NCBI RefSeq assembly: GCF_037081715.1
Contig: NZ_JAZDDH010000001.1
Span: 1,488,001 to 1,552,000 of the forward strand
Direction of reading: 5' to 3'
Length of the DNA: 64,000 nucleotides
DNA from: Halalkalicoccus sp. CG83
GTDB taxonomy: Archaea; Halobacteriota; Halobacteria; Halobacteriales; Halalkalicoccaceae
In this document: one piece after another, positions 1 to 64,000 of the stretch
Numbering within the stretch: the first letter of the stretch is position 1
Layout of the letters: each line of letters begins with the position of its first letter
Notes under the pieces: model-generated
Database searches by the model: none
Seen by the model: only the letters and a program-made list of their open reading frames with translations
Told to the model about the DNA's origin: nothing
Translations under genes and position numbers: made by a program

Positions 1-920
1 TCGTCGGGCTCGGGCGCTTCGACGCCGCGGAGCTCCTCGGGGAGCGCCTCCTCGTCGTCGATCTGGGCCGCGAGCGCGCGCATCTGTGCGTCGGCCTTGC
101 TCACGAGGTCGGGCATGAGCGCCTCGTCCTCGATCGCGGCGAACAGGCCGAGGCTCTTGGCCTCGCCCGTGGCCTTCGAGAGCAGCGCGGGCGCGGTCTG
201 GGCCGTCGGGTAGACGGCGTTGATCGAGAGGTTCCGCGCGCCGGCCGCCGCGGCCTCGAAGTCCGCGCGGTACTCGTCGACGTCGATCGCGAGGTCCTCG
301 GGATCGAAGAGGATGCCCTCGCTGTAGACCGAGCGCAGATCGAGACCGACCTCCTTGGGCTCGATGCCCAGTTCCGAGAGGACGTTCGCGAGGTCCTGGG
401 AGACCTCCTCGCCCGCCTCGAGGACCTTGCTGTCCTCGGTGACCTTGATCGAGCCGTCCTGGATCCGCGCCGCGGCGCCGACCGTCTGGAGCTCCCCGAC
501 GAACGGTCCCGGGTCGACGCCGGTGTCGCCCTCGGGGATCACGATGTCGTTGGGAGCGACCTCGCCGGCACCGATCGGTGCGGGCGTCTTCGACTCCTCG
601 AGCTGCTTGTAGAGCCCGAACGGGTTGTCGTCGGTTCCGATGATCCCGACCTGTCCCGCGACGTGTTCGGTCAGCTGCTCGGCCCCGTCGTTGACGTCCT
701 CGAGGGCACGAACGAGCAGCGTGTTGCGGCTGACGCGAAGCTCCGCGCTGCCGTGGAGATCACGGCGCATGTTCTGGAGCTGCCGGCTCGGAATGCCGGC
801 GATGTTGACGATGCCGACGCTCGAGTACGACTCGAGCACGTCGACGAGCTCCGCGACCTCCTCGCGCTTCCATTCGGGCAGGTTCTCGGTCTTGCGTTCG
901 CCTTCGGTCGTTGCGGACAT
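1..920 (-). CDS. rpl10: Large ribosomal subunit protein L10/P0 (3' end beyond window)
   Basis: This is the stalk-base protein that anchors L12 dimers to the ribosome near the L11-binding region of 23S rRNA. About 306 codons are visible; the C-terminal tail, where the archaeal acidic extension and L12 contacts lie, is cut off at base 1. The N-terminal rRNA-binding domain reads clearly ([17 protein letters not shown] and [12 protein letters not shown]), followed by the P0-specific insertion domain ([18 protein letters not shown]-like segment). The ATG at 918-920 follows the L1 stop by one base, so it is translated from the L1 transcript. The haloarchaeal operon order is L1-L10-L12, so L12 is expected just outside the window. 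The identification is secure. Confidence 0.96.
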
Positions 921-921
921 C

Positions 922-1560
922 TCACGCCACCTCCACTGCGGGTCCCATCGTGGTCTTGACGTACACCGTGTCGATGTTGAGCGGCCCCTTCTCGAGGTCC
1001 GCGTGGAGCCGGCGGAGGATCACGTCGATGTTGTCCGCGATCTCCTCGGCGGACATCTCCTGGGTGCCGACGAGCGTGTGGAAGGTACGCCGATCACGGC
1101 TCCGGACCTGAACGGTGTTCTTCATGCGGTTGACGGTCTCGACGACGTCCTCGTCGGGCTGGAGCGGGGTCGGCATCTTCCCGCGGGGACCGAGTACGGT
1201 CCCCAGATACCGCCCGATGTCGGGCATCATCGAGGCCTCGGCGATGAAGAAGTCGGTCTCCCCGGCGAGGTCCTTCGCCTCGTCGTCGTCGTCGCCTAGC
1301 TCCTCGAGGTCGTCACCCGAGAGCACCTCGTCGGCGACCTCCTCGGCCCTGATCGCCGTCTCGCCTTCGGCGAAGACGACGATCTTGGTGTCCTGGCCCG
1401 TCCCGGACGGGAGGACCACGCTTTCGTCCACTCGGTTCGACGGATCGTTGAGATCGAGATCGCGCAGATTGATCGCGAGGTCGACCGTCTCGCGGAAGTT
1501 CCGCGGCGGTGCGTCCTCGAGTGCGCGAGAAACTGCTTGTTCTATGTCCTGATCTGCCAT
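922..1560 (-). CDS. rpl1: Large ribosomal subunit protein L1
   Basis: L1 binds the mobile L1 stalk of 23S rRNA and helps release deacylated tRNA from the E site. In archaea and bacteria it also represses its own mRNA. The 212-residue protein has the usual two-domain layout, with the signature [14 protein letters not shown] near residues 120-135 and the C-terminal closing strand [16 protein letters not shown]. It starts at ATG 1560, preceded by a strong Shine-Dalgarno (GGAGGTGA on the minus strand). It is the first gene of the L1-L10 unit and has a structured leader (separate entry). Length and motifs match the family closely. Confidence 0.97.
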
Positions 1561-1652
1561 CGTTCACCTCCGTAGTACGACGAGCGTCTCCTACGGTGTG
1601 AAACAGGCGTTCGCCTGTCTCTACCGAGAAGAGTGGAATGGGCGACTTAAAC
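1561..1652 (-). promoter_or_regulatory. Promoter and structured leader of the L1-L10 operon; candidate L1 autoregulatory site
   Basis: Read on the minus strand, a TATA-like TTTAAG lies at 1651-1646, putting the transcript start near 1622 and giving a leader of about 60 bases. Two inverted repeats follow. One is ACAGGC-GAAC-GCCTGT (about 1619-1604). The other is CCGTAG...CTACGG with a 15-base interior (about 1597-1571), whose 3' arm runs into the Shine-Dalgarno GGAGGTGA. Archaeal L1 is known to repress its own mRNA by binding a mimic of its rRNA site. That this hairpin is the site is inferred from position and shape, not from a matched consensus. Confidence 0.5.
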
Positions 1653-1713
1653 CCGTCGAAGCGGCGATGATTCGGATGGGAACACCGATACGATCCCGGT
1701 TCCTACGCCCGGC

Positions 1714-2448
1714 GTGATCGCCCTCTCCGCGCTCTTCGCACTCGGACTGGCCGTCGTCCACCTGTTCGCCGGCCGCCTCGCGTTCCTCGGTCACGTTCCC
1801 CGCAGCCGATGGCTCTCGTTCGGCGGCGGCGTCTCCGTCGCGTACGTGTTCGTCCACCTGCTGCCCGAACTCGGCGAACACCAGGAGGCGTTCGAGGGCG
1901 TCGGTCCGGTCGCCGCCTTCGTCGATCGGCACGTCTACCTCATCGCGCTCGTCGGGTTCGGGACGTTCTACGGCCTCGAACGTCTCGCCCACCGATCGCG
2001 CGACAGCGAGCGGGGCGACGGGTCGATCCGGCCGTTGCCCGGGGTGGACAACCCGGTCTTCTGGGTGCACGTCGGCTCGTTCGCGCTTTACAACGCCGTC
2101 ATCGGCTATCTTCTCGTCCGAGGCGAGAGCGGAGTCGAGAGCCTGCTGTTCTTCGCCGTCGCGATGGCGCTTCACTTCCTGGTGAACGACTTCGGACTCC
2201 GTGATCACCACGCCGAGGCCTACGACCACGCCGGCCGATGGGTGCTCAGCGTCTCGGTCGTGGTCGGCTGGCTGGTCGGGGCGGTCACGGCGATCCCGAC
2301 GCTCACCGTCGGCGTGCTGCTCGCGTTCCTGGGCGGGGGGATCGTCCTCAACGTGATCAAGGAGGAGCTCCCCGCCGAGCGGGAGAGCCGGTTCTGGGCG
2401 TTCGCCGCCGGTGCCGCCGGCTACGCTGCGCTGTTGCTCGCGGTGTGA
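1714..2448 (+). CDS. ZIP-like integral membrane protein
   Basis: A 244-residue membrane protein with about seven hydrophobic segments. Several features recall ZIP metal transporters: an early HLLPE motif (residues 48-52), a histidine-rich HFLVNDFGLRDHHAEAYDHA stretch near 150-170, and a late segment with GGGIVLNVIKEELP. The canonical ZIP H-x-x-P-E-G pair is not fully conserved, so metal transport is a plausible but unproven role. It starts at GTG 1714; no in-frame ATG lies between the L1 promoter and this codon. The gene diverges from the L1 operon and converges exactly on the amphi-Trp gene, the two stop codons abutting at 2448/2449. Confidence 0.7.
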   Translation: MIALSALFALGLAVVHLFAGRLAFLGHVPRSRWLSFGGGVSVAYVFVHLLPELGEHQEAFEGVGPVAAFVDRHVYLIALVGFGTFYGLERLAHRSRDSERGDGSIRPLPGVDNPVFWVHVGSFALYNAVIGYLLVRGESGVESLLFFAVAMALHFLVNDFGLRDHHAEAYDHAGRWVLSVSVVVGWLVGAVTAIPTLTVGVLLAFLGGGIVLNVIKEELPAERESRFWAFAAGAAGYAALLLAV

Positions 2449-2679
2449 TCAGTCCTCGCCGCGCTCCCACTCGAGTTCGAACTCGAGTTCGCGCTCCTCC
2501 TCGTCGTCCTCGAGTTCGACGCCGAACTCGACGGTCTCGGCCGGGTCGACGTCGACCGAGACGTCGCCGATGACGACGGTGAACTCCTCTCCCGATCGGA
2601 GCCCCTCGGCGACCTCCTCGAAGTAGGTCGCGGCGTCCTCACGGCTCAGTTCCTCCTCGTGTTCGATCTCTCCAGCCAT
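2449..2679 (-). CDS. Amphi-Trp domain protein
   Basis: A 76-residue acidic protein matching the amphi-Trp domain pattern: an N-terminal helix (LSREDAATYFEEVAEGLRSG), a beta-strand pair around residues 36-55, and a C-terminal strand ending in the LEFELEW tryptophan signature. The family is common in haloarchaea and bacteria and its role is unknown. A TATA-like CTTTTAC about 27 bases before ATG 2679 suggests a leaderless transcript. It lies tail-to-tail with the ZIP-like gene and upstream of nothing obvious on its own strand. Confidence 0.75.
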   Translation of the reverse strand: MAGEIEHEEELSREDAATYFEEVAEGLRSGEEFTVVIGDVSVDVDPAETVEFGVELEDDEEERELEFELEWERGED

Positions 2680-2799
2680 GGCGAACGCTGCTTCGAGAGC
2701 CGGTCCGGTAAAAGTACCGCAATCGCGGGACTACGCCGCCGCTTCCTCGTCGAAGACACCGAGGCGCTCGCCGTGTTCACGGCCTCGAGCCGTCGCGAA

Positions 2800-3288
2800 C
2801 TACGCTGCGGCTTCTTCGCCGAAGACGTCGTCGTACTCGCCAGCGTCGATCCGCTCCTTGAACTCGCGGGGGTTCTCGCCCTCGATGGTGACGCCCAGCG
2901 AGGTGCAGGTGCCGACGACCTCCTTCGCCGCGCCCTTCAGGTCGTAGGCGAGCAGGTCGGGCAGTTTCTGTTCGGCGATCTGTTTCACCTGGTCGACCGA
3001 GAGATCCGCGACGAAGTCCTTCTGGGGCTCGCCGCTGCCGGTGTCGAAGCCGGCCTCGTCCTTTACCAGCGCCGACGTCGGCGGGACGCCGACGTCGATC
3101 TCGAAGGAGCCGTCGTCCTCGTAGGTGACCGTCACCGGGACCTCGGTCCCGTCGAAGGCGGCCGTCTGGTCGTTGATCTCCTGGACGACCGCCTGTACGT
3201 CGACGGGCGTCGGTCCGAGCTCGGGACCGAGCGGCGGGCCGGGAGTGGCCTCGCCGCCCGGAACGAGCACCTCTATCGTTCCAGCCAT
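2800..3288 (-). CDS. rpl11: Large ribosomal subunit protein L11
   Basis: L11 binds the GTPase-associated region of 23S rRNA beside the L10/L12 stalk. The 162-residue protein has the N-terminal GPPLGPELGPTPVDVQ loop (residues 16-31) and a C-terminal rRNA-binding domain with DQVKQIAEQKLPDLLAYDLK and the VGTCTSLGVTIEG motif. An upstream ATG at 3336 would add 16 residues absent from the family. The start at 3288 (MAGTIEVL) is preferred, and a TATA-like CTTAAACC sits about 27 bases before it, as for a leaderless mRNA. In haloarchaea L11 is transcribed separately from L1-L10-L12, which agrees with the roughly 1.2 kb gap and the opposite-strand gene between them. Confidence 0.97.
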   Translation of the reverse strand: MAGTIEVLVPGGEATPGPPLGPELGPTPVDVQAVVQEINDQTAAFDGTEVPVTVTYEDDGSFEIDVGVPPTSALVKDEAGFDTGSGEPQKDFVADLSVDQVKQIAEQKLPDLLAYDLKGAAKEVVGTCTSLGVTIEGENPREFKERIDAGEYDDVFGEEAAA

Positions 3289-3518
3289 ACCCGAACGAAC
3301 CGTCGCGGCAGGTTTAAGGGTTGCTAAGTCACCCAATCATCGTTCCGAGAACTGCAGGAACGACCGTACAAGGGGGACCGCGACGTGGACCCCTCACGCC
3401 GCCGATTCGAGCGACGGACCGCTCCTCTCTCGTCCATCGTCCGCCGCCGTCGCAACGACGATCACTCAGGATTTCGAGGAGTGTCAGGAGTTAACGACCT
3501 GGACCGTGGACGGCGGGT

Positions 3519-5399
3519 ATGGTCTCCGTCATCTGGATCGTCGCGATCGTGCTCGTCACGTTCTCGGTCATGTACGTCGGCTACGGGCGCTATCTCTCGC
3601 AGTTCGTCGGTCTGGACGACGAACGCGAGACGCCCGCGCACGAACACCGGGACGGCCAGGAGTACGTTCCCGCACGGAAATCCGTCCTCTTCGGGCATCA
3701 CTTCTCGAGCATCGCGGGCGGGGCACCCATCGTCGGACCGATCACCGCGGCGCTGATCTGGGGCTGGGTCCCCGCACTGGTCTGGATCGCCGTCGGCAAC
3801 CCGCTGATGGGGGCGGTCCACGACTTCACGTCGCTGTCGGCAAGCCTGCGTCACGAGGGGAAATCGATCGGCTACATCATCGGCGAGTACGTCGGCGAGC
3901 GCGGCAAGGACATGCTGCTGTGGTTCGCGTTTCTCCTCATTATCCTCGTCGTCGCCGTCTTCTCGCTGGTCGTCGGCGTCGTCTTCACCGAGTACCCCCA
4001 GTCGGCCACCGCGAGCGTCCTCTACATCGCGCTGGCGGCCGTCTTCGGCGTCTGGCTCTACCAGCTCGGACTGCCCTTCTCGGTCGGCACCGTGATCTTC
4101 GTCGCTGGCGTGTTCGGTACCGTCTGGGTCGGCATCCAGTACCCCTTCGCGCTCGTCCCCGGCGACTACCCGGCGGGGACGTTCGTCCTGCTCGACTCGA
4201 CGCCCGGGTTCGTCCCCTCGATCCTCGAGAGCGCAAACATCGGTGCGTGGGTGGTCGTCACGCTGGTCTACGGCGGCGCGGCGAGCGTCCTTCCGGTGTG
4301 GGTGTTGCTCCAGCCGCGGGACTACCTCTCGTCGTTCCTGCTCTACACGGGCGTCGGCGGTTCGTTGCTCGCGGTGGTCCTCGGGACGTTCATCACGACG
4401 ACGAGCCAGCCCCTCGAGATCGAGATCCCCGCCTGGTACGGCTTCATGGGGAGCGACCTCGTTCCGTTCGCGATGCCGCTGTTCCCGCTTCTCTTCCTGA
4501 CCATCGCCTGCGGGACGATCAGCGGCTTTCACTCGCTGGTCTCCTCCGGGACGACGGCCAAACAGCTCAACCGGGAGAGCGACGCCCGACTGATCGGTTA
4601 CGGCGGGATGCTCGCGGAGGGGCTGCTCGCCGCCGTCGCGCTGTGTACGGTCGCGCTGATCGCCGCGACGCCCGCCGAGGGCGGCATCGCGCTCGCGCTG
4701 CCGAACTTCGCGGACGGCGGCGGCATCATCCTCACTGCTCTGGGCGTGCCCGAGACGATCGGAACGGTGTTCATGGCGCTCGTGCTGGTGAGCTTCCTGC
4801 TGACGAGCATGGACACCGGCGTTCGACTGGGACGGTACATGGTCGAGGAGATCGTCGGCACCCCCGAGACGACGGTCGAGCGCTACATGGCCGACAAACA
4901 CCTCAACTCGAGCGTGATCATCGTCGTCGCGTTCTTCCTCGTCGCGAGCGGCAGTTGGGAGGACCTCTGGCCGCTGTTCGGCGGCGCGAACCAGCTGCTG
5001 GCCTCGCTCGCGCTGCTGACCGCGACGGTGTGGCTCGCCGACTGGCGCGGATCGAAGCAGCTCCTCAGCACGGGCGTTCCCATGGCGGTGATGGCGGTGA
5101 TCACCGTCATCGGGCTGCTCTGGCTGGTGTTCTACCAGAACGTCTATCTCGATCTGCTGAGCGCGGAGTGGCGCGCGGGGGCGACCGCACTGGAGGTCGT
5201 CTCGGTCACGCTCCAGAGCCTCCTCGCGCTGGTGCTCGTCGGGCTCGCGACCGTCTTGCTCCGGATCGGGTACGGAGAGCTCCGATCGACCGGCGACGCG
5301 CCAACGGCAACGGACGGAGGGGAACACGCCGAAGAACGCACTTCCGATCGCGAAGGCGCTGATCACGATCGGGTCGACGACGCGGAGAACCGATCGTGA
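3519..5399 (+). CDS. cstA: Carbon starvation protein CstA family transporter
   Basis: A 626-residue polytopic membrane protein, about the family length minus the longest forms. The N-terminus carries the CstA hallmarks: HHFSSIAGGAPIVGPITAA (residues 60-78), GNPLMGAVHDFTSL, and later TIACGTISGFHSLVSSGTTAKQ. Bacterial relatives import pyruvate or peptides during carbon limitation; which substrate applies here cannot be told. The last 50 residues form a soluble acidic tail (TATDGGEHAEERTSD...). It starts at ATG 3519; TTAACG about 27 bases upstream is a plausible TATA element. It stands alone between divergent L11 and a convergent potassium channel. Confidence 0.92.
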   Translation: MVSVIWIVAIVLVTFSVMYVGYGRYLSQFVGLDDERETPAHEHRDGQEYVPARKSVLFGHHFSSIAGGAPIVGPITAALIWGWVPALVWIAVGNPLMGAVHDFTSLSASLRHEGKSIGYIIGEYVGERGKDMLLWFAFLLIILVVAVFSLVVGVVFTEYPQSATASVLYIALAAVFGVWLYQLGLPFSVGTVIFVAGVFGTVWVGIQYPFALVPGDYPAGTFVLLDSTPGFVPSILESANIGAWVVVTLVYGGAASVLPVWVLLQPRDYLSSFLLYTGVGGSLLAVVLGTFITTTSQPLEIEIPAWYGFMGSDLVPFAMPLFPLLFLTIACGTISGFHSLVSSGTTAKQLNRESDARLIGYGGMLAEGLLAAVALCTVALIAATPAEGGIALALPNFADGGGIILTALGVPETIGTVFMALVLVSFLLTSMDTGVRLGRYMVEEIVGTPETTVERYMADKHLNSSVIIVVAFFLVASGSWEDLWPLFGGANQLLASLALLTATVWLADWRGSKQLLSTGVPMAVMAVITVIGLLWLVFYQNVYLDLLSAEWRAGATALEVVSVTLQSLLALVLVGLATVLLRIGYGELRSTGDAPTATDGGEHAEERTSDREGADHDRVDDAENRS

Positions 5400-5579
5400 C
5401 GCCCGGTAGCGAAGCACCGCCGACGGACCGTACGCGACGCGCTCGGACCGGCTACGGGCTCACCGCCGACGCCCGCCGTCGAACGACGGAGCGGGCGTGG
5501 AGAACCCGAAGATCGGTCCCAGCCGGCCGTTCGCCTCGGACCCTCCTGGCGTTTCACGGATCGGACCAGGCCGCCTCGA

Positions 5580-7241
5580 TCACTCCGCCAGTTCGGTGAA
5601 ACGGTTCGTCCCCTCGTCGGTTCCGGCGACGATCAGCACGTCGTTCGCTTCGATCCGGAACTCGGGACCGAGGTCCGTGACGACGGTCCCGTCGCGCTCG
5701 ACGCCCACGACCGTACAGCCGGTCCGCGAGCGGATCCGCGTCTCCTCGAGACGCTGGCCGGCCAACTGCGGAGCCGGCGTCCGGACGACCTCTATCTGCG
5801 TGTTCAGCGAGATGACCTCCTCGTCCTCGAGGATCGTCGTCGCCAGCATTCGGCCGCTAACGGTCGCCAGCGCCAGCACGTAGTCCGCGCCCGCCCGGTA
5901 GATCTTCTTGATGTTCTCCGTCTCCTCGGCCCGAGCGACGATCTCCGCCGACGGACCCAGATCCCGAACGACGAGCGTCGCGACCTCCGTCGTCGCGTCG
6001 TCCGGCAGCGCGAGAATGACGGTCCTCGCCTCCTCGACGTCGGCCTCGGTCAGCGTCTCCGGTTCGGTCGCGTCCCCGACGACGTCGACGCCGGGTTTGT
6101 CGGCACGGTCGACGACGGTGTACGGGACGTCCCTACCTTCGAGCACCTCGCTGACGGTTCGGCCCGTATCGCCGTATCCGATGACGATCGTCTTCCCGGA
6201 GATCGCCCGCCGGAGCCCCGAACGCGTCCGTTCCCGCAGTTCCTGTAGCTGCTCCTCTCGCCCCGCGGCCAGCAGGACGGTGCTCCCGTCGATCGTCGTC
6301 GTCGGCGACGGTGGGCTCTCGAAGCGACCCTGGAGCCACGCGCCGAGGAGGTTCACGCCGGTTCGCTCCCGGATCTCGCTCTCGGCGATGGTGCGTCCGA
6401 CCAGATCGCTGTCGCGATGGACGGGTAGCTCCGCGAGTTCGAAGTCCGCCGTGATCTCGACGACGTCACCCAACTCGCTCGAGATGTTCGTCGTCACCTT
6501 CGCCGCGAGGCTCTCCCCCAGGAGCACTCGGGGCGTGAGCACGGTGTCGGCGCCGGCCAGCCGATGGTAGTGCTCGCGCTCGGGGTCCTCGACGATGCTG
6601 ATCACCTGTACGTCCCTGACGATTTCCCTGGCCGTCAGAATGATGCTGGTGTTGGTCCGATCGTCGACGTCCGCGACCAGCGTGCGGGCGTCGGACAGGC
6701 GTGCCGCCTCGAGCCCCTCGATGGCGTCGGCGTCCCGATGGACCACCGGCCGTCCGGTCTCGTGGAGCTCCGTCGCGCGGTCGAGGTCGGACTCGACGAT
6801 CACGTACTCGATCTCCCGGGCCTCGAGTTCGTCGATGAGGACCTCGGTACGCGGGGAGAACGAACAGACGACGACGTGATCCGCGAGTTCCTCGCGGGCT
6901 TCGAGCGGCGGGGTCGTCGAGAGGGCCTCCTCGAAGAGCGGAAACAGCAGCAGCGGCAACGCGAGGAAGATCAGCACGACGCCGGTCAGGTCCATCACGA
7001 TGACCAGCACGTTCATCCAGGGGTGTTCCCAGGGAGCGTCGGAGCCGAACCCGGTCGTCGTGAACGTCTCGACGACGACCTGCAACGAGTGCAGGAACGG
7101 CACCTCCTCTCCCTCCCAGACGAGCATGCCGACGTCGTAGGCGACCGCGTACGTCATCATGATGCCGGCGAGCGCGAGGGCGTAGTAGGCGGTCCGTCGC
7201 CGCCAATCGCCCTCCGAATCCGCGGAGCTCATCACGTCCAT
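5580..7241 (-). CDS. Potassium channel/transport protein with two RCK (TrkA-N/TrkA-C) modules
   Basis: The 553-residue protein begins with a two-helix pore unit. The first membrane segment is at about 16-36, a selectivity-filter-like TTTGFGSDAPW at about 60-70, and the second segment at about 75-100. Two TrkA-N Rossmann domains with TrkA-C domains follow: HVVVCSFSPRTEVLIDEL near 120, then KTIVIGYGDTGRTVSEVL near 340, with the closing TrkA-C at 470-553. This is the layout of a ligand-gated K+ channel in which the RCK ring opens or closes the pore in response to nucleotide or ions. The first RCK lacks a clean GxGxxG. A TATA-like CTTTTAGC lies about 27 bases before ATG 7241; ATG 7232 is an alternative start. 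Confidence 0.88.
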   Translation of the reverse strand: MDVMSSADSEGDWRRRTAYYALALAGIMMTYAVAYDVGMLVWEGEEVPFLHSLQVVVETFTTTGFGSDAPWEHPWMNVLVIVMDLTGVVLIFLALPLLLFPLFEEALSTTPPLEAREELADHVVVCSFSPRTEVLIDELEAREIEYVIVESDLDRATELHETGRPVVHRDADAIEGLEAARLSDARTLVADVDDRTNTSIILTAREIVRDVQVISIVEDPEREHYHRLAGADTVLTPRVLLGESLAAKVTTNISSELGDVVEITADFELAELPVHRDSDLVGRTIAESEIRERTGVNLLGAWLQGRFESPPSPTTTIDGSTVLLAAGREEQLQELRERTRSGLRRAISGKTIVIGYGDTGRTVSEVLEGRDVPYTVVDRADKPGVDVVGDATEPETLTEADVEEARTVILALPDDATTEVATLVVRDLGPSAEIVARAEETENIKKIYRAGADYVLALATVSGRMLATTILEDEEVISLNTQIEVVRTPAPQLAGQRLEETRIRSRTGCTVVGVERDGTVVTDLGPEFRIEANDVLIVAGTDEGTNRFTELAE

Positions 7242-7520
7242 ACGCCCGATGGGTAAGTCGTCGCTAAAAGTCCGGGTGTTCGTCGGCGCTCGCGGTGCGG
7301 CCGACGGAGCGAACCGGTGTTAAGAGCGCGTCCGTCGGTTCGCCGGAGCGATGTCTAACCAGCCGGACGCCGTTCCGAGTGCTATATAGACGTCCTAGAA
7401 GACGCTTTCCCCCGTCGGGTCGACGACCCACGCGATGCCACCGTGTCATGGCGGTCCACGCGAGCCGGGACGGGAACGGACGGAGTTCGTGGCTATCGGG
7501 CGTACAGGGAGGACCCGGCG

Positions 7521-7874
7521 GTGACGGGGACCCGCTCCGTCGAGGACACTACCGCGTCGCTCCGGCGGGAACGGGCACCCTGCCGGCGCTGCGGCGAGAC
7601 GATCGAGACCGACGTACCGGCGTGTCCCCACTGCGGGAACCAACCGCTCGCTGCGGTCAAAGGCGGGAGCATCGTCGCCGTGTTCGTGGGCACGATACTC
7701 GCGGTGACGACGAGCAACGCTGCGCTGGTGGTCTGGTACGGACCCCTCATCGGCGTCGGCCTGCTCTGTGGCGGCATGGCCGTCTTCTGGGTCGTCACGG
7801 GCCGCTACAGTCCGACCGAGTACGACGCAGGCGGGCGATCCCCGTCCGCCGAGTCGACGCCGATCGATCACTGA
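7521..7874 (+). CDS. Zinc-ribbon small membrane protein
   Basis: A 117-residue protein whose N-terminal part holds a zinc ribbon, CRRCGETIETDVPACPHCG (four cysteines in two CxxC pairs). Two membrane segments follow (GSIVAVFVGTILAVTTSNAAL and YGPLIGVGLLCGGMAVFWVV) and then a short polar tail. The GTG start at 7521 is chosen because a GGAGG Shine-Dalgarno lies eight bases upstream; a GTG at 7443 would add a basic, low-information extension. A TATA-like CTATATAG at about 7382 could be the promoter. No specific function is known to me; a membrane-anchored zinc ribbon is all that can be seen. Confidence 0.68.
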   Translation: MTGTRSVEDTTASLRRERAPCRRCGETIETDVPACPHCGNQPLAAVKGGSIVAVFVGTILAVTTSNAALVVWYGPLIGVGLLCGGMAVFWVVTGRYSPTEYDAGGRSPSAESTPIDH

Positions 7875-7986
7875 GCTTCCAGGGACGACTCCGTCGCGTC
7901 GATCGTTCACTGCGGTCCCGTCGGTAACCGTACGACGTTCGAATCGAGAGTCGCCGCCCGCCGGGTCCGAGGGCACGGTCTCGAAG

Positions 7987-8187
7987 CTACGGCAGGGCGA
8001 TGCCCTGGCGCGTCAGATACGAACTGACGTCCTTGATCTCGACGGGACTGCCGATGATCCGGACGGACTCGCAGTCCTCGAACACCGTCACGGCGAACTC
8101 CGTCTCGAGATCGATCCGGAGTCCCTGGAGCGTGGTCTCCGGCAGCACGATCTGGGTGCTCTCTCGCAGCCGCGACGGGTCGGGCAT
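7987..8187 (-). CDS. VNG_1110C-type small conserved haloarchaeal protein
   Basis: A 66-residue protein resembling the VNG_1110C family by memory of its pattern: an N-terminal PDPSRLRESTQIVLP segment, a helix (TTLQGLRIDLETEF), and a closing VRIIGSPVEIKDVSSYL. The last part looks like a KH-type or HMA-like beta-alpha element, but no catalytic residue is evident. It starts at ATG 8187, with AT-rich TATA-like sequence at 8199-8219 shared with the divergent DRG gene region. Function is unknown. The neighbourhood with a DRG GTPase is not informative on its own. Confidence 0.72.
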   Translation of the reverse strand: MPDPSRLRESTQIVLPETTLQGLRIDLETEFAVTVFEDCESVRIIGSPVEIKDVSSYLTRQGIALP

Positions 8188-8283
8188 CGTATATTTAGTA
8201 TAAATTCATTCTGATATGAAAGTGTCGAAGTCGGTTCCGCCGAACGGAAAGGGTTTTTCGCGCGAAGCGGCCAGTACCGTACG

Positions 8284-9393
8284 ATGGGACTGGAAGCGGA
8301 GATCGAGGAGATCGAGGAGGAGATCTCCGAGACGCCGTACAACAAATCGACCGAGGCACACATCGGTCGACTGAAGTCCAAGCTGGCGCAGAAGAAGGAG
8401 AAGCTCGAGAACCAGTCCTCCTCGGGCGGCGGCCACGGCTACGCGGTCGAGAAGACCGGCGATGCGACCGTCGCGCTGGTCGGCTTTCCGAGCGTCGGCA
8501 AATCCACCCTGCTGAACGCGCTGACCAACGCGGAGAGCGAGGTCGGCTCCTACGAGTTCACCACGCTCGACGTCAACCCCGGGATGCTCCAGTACCGCGG
8601 CGCGAACATCCAGATGCTCGACGTTCCGGGGATGATACAGGGGGCCGCGAGCGGGCGTGGCGGCGGTCAGGAGGTGCTTTCCGTGGTTCGAGCGGCCGAT
8701 CTCGTGCTGTTCGTCCTCTCGGTGTTCGAGATCGAGCAGTACGAACAGCTCCGCGAGGAGCTCTATCAGAACAAGATCCGTCTCGACCGGGATCCCCCGA
8801 GCATCTCGATCGCGAAGAAGGGCCGCGGCGGCATCCGCATCACCTCGAATGCCGACCTCGAGCTTCCCGAGGAGGTGATCAAGGAGGTGCTGCGCGAACA
8901 CGGCTACGTCAACGCCGACGTGACGATCCGCGAGCCGGTCGACGTCGACCGACTGATCGACGGCATCATGGACAACCGCGTCTACCTCCCCTCGATCGTC
9001 TCGGTCAACAAGGCCGACCTGATCGATCGCGACTACCTCGATACCGTCTACGCGGACCTGCGCGAGCACGGCCTCGATCCCGAGGAGGTCACGTTCATCT
9101 CCGCCGAGGCAGAGAGGGGCCTCGACGGCCTGAAGGAGCGCATCTGGCAGACGCTCGGGCTGATGCGGATCTACATGGACAAGCCCGGCCGGGGGGTCGA
9201 CTACGAGGAGCCGTTGATCCTCCCCAAGGGCAGCACGATCGAGGACGCGATGGAGAAGCTCGGCGGCGACTTCGAGGACCGGTTTCGGTTCGCGCGCGTG
9301 ACGGGTCCGAGCGCGAAACACGACCAGCAGCAGGTCGGCGAGGACCACGAACTCGCGGACGAGGACGTCCTGAAGATGATCCTCAGGCGATGA
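8284..9393 (+). CDS. drg: DRG-family (Obg-related) GTP-binding protein with TGS domain
   Basis: Developmentally-regulated GTP-binding proteins associate with translating ribosomes in eukaryotes and archaea. The 369-residue protein has an N-terminal helical hairpin (MGLEAEIEEIEEEI, then coiled-coil lysine-rich segment). The G domain has G1 GFPSVGKST at residues 67-75, G3 DVPGMIQGAA, and G4 NKAD near 242. The C-terminal TGS domain starts around residue 290 and ends with the family signature FEDRFRFARVTGPSAKHDQQQVGEDH-like run. Length and motif order fit archaeal DRG. The stop overlaps the next gene's ATG by four bases (ATGA), so the two are probably translated together. Confidence 0.95.
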   Translation: MGLEAEIEEIEEEISETPYNKSTEAHIGRLKSKLAQKKEKLENQSSSGGGHGYAVEKTGDATVALVGFPSVGKSTLLNALTNAESEVGSYEFTTLDVNPGMLQYRGANIQMLDVPGMIQGAASGRGGGQEVLSVVRAADLVLFVLSVFEIEQYEQLREELYQNKIRLDRDPPSISIAKKGRGGIRITSNADLELPEEVIKEVLREHGYVNADVTIREPVDVDRLIDGIMDNRVYLPSIVSVNKADLIDRDYLDTVYADLREHGLDPEEVTFISAEAERGLDGLKERIWQTLGLMRIYMDKPGRGVDYEEPLILPKGSTIEDAMEKLGGDFEDRFRFARVTGPSAKHDQQQVGEDHELADEDVLKMILRR

Positions 9394-9824
9394 GCCGCCG
9401 CTTCGGGGCGCTGCTGGCCGTCGGCGTCGTCCCCTGGCTGGTCGTCCCGTATCCGGGAGCGTTCGACCTGGTCTTCGCGTGGGGCCTGTTCGCCGGTCGA
9501 ACCGGCACGTTCGTCTCCGTCCTCGACTACCTGTTCGTCCACACGCCCGGTCCGGCGAGCCTTCCCGGACATCTCTTGGCCTGGCCGCTCGCCACCCTCC
9601 TCTACCTGCTCGCGCTCGCGAGCGCCGCGCTCTCGGTCGTCGGTCGCGAGGACCGACGCGTCACGGCCGTCCTCCTCGTGCTCGCCGGGGCGATGGGGCT
9701 CCGGCTGTGGTGGGGGCTTCCATCGGGTTCGCCCACCGTTCCCCTCGGTGCGGCGCTGCTGTTCGCGTTCGTCTGGTGGTTTCACGCCGGCGACCTCCGC
9801 GGGATCGCCTCCGGGACCGGCTGA
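9390..9824 (+). CDS. TIGR04206-type haloarchaeal integral membrane protein
   Basis: A 144-residue protein with four predicted membrane segments: residues 5-35, 60-85, 92-110 and 118-135. The opening MSRRFGALLAVGVVPWLVV and the DYLFVHTPG segment recall the haloarchaeal TIGR04206 family. No catalytic or cofactor motif is visible. It overlaps the DRG stop by four bases (ATGA), suggesting co-translation with the GTPase. Whether this means a shared function is unknown. Confidence 0.7.
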   Translation: MSRRFGALLAVGVVPWLVVPYPGAFDLVFAWGLFAGRTGTFVSVLDYLFVHTPGPASLPGHLLAWPLATLLYLLALASAALSVVGREDRRVTAVLLVLAGAMGLRLWWGLPSGSPTVPLGAALLFAFVWWFHAGDLRGIASGTG

Positions 9825-9898
9825 TCGACTCGATGCGCCGTGGGGGCGATTCCGCCGATGGGCAACGAATAAATCGGACGATCGTAAACCGGTAGAAC

Positions 9899-11569
9899 AT
9901 GGTCGAGTTCGGTCTCTTGTCGATCGTTCCACCGCTGCTGGCGATCGTCCTCGCGATCGTGAGTCGTCGTCCCGTCCCCTCGTTGTTCCTCGGCGTCTGG
10001 TCGGGCGGCGTGATCTACGTCTTCGCCGACAGCGTCGATCGAGTCGCGGCGACGACGGGCGGCGTTCCGGGCTTCGACGCCGTTCTCGGCGCGTTCGTCT
10101 CCGTCGTCTGGGGGTTCACCCAGGCCGTCGGGTGGATCGCCGAGGCGATCGGCGACGACGTCTTCCACGCCCAGATCCTGCTGTTTACGATCCTGCTCGG
10201 TTCGGGCGTCGCGCTGATCTGGCAGCTCGGCGGTTCGATAGCGGTACGCAACGCCGTCGCCGGACGGCTCGACAGCCAGCGGAAGGTCGGGCTGACCGCG
10301 TGGGGACTCGGCATCGCGATGTTCTTCGACGACTACGCGAACACCGCGATCGTCGGCAGCGTGATGCGGGACCTCTCGGATCAGCTCCGGATCTCCCGCG
10401 AGAAGCTCTCGTACATCGTCGACTCGACGGCTGCGCCGGTCGCCACCCTTGGTCTGTCGAACTGGGTCGCCTTTCAGCTCTCGATGGTTTCCGAGGGGTA
10501 CGAGATCGCCGGCATCGCCGAGGACGCCCCGAGCGCGTTCGCGACCTACGTCCAGTCGATCCCCTACAACGTCTACTCGATCTTCGCGATCGTCATGGTC
10601 GGGCTGATCGTCTATACCGGGCGCGACTTCGGCGAGATGCTCGACGCCGAGCACCGCTCGTGGCGGACCGGGCAGGTGAACCGCGAGGACGCGACGCCGA
10701 TGCAGGCGATCGAGAGCGAACTCGGCGATCCGATCGCCGACCGGCCGATGCTGCGTAGCTTCGCCGTTCCCGTGGTCTCGCTGGTCGTCGTCTCGCTCCT
10801 CGGGGCGTTCGTCACCGGCTACGCCCCCGACGCGGGGGTCGTCGACGTTCTCGGCGAGGCCGACTGGGCCGCCGCGCTGCTGTGGGGGGCGTTCGCCATG
10901 GTGCTGTCGGCGCTCGCCGTCGGGTTCTACTACCGGCTGTTCGACCTCGAGTCGGGAATCGGCGCCGTCATCGACGGTTTCTCGATCATGCTCACCGCGG
11001 TGACGATCCTCGTGCTCGCGTGGGCGATCAGCACGGTCGCGGAGGAACTGGGCACCGGCGAGTACGTCGCCGGCGTCGCCGAGGGCGTCGTCTCACCCGC
11101 ACTGCTGCCGGTGGTCGTGCTGTTCACCGCGGCCTTCATCGCCTTCTCGATGGGGTCGTCGTGGGCGACGATGGGCGTTCTCACGCCGATCGCCATCTCG
11201 GTCGCGTGGGAGCTCACCGGCGGCTACGGGATCATGCCCGTGATCGTCGGTGCGGTCTTCTCGGGGGCGATCTTCGGCGACCACACCTCGCCCATCTCCG
11301 ATACGACCGTACTCTCGGCGACCTTCACCGGTGCGGACCTGATCGATCACGTCCGGACCCAGATGTACTACGCCGGGACGGTCGTGCTCGTGGCGACGGT
11401 CTGTTACCTGCTCTACGGCTATCTCGGTGCCCCGCCGGTCGTCTTCCTCCCGATCGGGCTCGTGTTGCTCGTCGCCCTGATCTACGGGTTCTCGGAACTC
11501 GACGCCCGTCGCAAGGGCGTCGGGCCGATCCCCTCCTCGGGTCCACGCGACGCCGACGCCCCCGAGTGA
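9899..11569 (+). CDS. NhaC-family Na+/H+ antiporter
   Basis: A 556-residue protein with about 12 membrane segments. Family-like stretches include FFDDYANTAIVGSVMRDL (residues 141-158), DSTAAPVATLGLSNWVAF, SMGSSWATMGVLTPIA and GAVFSGAIFGDHTSPISDTT. NhaC proteins exchange Na+ for H+ at the cell membrane, a central need in haloarchaea; some relatives carry organic acids or amino acids instead. A cytoplasmic loop of about 60 polar residues splits the two halves (GEMLDAEHRSWRTGQVNREDATPMQ). It starts at ATG 9899 and appears to be a single-gene unit. A second, distant NhaC-type gene lies at 40.8 kb. Confidence 0.9.
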   Translation: MVEFGLLSIVPPLLAIVLAIVSRRPVPSLFLGVWSGGVIYVFADSVDRVAATTGGVPGFDAVLGAFVSVVWGFTQAVGWIAEAIGDDVFHAQILLFTILLGSGVALIWQLGGSIAVRNAVAGRLDSQRKVGLTAWGLGIAMFFDDYANTAIVGSVMRDLSDQLRISREKLSYIVDSTAAPVATLGLSNWVAFQLSMVSEGYEIAGIAEDAPSAFATYVQSIPYNVYSIFAIVMVGLIVYTGRDFGEMLDAEHRSWRTGQVNREDATPMQAIESELGDPIADRPMLRSFAVPVVSLVVVSLLGAFVTGYAPDAGVVDVLGEADWAAALLWGAFAMVLSALAVGFYYRLFDLESGIGAVIDGFSIMLTAVTILVLAWAISTVAEELGTGEYVAGVAEGVVSPALLPVVVLFTAAFIAFSMGSSWATMGVLTPIAISVAWELTGGYGIMPVIVGAVFSGAIFGDHTSPISDTTVLSATFTGADLIDHVRTQMYYAGTVVLVATVCYLLYGYLGAPPVVFLPIGLVLLVALIYGFSELDARRKGVGPIPSSGPRDADAPE

Positions 11570-11761
11570 CGCGACCCTCTCGCCTCGGCGGACTCGTCAA
11601 TCGTCCCTCGCTTACGAACCCGGAGCAAAGACCCGTCGGACCGCCGGTTCGGTCATCCCGTCGGTCGCGTCGCCACACTCGCACGCGACGGCGGAGACGA
11701 ACGACCCGTCCTCCGGAGCGCGACCGGGACGCCTATCCTCGCTCGGGACGAACCGCCGATC

Positions 11762-12472
11762 ATGTCACGCGGTGTCGGCGAGTTCGAGCTCGTCCAGGGA
11801 TCGATCCCCGACTCACTCGCGGTGGTCGTCGCGCTTCTCACGCAGCTGGGCGACGTCTGGTTCGTAGCGCTCCTGCTCGCGGCGGCGTTCGTCCGGTTCG
11901 ACCGGGATCGGATCGTCACCGTCGTCGGACTGACGATGGGCGCGATCGCGCTGGTGATCGCGTTGAAGTACGCCTTCGCGCTCCCCCGACCCGACCGGCC
12001 GCTGGTCGAGCTGGAGACGCTCCCGTCGCTGATCCGACCCGTCTACGAACTGACGGCGCACGCGAGCGGCTACGGCTTTCCGAGCGGACACGCGGTCGTG
12101 ACGACGGCGGCGTACCTCTCGCTGGCCGAGGTGCTGCCGGCGAGCACCCGACGACGGCGCTACGCCGTCGCGGCGTCGATCATCGCCGTCGTTGGCCTCT
12201 CACGGGTCGCGCTCGGCGTCCACTACCTCGTCGACGTCCTCGCCGGGATCGGACTGAGCGTCGCGTTCCTGGCGGTCGCGTTTCGATTCCTGTCTCGCTA
12301 TCGCACCCCCGGTGAGCAACGGACCGCGGCGCTGGGACTCGCGGTCGGACTCGCGTTCGTGAGCGTCGTCGCGAGCGGGGCTCACGTCGACGCCCTCGCG
12401 CTGTTCGTCGTCTCGGTCGCGTTCTTCGGGCTCTCGCTTTCGTTCGACCGGCCGTGGTCGACCACCGCCTGA
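11762..12472 (+). CDS. PAP2-family phosphatase, membrane-bound
   Basis: A 236-residue protein carrying the three PAP2 (type 2 phosphatidic acid phosphatase) motifs in order: KYAFALPRPDRP (residues 70-81), GFPSGHAV (about 104-111, with the catalytic histidine) and SRVALGVHYLVDVLAG (about 147-162). At least six membrane segments surround them. Substrates in archaea may be isoprenyl diphosphates or phospholipid phosphates; the sequence does not decide. It starts at ATG 11762. With UppP at 14.2 kb this makes two polyprenyl-phosphate-type phosphatases within 2.5 kb, though not in one operon. Confidence 0.9.
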   Translation: MSRGVGEFELVQGSIPDSLAVVVALLTQLGDVWFVALLLAAAFVRFDRDRIVTVVGLTMGAIALVIALKYAFALPRPDRPLVELETLPSLIRPVYELTAHASGYGFPSGHAVVTTAAYLSLAEVLPASTRRRRYAVAASIIAVVGLSRVALGVHYLVDVLAGIGLSVAFLAVAFRFLSRYRTPGEQRTAALGLAVGLAFVSVVASGAHVDALALFVVSVAFFGLSLSFDRPWSTTA

Positions 12473-12552
12473 TCCGGCCGCCAGGTCCGCGACAGACGGC
12501 AAGACCGTGGGCCGTCGGTACTGTTTTCGTCCAGGCTCGCGTCGCCCCGTCC

Positions 12553-13353
12553 ATGGAGGGCACGCTCGATCACGTGATGATGCGCGTAGAGGACCTCGAA
12601 CGCTCGCTGGAGTGGTACGGCGAGCACCTCGGTTACGAGGAGAAGGACCGCTGGGAGGCCGACTCGTTCACCAACGTCTACCTCGGTCCCGAGGACATGC
12701 ACGAGGACGGCGCGATGCTCGAACTCACGCACAACCACGACGGCGGGCCCGAGGAGATGGGCGACGCCTGGGGCCACATCGCCGTGCGCGTCCCCGAGGG
12801 CGAACTCGAGGACTACTACCAGCAGTTGATGGACGAGGGCGTCGAGGACTACCGCGATCCCGAGTCGTGTGGCGGGCGGTACGCGTTCGTCAAGGACCCC
12901 GACGGCCACGAGGTCGAGATCGTCCAGCGCGACCCCGACCAGGGCGCGCTCTGGTCGATCGACCACACGATGATCCGCGTCGAGGACGCCGACGAGACGC
13001 TCGGCTGGTACACCCGAAAGTTCGAGTATACGGAGGTCCCCGGTCGCTGGGAGGCCGACTCGTTCGCGAACTACTTCATGAAGCCCGACGGGGCCGCCGC
13101 CGAGGAGATGGCCCTCGAGATCACCTACAACTACGGCGACAACACGTACGACCTGGGCGACGCCTGGGGCCACCTCTGTGTCCGCGCCGACGACCTCGAG
13201 GAGTTCTGGGAGACGCTGATGGAGCGCGACGCACCCGACTATCGCGATCCGGAGTCCTGCGGGGACGAGTACGCCTTCACGAAGGACATGGACGGCCACG
13301 AGATCGAGATCCTCGAGCGCGATCCGAACGCGGAGTCGCTGTTTCCGGAATAG
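12553..13353 (+). CDS. Tandem VOC-domain (glyoxalase I-like) protein
   Basis: A 266-residue protein made of two similar halves. Each half begins LDH/IDHTMIRVED... and ends with a YAFVKDPDGHEVEI-type strand (halves at about 1-135 and 138-266). Each has the metal-ligand pattern His near the first strand, GHIAVRV/GHLCVRA in the middle, and Glu in HEVEI/HEIEI. This matches vicinal-oxygen-chelate metalloenzymes, closest to glyoxalase I, which isomerises the hemithioacetal of methylglyoxal. Haloarchaea use gamma-glutamylcysteine rather than glutathione, so the thiol cosubstrate is uncertain. The start at 12553 gives MEGTLDHVMMRVEDL; it lies downstream of the PAP2 stop with no overlap. Confidence 0.88.
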   Translation: MEGTLDHVMMRVEDLERSLEWYGEHLGYEEKDRWEADSFTNVYLGPEDMHEDGAMLELTHNHDGGPEEMGDAWGHIAVRVPEGELEDYYQQLMDEGVEDYRDPESCGGRYAFVKDPDGHEVEIVQRDPDQGALWSIDHTMIRVEDADETLGWYTRKFEYTEVPGRWEADSFANYFMKPDGAAAEEMALEITYNYGDNTYDLGDAWGHLCVRADDLEEFWETLMERDAPDYRDPESCGDEYAFTKDMDGHEIEILERDPNAESLFPE

Positions 13354-13579
13354 CTGCCGTTTCCGGTCAGGTTTTCGCGCGAGCGAACGGAGAGAGCGAG
13401 CGCGGAACGGTGCGGGATCGAGATCCTCGACCGAGGACGATAACGGACGGTCACTCGACCGCTTTCACTCTCACGAAGCCCTGATCGAGGTACGGCGGTA
13501 TCGGAGAACCCTACGACTGGGCCGGTCTGCGCGGACCATGAGCGCAGAGACGCATCCGAAGCGTTCGGCCCAGCGGGTC

Positions 13580-13645
13580 GTCAGTGGGGACTCCGCGCTC
13601 CACTGACGGACGCTTTCACGCTCGGTAGCGTGGGATTTAGCGTCC
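13580..13645. repeat. Two abutting hairpins in an otherwise empty stretch
   Basis: Hairpin 1 (13580-13607) is GTCAGTGG...CCACTGAC with a 12-base loop. Hairpin 2 starts at the next base (13608-13645) and nests GGACGCT...AGCGTCC around CACGCT-CGGT-AGCGTG. About 50 bases on, the sequence GGTATAAACC occurs (13698-13707); the same decamer follows the hairpin block at 35.8 kb. The shape recalls the subterminal hairpins of IS200/IS605-type elements or their guide-RNA ends, but no transposase sequence is left. The rest of 13354-13738 holds nothing I can call. Confidence 0.5.
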
Positions 13646-13738
13646 ATCATCCAGTAAACAAGGTCGCGTATACCGTGTTAGGCCTGCATTTCCCGGCGGT
13701 ATAAACCAGCACGACACGCAGCGGACGGGACGACGAGC

Positions 13739-14144
13739 GGAGTCGGGATCGGGAACGACGAGGAGCTGCTCGACCTTCTCCCGGAGTATCGTGCGCTCGA
13801 CGAGGTGGCTGTCGTCGGCGAGATCGGCCATTACGGAGATCCGGCACGTCGCCGGTTGGGACCTGGAGGACCAACAGGAGGTGACTCGGCGCCGGCTCGA
13901 GGTCGCCGCCGAGTACGGTCCCGATCGGATCCTGCTCGAGACCGACAGCGCGGGGGTGCTCCGTAGCGACGTCTTCGCGGTCAAGCGGACGATTCTCGAG
14001 GTGTATCGGATGGGGATCGACGTGGACGCCATTCGGCAGGTCGTCTTCGAGAACCCGCGACGGCTGCGGAGTCGATACGGTCGCCGACGGCGCGTTTCGC
14101 CGACGGGGATCACGGAGGGAACGGCACGTTTTTCATCGCGTTGA
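13739..14144 (+). pseudogene. Broken TatD-related (EboC-like) metal-dependent hydrolase remnant
   Basis: Two pieces of one family lie in different frames. From 13739 one frame reads GIGNDEELLDLLPEYRALDE then VAVVGEIGHYGDPA, the middle of a TatD-like barrel. Near 13855-13862 the match shifts frame to LEDQQEVTRRRLEVAAEYGP then DRILLETDSAG and AVKRTILEVYRMGIDVDAIR followed by QVVFENP, which is the C-terminal end of such proteins. The N-terminal HxH metal site is absent, and roughly 70-80 residues of the middle appear deleted between EVTRRRLE and AAEYGP. No intact start remains. The family assignment is from pattern memory; the decay itself (frame change plus missing parts) is seen directly. Confidence 0.55.
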
Positions 14145-14159
14145 ATCTGTGTTCGTGTA

Positions 14160-14978
14160 ATGTCCCTTCGAGAGATCCTCGTGGCGATCGCCGCGGGCGT
14201 CGTTCAGGGGATCGTCGAGTGGCTGCCGATCTCGAGCAGCGGGAACCTCTCGTTGTTTCTCACGCTCGTCGGCGTCTCGCCCGACGTCGCGCTCCAGCTC
14301 GCGCTGTTTCTACAGATGGGGACGACGGTCTCCGCGGCCGTCTACTACCGCGATACCATCCAGGAGGCCGTCCGGTCCATGCCGGGCTGGCGACCGGAGT
14401 CGGCGTTCGAGGGGGCGAACGCCGAGACGACGTTCGTCGTCGTCGCCTGTCTGGTGACCGGGCTGGTCGGGATCCCGGTCTACCTGGTGATCATCGACTT
14501 CGCACAGGAGCTCGCGGGCGGCGGGTTCGTCGCGCTGATCGGCGTGCTGCTGGTTCTCACGGGCGTGCTAGAGAAGGCGACCGAGTCGATCGGACTCGGG
14601 GGGAAGGAACAGCCCGACCTGCTCGATGCCGTTCTCGTCGGCGCGATCCAGGGGCTCTCGATCCTCCCCGGCGTCTCGCGCTCCGGCACCACCGCGGGCA
14701 TGCTGCTGTTTCGCGGCCACGTCGGTCCCTCGGCGTTTCGGCTCTCGTTTCTGTTGAGCATCCCAGCAGGCATCGGCGCGGGCGTCCTGATCCTCCTCGA
14801 CGACGGGCTGCCGACGACCGGCCCCGAGGCGCTCATCGCACTCGTCGTGAGCGCGATCGTCGGCTACGCCATGATCGACGCCGTCATGCGGGTCGTCCAC
14901 GAGATCGAGTTCTGGATCGTCTGCGTCGTTCTCGGCGGGCTCGCCGTCGTCGGCGGCGGCGCGACCGTGTTACTCTGA
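14160..14978 (+). CDS. uppP: Undecaprenyl/polyprenyl-diphosphatase (UppP/BacA family)
   Basis: A 272-residue membrane enzyme of the UppP family, which removes one phosphate from a polyprenyl diphosphate carrier; in archaea the carrier is dolichol-like and serves glycosylation. The family signatures are present: EWLPISSSGNL near residues 20-30 (with the Glu-rich first motif) and PGVSRSGTTAGMLLFRG near 170-186. About eight membrane segments are visible, matching family topology and length. It starts at ATG 14160. Its last nine bases overlap the 3' end of the convergent VanZ-like gene. Confidence 0.94.
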   Translation: MSLREILVAIAAGVVQGIVEWLPISSSGNLSLFLTLVGVSPDVALQLALFLQMGTTVSAAVYYRDTIQEAVRSMPGWRPESAFEGANAETTFVVVACLVTGLVGIPVYLVIIDFAQELAGGGFVALIGVLLVLTGVLEKATESIGLGGKEQPDLLDAVLVGAIQGLSILPGVSRSGTTAGMLLFRGHVGPSAFRLSFLLSIPAGIGAGVLILLDDGLPTTGPEALIALVVSAIVGYAMIDAVMRVVHEIEFWIVCVVLGGLAVVGGGATVLL

Positions 14979-15365
14979 GCGGCGCAGCAACGCGACGACC
15001 AGCGCTACGGTCGTCGCGAGGAGCGCACCCGACGCGTTGACCGCCATGTCGAGGGTGCTGAACGTTCGGTACGGCAGGCCCGACTGGATGAACTCCATCA
15101 GAACGCCGTAGCCGCTCGCGCCGGCGAAGGACCCGCCGATCGACGACCGGAGCCGTCGGGATCCCAGCGCGATCGCCAGTGCGGCCGTGAGCGCGGCGTA
15201 GCCGAGGAAGTGAAAGAGGACGTTCGTCGGGATCCCGCCGCCCTCCTCGGGCACCGATCCTGGAATCGGGATCACCGAGACGACGAGTATCACGCCCGCC
15301 AGGAGGGCGACCGCGAGCCAGCGCGTGCGGACGGAGGCCGGTCGATCGTCGAACGCGGATCGCAT
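14970..15365 (-). CDS. VanZ-like membrane protein
   Basis: A 131-residue protein with four membrane segments. The pattern fits VanZ-like domains: an early conserved P (VSVIPIPGS), then a buried charged helix pair NVLFHFLGYAALTAALA and GVLMEFIQSGLPYRTFSTLDMAVNASGA. The family is linked to envelope functions but has no defined reaction. Its ATG shares one base with the DphB stop (TGATG), so the two are a translationally coupled pair on the minus strand. Confidence 0.82.
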   Translation of the reverse strand: MRSAFDDRPASVRTRWLAVALLAGVILVVSVIPIPGSVPEEGGGIPTNVLFHFLGYAALTAALAIALGSRRLRSSIGGSFAGASGYGVLMEFIQSGLPYRTFSTLDMAVNASGALLATTVALVVALLRRSE

Positions 15366-16162
15366 CAGACCGGTTCGGTTAGCTCCGCGGGGGCGTCCGC
15401 GAACTCACGAAGCGCCTCGCTCTCGAGCTGGTGGAGTTCGCCGGGAACCACCAACAGATGGAGGGGGTCGCCGAACTCCCGATTCGCGAGCGCCGAGAGG
15501 GAGTCCGCCTCCACGCGGGGATCGGGGCTGCCGGCGCGGGCGACGACGACTCCCAGACGGTCGTACTCCGCCGAGAGCAGTTCGGCGGCGACGTCGGCGG
15601 TCATGTACTCCTCGTTATTAGGCTCCTCGCCGGTCGGTCCCTCGCCGACCTTGATGTCGAGGTAGACCAGCGTGTGCAGTCCCCGGTCGCGGTTGTCGTC
15701 GAGGGTGTTCGAGACGCTCGCGGGCAGGCCGTCGGCCCGGTGGGCGTAGGGGAACGGGAGCGTCGTCGCCGGCCCGAACCGGTAGTTCTGCAGGCCCGTC
15801 AGCGAACTCGCTGCGGCCTCGGCGGTCGTGCCGTGGACGATCCGCGTCTCGATCCCGCGATCGGCGGCCCGCAGCCGGAGATCGACGTGAGTCGTCGAGA
15901 TCATCGGGTCGCCCGCGGTCAGGAAGGCGACGTCCTCGCGCTCGGCGGCGGCGAGGATCGCCTCGGGATCGCGCTCGACGCCCGCGCGGTCGCGGGTCTC
16001 GATCTCGATCCCGTGTTCGGCCTCGAGCGTCTCGCGGTCGGCACCCGAGAGCCGGCTGGTGTAGCGCTCCATGAACGCCCGGTCGGCCCCGCGGAGCGCG
16101 TCACGACCCTCGATCGTGATCGAGCGCTCGTCGTAGAGGCCGAGTCCGATGAACGTGAGCAT
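15365..16162 (-). CDS. dphB: Diphthine synthase
   Basis: This SAM-dependent methyltransferase adds methyl groups to the modified histidine of elongation factor 2 during diphthamide synthesis. The 265-residue protein has the tetrapyrrole-methylase fold seen in the family: MLTFIGLGLYDERSITIEG at the start, LTAGDPMISTTHVDLRLRA near 90-108, VHGTTAEAAASSLTGLQNYR near 113-135, and LVYLDIKVGEG then RAGSPDP near 170-215. Length matches archaeal DphB. It starts at ATG 16162, and its stop overlaps the VanZ-like ATG by one base. It is divergent from trm5. Confidence 0.96.
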   Translation of the reverse strand: MLTFIGLGLYDERSITIEGRDALRGADRAFMERYTSRLSGADRETLEAEHGIEIETRDRAGVERDPEAILAAAEREDVAFLTAGDPMISTTHVDLRLRAADRGIETRIVHGTTAEAAASSLTGLQNYRFGPATTLPFPYAHRADGLPASVSNTLDDNRDRGLHTLVYLDIKVGEGPTGEEPNNEEYMTADVAAELLSAEYDRLGVVVARAGSPDPRVEADSLSALANREFGDPLHLLVVPGELHQLESEALREFADAPAELTEPV

Positions 16163-16251
16163 GCTCTCCCTCCTCGGGCCGGCGGGTTAAGGGGCGCGTT
16201 CGACGGGAGGGAAACGCCAGCGATAACCCCTCCGCGGGCGTCGAGAGGGAC

Positions 16252-17319
16252 ATGGAGGTGCCGTGCGTCCGGGTCGAACGCGAGGAGGGAGAGACCGCCC
16301 GTCGAAGGCTCGCCGAGCGTGACGTCCTCGCGAACGACTTCGAGATCACCGTCGAGGACGGCTGGCTCTACATCCCCGTGGACGATCCAGACGCGGTGCC
16401 GGAGGAATACGAGGTCGTCGAACGGGCGCCACCCGCCCGCGAGCGTCCGGAGATGCCCGCCGACCTCCTGGGTTACGAGCCGAGCTACGAGCGCCTCGGC
16501 GAGATAGTCATCCTCGACGAGGACGACCCCGAGCGGGCCGCGGAGATCGCCCAGGCGGTGATGGACTCGGCGCTTCCCGCGAGGACGGTGCTCAACCGGG
16601 CGTCGAAGATCAGGGGGGAGCTACGGGTACGCGATTGGGACGTGCTCGCGGGTGACGGCACCGAGACGGTCCACCGCGAGTACGGCTTCGAGTACGCGCT
16701 GGACCTCGCGGCGGTCTACTTCTCGCCACGGCTCGCGACCGAGCGCCACCGCGTCGTCGAGCAGGTCCACGAGGGCGAACGGGTCCTCGACATGTTCGCC
16801 GGGGTCGGTCCGTTCGTGATCCCGGCGGCCGCCCGCAGCGCGGAGGCCGTCGGCGTCGACCTCAACGAACACGCGATCGAGTATCTGGAGGAGAACGCCC
16901 GTCGGAACGGCGTCGCCGACCGCGTGACCGCGATCCGGGGCGACGTTCGCAACGTAGTCGCCGGTTCGTCGGGCGGACGCCAGCCGTCCAACGGCATCGG
17001 CGACCTCAGCGCGAGCGCATCGGGCTCCGAGCCCAACGGCCCCGACGATGGGTACGAGGACTGGGCGGACCGGATCGTGATGAACCTCCCGCACAGCGCG
17101 GACGCCTTCCTCGAGACGGCGGTCGCGCTCGCGGGCGATACCTGTGTGCTCCACTACTACGACATCCAGCACGAGGACGACCCGTTCGGCCCCGGTGAGC
17201 GGGCGATCCGCGAGGCTGCGGAGCCGGAGTACGAGGTGAGCGTCGAGGAACGGACGGTCGTTCGCTCGTACGCCCCTCACGAGTTGAACGTCTGTCTCGA
17301 CGTACGTCTCTCGCGGTAG
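16252..17319 (+). CDS. trm5: tRNA (guanine-37-N1)-methyltransferase Trm5
   Basis: Trm5 methylates N1 of G37 beside the anticodon, preventing frameshifts. The 355-residue protein has the archaeal Trm5 layout: D1 domain (residues 1-65), D2 with ERLGEIVILDEDDPERAAEI near 80-100, and a Rossmann methyltransferase domain with DMFAGVGPFVIPAA near 178-191, VGVDLNEHAIEYL, and the catalytic NLPHSADAFL motif near 279. A roughly 30-residue low-complexity acidic insert (GGRQPSNGIGDLSASASGSE...) sits just before that motif, a common haloarchaeal embellishment. It starts at ATG 16252. It is followed by a tRNA gene, but with its own upstream signals. Confidence 0.95.
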   Translation: MEVPCVRVEREEGETARRRLAERDVLANDFEITVEDGWLYIPVDDPDAVPEEYEVVERAPPARERPEMPADLLGYEPSYERLGEIVILDEDDPERAAEIAQAVMDSALPARTVLNRASKIRGELRVRDWDVLAGDGTETVHREYGFEYALDLAAVYFSPRLATERHRVVEQVHEGERVLDMFAGVGPFVIPAAARSAEAVGVDLNEHAIEYLEENARRNGVADRVTAIRGDVRNVVAGSSGGRQPSNGIGDLSASASGSEPNGPDDGYEDWADRIVMNLPHSADAFLETAVALAGDTCVLHYYDIQHEDDPFGPGERAIREAAEPEYEVSVEERTVVRSYAPHELNVCLDVRLSR

Positions 17320-17407
17320 CGATCCACAACCCTTATGCCGCTTATCCCGCCTATCTTCGGGTACACCGTGTGCCGGTGGTGAGCAGTTCCGAAGAAACTG
17401 CGATCCT

Positions 17408-17434
17408 CGGCGGACGAGTGAAACGAGTCCGCCG
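17408..17434 (+). promoter_or_regulatory. Leader hairpin overlapping the 5' end of tRNA-Thr
   Basis: CGGCGGAC (17408-17415) and GTCCGCCG (17427-17434) are an exact eight-base inverted repeat around an 11-base loop. The 3' arm includes the first four bases of the mature tRNA (GCCG), so in the precursor this hairpin would compete with the tRNA acceptor stem. A TATA-like CCTTATGCC lies at about 17328. The competing structure is seen in sequence; any effect on RNase P processing is inference. Confidence 0.45.
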
Positions 17435-17503
17435 GTGTAGCTCAGCTGGCAGAGCGATTCCTTCGTAAGGAATAGGCCGAGGGTTCAAATCCCTCCACCG
17501 GCT
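17431..17503 (+). tRNA. tRNA-Thr (anticodon CGT)
   Basis: All four arms pair fully: acceptor GCCGGTG/CACCGGC, D arm GCTC/GAGC, anticodon arm ATTCC-TTCGTAA-GGAAT, variable AGGCC, T arm GAGGG-TTCAAAT-CCCTC. The loop TTCGTAA gives anticodon CGT, reading ACG (Thr), and the discriminator base is T, as usual for archaeal tRNA-Thr. There is no intron and no encoded CCA. It lies downstream of trm5, which modifies tRNA position 37, though this adjacency may be chance. Confidence 0.96.
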
Positions 17504-17795
17504 TCTCAGACCTCATCGAATATCTCCCAAGTAGTACCGGACCTGGAGTACCCCTATCTCGAGACAGATGTCTATCGAGACGCATCGAAACAGTTCGCGG
17601 AACGCTCGGGCGCAGCCACCGTCCACGACCAGAGGACCGATCGAACGGTTGCAGAAGGACTATTTCGAACGCCGGCCAACGAGGGGTAGTGACCGAGGAC
17701 GAGCACCCCTATCAGGCCGGGAGCGCGACGCAGCACGAGGAGCGGAGGACGACCGCGAGTGACCGCACGTGGTCTACGTCACGTCGGAGTCACCC

Positions 17796-17990
17796 ATGAA
17801 GGACATCTATCGAGAGCTGATGCGACGCTCGATCCAGGACGCCTACGACGTCGTCGAGGCCTCCGAGGTAGAGGGCATCCAGAACATCGACCAGTTCGCG
17901 CTCGAACTCTATCGGTTCCGCGTCATGGCACACGCACAGAAACAACAGTCCTTCGCGGATCTACCACCGCGCGACTGGGATCGCCAGTAA
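17796..17990 (+). CDS. Small conserved-looking haloarchaeal protein, unknown function
   Basis: A 64-residue helical protein (MKDIYRELMRRSIQDAYDVV...FALELYRFRVMAHAQKQQSF). Its even charge and lack of low complexity argue that it is a real product. ATG 17796 is chosen because GGAG sits six bases upstream; a GTG at 17769 would add nine residues. A short GTG-initiated reading frame (17689-17799) overlaps this start as ATGA but looks too weak to call. I do not recognise the family. The 250 bases between it and tRNA-Thr show no other gene. Confidence 0.6.
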   Translation: MKDIYRELMRRSIQDAYDVVEASEVEGIQNIDQFALELYRFRVMAHAQKQQSFADLPPRDWDRQ

Positions 17991-18040
17991 ACCCTCGGTC
18001 GAGATCGCGATGAAGGATGCTCACGGTCGTAACCTAACGT

Positions 18041-18160
18041 ATGAAAACCGTATCACAGCGACGAACTCCACGGACCGGATTGGTGATAGAACTGTTAGCA
18101 TGGATACTCCTCACAGTAATGGGACTGTTCTCGTTGGTGATGCTGATCGTGTTTCTCTGA
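18041..18160 (+). CDS. 39-residue single-pass membrane protein
   Basis: The reading frame gives a short basic N-terminus (MKTVSQRRTPRTG) followed by one hydrophobic segment of about 24 residues (VIELLAWILLTVMGLFSLVM and on to LIVFL), then stop. Basic residues before the helix predict an inside N-terminus. A clean start, single helix and stop are typical of real haloarchaeal small membrane proteins. No strong Shine-Dalgarno is present. The local base composition is less GC-rich than neighbours. Function is unknown. Confidence 0.55.
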   Translation: MKTVSQRRTPRTGLVIELLAWILLTVMGLFSLVMLIVFL

Positions 18161-18296
18161 GTCGCTCGCGGCGCTGATCGGGACCCTCGTCGCGGAAGGC
18201 AGCGACTCACTCGCTACGAGCGGCGACTCTCGGACGGATAGACGGTTCAACGGCCGTGACATAATTGTTATAGTTGTGGGTACGGTAAGAAGAGCA

Positions 18297-18635
18297 ATGG
18301 ACTCCCTGAATCGGATCTTCGACCTCCTGAGAAAGGAACGACGACGATACGCGCTCTACTACCTCGAACAACAGGACGGGCCGGTCTCCATAGCGGAGTT
18401 GGCGGAACGTGTGGTCGAGTGGGAGACGGATCCTGCGGCGGTTTCCATTCCGGAGGAGCGGTTCGAACGTGTCGAGATCGAACTACAGCACAACCACCTC
18501 CCGAAGGCGTCCGAGGCGGAGTACGTCGAGTACCATCCCGAGCGCGAGGAGGTAGAAGTCACCGGGACGCCACCCGAGTTCAACGCCATCATCTCGGTTG
18601 CGGAGATCATCGAACGACCACCCCGGAACTCCTGA
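18297..18635 (+). CDS. DUF7344-type winged-helix protein
   Basis: A 112-residue protein with a winged-helix fold opening (LNRIFDLLRKERRRYALYYL and then PVSIAELAERVVEWE). A second half follows with an ELQHNHLPKASEAEYVEYHPE stretch, matching the haloarchaeal DUF7344 domain. Members are presumed DNA-binding regulators; targets are unknown. ATG 18297 is chosen: TTATAG about 27 bases upstream makes a leaderless start likely. An upstream GTG at 18276 would place the box inside the gene. It precedes the acyl-CoA synthetase gene by 130 bases on the same strand. A second protein of similar type follows that gene at 21033. Confidence 0.8.
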   Translation: MDSLNRIFDLLRKERRRYALYYLEQQDGPVSIAELAERVVEWETDPAAVSIPEERFERVEIELQHNHLPKASEAEYVEYHPEREEVEVTGTPPEFNAIISVAEIIERPPRNS

Positions 18636-18765
18636 AGCGATCGGGAACTCGTTCTTCCGGCGTCCCCCATGAACGTAGCGGTGGTCCGCGTTCGCCGTAG
18701 CCTTCGCCGCCCGAGGGTACCGTCGTGATCAACGCACTTATTCGGAGCGCTACGGATGTCGGACC

Positions 18766-20904
18766 ATGCAACGCGGGAGAATGGACGCGCTGTTCGCTCC
18801 GGAGTCGATCGCCGTCGTCGGCGCCAGCCCGGACTCGTGGTACTCCTCACAGCTGATCGACAACCTGCTGGAGTACGGGTTCGACGGTGACGTCCACTTC
18901 GTGAACCCGAGCCGAGAGACGGTCTGGGGCGAGACCTGTCACGACTCGATCGATGCCGTTCCGGAGGTCGTCGATCTCGTGGTCGTAAGCGTCCCCCGCC
19001 AGTCCGTCGTCGAGACGGTTCGCGACGCCGCCGAACGCGGGACGCCCGCAGCAGTCGTGATCACCGCCGGATTCGGCGAGGCCGACGAGGAGGGACGCAA
19101 CCTGGAAGGGGAACTGGCGGCGGTCGCCGAGGAGCACGGGATCGCGGTCTGCGGGCCGAACACCATCGGCTTCGCGAACACGCACGACGAGACCGTGGTG
19201 ACCTCGACGTGCTCGCGGAAACCCGAGAAAGGGTCGATCGGGCTGGTCAGCCAGTCGGGCGCGCTCGCCTTTACGACCTTCTTCGAGCGGGCGGCCGACG
19301 AGGACGTCGGCTTCGCCTACGTCGTCGCCACCGGAAACGAGGTGGGACTCTCCGCCTCGGACTACGTCGAGTTCATGGCCGCGGACCCGCGCGTCGACGT
19401 GATCTGTACCTACCTCGAGGGGGTCGAGGACCCTCGACGGTTCATGGAGGTCTCACGGGCGGCGGTCGAGGGCGGGACGCCGGTCCTGACGGTCAAGATC
19501 GGCCGTTCGGACGTCGCGGAGCAGGCGACGATGTCGCATACGGGCTCACTGACCGGGAACACGGCCGCGTGGGACGCCGCCTTCCGACGGGCCGGCGTCG
19601 AACGGGTCCCGGACGTCCCGGATCTTCTCGGGCGGGCGGCCGCCCACGCCGCCTACGAACCCGCGGCGTCGCCGAACGTCTGCATCGCCTCGACCAGCGG
19701 CGGACTGGCGAGTCTGCTCGCGGACATGGCCGACGAACGGGACCTGGAGCTGCCCGACATCGCGGGCGAGACGCAGGAGACCCTCTTGGGGATGGAGGAC
19801 CTGCTCACGTTCGGGGAGCTGCACAACCCCGCCGACGTCCGCGGCTACGGCGCCGACGTCCTCCCCGAAATCGCGGAAGCCCTGTTCGCGGACGAGCGCT
19901 TCGACGCCTATCTGTTCGCCATCGGGCTTCCGGCGGTCGACGAGCGCGCCGAATCGATCGCCGACGACGTGCTCCGTGTCGCCGAGGTCGCCGACGCGCC
20001 GACGCTCTTTCTCTGGACCGGACGCAAGGAGGCGATGGAGGGTCAGGAACGCCCCCTGCCGTACGAACGCGTTCGCGAGGAGGTCCCGCTGTACTACGAT
20101 CCCTCGCGGGCGATGGACGCGCTGTCCTCGCTCGTGGGCGCCGGCCGACGGCGGCGAGCGCTCGAACGACGATCCGGAAGCGAGGCGGGAGACGGCCCCG
20201 AACCGGCCGCGCGAACTTCGTCCGGACCGGATCCGTCCGGGGGGACGTTGACGTGGACGGAGGCCGCCTCGCTCCTCGAGTCACACGGGATCGAACCGGT
20301 CGAGACCCGGCTCGCGACCTCCGCCGAGGAGGCCGCGACGCTCGCGGAGGCGGTCGGCCTCCCGGTCGCGATGAAGGTCGATTCGGCCGACCTCCCCCAC
20401 CGGACCGACGCGGGCGCGGTCGAGGTCGACGTCGACTCGACGGAGGCGGCCCGGGAGGCTTACGACCGGATCGTCCGGAACGCCGCCGAGTACGATCCCG
20501 CGGCGGAGATCGAGGGAGTCCTGATCCAGTCGATGGCCGCCGACGGCGTCGAGGCGCTCGTCGGCGTCACGACCGACGAGACGTTCGGCCCGCTCGTCAC
20601 GGTCGCGTCCGGCGGCGAGTTCGTCGAACTGTTCGACGACGGCGAGGTGCTCGTCCCCCCGGTTTCGAAGGAGGAGGCCAGGGCGGCGATCGAGCGGACG
20701 CACCTGGGGCCGCTTCTGGAGGGACACCGGGACCGCCACGGCGGCGACGCCGACGCGCTGGCGGAACTCGTCGTCCGGATCGGCGATCTGGCCGTTTCCC
20801 ATCCCCGTCTCGAGGAACTCGACCTCAATCCCGTCCTGGTCGACGGGACCGGCGTCTCGATCGTCGACGTCCTCGTCAGGATCGGCGCGAAGGAGGACGG
20901 ATAG
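18766..20904 (+). CDS. acd: Acetate/acyl-CoA ligase (ADP-forming), fused alpha-beta subunits
   Basis: The ADP-forming acyl-CoA synthetase turns acetyl-CoA (or related acyl-CoA), ADP and phosphate into the acid, ATP and CoA, giving ATP in archaea that break down sugars and peptides. The 712-residue protein is the haloarchaeal one-chain form. The CoA-binding domain has IAVVGASPDSWYSSQL near residues 13-28; the ligase domain has TGNEVGLSASDYVEFMAADP and the phospho-histidine region TMSHTGSLTGNTAAWDAAFR near 245-270. A linker at 455-490 is followed by an ATP-grasp beta domain (THEAASLLESHGIEPVE-like to the end). Substrate range cannot be told. The start at 18766 has TATA-like CTTATTC about 27 bases before it; ATG 18781 is possible. 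Confidence 0.93.
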   Translation: MQRGRMDALFAPESIAVVGASPDSWYSSQLIDNLLEYGFDGDVHFVNPSRETVWGETCHDSIDAVPEVVDLVVVSVPRQSVVETVRDAAERGTPAAVVITAGFGEADEEGRNLEGELAAVAEEHGIAVCGPNTIGFANTHDETVVTSTCSRKPEKGSIGLVSQSGALAFTTFFERAADEDVGFAYVVATGNEVGLSASDYVEFMAADPRVDVICTYLEGVEDPRRFMEVSRAAVEGGTPVLTVKIGRSDVAEQATMSHTGSLTGNTAAWDAAFRRAGVERVPDVPDLLGRAAAHAAYEPAASPNVCIASTSGGLASLLADMADERDLELPDIAGETQETLLGMEDLLTFGELHNPADVRGYGADVLPEIAEALFADERFDAYLFAIGLPAVDERAESIADDVLRVAEVADAPTLFLWTGRKEAMEGQERPLPYERVREEVPLYYDPSRAMDALSSLVGAGRRRRALERRSGSEAGDGPEPAARTSSGPDPSGGTLTWTEAASLLESHGIEPVETRLATSAEEAATLAEAVGLPVAMKVDSADLPHRTDAGAVEVDVDSTEAAREAYDRIVRNAAEYDPAAEIEGVLIQSMAADGVEALVGVTTDETFGPLVTVASGGEFVELFDDGEVLVPPVSKEEARAAIERTHLGPLLEGHRDRHGGDADALAELVVRIGDLAVSHPRLEELDLNPVLVDGTGVSIVDVLVRIGAKEDG

Positions 20905-21032
20905 CGCCTCGGTTCGAGGGAGCGTCATACAATCGGGATCGCGGCGTCGGACGTCAACGTCCGAGGGGGTATGACTTCGTGGCGAGTGCAAGTGAGGGCC
21001 ATATACCATCCGCGATCCTGAGAACCGCTTGC

Positions 21033-21404
21033 ATGCCTAACGAGCGCTCCAGGGACGACGCCGAGGGTGGTGCCGTGACGGCGGCCGACCGGCGTACGAG
21101 CGAGCGACGATGGCACATGCTCGACTACCTCTACCGATGTCGGTACCCCGCCACGGTCGAGGAGATCGGCGAGCACATCGCCATTCAGCTGGGCGAGGCG
21201 TCCGACGAGATTCGCACGACGCTCCGATACGCGGATCTCCCGGCACTGGCCGACGGCGACGTCGTCGAGTACGACGTCGAGAGCCAACTCGTCTGTGCGG
21301 CCGACGCTCTCGAGACGTTCGACGGGTACGTTCGTCGGGCGATCAAAGCCGGAGCGATCGAGTGGCCCGACAAGGGACCGCAGCCCGACGGCCTCTCCGG
21401 CTAA
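21033..21404 (+). CDS. Winged-helix protein of DUF7344-like type
   Basis: A 123-residue protein with an N-terminal polar leader and then a winged-helix pattern: RRWHMLDYLYRCRYPATVEE and on to IGEHIAI, followed by LRYADLPALADGDVVEYDVE and FDGYVRRAI. This resembles the DUF7344 protein at 18297, so the two regulators bracket the acyl-CoA synthetase gene. ATATAC about 27 bases upstream of ATG 21033 suggests a leaderless start. The reading frame is open far upstream through the acd gene in another frame; that extension is a GC-rich shadow and is not used. Target genes are unknown. Confidence 0.75.
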   Translation: MPNERSRDDAEGGAVTAADRRTSERRWHMLDYLYRCRYPATVEEIGEHIAIQLGEASDEIRTTLRYADLPALADGDVVEYDVESQLVCAADALETFDGYVRRAIKAGAIEWPDKGPQPDGLSG

Positions 21405-21530
21405 CGAGGGGTCCGACGGTCGGTCCTCTCGGTTCCGGGTGCGATCCTCTCGTCATAGTTCTCGCCTCTCGGATTTCTCCATGAGACACGACACGCCGTC
21501 CGAGCGGTTCGTTCTTCGTTCCCGGGTCGA

Positions 21531-23054
21531 TCACTCCCACTCGACGAACGGCTCGCCGGCCTGACTTCGCCGGAGGTACTCCCGCTGCATCGCCTCGATG
21601 GCATCCGCGAGCGACTCCCCCGCGTCGATCCGTGCCGCGACCCGCCGCTTCTTCCACCGACTCGGGGTCGTCCGCCGCTCCCAGCGCGCCGCCAGGGGCT
21701 CGAGGCGTGCCGCCGCCTTCGCGTCCGACATGCCCTGTGTCCGAAGTCCGCGGCGGGCGAACGAGAACACCTCCGGGTAGATCCGCTCCGGGTCCGTCGT
21801 CGGCTCGCCGTCAGCGGTGATCCAGTGAAGTTCGGCTTCCAGTCCGTCGTGGACGGCGCCGTAGAACCCCGCTCGGGCGTCAGCCCAGGAGAGTTCGACG
21901 ATCGGATGCTCCGCAGCGACGAGCCCGCGGATCAGTCCGATCGTCAGACAGTGAAGCGAGATCACGTCCTCGACGCTCGGCTGGGTCGGTAGCGGCCGGT
22001 ACTCGATCCGGAGCGAGCGTCCCTCGCCGTCCCCGCCCGCCTCGCCCCCGATGACGCTCCGGACCCACCGCCAGTACGTCCCGTACTTGTGGATCAGCTC
22101 CCAGCAGGACTCGTTCTCGAGGTCGTCGTCGCCCTCCCGCTCCCACTCGAGCAGGAACGGCGCGCACGTCGAGTCGTCGACCAGCCGGTCGACGACGTCC
22201 TCGGCCGTCTCGAGGTCCCGAGGGACGCACGCCTTCTCCCAGGGTCCGGCGTTCACCGTCCGCTCGAACACCGGGATCCGGAGCTCGTGAAACGTCTCCT
22301 CGACCAGCTGCCGTTCGTCGTCGACGGCATCGTACGCGTCGGAAGGGAGGAACGGGGAGTTCGTCGCCAACGCGAGCACGGGACCGAGCGTTCGGAGCGC
22401 GACGTTGTAGTACGTCGGAAACTCCCCAGTCGACGGCACCTGGAGGTGTGGCTGTATCGACGAGGTCAGCGACTCGGCGAGTATCGACGGGAACGCGTGG
22501 TGGGCACCCGGCACCTCGATGCTCACGTCGCCGCCGCCGCGTTCGAGCACGTGGTTGTCGATCGCGTAGTAGCGCGGGTTCGAGGACATGTTCTCGGCGA
22601 TCGTGATCCCGTCGACCTCGCTCACCGCCGAGAGGTACGCGAGGCTCCCCTCCGCGGGCGGGATCGTCCACATCCCGTCGAGCACGAGTCGCAGACCATG
22701 ACGGTCCATCACCGCCGCCGCTCCCTCGAGCTTCCGCCGGACCGTCGCCGCCTGCGTTCCGATGCCGTCCGCGTCGAACGTCGAGGGCGGCGTGTTGAGT
22801 TCGACGTTGTGGCGGCCGAACTCCCGGCTACAGTCGGCCTCCTCGAACACCTCATGAGGCACGCGCGCAAGCCGTCCGTCCTCGTCGACGGCGTACAGTT
22901 CGACCTCGAGCCCGGTCGCGAACTCGCGGCTATCGAGGGCCCCTCGTCGAAGCTCCTCGATCAGTAGCTCCGCCTGTTCCTCGACGCGCCGATCGAACTC
23001 CGCCTGCATCGACGGATCTAGGACCCGTTGGGCCATCTCGACGGCGTCCTCCAT
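21531..23054 (-). CDS. Glutamate-cysteine ligase-like (GCS2-type) protein
   Basis: A 507-residue protein with features of the carboxylate-amine ligase/GCS2 group: FATGLEVELYAVDEDGRLAR (residues 46-65, the Glu-x-Glu substrate/metal region), FGRHNVELNTPPSTF, PHLQVPSTGEFPTYYNVALR (about 205-224) and SLRIEYRPLPTQPS (about 346-359). It is longer than the roughly 360-residue haloarchaeal GshA that makes gamma-glutamylcysteine, with a C-terminal helical extension (residues 440-507). It may be a paralogue with a different amino acid or amine partner. It starts at ATG 23054; ATG 23036 is an alternative. It stands alone, transcribed leftward. Confidence 0.72.
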   Translation of the reverse strand: MEDAVEMAQRVLDPSMQAEFDRRVEEQAELLIEELRRGALDSREFATGLEVELYAVDEDGRLARVPHEVFEEADCSREFGRHNVELNTPPSTFDADGIGTQAATVRRKLEGAAAVMDRHGLRLVLDGMWTIPPAEGSLAYLSAVSEVDGITIAENMSSNPRYYAIDNHVLERGGGDVSIEVPGAHHAFPSILAESLTSSIQPHLQVPSTGEFPTYYNVALRTLGPVLALATNSPFLPSDAYDAVDDERQLVEETFHELRIPVFERTVNAGPWEKACVPRDLETAEDVVDRLVDDSTCAPFLLEWEREGDDDLENESCWELIHKYGTYWRWVRSVIGGEAGGDGEGRSLRIEYRPLPTQPSVEDVISLHCLTIGLIRGLVAAEHPIVELSWADARAGFYGAVHDGLEAELHWITADGEPTTDPERIYPEVFSFARRGLRTQGMSDAKAAARLEPLAARWERRTTPSRWKKRRVAARIDAGESLADAIEAMQREYLRRSQAGEPFVEWE

Positions 23055-23417
23055 GCGGGCCGTTCGGCCCTCCAGTAGTTAGCTATTCGGTACCGATCGT
23101 CACATCGAACGAGGGTTCGACCCCGGTTCGGATCGATTTTACGGCCACGACTACCCGCCCCGGCGACGGTAACCCTGCTGCGTGACGGAGGACGGACGTC
23201 GATCCCGCATCGACTCGTGTTCACGGGCCGTGCAGGCGATCGGCCCCCTCGGCCGGTTAGCGTCCGTATAGTTATGACGACGAATCGATAACTACCTGTT
23301 GCTGGCACCGCGCCAGCGGCGGCGGGGAGGGGGTCGGTACTCGATGCCCGCTCCGCCCGGATCGCTCCGGGGACGCGACGACGTCCCCCCGCTCCTCGCC
23401 CGTTTCGGTCGAACGGT
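23055..23417. other. Intergenic stretch with no gene seen
   Basis: This stretch lies upstream of the glutamate-cysteine ligase-like gene and downstream of a 37-residue membrane protein gene. It holds GTTAGCTATTCGG near 23083, a possible promoter for the leftward gene, and AT-rich TATAGTTATGACG near 23268. Reading frames here are rich in Arg, Ser and Pro in all frames and do not look coding. I see no RNA gene. Confidence 0.4.
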
Positions 23418-23531
23418 CTATCGTCTTCGGCCGGGTCGAGACTGCCTGGGTGTCCGACCTGAGAGGAGCCACTCCGTCAGAAACAGTCCGACCGCGAGGG
23501 GTACTGCCAGCGTCACGAACATGAGATCCAT
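23418..23531 (-). CDS. 37-residue single-pass membrane protein
   Basis: The frame reads MDLMFVTLAVPLAVGLFLTE then WLLSGRTPRQSRPGRRR: one membrane helix (residues 3-23) and a basic tail, predicting an outside N-terminus and inside C-terminus. The start is supported by a full Shine-Dalgarno GGAGGTGA (23543-23536) at good spacing, and an AT-rich TATA-like stretch (ATTATAGATTATATTT on the minus strand, about 23570-23555) lies just upstream. A competing ATG at 23535 touches the Shine-Dalgarno and is unlikely to be used. I do not recognise a family; the signals make a real product likely. Confidence 0.62.
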   Translation of the reverse strand: MDLMFVTLAVPLAVGLFLTEWLLSGRTPRQSRPGRRR

Positions 23532-23635
23532 TCATTCACCTCCATAAGTATCAGAAATATAATCTATAATAGGCTTTGTCCCCGACGCGACTCGGAAGCG
23601 GGGGTTCGGCGAGAACGGTCCGGAACGGGTTCGAA

Positions 23636-23719
23636 CGGAAGGGGCGGGATTCGAACTCGTCCGGACGGCTTCGTTCGCTCGCGCTCACGAACGGCGTCCG
23701 GTCTGCTCGAATCCCGCGA
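23636..23719. repeat. Palindrome built on a tRNA T-arm-like sequence
   Basis: CGGGATTCGA near 23644 and TCGAATCCCG near 23708 form a ten-base inverted repeat. Inside it are further matching arms (GTCCGGAC.../...GTCCGG and CGTTCG/CGAACG), giving an imperfect hairpin of about 70 bases. The outer arm plus flank, CGGAAGGGGCGGGATTCGAA (near 23635), occurs again at 23755 as the 3' end of the tRNA-like relic. Copies of a tRNA 3' end beside the tRNA are usual marks of integration or of tRNA-derived repeats; which applies here is not shown. Confidence 0.55.
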
Positions 23720-23755
23720 TACCGTTCGTTGCTCGCGGAATTGCTCGCAGCAAAG

Positions 23756-23834
23756 CGGAAGGGGCGGGATTCGAACCACGCGAAGCCGATCGTACCGAAA
23801 GTACGCCGACGCTCTACCACTGAGCCACCCTTCC
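23756..23834 (-). pseudogene. tRNA-like relic (degenerate tRNA)
   Basis: On the minus strand the acceptor stem GGAAGGG/CCCTTCC is perfect, and the D arm GCTC-AGTGGTA-GAGC is intact. The T arm GCG(T)GG-TTCGAAT-CCCGC pairs only if one T is bulged. Between D and T arms lie 29 bases instead of about 23, and the anticodon stem cannot form normally; the best fold is CGTA-CTTTCGG-TACG with only four pairs, which would give anticodon TTC. Intact haloarchaeal tRNA-Glu looks different. I therefore call it a decayed or unusual tRNA, not a working tRNA-Glu. Confidence 0.55.
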
Positions 23835-23921
23835 GCGGCCGTTGGTAGGCGAACGGTCCACAAGAATCCAGCGCTCGTCCGGGTCGGACCGTATTTACGC
23901 GACGGCACCGGAGCTACGGGC

Positions 23922-25217
23922 ATGTTGGTTCGTGGAACCGTCGTCGTCGACTCGACGACGGTCGTTCCCGACGGCGCGGTCGTCACCGACGGGCCTCGAA
24001 TCGTCGCGGTCGGCGACGCCGCCGACCTGCTCGAGCGGTATCCCGATCACCAGCGTCGCCGCTACGACGTGGTGATGCCGGGGATGGTCGGCGCACACGT
24101 CCACTCGATCCAGAGCCTCGGACGCGGCATCGCCGACGACACCGCGCTGTTGGAGTGGCTCTACGAGCACGTCCTCCCGATGGAGGCCGCGATGGGGCCG
24201 GAGGCGATGGAGATCGCCGCAACGCTGGGCTACCTCGAACTGATCGAGAGCGGCGTTACCGCCTGCATCGATCACCTCTCGGTCGCCCACGCCGACCGAG
24301 CGTTCGAGGCCGCCGGCGAGGTGGGGATCCGGGGCCTGCTCGGAAAGGTGCTCATGGACCGCGACGCTCCCGAGGGACTTCGCGAGGAGGCTGACGAGGC
24401 GCTCGCCGAGAGCGAGCGCCTCATACGGGAGCATCACGACACGCGAGACGGCAGGCTTCGCTACGCCGTCACGCCGCGGTTCGCCGTCTCCTGCACCGAG
24501 GACTGTCTGCGCGGTGCGCGTGCGCTCGCCGACGAGTACGGCGTCCGGATCCACGTCCACGCCAGCGAGAACCGCGACGAGGTCGCTCGCGTGCGCGAGG
24601 AGACGGGAATGGGAAACATCGAGTGGCTCGACGAGGTCGGACTCACGGGAGAGGACTGCGTGCTCGCCCACTGCGTCCACACGAGCGATCGCGAACGTGC
24701 CTTGCTCGCCGAGACCGGAACGCACGTCGTTCACTGTCCCTCCTCGAACATGAAGCTCGCGAGCGGGGTCGCTCCGGTCCGAGAGTACCTCGATCGCGGG
24801 ATCAGCGTCGCGCTCGGCAACGACGGTCCGCCGTGTAACAACACGCTCGATCCCTACACCGAGATGCGCCAGGCGAGTCTCCTGGGTAAGGTCGACGACC
24901 TCGATCCGACCGCCCTCCCCGCGCGGACCATCCTCGAGATGGCGACGGTCAACGGCGCGCGCGCTGCCGGCTTCGAGCGCGTCGGCGAACTCCGGGAGGG
25001 CTGGCGCGCCGACGTCGTCGGGCTGACGACCGACCTGACGCGTGCGACGCCGATCCACGACGTCCTCTCGCATCTCGTCTTCGCGGCCCACGGCGACGAC
25101 GTGCGCTTCACGATGGTCGACGGACGCGTGCTCTACGATGACGGGGAGGTGTCGACGGTCGACGCGCCCGACGTCAGGGAGCGAGCGAACGAGCTCGCGA
25201 GAACGGTGGTTCGGTAG
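23922..25217 (+). CDS. Amidohydrolase, probable 5'-deoxyadenosine/S-adenosylhomocysteine deaminase
   Basis: A 431-residue metal-dependent deaminase of the MtaD/SAH-deaminase group, which act on adenosine-type nucleosides in SAM by-product salvage. The metal site is complete: PGMVGAHVHS (HxH near residue 57-59), RIHVHASEN (about 209-217), LAHCVH (about 246-251) and ALGNDGPPCNN (Asp near 303). The N-terminal and C-terminal beta composite domains frame the barrel, with the late VDGRVLYDDGEVSTVD strand. Which nucleoside is the substrate is not decided by sequence. The ATG 23922 start gives the normal MLVRGTVVVD opening. It converges on sdhA, with adjacent stops. Confidence 0.85.
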   Translation: MLVRGTVVVDSTTVVPDGAVVTDGPRIVAVGDAADLLERYPDHQRRRYDVVMPGMVGAHVHSIQSLGRGIADDTALLEWLYEHVLPMEAAMGPEAMEIAATLGYLELIESGVTACIDHLSVAHADRAFEAAGEVGIRGLLGKVLMDRDAPEGLREEADEALAESERLIREHHDTRDGRLRYAVTPRFAVSCTEDCLRGARALADEYGVRIHVHASENRDEVARVREETGMGNIEWLDEVGLTGEDCVLAHCVHTSDRERALLAETGTHVVHCPSSNMKLASGVAPVREYLDRGISVALGNDGPPCNNTLDPYTEMRQASLLGKVDDLDPTALPARTILEMATVNGARAAGFERVGELREGWRADVVGLTTDLTRATPIHDVLSHLVFAAHGDDVRFTMVDGRVLYDDGEVSTVDAPDVRERANELARTVVR

Positions 25218-27116
25218 TCAGTAGCTGCGGATCTTCGGCTCGTAGGTCTTCTCCTCGCCCTCGAGGATCACCGGCTTGAACCAGAGCTCGGGGGTGCCGT
25301 CGTTCCACGACAGCAGCGTGTGTTTGAGCCACTCCTCGTCGCGCCGTTCCTGGAACTCGGCACGCCAGTGTGCGCCGCGGAACTCGTCGCGCGCGAGCGC
25401 GCCGAGCGTGATCGCCTCGGCGGTGTCGATCAGGTTTCGCATCTCGATCGTCTGCTGGAGGTCGGTGTTGAACGTCCGCGAGGGGTCGTCGACGTAGACG
25501 TCCTCGTACTGCTCGCGCACCTCGCGGATGTCCCGCAGCGCCTGCTTGAGCCCCTCCTCGGTGCGGAAGACGTTGACGTTCCGCGTCATCGACTTCTGGA
25601 GCTTCTCGCGGAGTTCGGCCTGCTGGACCCCCTCGTCCTTCTCCATCAGGTGGTCGATGCGGCGGTTCTCCGCCTCGACCGCGCGCTCGACGATCTCGGT
25701 GGCTTCGGGGACGACGCTCGCGCCGCCCTCTCGCGAGCCGCCGTCGGACTCCGCCCGACGGGACTCGGAGTCGCCGACGTCCGGACCACCGTCGGCGACG
25801 GCGTCCTCGTCGGCGTGGATCGAGCCGGGTACGACCGGGGTATCGATCTCGCCGGTCTCGCTGTCCTCGGTGCGGCCGGTCTCGATGAGCGTCTCGCCGA
25901 GGTCGGTGCCGGCGGCGTGGCGACCCGCGCGTGCGCCGAAGACGATGAGCTCGGGCAGCGCGTTCCCGCCCAGCCTGTTGGCGCCGTGGACCGAGACGCA
26001 CGCACACTCGCCCGCCGCGTACAGCCCGTCGATGCAGGTCTCGCCGTTCTCGTCGGTCTCGATCCCGCCCATCGCGTAGTGCTGGCCGGGCTTGACCGGC
26101 ATCGGTTCGACGAGGCCGTCGACGCCCTCGAAGTCCGAGGCGAGATGCAGGATGTTCTCCAGTCGATCGATGATGCGCTCCTCGCCGAGGTGGCGCATGT
26201 CGAGGTGGACGTACTCGTCCTCGATCCCGCGGCCCTCGTTGACCTCGGTGAGTTCGGCCCGCGAGACGACGTCGCGGCTGGCGAGTTCGCCGGCGTTCGA
26301 CGCGTAGCCGTGTTCGAACATGAAGCGCTCGCCGAGCTCGTTGTAGAGGATGCCGCCCTCCCCACGAACGCCCTCGCTGATGAGGACGCCCGTCGACGGC
26401 AGCGTGGTCGGGTGGAACTGGATGAACTCCATGTCCTCCATCGGCACGCCGGCGCGGTAGGCCATCGCGGGGCCGTCGCCGGTGTTGGAGACGGCGTTCG
26501 TGGTGTGGTCGAACACCTGTCCAGGGCCGCCCGTCGCGAGAATGACGCCGTTTCGCGCACGAAAGCCCCTGACCTCGCCGCTCATCACGTCGAAGGCGAC
26601 GACGCCGTGGCACTTTCGGTCCTCGGGCTCCTCGTGGTCGGTCACCGCGAGCCGGGTGACGTACCACTCGTCGTAGACCTCGATGCCGCGTTTGACGACC
26701 TGCTGGTAGAGCGTGTGCAGCAGGTGGTGGCCGGTCTCGGCGCCGGCGTAGGTGGTTCGGGGGAACGAGAGGCCGCCGAACGGCCGCTGGGAGACGCGAC
26801 CGTCCTCCTCGCGTGAGAACGGCATCCCCCAGTGTTCGAGCTGGATGGTCTCCTCCGGGCTGTCCTGACAGAGCGTCTCGACGGCGGGCGCGTCTCCGAG
26901 GTAGTCGGAGCCCTTCATCGTGTCGTACGCGTGGTCCTCCCAGGAGTCGCCCTCGCGCAGCACGGCGTTGATGCCGCCCTCGGCCGCGCCGGTGTGGCTC
27001 CTGACGGGATGGAGCTTCGTGACGAGAGCCACGTCCGCGCCCTCCTCGTGGGCGGCGATCGCCGCCCGGAGTCCGGCACCGCCCGCGCCGACGACGAGTA
27101 CGTCGTGTTCGTGCAT
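25218..27116 (-). CDS. sdhA: Succinate dehydrogenase flavoprotein subunit
   Basis: The catalytic subunit of complex II oxidises succinate to fumarate on the cytoplasmic face of the membrane. The 632-residue protein has the FAD-binding VVGAGGAGLRAAIAA (residues 8-22), the covalent-flavin segment RSHTGAAEGGIN (39-50), active-site segments TGVLISEGVRGEGGILYNEL and HYAMGGIETDENGET, and HGANRLGGNALPELIVFG. A roughly 40-residue acidic insert (VADGGPDVGDSESRRAESDG...) near 440-475 is unusual against bacterial enzymes and fits halophilic adaptation. It is the last gene of sdhC-D-B-A, 43 bases after sdhB. Confidence 0.97.
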   Translation of the reverse strand: MHEHDVLVVGAGGAGLRAAIAAHEEGADVALVTKLHPVRSHTGAAEGGINAVLREGDSWEDHAYDTMKGSDYLGDAPAVETLCQDSPEETIQLEHWGMPFSREEDGRVSQRPFGGLSFPRTTYAGAETGHHLLHTLYQQVVKRGIEVYDEWYVTRLAVTDHEEPEDRKCHGVVAFDVMSGEVRGFRARNGVILATGGPGQVFDHTTNAVSNTGDGPAMAYRAGVPMEDMEFIQFHPTTLPSTGVLISEGVRGEGGILYNELGERFMFEHGYASNAGELASRDVVSRAELTEVNEGRGIEDEYVHLDMRHLGEERIIDRLENILHLASDFEGVDGLVEPMPVKPGQHYAMGGIETDENGETCIDGLYAAGECACVSVHGANRLGGNALPELIVFGARAGRHAAGTDLGETLIETGRTEDSETGEIDTPVVPGSIHADEDAVADGGPDVGDSESRRAESDGGSREGGASVVPEATEIVERAVEAENRRIDHLMEKDEGVQQAELREKLQKSMTRNVNVFRTEEGLKQALRDIREVREQYEDVYVDDPSRTFNTDLQQTIEMRNLIDTAEAITLGALARDEFRGAHWRAEFQERRDEEWLKHTLLSWNDGTPELWFKPVILEGEEKTYEPKIRSY

Positions 27117-27159
27117 GATCGTGTGTTAGGAGTGGGGTGGTTTGAGGCTGTGGGTTCCG

Positions 27160-28047
27160 TTACCAGAACTTGAGGTTCTTCTTGACCGCTTCGCGCTTCA
27201 GTTCCTGGATGTGCTCGGTCAGCGGGATGTCCTTCGGACAGACGTTCGTACAGGAGAACTGCGTCTGACACCGCCAGACGCCGTGTTCCTGCTCGACGAT
27301 CCGCAGGCGGTGTTCCTTCATGTCCCCGCCCTCGCGTTCGTCCATCGCGAACCGGTAGGCCATGCTGATCGCCGCCGGGCCGAGGAACTCGTTGTCGCCC
27401 GCCGCGATGTTACACGAGGACTGACAGCACGCACACCAGATACAGCGCGTTCCCATCTTGATCTTCTCGCGGTTCTCCCGGCTCTGGCGCTGTTCGTCCA
27501 GATCGCTGTCGGGAGCCTCGTTCGTCTGGAAGTAGGGCTCGACCGCCTCCATCTGGTCGAAGAAGTGGTCCATGTCGACGACCAGGTCCTTCACGACCTC
27601 CTTGTGGGGGAGCGGCTCGACCCGAACCGGCGTTTCGAGGTCCGCGATCTGGGTCTGACAGCCCAGCCGCTGGCGGCCGTTGATGAAGAAGGCGTCCGAA
27701 CCACAGATCGCCTGTCGACACGAGTGGCGGAACGTGAGCGACGAGTCGTGGTGATCGCGCGCGTACATCACCGCGTCGAGGACGGTCATCCCCTTCTCGA
27801 AGGGAACGTGGAAGTCGTCGAAGCGCGGCTCCTGTTTCTCCGCGACCTCGGGGTCGTAGCGGAACACCTTGATGTGGACGGTGTTCTCCGCCTCCTCGGC
27901 GCGCTCCTCGTCCTGTCGCTCGCGTTCGCGCTGTTCGCGGCGCTTCTCCTTGTCGTCCAATCGACGCTCCTGGTAGGCCGAGCGTGGCTCCGAGTGACCC
28001 GCGTCGACCTCCGCCTCCGTCTCTCTCTCCTCGAGTTGTGTGCTCAT
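27160..28047 (-). CDS. sdhB: Succinate dehydrogenase iron-sulfur subunit
   Basis: This subunit carries electrons from the flavin to the membrane quinone site. The 295-residue protein has a long charged N-terminal extension (residues 1-50, Glu/Arg-rich). The [2Fe-2S] ligands are in SCRQAICGSDAFFINGRQRL plus the following GC; the cysteines of the other two clusters are in CIWCACCQSSCNI and SCTNVCPKDIPLTEHIQELK. The ATG at 28047 lies one base after the sdhD stop. Identification is secure. Confidence 0.97.
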   Translation of the reverse strand: MSTQLEERETEAEVDAGHSEPRSAYQERRLDDKEKRREQRERERQDEERAEEAENTVHIKVFRYDPEVAEKQEPRFDDFHVPFEKGMTVLDAVMYARDHHDSSLTFRHSCRQAICGSDAFFINGRQRLGCQTQIADLETPVRVEPLPHKEVVKDLVVDMDHFFDQMEAVEPYFQTNEAPDSDLDEQRQSRENREKIKMGTRCIWCACCQSSCNIAAGDNEFLGPAAISMAYRFAMDEREGGDMKEHRLRIVEQEHGVWRCQTQFSCTNVCPKDIPLTEHIQELKREAVKKNLKFW

Positions 28048-28048
28048 T

Positions 28049-28420
28049 TCAGTACAGTGGAATGCCTGCGAATGCGTTTGCGGTTCGGATCCCCTGAACG
28101 ATGAGTGCGACGCTTGCGACGATCAACACCGCCTTCACGACCGTCTTCTGGGTGCCCGTCAGTCCCTGGTTGGTCAGGCCGTTGTAGACGCCGTTGACGC
28201 CGTGGAACGTCGCGGTGATCAGGAACAGCACCATCAGCGAGTAGTAGCTGATGTCGCCCATCCGGTACTGGCTGCCCGCGAACGTGATCTCCGAGGCGTG
28301 GTTGACGAAGTGCAGCAGGAAGAAGTGGAAGGCGAGTATCACGACGAGGAACGCCGCGGTGATTCGTTGGAGCAGCCAGAGGCTGCCGTTCGAGTTGAAC
28401 GAGGAGTAGCGTTCCGCCAT
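28049..28420 (-). CDS. sdhD: Succinate dehydrogenase membrane anchor subunit D
   Basis: A 123-residue protein with three membrane segments (residues 19-42, 59-78, 90-112). The motif ATFHGVNGVYNGL between segments two and three is typical of this small subunit, and histidines at HFFLLHFVNH could help bind heme b or quinone. The ATG lies one base after the sdhC stop, and the gene abuts sdhB, so all are co-transcribed. Confidence 0.9.
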   Translation of the reverse strand: MAERYSSFNSNGSLWLLQRITAAFLVVILAFHFFLLHFVNHASEITFAGSQYRMGDISYYSLMVLFLITATFHGVNGVYNGLTNQGLTGTQKTVVKAVLIVASVALIVQGIRTANAFAGIPLY

Positions 28421-28421
28421 C

Positions 28422-28814
28422 TCAGAACGCCCCCTCGAGGAACGTCGGCACGCTCGCGACGGCGATCACGCCGGTGAGGATCAGCGACGCGTAGAAGCTC
28501 TTGTCCTGGGCGTCGAGCCCCACACCGAGGTCGACCATCAGCAGGCGAACGCCGTTGAGGATGTGAAAGACGGCGACCGCGAGCAGTCCGACCTCCAGAA
28601 CGCGCACGATCACGAGGCTCTCGAGGCTCTGGATCGTCTCGGTGTACGCTCCCGTGCCGACGGTGGCCGTGCTGAGCACGGCGATGTGGGTGAACAGATA
28701 GCCGATGAGGACCCAGCCGGTGAACTTGTGGAAGATCCACGCCCACATGCCGGCGGTGAACTCGCGCCACCGGCCGAAGTCCTCGACGAGGCCGCGGTTG
28801 TACGACTGACTCAT
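28422..28814 (-). CDS. sdhC: Succinate dehydrogenase cytochrome b subunit C
   Basis: A 130-residue membrane subunit with three hydrophobic segments. The segment [20 protein letters not shown] (about residues 27-46) carries the histidine pattern (H...G...TH) of SdhC heme b ligation, and [15 protein letters not shown] follows in the second segment. It is the first gene of the sdh operon; the region before ATG 28814 has CTTTACC about 30 bases upstream as a weak TATA candidate. It is transcribed away from nothing: the upstream gene runs the same way and ends 45 bases before. Confidence 0.92.
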
Positions 28815-28858
28815 TTCTCGTTTGGGCCTTGACCTCAGGTGGTAAAGAGGTTACTACC

Positions 28859-29890
28859 TCAGGTCTCGCCGTTTCGCTGGCCGGTCGACTGGAGCGACTC
28901 GACGACCCGACGGGTCTCGTGTTCGAGTTCGACCAGGTGACAGAGCGGGTTGCCCGGGTAGACGACGGGGTTCTCGAGGATTCCGACGAGCACGCCGGTG
29001 AAGGGCGCCTCGACGGTGTCGTCCTCGGTCATGAACGGGTTGGTGATCTTGCAGATGGTGTCGCCCTCGTGGACCAGCGCCCCCCGGTCGTGGTACATGT
29101 CGACGATCCCGCCCGAGTCCGCCCGGATCCACGTCTTCTCGAGGTCGTCGTGGATGACGGTCCGCCAGCCGGGCCACCGGACGGTCTCGGCGGGTTTGAC
29201 GCCGTACTCCGCGAAGACGCTCGCGACGCCGTCGAGCGCCTGGTCGATCAGCGCGCGCTGGAAGCGGTGGGCCTCGCCCATCTCGATCGTGACCGTCGCG
29301 ACGCCGTCGTCGGTCGCCTCGCGTCGGAGCGATCCGGGCGGCCCCTGACCCGCGATGATGACGTTCGACGCGAACGCCTTGGCGAGCCGTCTCGTGTCCG
29401 AGTTCTCCATGTTCGCCCGGATGTGGAGCATGTTGTTCCGACCGCGCGTCGAGGTGTGGAAGTCGAGCACGAAGTCACAGGGCGCGATGAAGTTGCGGTA
29501 GATTCGGTCGGCCATCCGTTTCGCGCTCGTCCCGGAGTCGGAGCCGGGAAACGAGCGGTTCAGGTCGCGATCGAGGATCGGGAGGTAGCGCTGCTGGGCG
29601 AGAAAGCCCGGGATGTTGAGCACGGGCAGACAGACGATGGTGCCGTGGAGGCCGGTGTGGTTCCACTCGTGGGCGACCGCCCTGACCACCTCGATTCCGT
29701 TGAGCTCGTCGCCGTGGGCGGCAGCGACCAGCCCGACGGTCGGGCCCGGCCGCTCGGTGTTGATGATCGTCACGGGGATCCGAACCGGATCGCCGAGGTA
29801 GGTCTCGCTGACGGTGTAGCGGACGTTCGCGGTCTCCCCGGGCGCGACGGTGCCACCGCCGTACGTAAACGGGGAGGGGTCGGCTGCCAT
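28859..29890 (-). CDS. Succinylglutamate desuccinylase/aspartoacylase-family metallohydrolase
   Basis: A zinc carboxypeptidase-fold amidohydrolase of about 343 residues. Zinc-site elements are visible: AAAHGDELNGIEVVRAV (His and Glu), later FVLDFHTSTRGRNNM (His), and catalytic Glu in VTIEMGEAHRF. A C-terminal barrel with TVEAPFTGVLVGILENPVVY follows, typical of the AstE/AspA-like subfamily. The start at ATG 29890 (MAADPSPF) is preferred, with CTTTTATACG about 27 bases upstream; a GTG seven codons earlier would overlap it. It is divergent from a RimK-protease fusion, and such enzymes recur with RimK-type ligases in predicted peptide-tagging modules. Confidence 0.87.
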   Translation of the reverse strand: MAADPSPFTYGGGTVAPGETANVRYTVSETYLGDPVRIPVTIINTERPGPTVGLVAAAHGDELNGIEVVRAVAHEWNHTGLHGTIVCLPVLNIPGFLAQQRYLPILDRDLNRSFPGSDSGTSAKRMADRIYRNFIAPCDFVLDFHTSTRGRNNMLHIRANMENSDTRRLAKAFASNVIIAGQGPPGSLRREATDDGVATVTIEMGEAHRFQRALIDQALDGVASVFAEYGVKPAETVRWPGWRTVIHDDLEKTWIRADSGGIVDMYHDRGALVHEGDTICKITNPFMTEDDTVEAPFTGVLVGILENPVVYPGNPLCHLVELEHETRRVVESLQSTGQRNGET

Positions 29891-29982
29891 GAGGGGGCCT
29901 CCGGGCGCCACGTATAAAAGCCTACCACGATCGCCGTCGGCGTTCGATAACGCTTTAGGAGGTTCCCCGAGAGGTTCGGACC

Positions 29983-31347
29983 ATGCCAGAGAGCGTACGC
30001 GTGGGTGTCCTCAGTCTGCACAGCAGCAAGGAGACGAAAGCCATCCTGAACGCCGTCGAGGACTTGGGCCACGAGACCGAGTGGCTGAGACAGGAGAACA
30101 CCGCGATCGAGATCGACTCCGAGGGAGTGCACCTCGAGCCGGACGTCGACGTGATCGCGAACCGCCTCCTGCTCTCGAACACCGGCCATCCGAGCGAGGA
30201 ACTGGGGCTCGCGACGACCTACGACTCGCTGCGCCCGATGCTCAACCGGCCCCAGGCGACGCTCACCGCGCTGCACAAGTTCGCGACCGGCGTGAAGCTC
30301 GCCGACGCCGGCGTCTCGGTGCCGGACGCGCTGCTCGCGCTCGACAACCGCCGGCTCAACGAGGGTCGCGGCGAGTTCGGCGAGGAGGTCGTCTACAAGA
30401 CCGCCATCGGCACCCACGGCGGCGGCACCTGGAAGATCGGACCGGAGGAGACGGTCAACCCCCGCGTCGGCAACCGACAGGCGTTCCTCCAGGAGCTCAT
30501 CGAGCGCGACGGCGAGCAACACCGCGACCTCCGCGTCTACGTCGTCGGCGACCGGATCATCGGCGCGATGAACCGCTATGCGCCGGAGAACGACTGGCGG
30601 ACGAACGTCGCGCTCGGCGGCGACGTCGAGGACGCGAGCGACCGCCTCCCCGACGAGGCCGTCGAGATGGCGACCCGCGCGGCCGACGTGGTCGGACTCG
30701 ACTACGCGGGCGTCGACCTCATCGAGGGCGAGGACGGCTGGTTCGTCCTCGAGGTCAACCCCACCGCCGGTTTCCGGGGGCTCTACAAGGCGTCGAACGT
30801 CAGCCCCGCCCCCTACATCGCCCAGCTCGCGATCGAACGCGGCGGCGGCAGCGTCGACGAGGAGCGCGTGCGCGACCTCTCGGCGACGCTCGACGACTCG
30901 CGGCCCGCGGCCATGCCCCCGGCGGCCGACACCGGCCGCGGCGAGGTCGCGAGCATCGGCTACACCGAGGAGGTCATCGTCAGCGGGACCAGCGGGAGCG
31001 AGGTCGTGATCGCGAAGTCCGACACCGGCGCCTCCCGGACGAGCATCGACACCGGCCTCGCCGCGGAGATCGGCGCCGGGCCGATCAAGTCGATCACGCG
31101 GGTTCGCTCGGGCAGCTCGAAGTCCAGTCGGTCACGGCCCGTCGTGGACCTCGTCGTCGGGGTCGGCGGCAACCAGCACACCGTCACCGCGAGCATCGAG
31201 GACCGCAGCCACATGGACTACGCGCTCCTGCTCGGCCGTGACATCCTCGAGAACTACCAGGTCAACGTCCGCCGCCGTGCGGAGGCGGAGGACTACGACC
31301 CCGATCGCGAGGAGGAAGAGGAGGAGGAAGAGGAGACGGCGCAGTAG
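29983..31347 (+). CDS. RimK-type ATP-grasp ligase fused to an ATP-dependent-zinc-protease-like (RimB/COG4067) domain
   Basis: Residues 1-300 are a RimK-like ATP-grasp ligase: pre-ATP-grasp VRVGVLSLHSSKETKAILNA, central EEVVYKTAIGTHGGGTWKIG (about 129-148), and the metal-binding end GVDLIEGEDGWFVLEVNPTA (about 243-262). Residues 325-440 are the COG4067 domain, with the acid-protease-like AKSDTGASRTSIDTGLA near 344-360, then DRSHMDYALLLGRDIL near 412. The tail is a run of Glu. In bacteria RimK adds glutamates to ribosomal protein S6 and related enzymes; the fused second domain and the divergent aspartoacylase gene suggest making and trimming of amino acid tags. Target unknown. Confidence 0.87.
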   Translation: MPESVRVGVLSLHSSKETKAILNAVEDLGHETEWLRQENTAIEIDSEGVHLEPDVDVIANRLLLSNTGHPSEELGLATTYDSLRPMLNRPQATLTALHKFATGVKLADAGVSVPDALLALDNRRLNEGRGEFGEEVVYKTAIGTHGGGTWKIGPEETVNPRVGNRQAFLQELIERDGEQHRDLRVYVVGDRIIGAMNRYAPENDWRTNVALGGDVEDASDRLPDEAVEMATRAADVVGLDYAGVDLIEGEDGWFVLEVNPTAGFRGLYKASNVSPAPYIAQLAIERGGGSVDEERVRDLSATLDDSRPAAMPPAADTGRGEVASIGYTEEVIVSGTSGSEVVIAKSDTGASRTSIDTGLAAEIGAGPIKSITRVRSGSSKSSRSRPVVDLVVGVGGNQHTVTASIEDRSHMDYALLLGRDILENYQVNVRRRAEAEDYDPDREEEEEEEEETAQ

Positions 31348-31357
31348 CGACGCGGCG

Positions 31358-31954
31358 TCAGTCGTCGGCCTCGTAGTCGGCCCAGATGTACTTCGTCGCG
31401 GCCGACCGATGGGGACGCCACGCTTCTGCGATCTCGCGCATCTCCTCGCGCGTGAGCTCCTCGCCGTCGCCGTAGAGGCGCTCGATACCGCGTCGCACCG
31501 CGAGATCGCCGAGCGGGAGGACGTCTTCACGTTCGAGGACGAACAGCAGGTACATCCGGGCGGTCCACTCGCCGACGCCCTTGATGCGGGTCAGTTCCGC
31601 GATCACCTCCTCGTCGGTGTGGTCCGCGAGCCCCTCCGGCGTGAGGTCGCGCTCGAGGAACGCCTCGGCCGCGTTCCTCGCGTACTCGACCTTCGTGTAG
31701 CTGAGTCCGGCCTCGCGAAGCGCCTCCTCGTCGGCGGCGAGCACGGCCTCGGGCGTCACCGGCCCGTCGAACAGCGCGAAGACGCGTTCCTTGACGGCGG
31801 CGGCGCTCGCCGTGGAGAGCTGTTGGTTGATGATCGAGACGACCAGTCGCTCGAACCCGTCGTCCCACTCGGGTTCGACGTACGGCTCCCGTTCGTCGAT
31901 GATCCGCGCCATCACGGGGTCGCGCCGGAGGACGCTTTTCGCGTCGTCGTCCAT
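31358..31954 (-). CDS. DNA-3-methyladenine glycosylase, AlkA-like (HhH-GPD)
   Basis: A 198-residue base-excision-repair glycosylase removing alkylated bases. The HhH-GPD core is present: FERLVVSIINQQLSTASAAA (about residues 29-48), the helix-hairpin-helix LTRIKGVGEWTARMYLLF (about 122-139), and the catalytic aspartate in LPLGDLAVRRGI (about 146-157). The start ATG 31954 gives MDDDAKSVLRRDP; upstream in-frame codons are Arg-rich and non-coding in character. It converges on the RimK fusion gene, ten bases apart. Confidence 0.9.
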   Translation of the reverse strand: MDDDAKSVLRRDPVMARIIDEREPYVEPEWDDGFERLVVSIINQQLSTASAAAVKERVFALFDGPVTPEAVLAADEEALREAGLSYTKVEYARNAAEAFLERDLTPEGLADHTDEEVIAELTRIKGVGEWTARMYLLFVLEREDVLPLGDLAVRRGIERLYGDGEELTREEMREIAEAWRPHRSAATKYIWADYEADD

Positions 31955-32133
31955 GGCCGCAGTACGGCATCGACGACCCTGAGTGTGGCGTTCGTCTCCG
32001 ATCTCGACTCGTCCACGTACTCGTCCCGCCGCCGGTCCCCTTCGTCGCCCGTGGCGGTCACGTCCACCGCCCCTCGGGACTGGTTGCACCTGCCTGTCAC
32101 AGCGTTAAGTGGGCGGATCACTAACGATCGACC

Positions 32134-32577
32134 ATGACAGAGGATCCGAACCGAGGCGATGACCCCGAGAACCGATCCGCCGCCGACGCGGACACCACGA
32201 GCGACGTCACCGGCGAGGGACGCCGGGGCGAACGGGGCGCCGGGACCAGTCCGGGCGCGGGGGCCGACGCGACGGGACCGACCCTGGCTGACGCCGAGGG
32301 AAAGACGGTCGTCGACCACGAGGGCAACACGGTCGGCCTCGTCGACGAGGTCGAGGGCGAGACGCTCTACGTCGAGCCCGATCCCGGGCTCACCGACCGC
32401 ATCTCGGCGAGCCTCGGCTGGGGCGACCGCGACGACGACAGGACGATCGACGTCGACCTGGTCGACGAGGTGACCGACGACAGCGTCGTTCTGGAGCACA
32501 CCGGGGACGTCGATACGGACGACGACCCCGCAGCCGACACCGACGTGAGCGGGACGAGCGGGACGAGCGGACGATAG
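32134..32577 (+). CDS. PRC-barrel-like acidic protein
   Basis: A 147-residue protein. Residues 1-50 are disordered Asp/Gly/Ala-rich sequence. Residues 52-125 resemble a PRC-barrel: LADAEGKTVVDHEGNTVGLV then DEVEGETLYVEPDPGLTDRI, and DVDLVDEVTDDSVVLEHTGD. The tail is again Asp/Thr/Ser-rich (TSGTSG repeats). PRC-barrels bind proteins or RNA-processing partners; no specific role can be assigned. It starts at ATG 32134, with TTAAGT about 29 bases upstream as a TATA candidate. Confidence 0.8.
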   Translation: MTEDPNRGDDPENRSAADADTTSDVTGEGRRGERGAGTSPGAGADATGPTLADAEGKTVVDHEGNTVGLVDEVEGETLYVEPDPGLTDRISASLGWGDRDDDRTIDVDLVDEVTDDSVVLEHTGDVDTDDDPAADTDVSGTSGTSGR

Positions 32578-32602
32578 CGAACCCGATTCGCTTCCTCGGG
32601 TT

Positions 32603-33973
32603 TCAGCGCCCCGTCCCGGTGGATTCCGATGCGACGTCGTCGATCGCAGCGCACAGCAGTTCGGCACCGAGTTCGATCTCGCGCTCGGTGACGTCGAGCG
32701 GCGGCAACAACCGGATGCTTCGGTGCCCGCAGCCGAGCGTCAACAGCCCCCGCCTCAGGGCGGCCTCGATGACCGCCTCGCGTCGATCCTTCGAGTCGAA
32801 CTCGACGGCGATCATCAGTCCGAGCCCGCGGACGTCGACGACGCCCTCGCCCCCGGCGTCCGAGAGCCTCTCGACCAGTTCCCGGCCCCGGACGCGGGCG
32901 TTCTCGAGCAGGTCCGCCTCGCGGATCGCGTCGATCGTCAGCGCGCCCTGCATCGACGCGACGACGTCGCCGGCTCCCCACGTCGAGGAGATCCGCGCGT
33001 TCTCCTCGGGGAACACCGCGTCGTTCGAGACCGTCGCGCCGACGCGGAGCCCCTTCGCGCACGTGATCACGTCGGGTTCGATCGCGAAGTGATCCGATCC
33101 CCACATCTCGCCCGTCCTGCCCAGTCCCGTCTGGATCTCGTCGGCGATCAGTAGCACGCCGTGTTCCGAACTGACCGCCGCGAGCTCCTCCATGAACGGC
33201 TCGCTGGGGATCCGGTAGCCACCCTCGCCCTGGACGGGTTCGACGATCACGTAGGCGAGGTCCTCGAGCGGCAGGTGGCCGGTCTCGGGATCGAGCTTCT
33301 CGCGGAGCGCGGAGCTCCCGTCGCGGAAGAAGCCACAGTCACAGCTCTCGGGACTACAGTGCCGATCGCGACAGAACGGCACGTCCGCGATCCCTGATAG
33401 CTCGGGGTAGCCCTTCCGTTGGACGGACTTCGAGCGGTTGAGGCTGAGCGCGCCGAGCGTGCGCCCGTGAAAGCCGCCCTCGAAGACGACGCCTCGGCTC
33501 CCGCCCGACGCGTCGTAGCAGATCTTGATCGCGTTCTCGACCGCCTCGGCCCCCGAGTTCGAGAGGAAGACCCGATCCATCCCGAGGTGACTCGTCAGCT
33601 CGCGCAGCCGGTCCATCAGCTGGGTCGGACCCGGAAACTCGGGGTCCGCCGGCGTCCCTGGCGAGCCGACGTAGAAGTCCTGGCCGGCGATCTTCGTCGG
33701 ATCGACGAGATCGAACTCCTCGAAGCGCTCCATCAGCAACGGGTTGTTGTAGCCGAGCGGGGCGGCGGCGACGTGGCTCGTGAAGTCGAGCAGGACGTTG
33801 CCGTCGACGTCGGTACAGAACGGCCCCTCGGCGTCGGCGGTGACGTCCCAGACGAAGTCGTAGACGTAGGTGCTGTTCGCGGCCGTCCGTCGGTGGTGGG
33901 CGGCCCACCGCCGGGCGCGCTCGCCCGGCATCGTCTCGACGACCGGCTCCGCGGTGTCCCTGTCGATCGGCAT
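32603..33973 (-). CDS. Class III (acetylornithine/GABA-type) aminotransferase
   Basis: A 456-residue PLP enzyme. Hallmarks are FLSNSGAEAVENAIKICYDA (about 134-153), GGFHGRTLGALSLN, the cofactor aspartate in LLIADEIQTGLGRTG (about 270-284), and the Schiff-base lysine in VITCAKGLRVG (about 297-307). A cysteine cluster (DRHCSPESCDCGFFRDG, near 205) is unusual in the family and might bind a metal or be structural. Class III enzymes act on omega-amino groups; related archaeal proteins include racemases, so the substrate is open. It starts at ATG 33973 and is followed at once by the MgtC-type gene upstream on the same strand. Confidence 0.88.
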   Translation of the reverse strand: MPIDRDTAEPVVETMPGERARRWAAHHRRTAANSTYVYDFVWDVTADAEGPFCTDVDGNVLLDFTSHVAAAPLGYNNPLLMERFEEFDLVDPTKIAGQDFYVGSPGTPADPEFPGPTQLMDRLRELTSHLGMDRVFLSNSGAEAVENAIKICYDASGGSRGVVFEGGFHGRTLGALSLNRSKSVQRKGYPELSGIADVPFCRDRHCSPESCDCGFFRDGSSALREKLDPETGHLPLEDLAYVIVEPVQGEGGYRIPSEPFMEELAAVSSEHGVLLIADEIQTGLGRTGEMWGSDHFAIEPDVITCAKGLRVGATVSNDAVFPEENARISSTWGAGDVVASMQGALTIDAIREADLLENARVRGRELVERLSDAGGEGVVDVRGLGLMIAVEFDSKDRREAVIEAALRRGLLTLGCGHRSIRLLPPLDVTEREIELGAELLCAAIDDVASESTGTGR

Positions 33974-34015
33974 GGGCCGGCTACGAAGAGTGACAGGTTA
34001 AACGGTTCGACCGGA

Positions 34016-35281
34016 CTACAGCGCCACGAGCGCGGCCGAGACGGCCGTCACGACCAACAGGGCGCCGCTCCAGATCGCGACCTGTCGCGTGAACGCTCGG
34101 TCGGAGCTCGTCGCGGCGAGCATCGCCTTCACCATGATGCTCGAGGCCGTCGCGAGCAGGATGGCGACCACCGTCACATCGTATGCGAGCGCGCCGGTCC
34201 GATAGAGCACGACCGCCGAGGTCGCTGCGCCGGCGCTCGAGACCAGCCCCGAGAGCGCCGCGGTCGCGTAGAAGCCGGCGGTGCCGAGATACGCCTCCGC
34301 GAACGCCCCCGAGACGACGATCAGCAGGAAGATCGCCCCGAACCCGAGGGCGTTTCGAAGCGAGAACGGGCTCTCGAGTTTCATCTCGATCTCCTCGCCC
34401 CAGTCGGCGATCGCGGCGGCGATGGCGACGCTACCGACCACCACCGCTCCGAGCGGGACGATCACGCCATAGAGGGGCGCATCGATGGTGAACGCCACCG
34501 CGATCGCCAGGTTGCGAAACGCCATCGCCGCGTCGGCGAGCAGGATCGCTGCCGCCGCGTAGGAGGCCGCCGCGGGGTGCTGACGGACGTGATCGAGCAT
34601 CGTTCCGACGACGGCGGTCGAGGAGGCGAGCCCGCCGAAGAAGCCGGTGACCGCGATGCCGCGCCCGCCGTAGGAGCGAACGATCGCGTAGTTGACGATG
34701 CCGATCCCCGCGACGGTGACGACCATCAGCCAGATCACGCGCGGTTCGACCGCGACCGAGAACCCGCCGGCGCCGACGTCGACCGACCCGGGCGGCAACA
34801 GCGGGTAGATCACGAACGCGAGCACGGCGAACTCCGCGCTCGAACGGAGCTCCGCGCGGCTCATCCCCCACGCGAAGCTGTGGAGTTCGCGTTTCAACAC
34901 CAGGAGCATCGAGGAGAGGATCGCCACCGTCACTCCTTCGATGAACAGCCCCGTGCCGACGAGCACCCCCACGCCGTAGGCGACGAGCATCGAGACGCCG
35001 GTGGTCAGCGAGAGCCCCCGGTCCTCGTCGAGCAACCCCCGCACCGCGAGCAACAGCCCCTGCGCGGAGACGAGCAGACCGCCGACCACGAGCAACAGCG
35101 GCTCCTCGAGGATGGTGAAGACCGCACCGAGCAGGCCGATCAACGAGAACGTGCGGATCCCGGCGGACTTATGCGACCACTCGCGTTCGAGCCCGAGGAA
35201 CAGTCCGAGCGCCGCCGCCAGCAGGATCCGGACGAGCGGACCGTCGAGCGCGACGGTGAACACCGACTCGGCACTTGTCAC
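34016..35281 (-). CDS. MgtC/SapB-family membrane protein with DUF4010
   Basis: A 421-residue polytopic protein with about 12 membrane segments. The N-terminal 150 residues match MgtC: LAAALGLFLGLEREWSHKSA then GIRTFSLIGLLGA near residues 20-52. The rest matches DUF4010: GGRGIAVTGFFGGLASSTAV near 205-225 and ALSGLVSSAGAATSAVVLYR near 345-365. MgtC homologues modulate magnesium and phosphate physiology; the combined form's role is unknown. It starts at ATG 35281 on the minus strand, upstream of the aminotransferase and 39 bases downstream of the PadR gene. Confidence 0.9.
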   Translation of the reverse strand: MTSAESVFTVALDGPLVRILLAAALGLFLGLEREWSHKSAGIRTFSLIGLLGAVFTILEEPLLLVVGGLLVSAQGLLLAVRGLLDEDRGLSLTTGVSMLVAYGVGVLVGTGLFIEGVTVAILSSMLLVLKRELHSFAWGMSRAELRSSAEFAVLAFVIYPLLPPGSVDVGAGGFSVAVEPRVIWLMVVTVAGIGIVNYAIVRSYGGRGIAVTGFFGGLASSTAVVGTMLDHVRQHPAAASYAAAAILLADAAMAFRNLAIAVAFTIDAPLYGVIVPLGAVVVGSVAIAAAIADWGEEIEMKLESPFSLRNALGFGAIFLLIVVSGAFAEAYLGTAGFYATAALSGLVSSAGAATSAVVLYRTGALAYDVTVVAILLATASSIMVKAMLAATSSDRAFTRQVAIWSGALLVVTAVSAALVAL

Positions 35282-35320
35282 GACGGTCCTCTCGCCGTCC
35301 CGAGAGTTAACGACTCCGCT

Positions 35321-35596
35321 CTACGGCTCGACGTACTGCGCCTCCCACTCTCGCCGGGCTTCGATCTCCTGGCGGCCCCTGCGGGTCAGGGCGTAGTAGT
35401 TCGTCCGCCGGTCGCGCTCGCCCTTCTCCACCAGCCCCTTATCGACCAGCGTATCGAGGTTCGGGTAGAGCCGTCCGTGGTGGATCTCCTTCCCGTAGTA
35501 CGCCTCGAGTACCTCCTTGATCGCCAGTCCGTGGGGCTCCTCCTCCCCGGCGATGGTATAGAGCAGATCCCGTTGAAATCCCGTCAGATCATGCAT
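35321..35596 (-). CDS. PadR-family transcriptional regulator
   Basis: A 91-residue winged-helix protein: FQRDLLYTIAGEEEPHGLAI then KEVLEAYYGKEIHHGRLYPN and LDTLVDKGLVEKGERDRRTN followed by YYALTRRGRQEIEARREW. This is the PadR N-terminal domain with the wing and the start of the dimer helix, shorter than bacterial forms. It is upstream of the MgtC-type gene on the same strand and may regulate it or itself. AT-rich sequence at 35610-35720 could hold its promoter and operators. Confidence 0.9.
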   Translation of the reverse strand: MHDLTGFQRDLLYTIAGEEEPHGLAIKEVLEAYYGKEIHHGRLYPNLDTLVDKGLVEKGERDRRTNYYALTRRGRQEIEARREWEAQYVEP

Positions 35597-35797
35597 GTAT
35601 CGCTCTCGGTGACAGTTCGATCCACGATTTCATAAACGTGTGGGAAATCGGGCTTCGATCAGCAGATTTCGAACTATTACGATATACTATCAAACATGTG
35701 TTCGTATTAATATCTCAAACGGCCGTTCGGAACCGGCGGTCGGACGATGATCGGTGGACGGCGTCGTGACTCGCGACGGTCGTGGTCCGTAGAATGG

Positions 35798-35886
35798 AAG
35801 CAATTCACGCGGGAAAACCCCGCGTGACTGCTTGCCGCCCTGAATTGGTCCCCGCTGACGCTTCGGCCCTCCAAAGCGAAGCGTCA
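35798..35886. repeat. Two-hairpin block, candidate IS200/IS605-type end or guide-RNA relic
   Basis: Hairpin A (35798-35833) pairs AAGCA...TGCTT and TCACGCGGG-AAAAC-CCCGCGTGA, 14 pairs with a small internal loop. Hairpin B (35856-35886) pairs TGACGCTTCG with CGAAGCGTCA around an 11-base loop. CAATTCA (35801) can also pair with TGAATTG (35841), allowing a second fold. GGTATAAACC follows at 35908-35917, as after the 13.6 kb block. Such paired hairpins fit the ends of IS200/IS605 elements and the overlapping guide RNAs of TnpB genes, but no tnpA or tnpB is present. The flank 35597-35797 is AT-rich and holds no gene. Confidence 0.55.
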
Positions 35887-35938
35887 CATGTTCAATCACG
35901 CTACGATGGTATAAACCTACCGCAACCGGTCGGATGAC

Positions 35939-36085
35939 TTAGATGTGTTCCTCCTCGAGCACCCAGCCGAGCGAGCGTTTGTAGTACGTGAACATCTCCC
36001 GGATGCTCTCGTGGCGCAGTTCCTCGCTCTCGAGCTGTTCTTTGAGAAACTCGTACTGCTCGCGGACCTCCTCTTCCGAGCGCAT
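35939..36085 (-). CDS. 48-residue conserved-type acidic helical protein
   Basis: The frame reads MRSEEEVREQYEFLKEQLES then EELRHESIREMFTYYKRSLG and WVLEEEHI. It is almost wholly helical with regular charge spacing, consistent with a short helical hairpin or coiled coil. I believe near-identical small proteins are common in haloarchaea, though I cannot verify this here. ATG 36085 is the only good start. It is divergent from the zinc-ribbon gene at 36176. No function is known. Confidence 0.68.
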   Translation of the reverse strand: MRSEEEVREQYEFLKEQLESEELRHESIREMFTYYKRSLGWVLEEEHI

Positions 36086-36175
36086 ACGGCTACTGGGAGC
36101 CCCGCTCTCATCAAGTTACGTCCTCGGGCATCGGTCGGTCGTGGAGGTTTTCCCCTCGGAGGGGGTAGCCGACGC

Positions 36176-36901
36176 ATGGAGATCCGCGGCAATCGCGAGT
36201 GCGCCGACTGCGGGACGCGCTGGTCGTACTACGAGACGGGTGAGGTCACCTGTCCCGACTGTGGCTCGCTTCGCAGCGTCGGTCGCGACGACGAACGCCG
36301 GCTGCACACCGACGGTCCCGCCACGTTCGATCTCTCGTCCGCCAGGGAGGCGCTCGCCGACCGCCCGCTCGTCGAAACGGCCGACGACGTCCGCGAGCAG
36401 TGTCGGCGCTACCGACGCCGACGCGGTTTCGTCCGGGAGGGCGAGCTGCTCGACCTCGACGAGACGTATCTGGTGGCGAGCGAACTCGAGGTTGCGATCG
36501 GCGAGTACGATCGAACGCTCTCCTCGGGGGCGCTCGACGCCGCGACCGACGACGAGGAGCAGCTCTACCTCCTCTCGCTGCTCGAGATCGACCGGCCGCC
36601 GGCCGATCGGGTCCCGCGGACGTTCGAGTCCGCCCGCGGGCTCGCCTACGCGCGGGCGGTCGAGGAGTATCGGACGGACGTCCTGGAGTGGCTCGACGCG
36701 ACCGATGCGACCGAGCCCGCCGTCCGCTCCGCGCTCGAGCGGCTCGAGGACCACCGTCGTCGCGTCGAGGCGCTCGACGGGGCCGTCGACCCGACGACGG
36801 CCGAACGGCTGGTGGAGGTGGCACGCGAGATCGGCCGGTATCTCCGCGAGGGCGAACTCGCGCTCGCGCGCGCACAGGACCGGCTCGACTCGTTAGGGTA
36901 G
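36176..36901 (+). CDS. Zinc-ribbon protein with helical C-terminal domain
   Basis: A 241-residue protein. An N-terminal zinc ribbon (CADCGTRWSYYETGEVTCPD then CG, residues 9-30) is followed by about 200 residues of predicted helices rich in Glu, Arg and Leu (LERLEDHRRRVEALDGAVDP; AERLVEVAREIGRYLREGEL). It may be a haloarchaeal DUF7117-type protein, but that name is from memory. No catalytic motif is visible. ATG 36176 is chosen because it begins just before the ribbon; an upstream open frame runs over the divergent small gene and is not used. Its last nine bases overlap the 3' end of folD. Confidence 0.75.
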   Translation: MEIRGNRECADCGTRWSYYETGEVTCPDCGSLRSVGRDDERRLHTDGPATFDLSSAREALADRPLVETADDVREQCRRYRRRRGFVREGELLDLDETYLVASELEVAIGEYDRTLSSGALDAATDDEEQLYLLSLLEIDRPPADRVPRTFESARGLAYARAVEEYRTDVLEWLDATDATEPAVRSALERLEDHRRRVEALDGAVDPTTAERLVEVAREIGRYLREGELALARAQDRLDSLG

Positions 36902-37786
36902 CTCGACCGCTACGCCCTCGCGCTCCGAGGCGGCCATGACGGCGTTGTAGAGCAACATCGCGCGGGTCATCGGACCTACCCCGCCCGGGACGGGCGTGAT
37001 CGCGCTCGCCTTCTCGCGCGCGCTCTCGAACTCGACGTCGCCGACGAGCTCGTAGCCCCTCTCGTTGTCCGCCTCGACGCGGCTGATGCCGACGTCGATC
37101 ACCACGGCGCCCTCCGAGAGCATCGAGCCGTCGATCAGCTCCGTCACCCCGGAGGCGGCGATGACGACGTCCGCATCGCGGGTCTTCTCCTCGAGGTTCC
37201 GCGTCCGGGAGTGACAGACGGTGACGGTGGCGTTTCCGCCGTCAGCCTTCTGCATCAGCAGGTTCGCCATCGGCTTGCCGACGATCTCGGATCGGCCCAC
37301 GATCGTCACGTCAGCACCCTCGGTCTCGACGTCGTACGCCTCGAACAGCTTCTGTATCCCGTGGGGGGTACACGGCTTGAAACGCGCGTCGCCGGCGACC
37401 AGCCGACCGACGTTCTCGGGGTGGAAGCCGTCGAGGTCCTTCGTCGGGTCGATCCGCCGCAGTACCTCGCGGTAGTCGATGTGGTCGGGGACCGGGGCCT
37501 GGACGAGGTAGCCGTGGATCGCGGGATCGGCGTTGAGCTCATCGATCGTCTCGTAGAGCTCCTCGGCGGGTGCGTCGCCGTCGACGTCGACGTGGACGCC
37601 CTCGATGCCGACCTCCTCGCAGTCGCGCTGTTTCATGTTCACGTAGGTCTCGCTCGCGGGATCGTCGCCCATGAGCACCGTCGCGAGCCCCGGTCGGACG
37701 CCCGCGTCGGCGAGCGTCTCGATCGATCCCCCGAGCGCGTCGCGGATCTCGCTCGCGACCCTCTCCCCGTCGATGATCGTCGTCAT
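36893..37786 (-). CDS. folD: Bifunctional methylenetetrahydrofolate dehydrogenase/cyclohydrolase
   Basis: FolD interconverts 5,10-methylene- and 10-formyl-tetrahydrofolate using NADP. The 297-residue protein has the signature ASETYVNMKQRDCEEVGIEG (residues 44-63, with catalytic Tyr and Lys), YLVQAPVPDHID (about 90), PTKDLDGFHPENVGRL (about 113), and the NADP-binding VTIVGRSEIVGKPMANLLMQ (about 155-174) followed by PVPGGVGPMTRAMLLYNA. The start ATG 37786 (MTTIIDGERVA) matches the family; an ATG ten codons upstream is less likely. With GlyA at 43.1 kb it serves one-carbon metabolism, though not in one operon. Confidence 0.96.
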   Translation of the reverse strand: MTTIIDGERVASEIRDALGGSIETLADAGVRPGLATVLMGDDPASETYVNMKQRDCEEVGIEGVHVDVDGDAPAEELYETIDELNADPAIHGYLVQAPVPDHIDYREVLRRIDPTKDLDGFHPENVGRLVAGDARFKPCTPHGIQKLFEAYDVETEGADVTIVGRSEIVGKPMANLLMQKADGGNATVTVCHSRTRNLEEKTRDADVVIAASGVTELIDGSMLSEGAVVIDVGISRVEADNERGYELVGDVEFESAREKASAITPVPGGVGPMTRAMLLYNAVMAASEREGVAVELP

Positions 37787-37954
37787 GGCCGACCGTGGGC
37801 GATCCACCGCCTTCAACGCTCGGATCCGTGTTCATCTGGGGCCATTATCTCCTTCTAATATGCATATTCGTGTATACACTCGCCGGGCACGTCGAAGTGC
37901 CGGCCGAGTCAGGGACCGGAGTTATAGGCCCGAGGGTCGATGAGTCGGTAGACA

Positions 37955-38512
37955 ATGGCACTGTTAGGTTCGAACGAGGACGAAGGCGGAGAGGTACCGT
38001 CCTCGGAGAGCGATGCGGTGAAGGCAGCCGAATCGACGCCGGTCTTCACCGCCCGGTCGTTGATCCGGGCCGTCCAGGGCGGGCTGTTCGCGACGTTCGT
38101 GATGACCGCGTTCCGGCTGCCGATCCTCCGGTCGCTGCCGCCCTCCGCGAACTTCTGGGCGAAGTACGTCGGAAGCGGCCACCCCGAGGAGTACACGGGG
38201 ATGGGGGCCGTCCTTCACGTCCTCTACGGGGTGAGCTTCGGCGCGCTGTTCGGCCTGCTCTATCCGCGGATGAACCTCCCGCGGTCGGCGACCGAGACCG
38301 AGGGCGTCGTCTGGGGGGCGATCTTCGGGCTCGCGCTCTCGGCGTTCGGCGAGCGCGTGATGCTCCAGCGGATGCTCGATATGGATCTCGAGGCGGACGC
38401 GGAGACGATCTTCCACGCCTCCCACGCCGTCTACGGCATCGCGCTCGGCGCCTGGGTCGGTTCGCGGATCGACCCCGACCCCGACTACGAGGAGTACGAA
38501 CACAGCCAGTAG
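37955..38512 (+). CDS. Haloarchaeal integral membrane protein, unknown function
   Basis: A 185-residue protein with a polar N-terminus (residues 1-30) and four membrane segments at about 38-58, 85-105, 118-138 and 150-165. Conserved-looking stretches are VQGGLFATFVMTAFRLPILR and YTGMGAVLHVLYGVSFGALF. It may belong to a DUF6789-like family, but that is unsure. It starts at ATG 37955; TTATAGG at about 37921 is a plausible TATA element. It precedes the molybdopterin-oxidoreductase gene by 36 bases on the same strand, so they may be co-transcribed. Confidence 0.65.
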   Translation: MALLGSNEDEGGEVPSSESDAVKAAESTPVFTARSLIRAVQGGLFATFVMTAFRLPILRSLPPSANFWAKYVGSGHPEEYTGMGAVLHVLYGVSFGALFGLLYPRMNLPRSATETEGVVWGAIFGLALSAFGERVMLQRMLDMDLEADAETIFHASHAVYGIALGAWVGSRIDPDPDYEEYEHSQ

Positions 38513-38548
38513 CGACAGAGCCTATCCCTTCGAGTCCCTACCCGAACC

Positions 38549-39604
38549 ATGGGCCGGTTCTCGCTGCCAGCGCGGCTCGTCGACTGGACGCTGTTCGCGC
38601 TGGTCTGCTTCGAGGTCGCCTCCGGAGTGGCGAGCCTCACCGTCGGCCGGCCCGAACACCGCTGGCTGTTCTACGTTCACGGGATCGCCGGGCTGACGCT
38701 CGTCGTCCTGCTGTTCTGGAAGCTCCGACGGGTGCGCCGGCGGATCACGGACCGCTCGCGCTGGGACCGGACCACGCCCGTCTCGATCCTCGCCGCGCTG
38801 GTCGCCGTCGCCGCGCTCGCCACCGGGGTTCTCTGGGCGTTCGGCTTCCACTGGCGAGTCGGCTACTGGGAGTTCCTCATGCTCCACATGGCGCTCGGCC
38901 TGCTCCTGTTGCCGCTCGCGCTGGTCCATCTCGCCGGGCGGTATCGCCCGCCCGAACGGACGGACTTCGAGGGCCGGCGCACCGCACTGACGTATCTCGC
39001 CCTCGCCGCGACGGGAACGCTCGCCTGGCGCGCCCAGAGCGCGATCAGCCGGCTGCTCGACACGCCCGGGGCCGACAGACGGTTCACCGGATCGCGCGAA
39101 CGGGGGAGCCTCGCGGGCAACGCCTTTCCCACCACCAGCTGGGTCGCTGACGATCCCGACCCGGTCGATCCCGACGACTGGTCGTTGACGGTCGGCGGCG
39201 CCACCGCTACGGAACTGGACCTCGCGTACGACGACCTCGCGCCCGCCGAGCGCAAGCGGACGACGCTCGACTGTACGAGCGGCTGGTACTCGGTACAGGA
39301 CTGGACCGGCGTCCGGATCGGCGACCTGCTCGACGCGGTCGAGCCCGACGAACGGGCGCGCTACGTGCGGTTCCGATCGGTGACGGGTTATCGCTGGAGT
39401 CTGCCGATCGAGGAGGCCCGCGACGCCCTGCTTGCCACCCACGTCGGCGACGAACCGATCAGCCACGGCCACGGCTTTCCCCTCCGCGTCGTCACGCCCG
39501 GCCGGCGCGGCTTCCAGTGGGTGAAGTGGGTGGAGTCGGTCGAGGTCCACGAACGCTACGACTACGGCCAGTGGGTCGTCATCTTCACCAGCGGGTTCTC
39601 GTAG
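38549..39604 (+). CDS. Membrane-anchored molybdopterin oxidoreductase (MsrQ/MsrP-like fusion)
   Basis: A 351-residue protein in two parts. Residues 1-150 have four membrane segments with histidines in YVHGIAGLTLVVLLFWKL and MLHMALGLLLLPLALVHLAG, placed as in heme b membrane proteins such as MsrQ. Residues 180-351 are a sulfite-oxidase-type molybdenum domain: FPTTSWVADDPDPVD, the molybdenum-ligand cysteine in TTLDCTSGWYSVQDWTGVRI (about 246-265), RVVTPGRRGFQWVKWVESVE near 310-330. Bacterial MsrP repairs oxidised methionine outside the membrane using electrons from MsrQ; here both jobs appear in one chain. Substrate and direction of electron flow are unproven. Confidence 0.85.
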   Translation: MGRFSLPARLVDWTLFALVCFEVASGVASLTVGRPEHRWLFYVHGIAGLTLVVLLFWKLRRVRRRITDRSRWDRTTPVSILAALVAVAALATGVLWAFGFHWRVGYWEFLMLHMALGLLLLPLALVHLAGRYRPPERTDFEGRRTALTYLALAATGTLAWRAQSAISRLLDTPGADRRFTGSRERGSLAGNAFPTTSWVADDPDPVDPDDWSLTVGGATATELDLAYDDLAPAERKRTTLDCTSGWYSVQDWTGVRIGDLLDAVEPDERARYVRFRSVTGYRWSLPIEEARDALLATHVGDEPISHGHGFPLRVVTPGRRGFQWVKWVESVEVHERYDYGQWVVIFTSGFS

Positions 39605-39605
39605 C

Positions 39606-40601
39606 TCAGAGGTCGTTCTCGAGGACGATCTTGCCGACGCCCTCGCCGGCCTCGAGCCGTTGGTGGGCCTCGCCGACCTCGCTGAAGCCGTACCGTCGCT
39701 CGTCGAGCAGCGGCTCGAGATCCCCGTCGTCGACTAGAGCGGCGATCTCGCGCAGTTCGTCGCCGAGGCGGGCCTGTCGTTCGTCCTGCAGGATCGGTAG
39801 GATCGCGAGCACGACGTCGAGCGAGAGGGCGTTCGCGTGCATCGCGCTCAGGTCCTGGGTCGAACTCGACTCGGTGGTGGCGACCCGGCCGTAGGGACGA
39901 ACTGCCTCGAACGCGGTCTGGAGGTGGGCGTCGCCGATCGGGTCGAAGACGACGTCGAAGCCCGTGCCGTCGGTGTGGGCGTCGACGTACTCCTCGACCG
40001 ACTGCTCGGTGTAGTCGACGGTGGCGTCCGCGCCGAGTTCCTCGCTGATGGCGCGTTTCTCCTCGGTGGAACCGGTCGCGATCACCCGGGCGCCGACCGC
40101 GTTCGCGATCTGGACGCCGACGTGGCCGACGCCGCCCGAGCCGCCGTAGACGAGCACGACGTCCTCGGGACCGACGTCCGCCTTGTCGATCAGCATCTCC
40201 CAGGCGGTGAGCGCGACCACGGGAAGCGCGGCGGCCTCCGGGAGCGAGAGCGACTCGGGTGCGGACGCGATCACGTCGGCGTCGGCGATCGTGTACTCGG
40301 CCAGTGCACCGGGGCTGCCCGCAACGCCGCCGGGCATGCCGTAGACCTCGTCGCCTGGCTCGAACTCGGAGACACCTTCGCCGACGGCGTCGACCGTGCC
40401 GGCGACGTCACAGCCCAGGATCGCGGGGAACGCCGGGGCGAAGTCGGGCAGGTCGCCCCGCCGGATCTTGTAGTCGACCGGGTTGACGCTCGAGGCCGCG
40501 ACCGAGATCCGGACCTCGCCGGGCCCGGGTTCGGGCGTCTCGACCTCGCGCGTCTCGAAGACGTCCCCATCGCCGAAACCGTCGATCACGCGTGCCTGCA
40601 T
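39606..40601 (-). CDS. Quinone oxidoreductase-like (zinc-free medium-chain) dehydrogenase
   Basis: A 331-residue MDR-family protein: GROES-like half with AASSVNPVDYKIRRGDLPDF and LGCDVAGTVDAVGEGVSEF, then an NAD(P)-binding half with VLVYGGSGGVGHVGVQIANA (about 146-165) and a C-terminal VGEAHQRLEAGEGVGKIVLE. No catalytic zinc site is evident, as in quinone oxidoreductases that reduce quinones or enones with NADPH. The start ATG 40601 (MQARVIDGFG) is chosen over far-upstream in-frame ATGs that add Arg-rich sequence. It converges on the molybdenum enzyme gene, two bases apart. Confidence 0.9.
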   Translation of the reverse strand: MQARVIDGFGDGDVFETREVETPEPGPGEVRISVAASSVNPVDYKIRRGDLPDFAPAFPAILGCDVAGTVDAVGEGVSEFEPGDEVYGMPGGVAGSPGALAEYTIADADVIASAPESLSLPEAAALPVVALTAWEMLIDKADVGPEDVVLVYGGSGGVGHVGVQIANAVGARVIATGSTEEKRAISEELGADATVDYTEQSVEEYVDAHTDGTGFDVVFDPIGDAHLQTAFEAVRPYGRVATTESSSTQDLSAMHANALSLDVVLAILPILQDERQARLGDELREIAALVDDGDLEPLLDERRYGFSEVGEAHQRLEAGEGVGKIVLENDL

Positions 40602-40768
40602 GCTCTCCGGTTCGGTCTCGCCGCGGGTGTATCTTGGCGTAGCGGATGGGAAGACCCCACGGATCGGACTCCGAGCGCGCCGCTGGGCACGTACGCCACC
40701 CCGGAGAACGTCGACGCCGATAGACGTCACGTTTATCACCTCCGGTTGGGAGGAATGAGACGAATGAT

Positions 40769-42325
40769 ATGAGCGATTCGACAGACACGGACGTCATGAG
40801 CGGGTTCGGCCGAGAGGAACAGGAGCGGCCGCACATCGAGTTCTACGGTGGACGCGGCATGAGCGCGGTCCCGATCGTCTTCTTCATCGTGTGGGCGATC
40901 GCCCAGACCGCGCTCTGGCGCATCTCCGACACCGAGGGCCTGGTCGCGGGCATGCTGATCGGACTGATCGTCGGGATGCTGTTCGCGAAGGGCAACTGGA
41001 AGACGTACGCGAACACCATCTTCGAGGGGATGACCCAGCCGGTCGCCGTGACGGCGATCGTCGCCTGGCTCTGGGCGGGCATGTTCGCCGAGACGCTCCA
41101 GGTCGGCGGATTCGTCGAGGGACTGGTCTGGCTCGCGGACGCCACCGGCGTCGGCGCGGTGCTCTTTCCCGCGATGACGTTCGTGCTCGCGGCGGTGCTC
41201 GCGACCGGCATCGGCACCGGCTACGGGACGACGATCGCGTTCGTCACGCTGTTCTTCCCGGCCGGCGTGTTGCTCGGGGCGAACCCCGTATTGCTGTTCG
41301 GCGCGATCCTCTCGGGGGCGATCTTCGGCGACAACCTCGCGCCCGTCAGCGACACGACGATCGTGAGCGCCGTCACCCAGGACTCGGACATCGGTGGCGT
41401 CGTCGCCTCGCGGTTCAAGTACGCGATCATCGCCGCGGCGATCGCCTTCGGGGCGTACATCCTGGCGGGCGCGGTGATGCCGGGCGTCGACGTTTCGGGC
41501 GACGCCCAGCAGATCCTCCTCGATCAGAGCCGGCCGATCGGGCTCGTCCACCTGCTCTCGATGGCGATGGTGATCGGCACCGCCGTCGCCGGCCGTCACA
41601 TCGTCGAGGCGATCTCCTGGGGGATCATCACCGCGGTCGTCCTGAACGTCGTGCTCGGGCTCTCGACGGCCGCGGAGATCGTCGTCTTCCGCGCGCCGGC
41701 GGACGCGCCGCTCGCGGAGCCACTCGCGTTCCTGCCGATCCTCGAGATCGTCGAGGACCCCGAGGCCGTCGGCGTCGGCGGCAGCATCCTCGAGGGCGCG
41801 GTAGGATTCTTCGCGCTGTCGATCCTCGTCCTGTTGATCATCGCCGCCGCCCAGATCATGATCCGCGGGGGGGCGTTCCAGGCGATCCTCGACTGGTCGC
41901 TCGATCGCCTCGCGACCAACGTGCGAAACGCCGAGCTCACGATGGTCGGCTCCTCGGCGCTGATCAACGCGGTGATCACGATCAACACCGCCGCCGAGGT
42001 CGCGATCGGTCCGTTCATCTCGAAGGTCGGCGAGCGGTTCAACATCAACGGCTACCGCCGGGCGAACATCCTCGACGCCCAGACGTCCGCGCTGGGGTAC
42101 ATCTTCCCCTGGTCCGGCGGCGTCCTCGTCGGCTACACGGCGATGGCGGAGCTGCCGGGCCAGTTCGACTGGTTCACTGCCGGGATGGTCGTCAACCCCG
42201 TGCAGGTCGTACCGTTCGTCTTCCACGGCTGGCTGCTCGTCACCGTCTTCGTGCTCGCGGCGATCACCGGCTTCGGCCGCGAGTATCTCACCGACCGCGA
42301 GAGCGAGGAGGTGGCCCGACTATGA
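40769..42325 (+). CDS. NhaC-family Na+/H+ antiporter-like transporter
   Basis: A 518-residue protein with about 12 membrane segments, distinct from the NhaC protein at 9.9 kb. Key stretches are ATGIGTGYGTTIAFVTLFFP, GAILSGAIFGDNLAPVSDTT (about 171-190), SSALINAVITINTAAEVAIG and LDAQTSALGYIFPWSGGVLV. Family members exchange Na+ for H+, malate, lactate or amino acids; the substrate is undecided. TTTATC at 40732 points to a transcript start close to the ATG, hence nearly leaderless. It overlaps the next gene by four bases (ATGA). Confidence 0.88.
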   Translation: MSDSTDTDVMSGFGREEQERPHIEFYGGRGMSAVPIVFFIVWAIAQTALWRISDTEGLVAGMLIGLIVGMLFAKGNWKTYANTIFEGMTQPVAVTAIVAWLWAGMFAETLQVGGFVEGLVWLADATGVGAVLFPAMTFVLAAVLATGIGTGYGTTIAFVTLFFPAGVLLGANPVLLFGAILSGAIFGDNLAPVSDTTIVSAVTQDSDIGGVVASRFKYAIIAAAIAFGAYILAGAVMPGVDVSGDAQQILLDQSRPIGLVHLLSMAMVIGTAVAGRHIVEAISWGIITAVVLNVVLGLSTAAEIVVFRAPADAPLAEPLAFLPILEIVEDPEAVGVGGSILEGAVGFFALSILVLLIIAAAQIMIRGGAFQAILDWSLDRLATNVRNAELTMVGSSALINAVITINTAAEVAIGPFISKVGERFNINGYRRANILDAQTSALGYIFPWSGGVLVGYTAMAELPGQFDWFTAGMVVNPVQVVPFVFHGWLLVTVFVLAAITGFGREYLTDRESEEVARL

Positions 42326-42600
42326 GCTTCCTCTCGAAGTACCTGCGCGGCTGGAAGTTCCGCACCACCCACCCGACGCTGCAGCCCGGTTCGGAGGTCA
42401 ACGTCTTCCTCGCGGAGTACGATCCCGGGGAGGATCGAGGGGTCGCGTTCATCGGCGACACCCGGCTCTACGTGAAGAACGCCGAGCCGGAGCACGTGGA
42501 AAAGCGGATCCGCGTCGCCGTCAGGGAGTTCGAGCCCGACGACTCGATCGGTCGCGGCGAGTTCGTCGCGGTCGTGGGCGAGAGCTCCTACACCGAGTAA
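42322..42600 (+). CDS. Small TRAM-like (DUF7513-type) protein
   Basis: A 92-residue protein with an N-terminal MSFLSKYLRGWKFRTTHPTL segment and then an all-beta pattern (EVNVFLAEYDPGEDRGVAFI; GDTRLYVKNAEPEHVEKRIR; VAVREFEPDDSIGRGEFVAV). The middle looks like a TRAM fold, which binds nucleic acid; the DUF7513 label is from memory. The ATG overlaps the transporter stop by four bases, so it is translationally coupled to an NhaC-type antiporter, which is an odd pairing for a putative RNA-binding protein. Confidence 0.72.
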   Translation: MSFLSKYLRGWKFRTTHPTLQPGSEVNVFLAEYDPGEDRGVAFIGDTRLYVKNAEPEHVEKRIRVAVREFEPDDSIGRGEFVAVVGESSYTE

Positions 42601-42628
42601 CCCTCGTCGGTTCGGTTCGGTTCGGTTC

Positions 42629-43063
42629 TCAGGGGCACATCCGATCGAAGACCGATCGGAGTTCCTCGTCGGGGTCGAGCGAGTCGAGTTGGTCCTCGAG
42701 ATCCACCTCCGTGAGGGTCTCCTGACCTACTGGTTTGCGTCGCAGCGTCAGCGCGGTGTAGAGCGAGGAGCTCCACAGCAGTCGAACCGCCCGTTCGAGA
42801 CCGCCTCCGAGTCGAGGGAGAAGCTCGTCCAGCCGCCCGCGAAGCGGTGGTCGTTCGTGTTTCCCTCGGCGATCAGGGCGTCCTTCACGCGCCTCGGGAA
42901 GTCGACGTCGAGCACCCGACTGCCGTGGACGTGGCCGATCTCTCGCTCACCGATCGTGAACTCCACGGCGCCGAAGCGGTGGGGGCCGACCTCGACGCCG
43001 GGCCACGCGGAGACGGTCTCGACGAGTCGGTCACCGATACCGGTCGCTTCGCTGATGGTTTGC
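42629..43063 (-). pseudogene. Frameshifted DUF5519 (luciferase-domain) gene remnant
   Basis: In one minus-strand frame (about 43060-42805) the sequence reads TISEATGIGDRLVETVSAWP then GVEVGPHRFGAVEFTIGERE and IGHVHGSRVLDVDFPRRVKD, the core of the DUF5519 family. Near 42800 this frame runs into SNGRFDCCGAPRSTPR and stops. The neighbouring frame continues with a plausible acidic C-terminus, LERAVRLLWSSSLYTALTLR then RKPVGQETLTEVDLEDQLDS, ending at TGA 42629. No ATG or GTG opens the core frame after the upstream TAG, so the start is also lost. Two breaks in one gene point to decay rather than a sequencing slip. Confidence 0.7.
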
Positions 43064-43136
43064 CATGACGAAGACGAGGCGTCGTGAAGAGAGAACTAGC
43101 GCTCCCGGTTCGGCCTCGCGGGCCGTCCCGGACCGT

Positions 43137-44399
43137 TCAGTCCTCGTAGAGCGGGTGGGCCTCACACAGCGCGTCGACCTCCCGGCCGACCTCCTCGATC
43201 GCGCTCTCGTCGTCGGTGGCGGCCGCGTCGACCACGCGTGCGATGCAGTCACCGACGGTCCGCATCTCCTCCTCCTCGAACCCGCGGGTGGTGATCGCGG
43301 GCGTCCCCGCCCGAATCCCGCTCGGGTTGAACGCGCTGCGGGTCTCGCCGGGGACGGTGTTGGCGTTCAGGACGATCCCCGCCTCCTCCAGGGCGTCCTC
43401 GGCGTCGCCCCCGGTCGTCTCGGGGTGCGAGTCGCGCAGATCGACGAGCACGAGGTGGGTGTCGGTCCCGCCCGACACCAGCGAGAGGCCGTTCTCCTGG
43501 AGGGTCTCGCCCAGCGTGCGCGCGTTCTCGACGACCTGTTCCGCATACGCCTCGAACTCCGGCTGGAGTGCCTCCTGGAAGCCGACGGCCTTCCCGGCGA
43601 CGTTGTGCATCAGCGGCCCGCCCTGGGCGCCGGGGAAGACGGCCGAGTCGATATCGCCCGCGAACTCCTCCTCGCACATGATGATCCCGCCGCGACCCGA
43701 GCGGATCGTCTTGTGCGTCGAACCGGTGACGAAGTCCGCGATGCCGACCGGCGAGGCGTGGACGTCCGCCGCGACGAGCCCCGTGATGTGGGCGATGTCG
43801 GCGAGGTGGTAGGCACCGACGTCCTCGGCGACCGTTTGGATCCGCTCCCACTCGACCTCGCGCGGGTAGGCGGAGTAGCCCGAGACGATCACGTCGGGTT
43901 CGAACTCCGCCGCCTGCGCGGCGAGTCCCTCGTAGTCGATGTAGCCCGTCTCGGGGTCGACCTCGTACTGTTCGACCTCGAACAGCTGACCCGCGAAGTT
44001 CGCGGGATGGCCGTGGCTGAGGTGGCCGCCGTGGGTCAGATCGAGCGAGAGGATCTTATCGCCGGGCTCGAGCATCGCCAGGTAGACGCCCATGTTCGCC
44101 TGCGTTCCCGAGTGGGGCTGGACGTTGACGTGGTCGGCTCCCCAGAGCTCCTTCGCGCGTGAAACGGCGAGTTCCTCGACGCGGTCGGCGTGCTCGCAGC
44201 CGGCGTAGTATCGCTTTCCGGGGTAGCCCTCGGCGTACTTGTTGGTCAGTGCGCTGCTCTGTGCCTCGAGCACCGCGGACGAGACGTGGTTCTCGCTCGC
44301 GATCATCTGGAGGCCGGAGCGCTGGCGATCGACCTCCGACGTCAGCGCGTCGGCGACCGCGGGATCGATCTCGCGGACGGTGTCGTACTCCATGTCCAT
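43137..44399 (-). CDS. glyA: Serine hydroxymethyltransferase
   Basis: This PLP enzyme moves the one-carbon unit from serine to a folate. The 420-residue protein is of normal length. It has MIASENHVSSAVLEAQSSAL and NKYAEGYPGKRYYAGCEHAD (about 36-72), VNVQPHSGTQANMGVYLAML, LSHGHPANFAG, the lysine segment VTGSTHKTIRSGRGGIIMCE (about 221-240), and FNPSGIRAGTPAITTRGFEE near 358-377. The start is ATG 44399 or 44393. It is divergent from the CHAT gene, with 152 bases between. With FolD it makes methylene- and formyl-folate available. Confidence 0.97.
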   Translation of the reverse strand: MDMEYDTVREIDPAVADALTSEVDRQRSGLQMIASENHVSSAVLEAQSSALTNKYAEGYPGKRYYAGCEHADRVEELAVSRAKELWGADHVNVQPHSGTQANMGVYLAMLEPGDKILSLDLTHGGHLSHGHPANFAGQLFEVEQYEVDPETGYIDYEGLAAQAAEFEPDVIVSGYSAYPREVEWERIQTVAEDVGAYHLADIAHITGLVAADVHASPVGIADFVTGSTHKTIRSGRGGIIMCEEEFAGDIDSAVFPGAQGGPLMHNVAGKAVGFQEALQPEFEAYAEQVVENARTLGETLQENGLSLVSGGTDTHLVLVDLRDSHPETTGGDAEDALEEAGIVLNANTVPGETRSAFNPSGIRAGTPAITTRGFEEEEMRTVGDCIARVVDAAATDDESAIEEVGREVDALCEAHPLYED

Positions 44400-44538
44400 G
44401 GCTGGACGTTCGCCGCGCCGGTCTAAAGTCTACCTCATGTCGTCCGACGCGATGGCTTCGCTCGTCCGTCGTCGAACCTGACATCCCGGGAATATATCTG
44501 CCGACGCCGACAGACCTATTATCTACTGGTGACATCAC

Positions 44539-44556
44539 ATCATATCGTAATATGAT
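44539..44556. promoter_or_regulatory. Perfect inverted repeat over the CHAT gene start codon
   Basis: ATCATAT (44539-44545), spacer CGTA, ATATGAT (44550-44556) form a perfect seven-base inverted repeat, and the CHAT gene's ATG (44552) lies inside the right arm. TATTAT at about 44517-44523 is a likely TATA element placed for a leaderless start at that ATG. A protein bound here would block initiation, so this is a candidate operator. The binding protein is unknown; TbsP, encoded next downstream, is one candidate by position only. Confidence 0.5.
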
Positions 44557-46579
44557 CGACTGGGAGGTGACGACGGCGGGGTTGCGCGTGTCCGATCGTA
44601 GCGCCGCCGTCGAGATTTCCGCCCCCGATTGGGGGGAGTTCTACGCCGGCGGAACGCTCCCGCGCCCGGTCGATACGACCGTTTCCGGACAGGTCTCCAA
44701 ACTGGCATTCGGGACCGCGCGCGCGACGGTGACGAGCCTGAACGACGACGAGAGCTACGGGTCGCTGGCGCGCGGCCGAACCGAACTCTCGTCGGATCGG
44801 TACCTCCTCAGCATCGACACCCCGATCGAGACGGCGGTCCGGTTCGACGGGCCGGCGACCCTCTCGGCCCCCGATCAGTCGCTGGAGGTGACGCTCGACG
44901 ATCGTCAGACGGTCACGCTCGGCTTCCGAAGCCAGCTCCGCCGACCGGAGGCCACGGTGACGGTTCCGGACGATCCGGCCGGTCTCGCCCGCGCGGTCTC
45001 GCACCTCCACGCCGGCTTCGAGACGACGGGTCCCGAACGGTCGATCCCCGCCCTCCGCGGGCATCCGCCCCGGATCGAGTACGGCGAGACCTCGATCCCC
45101 GAGAGGGTCCGCGACGCGACGGCGGACACCGGGATCGAGATCGTCGTCCCCGACGATCACGAGTCCGTCCTCGTCACCGCGCCGCTCGCGTACTACCTCC
45201 AGGCGGCGGTCACGGTCGAGCCGGGAGCGACCCCGACCCTTCGAGCGCCCGCCGTCGGTCTCGAACGCGAACTAGAGGACGTCGAGGCGGCGGTCGAATC
45301 GCTGCTGCGACGAACGTTCTACCTCGACTGTTGTTGTCGGCGAGCGGGCCCGCTGTTGGCGGGTCTACCCGATCCGAGCGATCTGGGTCTCGACCCCGTC
45401 GCGCTCGAACACGCGAGTCCCGCCGAGCGGCTGCATGCGTATCTCGAGGGCTGTGACGACGGCGTCGACGACGAGGTTCCCGACTGGCACCTCTCGACGT
45501 CGCTCTCGATGGAGCCGGAGACCGCGCTGGCGCTGCCCTATCTGCTCGATCGACTCAGTCTGATCCACCGTCCGCGGACGCGGTCGCTCGACGGAAAGGA
45601 ACTGCTCAAACGGTCGTTGACCGACTTCTATCGCCGACCCGAGGCACGTCCGGCGGTGTCGGTCGACGTCGTCAGACCCCAGTCTACCCCGGGGCGTTCA
45701 CACGCCTGGATCGACGACACGACGCCGATCGACGTCTTCAGTCCGAGCACGCGGGCGTTCGAGAACGCGCTCGCCGGGCTCGATACGGACGGTCGACTCC
45801 CCTTCATCGTCGTCGGCAACGACCCGGAGATGGCCGAGGAGTGTCGCGAGGTCGCCCGGATCTACGAGGAACGCACGGCACGCCTCCCCATCGACGTGAC
45901 CGTCCATCACGGGCTCACCCGCGAGGAGCTCTCACAGGTGTTCCAGCGACGCAGCGCGTTCGTCCACTACATCGGTCACTGTGACGTCGACGGGCTGCGG
46001 TGTACCGACGGAAATCTCGCAACCGAATCGATCCCGGAGAGCAACGCCCAGACGTTCTTCCTGAACGCCTGCGGGAGTTACTACGAGGGACGGTCACTGA
46101 TCGAACGCGGGAGCGTCGCCGGCGGCGTGACGTTCTCGAAGGTGCTCAACGAGCAGGCCGCGACCGTCGGAACGACCTTCGCGCGGCTGCTGCTCGCGGG
46201 GTTCAGCATCGACCGCGCGATGCAGCTAGCCCGGCGCCAGATCATGATGGGGAAGAACTACGCCGTCGTCGGGGACGGAACCCACGTGCTCGGCGGTCGG
46301 CGCGATCGTCATCCGGGCACCGTCGTCGCCGACAGGACCGACGAGGACAGGTTCGCGATCACCTACGACGTCCTCCCCAACTGGACGGCGGGCAGTTGGT
46401 ACTACCCCGAGGGGATGGGCACCGACCGACCCCACCTCCTCGGAACGACGACCGAGTCGACGCTGGATCGGTCGTCGTTCCTCGAGATGCTGGAGTCGAT
46501 CGACGCACCGGTCGTCTACGACGGTCAGTTCTTCTGGCCGGAGGAACTCGCCACGCAGCTTCGCGTCCGGGTCGAGTGA
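44552..46579 (+). CDS. CHAT-domain (caspase-like) protein
   Basis: A 675-residue protein. Residues 1-250 are mostly beta-strand with repeated acidic turns and no recognised domain; 250-350 are helical with an odd DCCCRR cluster. The C-terminal third is a CHAT peptidase domain: the catalytic histidine lies in FVHYIGHCD (His472 or His476), the cysteine in FFLNACGSY (Cys507), and GGVTFSKVLNEQAATVGTTF with RAMQLARRQIMMG follow, as in caspase-fold proteins. CHAT proteases act in signalling, defence or programmed death, usually with a partner that controls cleavage. ATG 44552 is chosen because a TATA box and operator-like palindrome flank it. No clear partner gene or substrate is adjacent apart from tbsP downstream. 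Confidence 0.82.
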   Translation: MIDWEVTTAGLRVSDRSAAVEISAPDWGEFYAGGTLPRPVDTTVSGQVSKLAFGTARATVTSLNDDESYGSLARGRTELSSDRYLLSIDTPIETAVRFDGPATLSAPDQSLEVTLDDRQTVTLGFRSQLRRPEATVTVPDDPAGLARAVSHLHAGFETTGPERSIPALRGHPPRIEYGETSIPERVRDATADTGIEIVVPDDHESVLVTAPLAYYLQAAVTVEPGATPTLRAPAVGLERELEDVEAAVESLLRRTFYLDCCCRRAGPLLAGLPDPSDLGLDPVALEHASPAERLHAYLEGCDDGVDDEVPDWHLSTSLSMEPETALALPYLLDRLSLIHRPRTRSLDGKELLKRSLTDFYRRPEARPAVSVDVVRPQSTPGRSHAWIDDTTPIDVFSPSTRAFENALAGLDTDGRLPFIVVGNDPEMAEECREVARIYEERTARLPIDVTVHHGLTREELSQVFQRRSAFVHYIGHCDVDGLRCTDGNLATESIPESNAQTFFLNACGSYYEGRSLIERGSVAGGVTFSKVLNEQAATVGTTFARLLLAGFSIDRAMQLARRQIMMGKNYAVVGDGTHVLGGRRDRHPGTVVADRTDEDRFAITYDVLPNWTAGSWYYPEGMGTDRPHLLGTTTESTLDRSSFLEMLESIDAPVVYDGQFFWPEELATQLRVRVE

Positions 46580-46719
46580 GCGAGGCCGTCGGAGCGGGGG
46601 GGCGTACGCCGGCTCCCGATCGAGGGACGAAAACGCCGAGAACCGGCTCTCGGGAGGTCTGTCGGGTCCGTCAAGCCGTTATAATTAAATACCTGTGAAT
46701 ATATTGTGCACTCACAACT

Positions 46720-47535
46720 ATGGCCTCAAATTTACTGGACGACGACATCGAAGATATCCTTCGAACCGTCCTCGAAGACACCGACGAGACCCTGCTCGTC
46801 GTCAACCCGTCCGCGACCGCGATCGAGGAGCTGGTCGACGTCGCCGGTGGGCTCTCCGACCTACCGGAGATCCGACTCCTCGGCGATGAGTCGACGCTGA
46901 AGGACGTAATGGGCGACTTCATCCTCGCGAGCAACGCCGCCGACCTCGTCCACGAGGACGCGCTGCGGCTCAGAGTGCTCGAGGACGAGAACGAGAACTC
47001 GCTGCTGATCAGTCCCGATCAGGTCGTCGCGCTCATCAACGTCGGCGACACCGTCGCCGGACTGACGACTGACGATGCGGAGTTCGTCGACGTCGCGTAC
47101 GACGAGTACACGACCACGTGGGAGGGGGCCTCGGAGTTCAACCTCCGGACGCCGCCGCTCTCGCAGGTCCGCTCGACGCTCTCGGCCGACATCGGCGACG
47201 GCGTCGAGAACGACTTCACAGGCGTCCTCAGCTCGCTCCAGACCGCCCGTGGCGATGGCAACGGGCTCGACGAGGTGACGATCAGCCTGCTCGTCGCCGC
47301 GAAGAACGAGGTGCTGCTCTACGACATCAGCAAGTGGGGCGAGGACGTCGGCATCGCGAGCAAGGCAACGTTCTCGCGGACGAAGACCCGTCTCGAGGAC
47401 ATGGGCCTCATCGACACCGAGAAGGTCCCGATCGACGTCGGCCGACCCCGGCTCCGACTGAAGTTCGGCGACGAGCGCCTCTACGAGGCCAACACCGACC
47501 AGCTCGCGAGCGTCGCACAGAACCTCCTGACCTGA
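46720..47535 (+). CDS. tbsP: Transcriptional regulator TbsP
   Basis: A 271-residue protein matching the haloarchaeal TbsP family: an N-terminal domain (residues 1-150) beginning SNLLDDDIEDILRTVLEDTD with ISPDQVVALINVGDTVAGLT, and a C-terminal winged helix with AAKNEVLLYDISKWGEDVGI then ASKATFSRTKTRLEDMGLID. TbsP is known in Haloferax to act with TrmB on glycolysis/gluconeogenesis genes; that link also fits the PEP carboxykinase gene 4.5 kb away. ATTAAATA and AATATATT stretches precede ATG 46720. The ycaO gene starts 40 bases after its stop, so both may share a transcript. Confidence 0.87.
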   Translation: MASNLLDDDIEDILRTVLEDTDETLLVVNPSATAIEELVDVAGGLSDLPEIRLLGDESTLKDVMGDFILASNAADLVHEDALRLRVLEDENENSLLISPDQVVALINVGDTVAGLTTDDAEFVDVAYDEYTTTWEGASEFNLRTPPLSQVRSTLSADIGDGVENDFTGVLSSLQTARGDGNGLDEVTISLLVAAKNEVLLYDISKWGEDVGIASKATFSRTKTRLEDMGLIDTEKVPIDVGRPRLRLKFGDERLYEANTDQLASVAQNLLT

Positions 47536-47575
47536 GTCGGTCGGTTTTATTCCTCCCCGCGACCGATCCGACGCC

Positions 47576-49285
47576 ATGAGTACCGTCGGTATCGCGGGGT
47601 CGGGCCCCGCGACTGAGGCGATCGAGGCAGCGCTCGCGGACGCGGGGATCGACGCGGCGCGGGTCGACGTCGACGACCTTCCGAGCACTCGAGTCGGCGT
47701 CGTGATCGCGCGGACCGGGGACGACCGCTTCGCGCGTGCGAACGATGCCATCGAGGGCCCCTGGATCGCGGTCGAGCTGGGAGGCGTGGGAGGATACGCC
47801 CTCGAGGACGTCGTGGCCTCGGTCGCCGGCTTCACGCCCGAGACGGGCTGTTATACGTGTCTTCGAACGCGGGTCGCGGCCGGCGATCCCGCCGTCGACA
47901 GCGTCGAGACCGATCCTCGATCCGCCCGGTTCGCGGGCGCGATCGCCGGCTACGAACTCGTCGCCGCACTCGGCGGCGATGAGACCTCGCTTCTGGGCGG
48001 CGTCATCGAACTCCCGTACACGCAGCGACGGCTGCTTCCGGTACCGACCTGTTCCTGTGGCGAACGGACGCAGGCACCCGAGCGCGGCGAACGCGTAGAT
48101 CGACCGCTCGAGGACGCGATCGCCCGTGCGGAGGTCGCCGTCGACGAACGACTCGGGATCGTCCGCGAGGTCGGCGAGGTAGCGTCGTTCCCCGCACCGT
48201 ACTACCTGGCGACGGGGGCGGAGACGAGCGGGTTCAGCGACGTGAGCGCCGCGACGAAGGCCGCGGGCGTCGCCGTCGACTGGAACACGGCGTACATGCG
48301 CGCGCTCGGCGAGGCGCTCGAACGCTACGGGGCGGGCGTCTACCGGAACGCGAATCTCGATCACGATCGGCCCGCGGATCGACCCGACGCCGTCCCGCCC
48401 GCGGTCTTCGCCGGCGTCGAGGACACCGACGCGGAGATCCCGTGGGTCGACGGTGAGCGCCTCGATAGCGGTGAGTCCGTCTCGCTGCCCGCCGAGTTCG
48501 TCCACTTTCCGCCGCCGGAGAAGCGCTTCGGGTCGGCGATCACGACGGGTCTCGGACTGGGTAGCTCGCCCGACGCGGCGCTGCTCTCGGGGCTCTACGA
48601 GACCGTCGAGCGCGACGCGACGATGCTGGCGTGGTACTCGACGTTCGAGCCGCTCGAACTCGACGTCGAGGACGGGGGTTTCGAGACGCTCTCGCGGCGG
48701 GCGGCGAGCGAGGGGCTGTCAGTGACGCCACTGCTGGTGACCCAGGACGTCGACGTTCCCGTCGTGGCGGTGGCGGTCCACCGCGAGGGGAACGAACCGG
48801 ACGGCGAGGCCGGCTGGCCGCGGTTCGCCGTCGGTTCGGACGCGAACCTCGATACGAACGCCGCCGCTCGATCGGCGCTCTGTGAGGCGCTACAGAACTG
48901 GATGGAGCTGCGATCGATGGGTCCCGAAGGAGCCGAATCGTCATCGGGGTGGATCGGGCGATACGGCTCGTTCCCCGCCCCCGCTCGGGAGTTCATCGAC
49001 GTCGACGGCCGGGTCGACGCGTCGGCGGTCGGCGTCGACGTCTCCTCGGCGAACGAACTCGACACGGTGCTCGAGCGGATCACGGACGCCGGTCTGACGC
49101 CGTACGCCGCGTGGCTCACCCCGCGGGACGTTCGCGACCTCGGGTTCGAGGTCGCGCGCGTGCTGGTTCCGGAGGCCCAACCGCTGTTCACCCGAGAGCC
49201 GGTCTTCGCCGAGCGCGCGAGAACCGTGCCACGAAGCCTGGGGTTCGAACCCCGCCCGGACCGACAGCCCCATCCGTACCCCTGA
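47576..49285 (+). CDS. YcaO-type cyclodehydratase with fused E1-like N-terminal domain
   Basis: A 569-residue protein. Residues 1-180 form a truncated E1-like domain with the zinc cysteines GCYTCLRTR (Cys92, Cys95) and PTCSCGE (Cys159, Cys161), as in the C-part of thiazole/oxazole-forming complexes. Residues 200-569 are a YcaO domain: MRALGEALERYGAGVYR, ALLSGLYETVERDATMLAWY and ARSALCEALQNWMELRSMG supply the acidic ATP/Mg residues. The chain ends PHPYP, the PxPxP end seen in azoline-forming YcaO enzymes. Such enzymes use ATP to close Cys, Ser or Thr of a peptide into rings. No dehydrogenase, transporter or obvious precursor lies nearby, so the substrate is unknown. Confidence 0.85.
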   Translation: MSTVGIAGSGPATEAIEAALADAGIDAARVDVDDLPSTRVGVVIARTGDDRFARANDAIEGPWIAVELGGVGGYALEDVVASVAGFTPETGCYTCLRTRVAAGDPAVDSVETDPRSARFAGAIAGYELVAALGGDETSLLGGVIELPYTQRRLLPVPTCSCGERTQAPERGERVDRPLEDAIARAEVAVDERLGIVREVGEVASFPAPYYLATGAETSGFSDVSAATKAAGVAVDWNTAYMRALGEALERYGAGVYRNANLDHDRPADRPDAVPPAVFAGVEDTDAEIPWVDGERLDSGESVSLPAEFVHFPPPEKRFGSAITTGLGLGSSPDAALLSGLYETVERDATMLAWYSTFEPLELDVEDGGFETLSRRAASEGLSVTPLLVTQDVDVPVVAVAVHREGNEPDGEAGWPRFAVGSDANLDTNAAARSALCEALQNWMELRSMGPEGAESSSGWIGRYGSFPAPAREFIDVDGRVDASAVGVDVSSANELDTVLERITDAGLTPYAAWLTPRDVRDLGFEVARVLVPEAQPLFTREPVFAERARTVPRSLGFEPRPDRQPHPYP

Positions 49286-49291
49286 CCGGCC

Positions 49292-49627
49292 TCAATCGAC
49301 CCGTTCGACCGTGATTGCGAGCGTCTCTCCGTCGTCCAGTCGAACGGCGAACGAGTCGCGGGACCGCTCCGCCTCGTGGATCTCCGTTACCTCTCCGGAG
49401 ACGAGGTCGACGGCATCGCGGTCCTCTCTCCCACGAAGCGTCGGTACCACCACCTGCGTACCGACGGGTTCGTCGTGGTGGGACCGATCCGGTCCGATCC
49501 GCGGCAGCGCTTCCTTGACTAGCCGCCACATACACAGCGCACAGCAGTCCTCCATGCGGCCGTAGTAACAGCCAGGTCGATGCTCGGGGAGGTGACGCTT
49601 CCCGTCCGGTCCGCGTTGACCTATCAT
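49292..49627 (-). CDS. Small four-cysteine protein facing the YcaO gene
   Basis: A 111-residue protein. The N-terminal part carries PGCYYGRMEDCCALCMWRL with cysteines at 20, 28, 29 and 32, a likely metal-binding knot. Residues 52-111 form a beta-rich, barrel-like domain (VVVPTLRGREDRDAVDLVSG; SFAVRLDDGETLAITVERVD). An AT-rich TATA-like TTAACTATATT lies about 27 bases before ATG 49627, suggesting a leaderless transcript. Its stop is six bases from the convergent YcaO stop. I do not recognise the family. A link to YcaO is suggested only by position. Confidence 0.65.
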   Translation of the reverse strand: MIGQRGPDGKRHLPEHRPGCYYGRMEDCCALCMWRLVKEALPRIGPDRSHHDEPVGTQVVVPTLRGREDRDAVDLVSGEVTEIHEAERSRDSFAVRLDDGETLAITVERVD

Positions 49628-49691
49628 TGATCAGTCTACTCTCTCAATATAGTTAAGAATATAGATACACTAATAATACTAGATATATCAG

Positions 49692-50828
49692 TTAGATTCC
49701 GAACGTCGCCCGGAGGAAGTCGCGCGTGCCGGGACCGAGACCGACGGCGGTGACGGCGACCAGGAGCAGCATCGAGTAGCGGGGACTCTCCTCGAAGATC
49801 TCCTCGTTGAACACCCAGACGACGAACAGGGCGGCGCCGACCTTCACGAACAGGAACGGCCACGCGGTGCCGATCGCGCTCGATACCGACTCGGGTTGGA
49901 GCGCCCCGGTCACGTCGACGATCGCGCTGTTCACCACGTGTTTGGGCGTGTACGTCGGCAGTCCGAGCGCCGACGCCCAGTCGAGGCTGAGCACGTTCGC
50001 GATCCCGTCGACGGTGTGGCCCCAGACGACGAGCACGCCCATGTAGCCCGTACCGGCGTTGACTTCGGGGGCGTAACGTTCGGTCCCGACCCAGGCGAGT
50101 GCGGCTATCAGCGTCGCGCCGCCGAGGGTGACGATCGAGACGATCGGATGGAAGCCGAGGAGTCCGGTCGTGTTCGCGAGCCAGCCGAGGTAACCGACGG
50201 TCACGACGAGCGCGGCCGTTCCGATCCCGGCGAGGGGGTACTCGTACCGATCGACGGGCCCTCGGCGGGCGGCGGCGACGCTGAGAAGCACCGCGGCGAG
50301 CGTGACGAAGAAGACCGTGAAGTAGATCAGGGGACTGATGAGCAGGCCGCTCCACGGGAACGGGATCGCGGGATCGCCCGCCCGCAGCAGCGCGATGCTC
50401 GCGTCCTCGACGGTCCTGAGCGCGCCGCCGAACAGCATGAACGGGAACAGCGCGAAGAAGAAACCGTGTCCGCTCCCGATATCGAGTCGCTGCAGCAGGA
50501 ACACGACGCCGACCAGGGCGAAGACGAGAATCAGCGCGTAGCTGACCGTCGAGATCGTCGTGTAGCCGGGCTCGGCGACGACGCCGGCAGCCCGCTGGCA
50601 TTCGCTCGCACCGTCGAGCAGCACGGTCTCGCCGTCGACCCGCCGTGCGCAGGTCGAGCCGGTGCCGTCGGCGACGACCGGACCCCAGAAGTACTTCCAG
50701 ACGAACCCGTCGTACACCCGCCGAGGGAAGGCGAGCGAGCCGACGACGAGGGCGATGATCGCTCCCGCCAGCGTCGCCGCCCACGCTCGGACGGGATCGA
50801 TCCGGTCGAACGCGTCGTTCATGTCCAT
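49692..50828 (-). CDS. DUF63-family integral membrane protein
   Basis: A 378-residue protein with about nine membrane segments. The DUF63 signatures are RRVYDGFVWKYFWGPVVADG near the start, FMLFGGALRTVEDASIALLR near 150-170, and VVWGHTVDGIANVLSLDWAS near 255-275, ending FVVWVFNEEIFEESP. The family is archaeal and its function is unknown; conserved charged residues inside membrane segments suggest an enzyme or transporter. Two close ATGs exist (50828 and 50822). It ends in an AT-rich intergenic gap. Confidence 0.9.
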   Translation of the reverse strand: MDMNDAFDRIDPVRAWAATLAGAIIALVVGSLAFPRRVYDGFVWKYFWGPVVADGTGSTCARRVDGETVLLDGASECQRAAGVVAEPGYTTISTVSYALILVFALVGVVFLLQRLDIGSGHGFFFALFPFMLFGGALRTVEDASIALLRAGDPAIPFPWSGLLISPLIYFTVFFVTLAAVLLSVAAARRGPVDRYEYPLAGIGTAALVVTVGYLGWLANTTGLLGFHPIVSIVTLGGATLIAALAWVGTERYAPEVNAGTGYMGVLVVWGHTVDGIANVLSLDWASALGLPTYTPKHVVNSAIVDVTGALQPESVSSAIGTAWPFLFVKVGAALFVVWVFNEEIFEESPRYSMLLLVAVTAVGLGPGTRDFLRATFGI

Positions 50829-50848
50829 GAGGGTGATCGGTGACCGTT

Positions 50849-51358
50849 TCAGGGTTCCGATCCGTCGAGGGCGGTCGACCGACCGCCCTCGGCGGCTCGA
50901 CGGATCCCTTCGAGGGTATCGGCGACGTCCTCCCAGTGGCTGCCCTGCCAGAACGGCTGTCCACAATCGCGACACCGCCAGACCGGCGTTCCGTCGGGAT
51001 CGGGAGCGAACGGCGGGGTGGCCTCCTCCGGGCCGAGTCGGTCCAGTCGACCGTTGCAGCGCGAACACCGGGACGGAGCGTCGAGCGAGAGCGCATACCC
51101 GCGACGTGAGAGCTCCAGGAGCTGTCCTCGGACGTCATGCGACTCGAGCAGGAGTCCGTCCGACGCGTTCGTCGCGAGTTCGACGTCGCGCGTGAGTAGC
51201 GTGCGTCCCTCCCGGTCCGCGGCCGAGCACAGGACCGCGTCGTCCTCCACGCCGCGATCGAGCGCGTAGGCGGCGTCGTACCCACACATCCGAAGGTAGG
51301 TCGCGAGCTTACCGAGCATCACATCGAGCAGGAGGCGGACGTCGGCTGGCGTGGGCAT
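50849..51358 (-). CDS. Mut7-C RNase domain protein with zinc ribbon
   Basis: A 169-residue protein of the Mut7-C (PIN-like) type: DVMLGKLATYLRMCGYDAAY (residues 12-31), DAVLCSAADREGRTLLTRDV (about 40-59) with the PIN-like acidic residues, then a zinc ribbon CSRCNGRLDR...WRCRDCGQPFWQGSHW (about 96-139). Family members are thought to cut RNA. It starts at ATG 51358 and runs the same way as the DUF63 gene, 20 bases upstream of it, so the two likely share a transcript. Confidence 0.9.
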   Translation of the reverse strand: MPTPADVRLLLDVMLGKLATYLRMCGYDAAYALDRGVEDDAVLCSAADREGRTLLTRDVELATNASDGLLLESHDVRGQLLELSRRGYALSLDAPSRCSRCNGRLDRLGPEEATPPFAPDPDGTPVWRCRDCGQPFWQGSHWEDVADTLEGIRRAAEGGRSTALDGSEP

Positions 51359-51464
51359 TCGACTCCCCTAGGGTCCCGAGGCTCATTCGGCTGTCCCCGG
51401 TCGTGGCCGATCGAATCGGAAGGGATATACCTAATCGTGATAAACGATCACATGGAGTAGTCCG

Positions 51465-51575
51465 ATGACCAGACGCCATCCGGAAGGGAACTGTCAAACG
51501 TGTGGGAAACCGCTTCGCATTCGGCCGTGTCTCAACTGTCGCCGGCTCTCGGCACTCGGCGAAACGGGTTCCTAG
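51465..51575 (+). CDS. 36-residue double-CxxC zinc microprotein
   Basis: The frame reads MTRRHPEGNCQTCGKPLRIR then PCLNCRRLSALGETGS, with two CxxC pairs (Cys10/13 and Cys22/25), enough for one zinc site. Haloarchaea have many small CPxCG-related zinc-finger proteins, some with phenotypes in stress or surface growth; this fits by size and motif, though neither knuckle is an exact CPxCG. GGAG lies about ten bases before ATG 51465 and GATAAAC about 27 bases before. It is too short for common gene finders. Confidence 0.68.
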   Translation: MTRRHPEGNCQTCGKPLRIRPCLNCRRLSALGETGS

Positions 51576-51707
51576 ACCGATCCGTCCCCCCTTTTTGTGC
51601 CGTCGACCGGTGACGTACACGTCCGTGATCGTCGCTGATCGACCGGGAGCGGGAGAATTGTTGCGAGGGAAGAGCGCTCCTCGAGCGTCTTCCCGCACTC
51701 TCGCGAG

Positions 51708-51791
51708 TGCGAGGGGAGGGATTTGAACCCACGGACCTCTACAGGAGCGGATCTTGAGTCCGCCGCCGTTTCCGGGCTTGGCTACCCTCGC
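51708..51791 (-). tRNA. tRNA-Leu (anticodon CAA)
   Basis: On the minus strand: acceptor GCGAGGG/CCCTCGC with discriminator A, D arm GCC...GGC, anticodon arm GCGGA-CTCAAGA-TCCGC giving CAA (reads TTG, Leu), and a long variable arm (CCT-GTAG-AGG) as expected of class II tRNA-Leu. The T stem GTGGG/CCCTC has one T-T mismatch at the second pair. There is no intron and no encoded CCA. It is transcribed toward the zinc microprotein. Confidence 0.94.
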
Positions 51792-51973
51792 ACGCATCCC
51801 GAGGTCGGCCGCGCGCGTGCTAAAAGATTCCGGATCGCACGACCACGTCCCGATCGAGAACCATCCGAACCACCGAGACAGAGCTACGGTTCGAGTCGTT
51901 TTCCGCCAGAGTACGGCCGCATGGCCGTAAGCACGGCATAGTTAACAACCGTGCACGTCGTACGTTCGGTCAG

Positions 51974-53500
51974 ATGTCAGGCGATGCCACCCCGGGCGAG
52001 CCGATCAGCGTACGCCGATCGGTCACGCCCGAAACGGACTTCCCCGATCCGGACGCCGAGACCGTCACGTACGACCCGAGCCTCGAACGGCTTCGAGAGT
52101 TCTCGAGGCCGCTCGAGACGACCACCGAATACGCCAGCCCCGCGTACGTCAGCGAGTTTCGGTCCCGGAGCGCCGACCGAACGAAGAACACGGTCGACGA
52201 TCCGTTCACGGAGGAGGACTGGCGACTCATCCAGGGTGCGATCGATCGAATGAGCGAGACGGAGCTCGTCTGTGTCGATCGGATGGTCGGTCGCGAGCAC
52301 GCCTACTGCTGTCGGCTGTTCGTTCCGAAGAAGTACGGCCGGATCGCGCTCGCGTGGGCGAAGCTCCTCGATCCGGTGTCCGAGGGTCGCGAACCCGATT
52401 TCTATACGGTCCAGCTGCCCGACTGGGAGGAGACGGCGATACGGGTGCTGCCCGAGTCGGGCGTGACGGTCGTGGTCGGTAGCGACTACACCGGCGAGGC
52501 CAAGAAGTCGTTCCTCCGGCTGTTCATGTACTACGCCAAACGATGCGGTGGGCTGGGGTTGCACGCCGGTACCAAACGCGTGCGTATCGAGGCCGACGGG
52601 GAACTCGAGGACGTCACCCAGCTGTTCCTCGGGCTGAGCGGCACCGGGAAGTCGACGCTCACCGGTCACGGTTGCTGGCTCTCGGACCCCGAGGAGGCGG
52701 TCATGCTTCAGGACGACGTCTGTGCGCTCTTTCCCGACGGCACCGTTGCGGGTAGCGAGGGCGGCGGACTCTACATCAAAACGATGGAGCTCGATGGCGA
52801 CGAACAGCCGGCGCTGTATCACGCCGCGACCCGTCCCGAGGCCGTGCTGGAGAACGTCGCCGTCGACGATGACGGCACTGTGGATTTCGACGACGGTTCG
52901 CTCACGACCAACGGCCGCGCGGTGATCCGCCGGGAGGACCTCCGAAGCGCCGCCGCCGGGATCGACTGTGACCGCGCCGATCAGGTCTTCTTCATCACTC
53001 GCAACCCGCTGATGCCACCGATCTCGCGGCTGTCTACCGACCAGGCAGCGGCCGCGTTCATGCTCGGCGAGTCGATCGAGACGAGCGCGGGCGACCCCGA
53101 GCGGGCAGGTGAGTCGATCCGGGTCGTCGGGACGAACCCGTTCATCATGGGCCCGGAGGGCCAGGAAGGGAACCGCTTTGTCGACCTGATCGAGCAGACC
53201 GACGCCGAGTGTTACGTGCTCAACACCGGTTACGTCGGCGATGCGGAGAAACCGATCGAGGTCGAGCACACGATCTCGATCCTCATGGCCGCCGCACGTG
53301 GCGAGATCGACTGGACCCACGAGTCGACGCTCGGGCTCGACGTCCCCAGACGCGTCCCCGGAATGCCGATCGAGGAGTTTAGGCTTGCGGATCACTGCGA
53401 GGACTACGAAACCCAACTTGCCGAGCTTCGCGAGGAACGCCGGGAGTACTTAGCGGGGTTCGAGACGCTTCGCGAGGGGATCCGGGAGGCGGTCTACTGA
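51974..53500 (+). CDS. pckA: Phosphoenolpyruvate carboxykinase (ATP)
   Basis: It makes phosphoenolpyruvate from oxaloacetate and ATP, a first step of gluconeogenesis. The 508-residue protein has the kinase core: VGSDYTGEAKKSFLRLFMYY (about 162-181), the P-loop LFLGLSGTGKSTLTGHGCWL (about 217-236), QDDVCALFPDGTVAGSEGGG then LYIKTMELD, and RNPLMPPISRLSTDQAAAAF. Length fits ATP-type enzymes. AGTTAAC lies about 35 bases before ATG 51974. TbsP, a regulator tied to central carbon genes in Haloferax, is encoded 4.5 kb away. Confidence 0.96.
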   Translation: MSGDATPGEPISVRRSVTPETDFPDPDAETVTYDPSLERLREFSRPLETTTEYASPAYVSEFRSRSADRTKNTVDDPFTEEDWRLIQGAIDRMSETELVCVDRMVGREHAYCCRLFVPKKYGRIALAWAKLLDPVSEGREPDFYTVQLPDWEETAIRVLPESGVTVVVGSDYTGEAKKSFLRLFMYYAKRCGGLGLHAGTKRVRIEADGELEDVTQLFLGLSGTGKSTLTGHGCWLSDPEEAVMLQDDVCALFPDGTVAGSEGGGLYIKTMELDGDEQPALYHAATRPEAVLENVAVDDDGTVDFDDGSLTTNGRAVIRREDLRSAAAGIDCDRADQVFFITRNPLMPPISRLSTDQAAAAFMLGESIETSAGDPERAGESIRVVGTNPFIMGPEGQEGNRFVDLIEQTDAECYVLNTGYVGDAEKPIEVEHTISILMAAARGEIDWTHESTLGLDVPRRVPGMPIEEFRLADHCEDYETQLAELREERREYLAGFETLREGIREAVY

Positions 53501-53566
53501 GCGACCGAGCAGTGAAGGGGGTAGCGTGAACCCAACGGTTAGGCGGATCCGCATCCAAGCGACGGT

Positions 53567-54097
53567 ATGGACGAGCACACCCGCGATCCTTCCGTTCCGG
53601 CGCCCGACGGCGACCCGACGGGCTGGCACCAGGGCGGGGTGATCGATGGCGACGATCGGATCAAGGGTCCCGCCAACGGCTACTGGGAGCACGCCACGCT
53701 TCGTCGGGCGACCGTCCACGGCGTGCGGCTGTTCAACTCCGAGGAGTACCACGAGTCCCACGACTGCTTCGAGCACGAGTGGTACAACTACGCGAGCGGC
53801 TCCGTCGAGAGCAAGTTCCTCCACGGGATGGTACAGGTCGCCGCGGGAACGTACAAGCACGCCGACTTCGAGGACGACGACGGGATGCGCTCGCTGTTCG
53901 AGACCGCACTCCAGTACCTCCACGGCGTCCCGCACGACTTCTACGGCGTGGACGTGATCGACGTCCGGACGCGACTCGGCGACGCCCTCGACGATCCGAC
54001 CGCGATCGAGGGATGGCGGATCCGACTCGACGGCCGCCATCCGGAGGCCGACGAGGAGGACTACGCCTTCGCCGAGACGCTCGAGGAGGGGCCGTAG
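53567..54097 (+). CDS. DUF309 family protein
   Basis: A 176-residue protein with the DUF309 core: [20 protein letters not shown] then [20 protein letters not shown] and [11 protein letters not shown] near residues 46-103. The HExxH-like [10 protein letters not shown] run places histidines and acids as a possible metal site, but no reaction is established for the family. The N-terminus is extended and polar. It starts at ATG 53567, 66 bases after pckA, on the same strand. Confidence 0.88.
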
Positions 54098-54118
54098 CGC
54101 GGGACGGACGGTCCGGGC

Positions 54119-55459
54119 CTATCGTGGCCGGAGCTCGGCACTGAAGTGACGCAGCGACTCGTTCTCGGGCTCGGAGACGATCTCCAGCCCGTCGATCCCC
54201 TCCCGACGTTCGAGGACGGCCGCGGCCGTTTCGACGACGTGCTCGAGATGCTCGTCGTGGTAGGTTCGACGCGGTAGCGCGAGGCGGACCAGTTCGGGCC
54301 GATCTGCGCCGGGGAAGGCGAAGCTCCCGAGTTCGACGCCCCGGACGCCGCCCTCCCGGTAGAGCTCGCAGACGAGCGTCTGGCCGGGAAACGCTTTCGG
54401 AGGTACGTCGGGCAGCGCCCGTTCGGCGTCGAGGTAGACCGCATGGCCGCCGACGGGCGTGTAGATCGGCACGCCCGCCTCGTAGAGGCGCTCGCCGAGG
54501 CGCTCGACCTGGCCGACGCGTGCCTCGAGATACTCCTCGGTGACCGCCTCGCGGAGCCCGACCGCCATCGCGGCCATGTCCCGGCCGGCCATCCCGCCGT
54601 AGGTGGGAAAGCCCTCGTAGAGGATCGCCCGCTGTTTCGCGCGATCGAACAGATCGGAATCGCGCACCGCGACGAACCCGCCGACGTTCGCCAGCCCGTC
54701 CTTCTTGCCGCTCATCACGAGCGCGTCGGCGTGCGAGAGCTGTTCATGGGCGATCTCCGCGAGCGGCCGATCGGCGTAGCCGTCCTCGCGCCGGCGAACG
54801 AAGTGCGCGTTCTCGGCGAACCGACAGGCGTCGATCACGAAGGTCGCGTCGAGCTCGTTTGCGAGCGCGCGGGTCTCCTCGACGTTCGCCACGCTCACGG
54901 GCTGGCCGGCCATGGAGTTGTTCGTCATCGTGAGGACGATTGCGGGGATTCGCTCGGCGTCGACGTCCTCGGCGAGCGTTCGGACCGTCTCGACGTCGAG
55001 GTTCCCCTTGAACGCGCCCTCAGCGTCGGGATCATCGGCGCCCTCGACCGGACAGTCGACGGGATCGCCGCCGTTCTCGGCGACGTGTGCGCGCGTGGTG
55101 TCGAAGTGGGTGTTGTTCGGAACGACGTCGCCCTCCCCGACCAGGAGACCGTAGAGGACGTTCTCGGCACCCCGTCCCTGGTGGGTCGGTACCACTCGAT
55201 CGAACCCCATCACCTCGGAGACGGCGGCCCGAAGGCGCTCGAAGCTCCGGCTGCCCGCGTACGCCTCGTCGCCCCGAACCATGGCGGCCCACTGGGCGTC
55301 GCTCATCGTACCGGTGCCGCTGTCGGTCAGCAGGTCGACGAACACGTCATCCGCGCCGAGGTCGAAGACGTTGTAGCCCGCCTCGCGGAGGCGTCCCTCG
55401 CGCTGCTCGCGGGGGAGGAGCCGGATCGGCGTCGCCATCGACGACTTGTAGGAAAACAC
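54119..55459 (-). CDS. tnaA: Tryptophanase
   Basis: It splits tryptophan into indole, pyruvate and ammonia. The 446-residue protein matches tryptophanase along its length: YNVFDLGADDVFVDLLTDSG (residues 29-48), QGRGAENVLYGLLV, NNSMAGQPVSVANVEETRAL, and the PLP lysine in MSGKKDGLANVGGFVAV (about 244-260), ending with RTYHDEHLEHVVETAAAVL. The first ATG at 55459 is chosen; ATG 55438 would remove seven residues. It is convergent with DUF309. It fits amino acid use as carbon source; indole release is possible. Confidence 0.95.
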   Translation of the reverse strand: MFSYKSSMATPIRLLPREQREGRLREAGYNVFDLGADDVFVDLLTDSGTGTMSDAQWAAMVRGDEAYAGSRSFERLRAAVSEVMGFDRVVPTHQGRGAENVLYGLLVGEGDVVPNNTHFDTTRAHVAENGGDPVDCPVEGADDPDAEGAFKGNLDVETVRTLAEDVDAERIPAIVLTMTNNSMAGQPVSVANVEETRALANELDATFVIDACRFAENAHFVRRREDGYADRPLAEIAHEQLSHADALVMSGKKDGLANVGGFVAVRDSDLFDRAKQRAILYEGFPTYGGMAGRDMAAMAVGLREAVTEEYLEARVGQVERLGERLYEAGVPIYTPVGGHAVYLDAERALPDVPPKAFPGQTLVCELYREGGVRGVELGSFAFPGADRPELVRLALPRRTYHDEHLEHVVETAAAVLERREGIDGLEIVSEPENESLRHFSAELRPR

Positions 55460-55547
55460 GTCCGTGAATTCCGCGCCGACCGCTTAGTCCTAACCGTACC
55501 GATACGTACGCGACCGTCGGAAACCGTCCCTCGATCGACATCGCCGT

Positions 55548-55997
55548 TCACTCGTCGGGCGGGGCGAACTCCACGAGGGTCAGATCGCGATCCAGCATAC
55601 AGTAGTCGTGTGGCGGATCGCCGAGCACCTCCCGGATCTTGTACTCCTGGTCGAACTCCGCGCCGTCGGGCACGCAGAACTCGTGGCTCGGACACTCGGT
55701 GTACGGACAGTCGCCCGCGAGCGCGCCCTTGCTGCCGGCGTAGGCCCGGCGTTCGGGGACGTTGGCCTTCACCGAGGCGGGTTCGACCTCGACCGCCTGG
55801 ACGCCGGTGTCGTGGACGCCGCACTCGAGCGTCTGTGCCTTCTCACGGACGTCCGTCACGCGATACTTACGGCCCTCGGCCAGGTTGAGACACTGCGCAC
55901 GGTAGGGACAGCCCTCACAGGCGTCGGCCTCGCCGTGGTAGACGAACTCCCGGCCCACCTCCGCCAGCCGCGTGCCGATGAGCGAGATCGTGGTCAT
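55548..55997 (-). CDS. UPF0179 family protein
   Basis: A 149-residue archaeal protein with eight cysteines, mostly in two groups: HGEADACEGCPYRAQCLNL (about 21-39) and GDCPYTECPSHEFCVP (about 94-109), suggesting a metal or iron-sulfur site. UPF0179 is conserved in archaea and has no known function. It starts at ATG 55997, a few bases from the 3' end of the DUF5820 gene on the same strand, with which it may share a transcript. Confidence 0.92.
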   Translation of the reverse strand: MTTISLIGTRLAEVGREFVYHGEADACEGCPYRAQCLNLAEGRKYRVTDVREKAQTLECGVHDTGVQAVEVEPASVKANVPERRAYAGSKGALAGDCPYTECPSHEFCVPDGAEFDQEYKIREVLGDPPHDYCMLDRDLTLVEFAPPDE

Positions 55998-56022
55998 GGT
56001 CGACGGTAGGTGTACGCGGCGG

Positions 56023-56409
56023 TTAAGCGTCTCGCCCGGTCAGTTCGTCGAGCCGATCGAGGTACGCCTCGCGGGGGACCTGGTAGGCCGAGCGATAGTC
56101 GAGTTCCCCCGCCGCGAACCGCCGGGCCAGTACGGCACTGCCCTCGAGGGCGCCCTCGCGGTCGTCGTAGCGCTCCTCCGCGAGCACGACGTCGGGTTCG
56201 AGATACAGGGTGGCGTGCCACTGTCGGGGTCGGTAGTCAGGCCGCCGCTGTTCGGGCCGGCGGTTCCGCTGTGGACCGTTGCTCAGGTAGAGCGTCGGGA
56301 TACAGGCGGCGGGAAACGCCTGCGAGTCGAAGACGTCCGGCCGGTAGACGAACACCGTCCGGTCGGGCTCGTCGCTCCACCGCCGCCACCCCTCCGGCAG
56401 CTCCTCCAT
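56023..56409 (-). CDS. DUF5820 family protein
   Basis: A 128-residue haloarchaeal protein: MEELPEGWRRWSDEPDRTVF then VYRPDVFDSQAFPAACIPTL, QWHATLYLEPDVVLAEERYD and ARRFAAGELDYRSAYQVPRE, ending with LDRLDELTG. The pattern fits DUF5820 as I remember it; no function is known. ATG 56409 is chosen since it begins the conserved part; upstream in-frame ATGs add Arg/Ser-rich sequence. It is divergent from the prkA operon. Confidence 0.82.
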   Translation of the reverse strand: MEELPEGWRRWSDEPDRTVFVYRPDVFDSQAFPAACIPTLYLSNGPQRNRRPEQRRPDYRPRQWHATLYLEPDVVLAEERYDDREGALEGSAVLARRFAAGELDYRSAYQVPREAYLDRLDELTGRDA

Positions 56410-56798
56410 GTCCGATCGACGGCGGCCACGGACAAGGGCGCTCGGGTTCGACCTTCGACGGCTTCCCCCCGGGTTCGCCCGACCGGGCGGCGGGTCTTCG
56501 ATCGGCGCGAACCCCCATATCGGAGAAAGGCTTATGCTAACGTGGCACACCATCACTAAACAGTATCGGTGTCCGCCCGCCGAACGACCCGCGCTGTACG
56601 CGTTCCCCTTCCGGCGAGTCCCCACGGGGGCGTTCCAGCGTTACGAAGTCCAGACATGATGACCGAAACCCGCCCACGATCTCCGCGTCGGCCCGCGTCG
56701 AATCAGTCGTGGCGGGAGGGTCTCGGCGTCGACACCGGATCGTCGGTGATGCAGTCCGGTCGGTCTCCCTCTACGCGCCTCTCGGCCCCCCACGAACC
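56410..56798. other. Long intergenic/leader region of the prkA operon
   Basis: TATA-like CATATCGG (56516) and GCTTATGC (56530) suggest a rightward transcript start near 56545-56560, giving the prkA operon a leader of about 240 bases. Within it two short frames chain by four-base ATGA overlaps: 56534-56659 (41 codons) and 56656-56802 (48 codons), the second overlapping the prkA ATG in the same way. Their translations are Arg/Pro/Ser-rich and not convincingly coding. No stable terminator or riboswitch is evident to me. Confidence 0.4.
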
Positions 56799-58874
56799 AT
56801 GAACGGCGACATCAACACCCTCGAGACGATCAGTCAGCAGTACAGAGAGACGGTTCCCAGCGACCTCCGCGATGCCAAGAGCTTCGATTGGTATCTGGAG
56901 GCGGTCCAGGAGGACCCGCGGATCGCCCGTAACGCCCACCAGCGCGTCGCGGACATGTTCGACCACTACGGTACGCGCTACGACGAGGAGAGCGGCACCG
57001 TCGAGTACCTCCTCGCGAGCGAGGACCCGCTGGGCGACGGCGAGAACACCTTCTACGGCGAGGTGGTCCACCGCTCGATCCACGAGTTCGTCAACAAGGT
57101 GAAAAGCGGTGCCCGCGGGCTCGGCCCGGATCGCCGGATCAAGCTCCTGTTGGGCCCGGTCGGCTCCGGGAAATCGGCGTTCGACGCGCGGATCCGCGCC
57201 TACTTCGAGGACTACACCGCGAGCGACGCGGGCCGGATGTACACCTTCCGGTGGACCAACCTCTGTGACGTGATCCCCGATCAGGACCCCGCGGACGACG
57301 TGGTCCAGTCGCCGATGAACCAGGACCCGCTCGTGTTGCTTCCCCTCGAACAGCGCGAGGGGGTGATCGAGACGCTAAACGACCGACTCGACGCGCCCTA
57401 CACCATTCGAAACGAGCAGTCGCTCGACCCCGCCTCGAGCTTCTACATGGATCGGCTGCTCGCCTACTACGACGACGACCTCCAGGCCGTCGTGGAGAAC
57501 CACGTCGAGGTGATCCGCCTGCTCGCCGACGAGAACAAGCGCCAGTCGATCGAGACGTTCGAGCCCAAGGACAAGAAGAACCAGGACGAGACCGAACTCA
57601 CGGGCGACGTCAACTACTCGAAGATCGCCGTCTACGGCGAGAGCGATCCGAGGGCGTTCGATTACTCGGGAGCGTTCTGCAACGCGAACCGCGGCATCTT
57701 CTCGGGCGAGGAGCTGTTGAAGCTCCAGAAGGAGTTCCTCTACGACTTCCTGCACGCGACCCAGGAACAGACGATCAAGCCGAAGAGCAACCCCCGGATC
57801 GACATCGACCAGGTGATCGTCGGACGCACCAACATGCCCGAGTACCGCGAGAAGAAGGGCGACGAGTCGATGGAGGCGTTCAACGACCGCACCAAGCGCA
57901 TCGACTTCCCCTACGTGCTCGAGTACGAGGCGGAGGCGGAGATCTACCGCAAGCTGCTTCGGAACGCCGACGTTCCCGACATCCACGTCGAACCCCACGC
58001 ACTGGAGATGGCCGGGATGTTCGGCGTTCTCACGCGGATCGAGGAGCCCGACACCGAGACGGTCGACCTGCTACAGAAGGCCAAGGCGTACAACGGCGAG
58101 TCGAGCGACGGCGACGACGTCGACGTGACCAAGCTCCGCGAGGAGGGCGAACAGAAGGCCGAGATCGCCGAGGCGATGGTGGGGGTCTCACCACGGTTCA
58201 TCGGCGACGAGATCGCGGAAGCGATCATGAACTCGATGCACCGCGGGCGCACGTATCTGAGCCCGCTGTCGGTGTTCACCCACTTCGAGGAGAACCTCGA
58301 GAACCACGGTTCGATCCCCGAGGAGAACTTCGAGCGCTACCACCGTTACCTCGAACTCGTGCGCGAGGAGTACCGCGAGCGCGCGATCGAGGACGTCCGC
58401 CACGCGCTCGCGTACGACCTCGACGAGATCCGCCGCCAGGGCGAGAAGTACATGGATCACGTGATGGCCTACATCGACGACGACACCGTCCCCGACGAAC
58501 TCACGGGTCGCGAACAGGAGCCCGACGAGACGTTCCTCAGGGCCGTCGAGCAGAAGCTCGACATCCCCGAGGACCGCAAGGACGACTTCCGTCAGGAGGT
58601 CTCGAACTGGGTCTCCAGGAGAGCCCGCGAGGGCGAGGCGTTCAGCCCCGAGGACAACGACCGGCTGCGCCGCGCGCTCGAGCGCAAGCTCTGGGAGGAC
58701 AAGAAACACAACATCAACTTCTCGGCGCTGGTGAGCGCGAACGAGCTCGACGACGACGACCGAAACGCCTGGGTCGACGCGCTGATCGACCAGGGCTACT
58801 CGCGCGAGGGCGCAATGGAGGTACTCGAGTTCGCCGGCGCCGAGGTCGCCAAAAGCGAGCTCGAGGGCGCATGA
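56799..58874 (+). CDS. prkA: PrkA-type serine protein kinase (first copy)
   Basis: A 691-residue protein of the PrkA/YeaG family: an AAA-like domain with Walker A GPVGSGKS (residues 119-126), GMFGVLTRIEEP and PRFIGDEIAEAIMNSMHRGR then TYLSPLSVFTHFEEN, and the PrkA C-terminal part (about 520-691) rich in acidic helices. In bacteria YeaG works with YeaH and SpoVR-type YcgB under starvation and stress. The start at ATG 56799 (MNGDINTLETISQQY) matches the family; upstream in-frame ATG adds basic sequence. Its stop overlaps the next gene's ATG by four bases. Confidence 0.93.
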   Translation: MNGDINTLETISQQYRETVPSDLRDAKSFDWYLEAVQEDPRIARNAHQRVADMFDHYGTRYDEESGTVEYLLASEDPLGDGENTFYGEVVHRSIHEFVNKVKSGARGLGPDRRIKLLLGPVGSGKSAFDARIRAYFEDYTASDAGRMYTFRWTNLCDVIPDQDPADDVVQSPMNQDPLVLLPLEQREGVIETLNDRLDAPYTIRNEQSLDPASSFYMDRLLAYYDDDLQAVVENHVEVIRLLADENKRQSIETFEPKDKKNQDETELTGDVNYSKIAVYGESDPRAFDYSGAFCNANRGIFSGEELLKLQKEFLYDFLHATQEQTIKPKSNPRIDIDQVIVGRTNMPEYREKKGDESMEAFNDRTKRIDFPYVLEYEAEAEIYRKLLRNADVPDIHVEPHALEMAGMFGVLTRIEEPDTETVDLLQKAKAYNGESSDGDDVDVTKLREEGEQKAEIAEAMVGVSPRFIGDEIAEAIMNSMHRGRTYLSPLSVFTHFEENLENHGSIPEENFERYHRYLELVREEYRERAIEDVRHALAYDLDEIRRQGEKYMDHVMAYIDDDTVPDELTGREQEPDETFLRAVEQKLDIPEDRKDDFRQEVSNWVSRRAREGEAFSPEDNDRLRRALERKLWEDKKHNINFSALVSANELDDDDRNAWVDALIDQGYSREGAMEVLEFAGAEVAKSELEGA

Positions 58875-61150
58875 TCGGCACCGACTACGTCCACGCGGCC
58901 GACCGGGAGCTCGACGAGGCCTACGAGGAGCCGATGGGTCTCGACGAGTACGTCGATCGGCTGTTCGAACGGCCCTCGATCGGCGCACACGCCTCGAAGT
59001 ACCTCGTCTCGGCGATCGAGGCCGCCGGTACCCGGATCGTCGTCGAGGAGGGCGAGGAGCGCGAACGCTACCGCTTCTTCGACGACCCGTACAACGACGG
59101 CGAGCACGCCATCCTCGGCAACACCGAGGTGCTCAACGCGTTCGTCGACGACCTGCGATCGATCGCCGCGGGCCGGGGAAAGGACGAGAAGATCATCTGG
59201 TTCGACGGCCCCACGGCGACGGGGAAGTCCGAACTCAAGCGCTGTCTGATAAACGGGCTACGCGAGTACTCGAAGACGCCCGAGGGACGACGCTACACCC
59301 TCGAGTGGAACGTCGCGAGCGCCGAGGACTCGCCGGGGTTGACCTACGGCGACGCCCCTCGTGTCGACGAGGACAGCTGGTATCAGAGTCCGGTCCAGTC
59401 GCATCCGCTCTCGGTGTTTCCGGAGCCCGTCCGCGAGAAGCTGGTCGACGACCTCAACGCCGAGACCGATGATCAGTCGCCGATCCGCGTGGAGACGGAC
59501 CTGGATCCGTTCTGCCGGGAGGCCTACGACTACCTCGAGAAACGTTACCGGCGCGAGGACGTCCCCGACCTGTTCTCGGCGGTGACGGACGAGCGTCACC
59601 TCCGGGTGAGCAACTACGTCGTCGGCGTCGGCCAGGGGATCGGCGTCCTCCACTCGGAGGACGAGGGCCGGCCCAAGGAACGGCTCGTCGGAAGCTGGAT
59701 GGCGGGGATGCTCCAGAAGCTCGACTCCAGGGGACGAAAGAACCCCCAGGCGTTCAGTTACGACGGCGTGCTCTCGCAGGGCAACGGCCTGCTCACGATC
59801 GTCGAGGACGCCACCCAGCACGCGGACCTGCTCCAGAAGCTGCTCAACGTCCCCGACGAGCGCCACGTGAAGCTCGATAAGGGGATCGGCATGGACGTCG
59901 ACACCCAGCTGCTGATCATCTCGAACCCGGATCTGGAGGCACAGCTCAACCAGCACGCGGACCGCAACGGCACCGACCCGCTGAAGGCGCTGAAACGCCG
60001 TCTCGATAAACACGAGTTCCGGTATCTGACGAACCTCCGACTCGAGTCGGAGCTGATCCACCGCGAGCTCACCGGCGAAACCGCGATCTGGGAGGGCGTC
60101 GACGGCGACGAGCTCCGCGAGCGCGTCGAGGCGTCGCTCGTGGTCCCGATCAGCGAGGGCGAGGGTCACGTCGTCGAGCGCGAGCTCGCCCCCCACACCG
60201 TCGAGGCGGCGGCGCTCTACAGCGTCGTCACGCGTCTCGATTCGGAGGACCTTCCCGAGGGACTCAGCCTCGTCGAGAAGGCGCTGCTGTTCGATCGGGG
60301 GTATCTCCAGGAGGAGGACGAGCGCCTCGACGCCGACGACATCGGGCTCGAGGCGACCGGCGACGACGGCACCCACGGGGTACCCGTCACGTTCACCCGC
60401 GACGTGATCGCGGATCTACTCAACGGCGAGCGCGACCGCACTCATCCAGACCTCCCCGTCGAGAACGTCCTCATGCCGCGGGACGTGCTCAACGAGATGG
60501 CCGACGAGCTCCACGCCGCGCCGATGTTCTCGCGGGCCGAACGCCGCGAGTTCGAGGACCGGCTGGTTCCCGTGAAGAACCACGTCTTCGAGCGCCAGGA
60601 GGCGGATGTCGTCGGCGCGATCATGCACGAGAAACGCGTCGACGAGCGGACCGTCGAGGAGTACGTCGAGCACGTCTACGCCTGGGCCACCGAGGAGACG
60701 GTGACGAACGCGCGCGGCCAGCGGGTCGAACCCGACCCGTTGAAGATGAAGGTGTTCGAGATCGAACACCTCGGACGGTTCGGCGAGGACGACTACGAGG
60801 GGACGACCTCGAACCCGCTGGTGACGAAGTTCCGCCGCGACCGGATCATCACTGCGTTGAACCGCCACGCGTGGCGCAACCGCGACGAGGACTTCTCGAT
60901 CGACGAGGTGAACCTGCTCGACATCCCCGTGATCCGGGACGTCCTCGAGAGCCACGACTGGGAGGACGTCGCCCGGGTCTACGACGACCTCGACCCGCGC
61001 CAGTGGGACGACCCGCCGGCGAACACCGAGACGGCGGCGATCAAGGAGCGCACGGTCGAAACCATGGTCGAACAGTTCGGCTACTCGTCGGCGTCGGCCG
61101 AGCTGACCAGCCGCCACGTCATGGGACAGGTGAGCTACCAATGGGACTGA
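58871..61150 (+). CDS. PrkA-type serine protein kinase (second, divergent copy)
   Basis: A 759-residue PrkA relative with its own Walker A GPTATGKS (residues 113-120), PrkA core [20 protein letters not shown] and DEHRHVK-like [20 protein letters not shown], and C-terminal region [20 protein letters not shown]. It is only loosely like the first copy, so it is a separate lineage rather than a recent duplicate. Two PrkA proteins in tandem before yeaH and spoVR are a haloarchaeal arrangement. It overlaps the upstream gene by four bases and the next gene by ten. Confidence 0.92.
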
Positions 61151-62454
61151 GGGACGACCTCGAGCGGTACCGCGAGGTGGGCGAGAAGCGTCGCCAGGAC
61201 CTCGCGGAGTTCATCCAGTACGGCGACCTCGGGGGCGAACGCGGCGACATCCGGATCCCGATTAAGATCGTCTCGCTGCCGGAGTTCGCCTACGACCAGC
61301 TCGATACGGGCGGCGTGGGCCAGGGCGACGGCGGCACGCCCGAGCCCGGCGACCAGGTCGGCCAGCCCCAACCACAACCCGGCGAGGGCGACGAGGGCGA
61401 GGCCGGTGAGGAGGGCGGCGATCACGAGTACTACGAGATGGACCCCGAGGAGTTCGCCCAGGAGCTCGACGAGCGTCTTGGGCTCGACCTCGAGCCCAAA
61501 GGTAAGAAGGTCGAGACCGAGGAGGAGGGCGAGTACACCGATCGCACCCGGACGGGGCCGGATAGCACGCTCGACGTTGAACGCCTGTTCAAGGAGGGGT
61601 TGAAGCGAAAGCTCGCCACGGAGTTCGACGAGAAGTATGTCCGGGAACTGCTCCGCGTCGAGGGGATGACCGCTCAGGAGGCGTTCCGGTGGGCCCGTGA
61701 GAACCACATCCCCGTCTCGCGGGCCTGGATCGACGACGCGTTCGAGTCGATCCCCGACGAGGAGCGCGGGCGCTGGCGCTCGATCGAGGAGATGCAGGAG
61801 CGGGTCGAGCGCGAGCCGCTCTCCCAACGCATCCGCCGCGAGGGGATCGGTCACGTTCCGTTCCGCCGTGAGGACGAGCGCTATCGCTACCCGGAGGTCG
61901 TCAAGAAGCCCCAGCACAACGTCGTCGTGGTGAACATCCGCGACGTCTCGGGCTCGATGCGCGAGGACAAGCGCGAACTCGTCGAGCGGACGTTCACGCC
62001 GCTCGACTGGTATCTGACCGGGAAGTACGACACCGCCGAGTTCGTCTACATCGCCCACGACGCTACCGCCTGGGAGGTCGAACGCGAGGAGTTCTTCGGC
62101 ATTCGGTCGGGCGGCGGCACCAAGATCTCGAGCGCCTACGAACTCGCTGCGGAACTGCTCGAGGAGCACTATCCCTGGAGCGAGTGGAACCGGTACGTCT
62201 TCGCCGCGGGCGACTCGGAGAACTCCTCGAACGACACCGAGGAGCGGGTGGTCCCGCTGATGGAGGAGATCGACGCGAACCTCCACGCCTACGTCGAGAC
62301 CCAGCCGAGCGGCAGCGCGATCAACGCTACCCACGCCGAGGAGGTCGAACGTCGTCTGGGCGACCGGGACAACGTCGCCGTCGCGTACGTCTCCGGACCC
62401 GACGACGTGACCGACGCGATCTACGAGATACTGAGCACGGAGGACGAATCATGA
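61141..62454 (+). CDS. YeaH/YhbH family (DUF444) protein
   Basis: A 437-residue protein of the DUF444 family that accompanies PrkA. An N-terminal helix ([20 protein letters not shown]) is followed by a low-complexity Gly/Glu/Pro segment (residues 58-95). A von Willebrand factor A-like domain then has [20 protein letters not shown] (about 261-280, a DxSxS metal site) and [20 protein letters not shown] (about 320-339). ATG 61141 overlaps the stop region of the second prkA. The partner proteins act in a stress and starvation response in bacteria. Confidence 0.94.
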
Positions 62455-64000
62455 GTCTCAACAGATACCACGCCCAACGCGTGGCGGACGAACTGGAGGA
62501 ACCGGTCCGGGAGGCGAACGAACTCGCCCGAAAGCTCGGACTCGAGCCGTACCCGGTGAACTACTGGATCGTCGACAACGACGAGATGAACGAGCTGATC
62601 GCCTACGACGGGTTCCAGGAGCGCTATCCCCACTGGCGCTGGGGGATGAAGTACGACCGCCAGCGGAAGACCAACCAGTACGTCGGCGGGAAGGCGTTCG
62701 AACTCGTCAACAACGACGATCCCTCGAACGCCTTCCTCCAGGAGTCGAACTCGCTGGCCGACCAGAAGGCGGTCATCACCCACGTCGAGGCCCACGCCGA
62801 CTTCTTCGCGAACAACCGGTGGTTCGGGCTGTTCACCGGCGACGAAGCGGCCCGAAGCCCCGCCGCCGCCGCCCTGCTCTCGCGTCACGCCAGAACGGTC
62901 GAGTCGGCGATGGCGGACCCCGAGATCGACCGCAGCGAGGTCGAACGGTGGATCGACAACGTGCTCTGTGTCGAGGACGTGATCGATCAGCACCGCGCGT
63001 TCTCCCGGGAGCGCGTCGAGGAGTCGATCGACGAGGACGAGGACATCGAGGCGGCGCTCGAGGGACTCGGGCTGAGCGAGGAGGTCAGGCGGGAGGTCTT
63101 CGACGAGGCCTGGCTCGAACGCCACGCGGGCGAGGGCCGTTCGGGGTCGTTCCCCGAGACGCCGGAGCCGGACCTACTCGCGTTCCTGCGAGAACACGGG
63201 AAGCGCTACGACGGGGAGGCCGACCGTGCCCGGGAGATGGATCCCTGGCAGCGCGAGATCCTCGAGATGCTCCGAACGGAGTCGTACTACTTCGCGCCTC
63301 AGCGGATGACGAAGGTGATGAACGAGGGGTGGGCCGCCTACTGGGAGTCGATGATGATGGGCGAGGAGGGGTTCGCGGAGGCCGACGAGTTCATCGACTA
63401 CGCCGACCACCAGGCCCGGGTGCTGGGATCGCCGGGGCTCAACCCCTACAAGCTCGGAAAGGAGCTCTGGGAGTACGTCGAGAACACGACGAACCGGCGA
63501 GAGGTCATCGACAAGCTCCTGCGGACCGAGGGGGTGACGTGGCGAAACTTCCACGACGTAGTCGACTTCGATCGCGTTCAGGAACTCCTCGAAGCGCGTG
63601 CGCCGCTCGCACACATCGGCAGCGATCGGCTTAACGCGCTTTCCGGCCTCGACGACCGGCTGGTCGATCGGGAGGCCATCGAGCGCGCTCGAGACGGCGA
63701 GATCGACGTCGATCGCTATCCGTGGAAGGTACTGACGTTCGAGGGACTCGCAGAGCGCCATTACTCGCTGGTCAAACCGCAGAACCGCGGCTATCTCCGG
63801 CGGATCGGGCAGAGCAACCTCGAACGGATCGGACGGTACGTCCTCGACGACGCCCTCTATGCGAGCGTCGAGGAGGCGATCGCCGCCGTCGATCGGACCG
63901 CCGGTTGGGATCGGATGCGCGAGATCCGCGAGAGCCACAACGACGTCACCTTCATCGACGAGTTCCTCACCCAGGAGTTCGTCGACCGCCACGAGTACTT
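62451..64000 (+). CDS. SpoVR family protein (3' end beyond window)
   Basis: 516 codons of a SpoVR/YcgB protein are visible and the frame is open at the window edge. Typical stretches are [40 protein letters not shown] (about 44-63), [34 protein letters not shown] (about 280-299) and [20 protein letters not shown]. The ATG overlaps the DUF444 stop by four bases, completing prkA-prkA-yeaH-spoVR. In bacteria YcgB/SpoVR acts with YeaG and YeaH in starvation survival or sporulation; the molecular reaction is unknown. Confidence 0.95.

Follow-up and report, generated by a model that had tools for sequence, protein, structure and literature searches.

The window analyzed here was a stretch of 64,000 nucleotides from Halalkalicoccus sp. 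CG83. The first-pass annotation of this DNA had placed four genes side by side, namely a CHAT protein with an intact His/Cys pair, the regulator TbsP, a fused E1-like/YcaO enzyme starting 40 bases after tbsP, and a small four-cysteine protein facing ycaO, and had raised the possibility that they acted as one system. All four genes were found exactly where they had been called and the gap between tbsP and ycaO measured 40 bases. These genes, their flanking genes and the promoter-like elements between them are listed in Table 1. Additionally, an ATP-type phosphoenolpyruvate carboxykinase gene (51974-53500) was located near the gene for the sugar-metabolism regulator TbsP; among the loci read, the cluster of this carboxykinase gene was seen only in Halalkalicoccus.

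Table 1. Genes and promoter-like elements at the locus, in window coordinates.
Feature	Position	Strand	Remarks
glyA, serine hydroxymethyltransferase	43137..44399	-	Divergent from CHAT, anchors the conserved block; Pfam SHMT E 2.7e-150
CHAT promoter-like element CCGACAGACCTATTATC	44507..44523	+	Counterparts in families f5 and f4
CHAT-family caspase-like cysteine protease, 675 aa	44552..46579	+	Dyad His476/Cys507, invariant His472
tbsP promoter-like element CCGTTATAATTAAATA	46676..46691	+	AWWTTAART-like
tbsP, transcriptional regulator	46720..47535	+	NF047393, 411 bits; TbsP_N and HTH_TbsP_C
ycaO TATA-like element TTTTATT	47545..47551	+	About 27-28 bp before start
E1-like/YcaO fusion enzyme (CD fusion of the haloazolisin type), no RRE, C-terminal HPYP	47576..49285	+	
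Small four-cysteine (CX7CCX2C) protein	49292..49627	-	Lineage-specific neighbor, outside the block
DUF63 membrane protein	49692..51068	-	Pfam DUF63 E 1.3e-36; frequent neighbor downstream of ycaO in many genomes

The sequence of the CHAT protein matched the Pfam CHAT family slightly below its gathering score (21.6 bits against 24, E 1.7e-4), and a search of the PDB sequences with a CHAT profile returned nothing up to E 1. In structure comparisons of the predicted model (pLDDT 86), residues about 312-620 matched gingipain RgpB with Z 21.0 over 242 residues at 2.8 A; the model also matched SAVED-CHAT (Z 18.8 over 171 residues), separases (Z about 16) and the Craspase TPR-CHAT (Z about 14). The predicted fold thus confirmed the protein as a caspase-fold member of clan CD. 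The His/Cys pair was intact as claimed: His472, Gly475, His476 and the NACGS motif with Cys507 were invariant in 37 orthologues, and His476 was the likely catalytic partner of Cys507. The CHAT protein was 71% identical to that of Halalkalicoccus paucihalophilus. None of the four proteins matched a PADLOC model at E<=1, and the reading of the locus as an anti-phage defense system was rejected on these grounds.

The identity of TbsP was secured by its equivalog model, for which the cut-off was 300 bits. The YcaO protein was recognized by PF02624 (E 8e-45), while its score with TIGR03604 (211 bits) was slightly under the cut-off of 219. According to its predicted structure (pLDDT 95), residues 1-160 formed an E1-like domain resembling MoeB and ThiF (Z about 13-13.5), which was followed by the YcaO domain, in agreement with the proposed fusion. 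The model matched the YcaO of M. jannaschii with Z 39 and LynD with Z 37 over 529 residues. In LynD, TruD and MusD the N-terminal part is a leader-peptide clamp. Since the structural alignment with these three enzymes began only at their residues 107-112, after the clamp region, the modeled haloarchaeal YcaO lacked the clamp (RRE). Among 61 orthologues, E342, E345, R346, D347, E437, Q440 and the HPxP end were invariant, and the zinc-type cysteines 92, 95 and 159 were nearly so. This conservation suggested that an active, leader-independent YcaO was the best reading of the protein.

The four-cysteine ORF matched none of the Pfam, NCBIfam or PADLOC families, and its third-position GC was 0.73 in comparison to 0.85-0.93 for its neighbors. 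A copy with 39% identity was present at the identical site in H. paucihalophilus and kept the cysteine motif, therefore the ORF was a real gene. Matches to this protein were found in 8 of the 116 genomes surveyed below and, except in the window, were hundreds of kilobases away from ycaO or on another contig. Because the gene was rare and was adjacent to ycaO only in Halalkalicoccus, it dropped out of the proposed system. The motif CYxxRxxxCCxLC also defined a scattered small family in several haloarchaeal genera (window 49292-49627; L152:9742-10089; L032-L036), possibly with a metal-binding function.

We surveyed 116 Halobacteria genomes drawn from the class, where genes were considered linked if they were within 6 kb according to coordinates from homology searches. 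YcaO was present in all 116 genomes, TbsP in 114, and CHAT relatives of any kind in 103. The tbsP and ycaO genes were linked in 81 genomes, CHAT and tbsP were neighbors in at least 68 (every time on the same strand), and all three genes were together in at least 42. Conserved linkage of two or more of the four genes, which the first-pass annotation had named as support for a system, was therefore observed. Adjacency was beyond chance for CHAT, tbsP and ycaO; the four-cysteine gene showed no such linkage beyond one genus and this part of the proposed four-gene system did not hold. Moreover, the linkage of the three genes was part of a wider core block that included glyA and folD.

Gene-order maps of the window and 79 further loci revealed the conserved order folD-glyA-[CHAT]-tbsP-ycaO, often followed by the DUF63 gene. 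The CHAT gene occupied exactly the junction between glyA and tbsP; genomes without it kept glyA and tbsP side by side with ycaO following, and in about 20 CHAT-lacking tbsP loci read on the maps there was no CHAT gene near tbsP. In named genomes, GlyA adjoined 77 and TbsP 74 of 80 CHAT loci. Among the six loci without TbsP, two stopped early in the contig, and in the other four (three Natronorubrum and one Halostagnicola) the 5 kb after CHAT contained no TbsP. One sampled genome (G033) had CHAT with glyA but separated from tbsP. Breaks were thus seen on both sides of CHAT, and its linkage with tbsP was no tighter than that with glyA. In family f4, CHAT and tbsP were kept together in 26 of 27 genomes with ycaO located elsewhere. 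The block after CHAT-tbsP in this family (L093-L108) was rebuilt with Pop5-like and proteasome alpha-subunit-like genes in place of ycaO. When mapped on a GlyA+YcaO tree, CHAT changed between presence and absence 10 times, including at least six times on well-supported branches. Outside Halobacteria but in the same phylum, all four sampled genomes of family f17 (G123, G132, G141, G150; L238-L241) had CHAT homologues in a shared context of UPF0146-like and acetyltransferase-like genes (judged by sight), and these loci gave no TbsP or GlyA match. Because this context was different, the linkage of CHAT with glyA and tbsP was a haloarchaeal feature.

Each of the three linked genes had its own conserved upstream element. 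At an equal distance from the ATG, the CHAT element was replaced by CCGACAGAGATATACG in the genomes of family f5 and by CCGATACAACTAACT in those of family f4. The core of the f4 element, CGATACAACTAA, occurred in exactly one copy per genome in five of the six genomes searched, each time at CHAT; a regulon under this element was rejected since there were no further exact copies. Of 60 genomes, 44 had a tbsP box (TAAAATTAAATA-like; AWWTTAART-like) no more than 70 bp from the start, whether CHAT was present or not, and no such box was found upstream of ycaO, CHAT or glyA. The T-rich element of ycaO was at the same distance (about 27-28 bp) in most ycaO genes, both linked to tbsP and unlinked. As judged from the sequences, these three different elements argued for three promoters and therefore against one operon.

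The initial proposal was that a peptide modified by YcaO was cut or sensed by the CHAT protein. In the corresponding RiPP-like system, YcaO would modify a precursor (perhaps the four-cysteine protein), CHAT would be the leader peptidase and TbsP the regulator. The adjacency within the window was consistent with this proposal, as were the retained catalytic residues and HPxP end of YcaO and the former classification of the haloazolisin family among the TOMM clusters (PMC4603692). However, the enzyme had no leader-binding domain, not only in our model but also according to Cox et al. (2015), who named the haloazolisin synthetases and noted their truncation and the missing precursor-binding region (PMC4603692). 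It was also universal, rather than patchy or lineage-restricted as for a secondary-metabolite cluster, yet CHAT was missing from the locus in many genomes, the two genes were unlinked in f4, and the suggested precursor gene was confined to the few genomes described above. No conserved neighbor resembling a precursor peptide was seen among ORFs of at least 60 aa. Costa et al. (2023) likewise found no conserved precursor gene; they reported the ycaO gene in all haloarchaea beside a protein of unknown function and SHMT, and deletion of ycaO left the antihaloarchaeal activity intact (PMC9953058). Thus, with the separation in f4, three promoter-like elements and a universal YcaO without a leader-binding domain, the peptide proposal was unsupported and we considered such a system very improbable.

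A different relationship was suggested by the paralogues of CHAT, which were present in most genomes with about 31-36% identity. A DUF7504 gene was alongside 12 of the 19 paralogue loci read (L132-L150), four of which were Pfam-tested, and one paralogue was beside a HalOD1-DUF7504 fusion. Among 25 plasmid records with a CHAT gene, at least 12 had CHAT and DUF7504 within 4 kb of each other; pairs were present on NZ_CP100001, NZ_CP085306, NZ_CP007057 and others. Some of the DUF7504 genes next to CHAT paralogues were fused to HalOD1 or adjoined HalX-like response regulators. No report of this pairing was found in the literature searched. A relationship between the N-terminal domain of TbsP and DUF7504 would unify both CHAT contexts, but was rejected at an hhalign probability of 0.3%. 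From these neighbors and the fold, haloarchaeal CHAT proteins resembled regulated proteases associated with genes for sensing or regulation.

Two further explanations focused on the partners of CHAT. In one of them, CHAT and TbsP would be a functional pair, where CHAT cleaved or controlled TbsP, or TbsP controlled the expression of CHAT, so that central carbon metabolism would be switched by proteolysis. The position of CHAT directly upstream of tbsP on the same strand in all linked genomes pointed to such a pair, as did its retention in f4 after ycaO had moved out of the block, and there was a precedent in cyanobacteria, where HetF, a CHAT putative protease, affected the regulator HetR (PMC8406250 and references therein). 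The median TbsP/GlyA divergence ratio was also higher in genomes without CHAT (2.42 vs 1.98, uncorrected p 1e-4); however, a phylogenetically controlled test gave no signal and had no power with only six supported independent pairs, so that faster TbsP evolution after CHAT loss was set aside as proof of a partnership. Moreover, about 40% of genomes kept tbsP without a neighboring CHAT, breaks between the two genes did occur, the linkage with glyA was as tight, and gaps of 70-1000 bp with separate promoter-like elements spoke against one operon. Such a pair, suggested by position, was rather unlikely, although it was the better of the two explanations. In the other, CHAT would be a signaling or stress-response protease whose usual partners were sensor-type DUF7504/HalOD1 proteins, and the glyA-linked clade would have drifted to a private role for which its neighbors were irrelevant. 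The frequent pairing of the paralogues with DUF7504, both in the loci read and on plasmids, and the HalOD1 fusion favored this idea. On the other hand, the glyA-linked clade itself had no DUF7504 neighbor, DUF7504 was without known function, and TbsP was not detectably related to it. We considered this explanation improbable.

We therefore favored the reading that the haloarchaeal neighborhood folD-glyA-[CHAT]-tbsP-ycaO-DUF63 was probably a set of separately promoted genes and no single biosynthetic system, with CHAT as a regulated selective protease. It was the separation in f4, the individual promoter-like elements and the YcaO without a leader-binding domain that spoke against one system. 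However, the CHAT-tbsP linkage, held in f4 despite the change of the block, could still mean a real partnership, which the divergence ratios would fit. Under the favored reading, YcaO would be a backbone-modifying enzyme that is universal, ATP-dependent and independent of a leader, probably acting by cyclodehydration of a housekeeping protein, whose companion TbsP was the regulator already known from sugar metabolism. CHAT itself would be an intracellular caspase-fold cysteine endopeptidase with the dyad in its C-terminal half, while its beta-rich N-terminal domain would probably sense or bind a partner. By analogy with other CHAT/separase-type enzymes, it was most likely a regulated, selective protease, and TbsP was only one candidate among its possible substrates.

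The little-studied piece of this neighborhood was the CHAT protease. Its caspase-fold relatives were widespread in haloarchaea, yet they were scarcely recognized by the main domain library. It has been reported that Haloferax has strong caspase-like activity without a known gene (PMC3615174), therefore the CHAT genes were concrete candidates, and a possible link between the two was an attractive idea. The Haloferax locus itself appeared to be glyA-tbsP-ycaO without CHAT (PMC9953058). The broader proposal that the haloarchaeal CHAT family was the source of the caspase-like activity and that its glyA-tbsP-linked member was a proteolytic switch of central carbon regulation was a long shot. A second lead came from the DUF7504/HalOD1 genes that recurred beside CHAT paralogues, and the survey removed a misleading RiPP reading of the neighborhood.

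In comparison to known systems, the YcaO described here was the same protein as the haloazolisin-type enzyme (PMC4603692, PMC9953058), a fused and truncated E1-like/YcaO present in all haloarchaea, and nothing essential differed. The adjacent protein, earlier of unknown function, was TbsP. New with respect to these papers were the position of CHAT within this block, the gene-order survey of 116 genomes and the structure-based statement on the missing clamp. With the azoline-forming cyclodehydratases LynD and TruD (Z 30-37) the haloarchaeal enzyme shared an E1-like domain joined to YcaO, the catalytic residues and a C-terminus containing proline, whereas their N-terminal region of about 110 residues with the leader-peptide clamp was missing from it. 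The CHAT protein shared the caspase fold and the invariant His and Cys with clan CD proteases (CHAT/separase/gingipain, SAVED-CHAT and Craspase TPR-CHAT). Unlike SAVED-CHAT and the Craspase TPR-CHAT, it had a beta-rich N-terminal region, neither a TPR nor a SAVED domain was seen in it, and it had no CRISPR or CBASS neighbors. Finally, HetF was a CHAT putative protease that, together with regulators of heterocyst development, was similarly tied to a transcriptional program, while in haloarchaea the link between CHAT and TbsP was a positional one.
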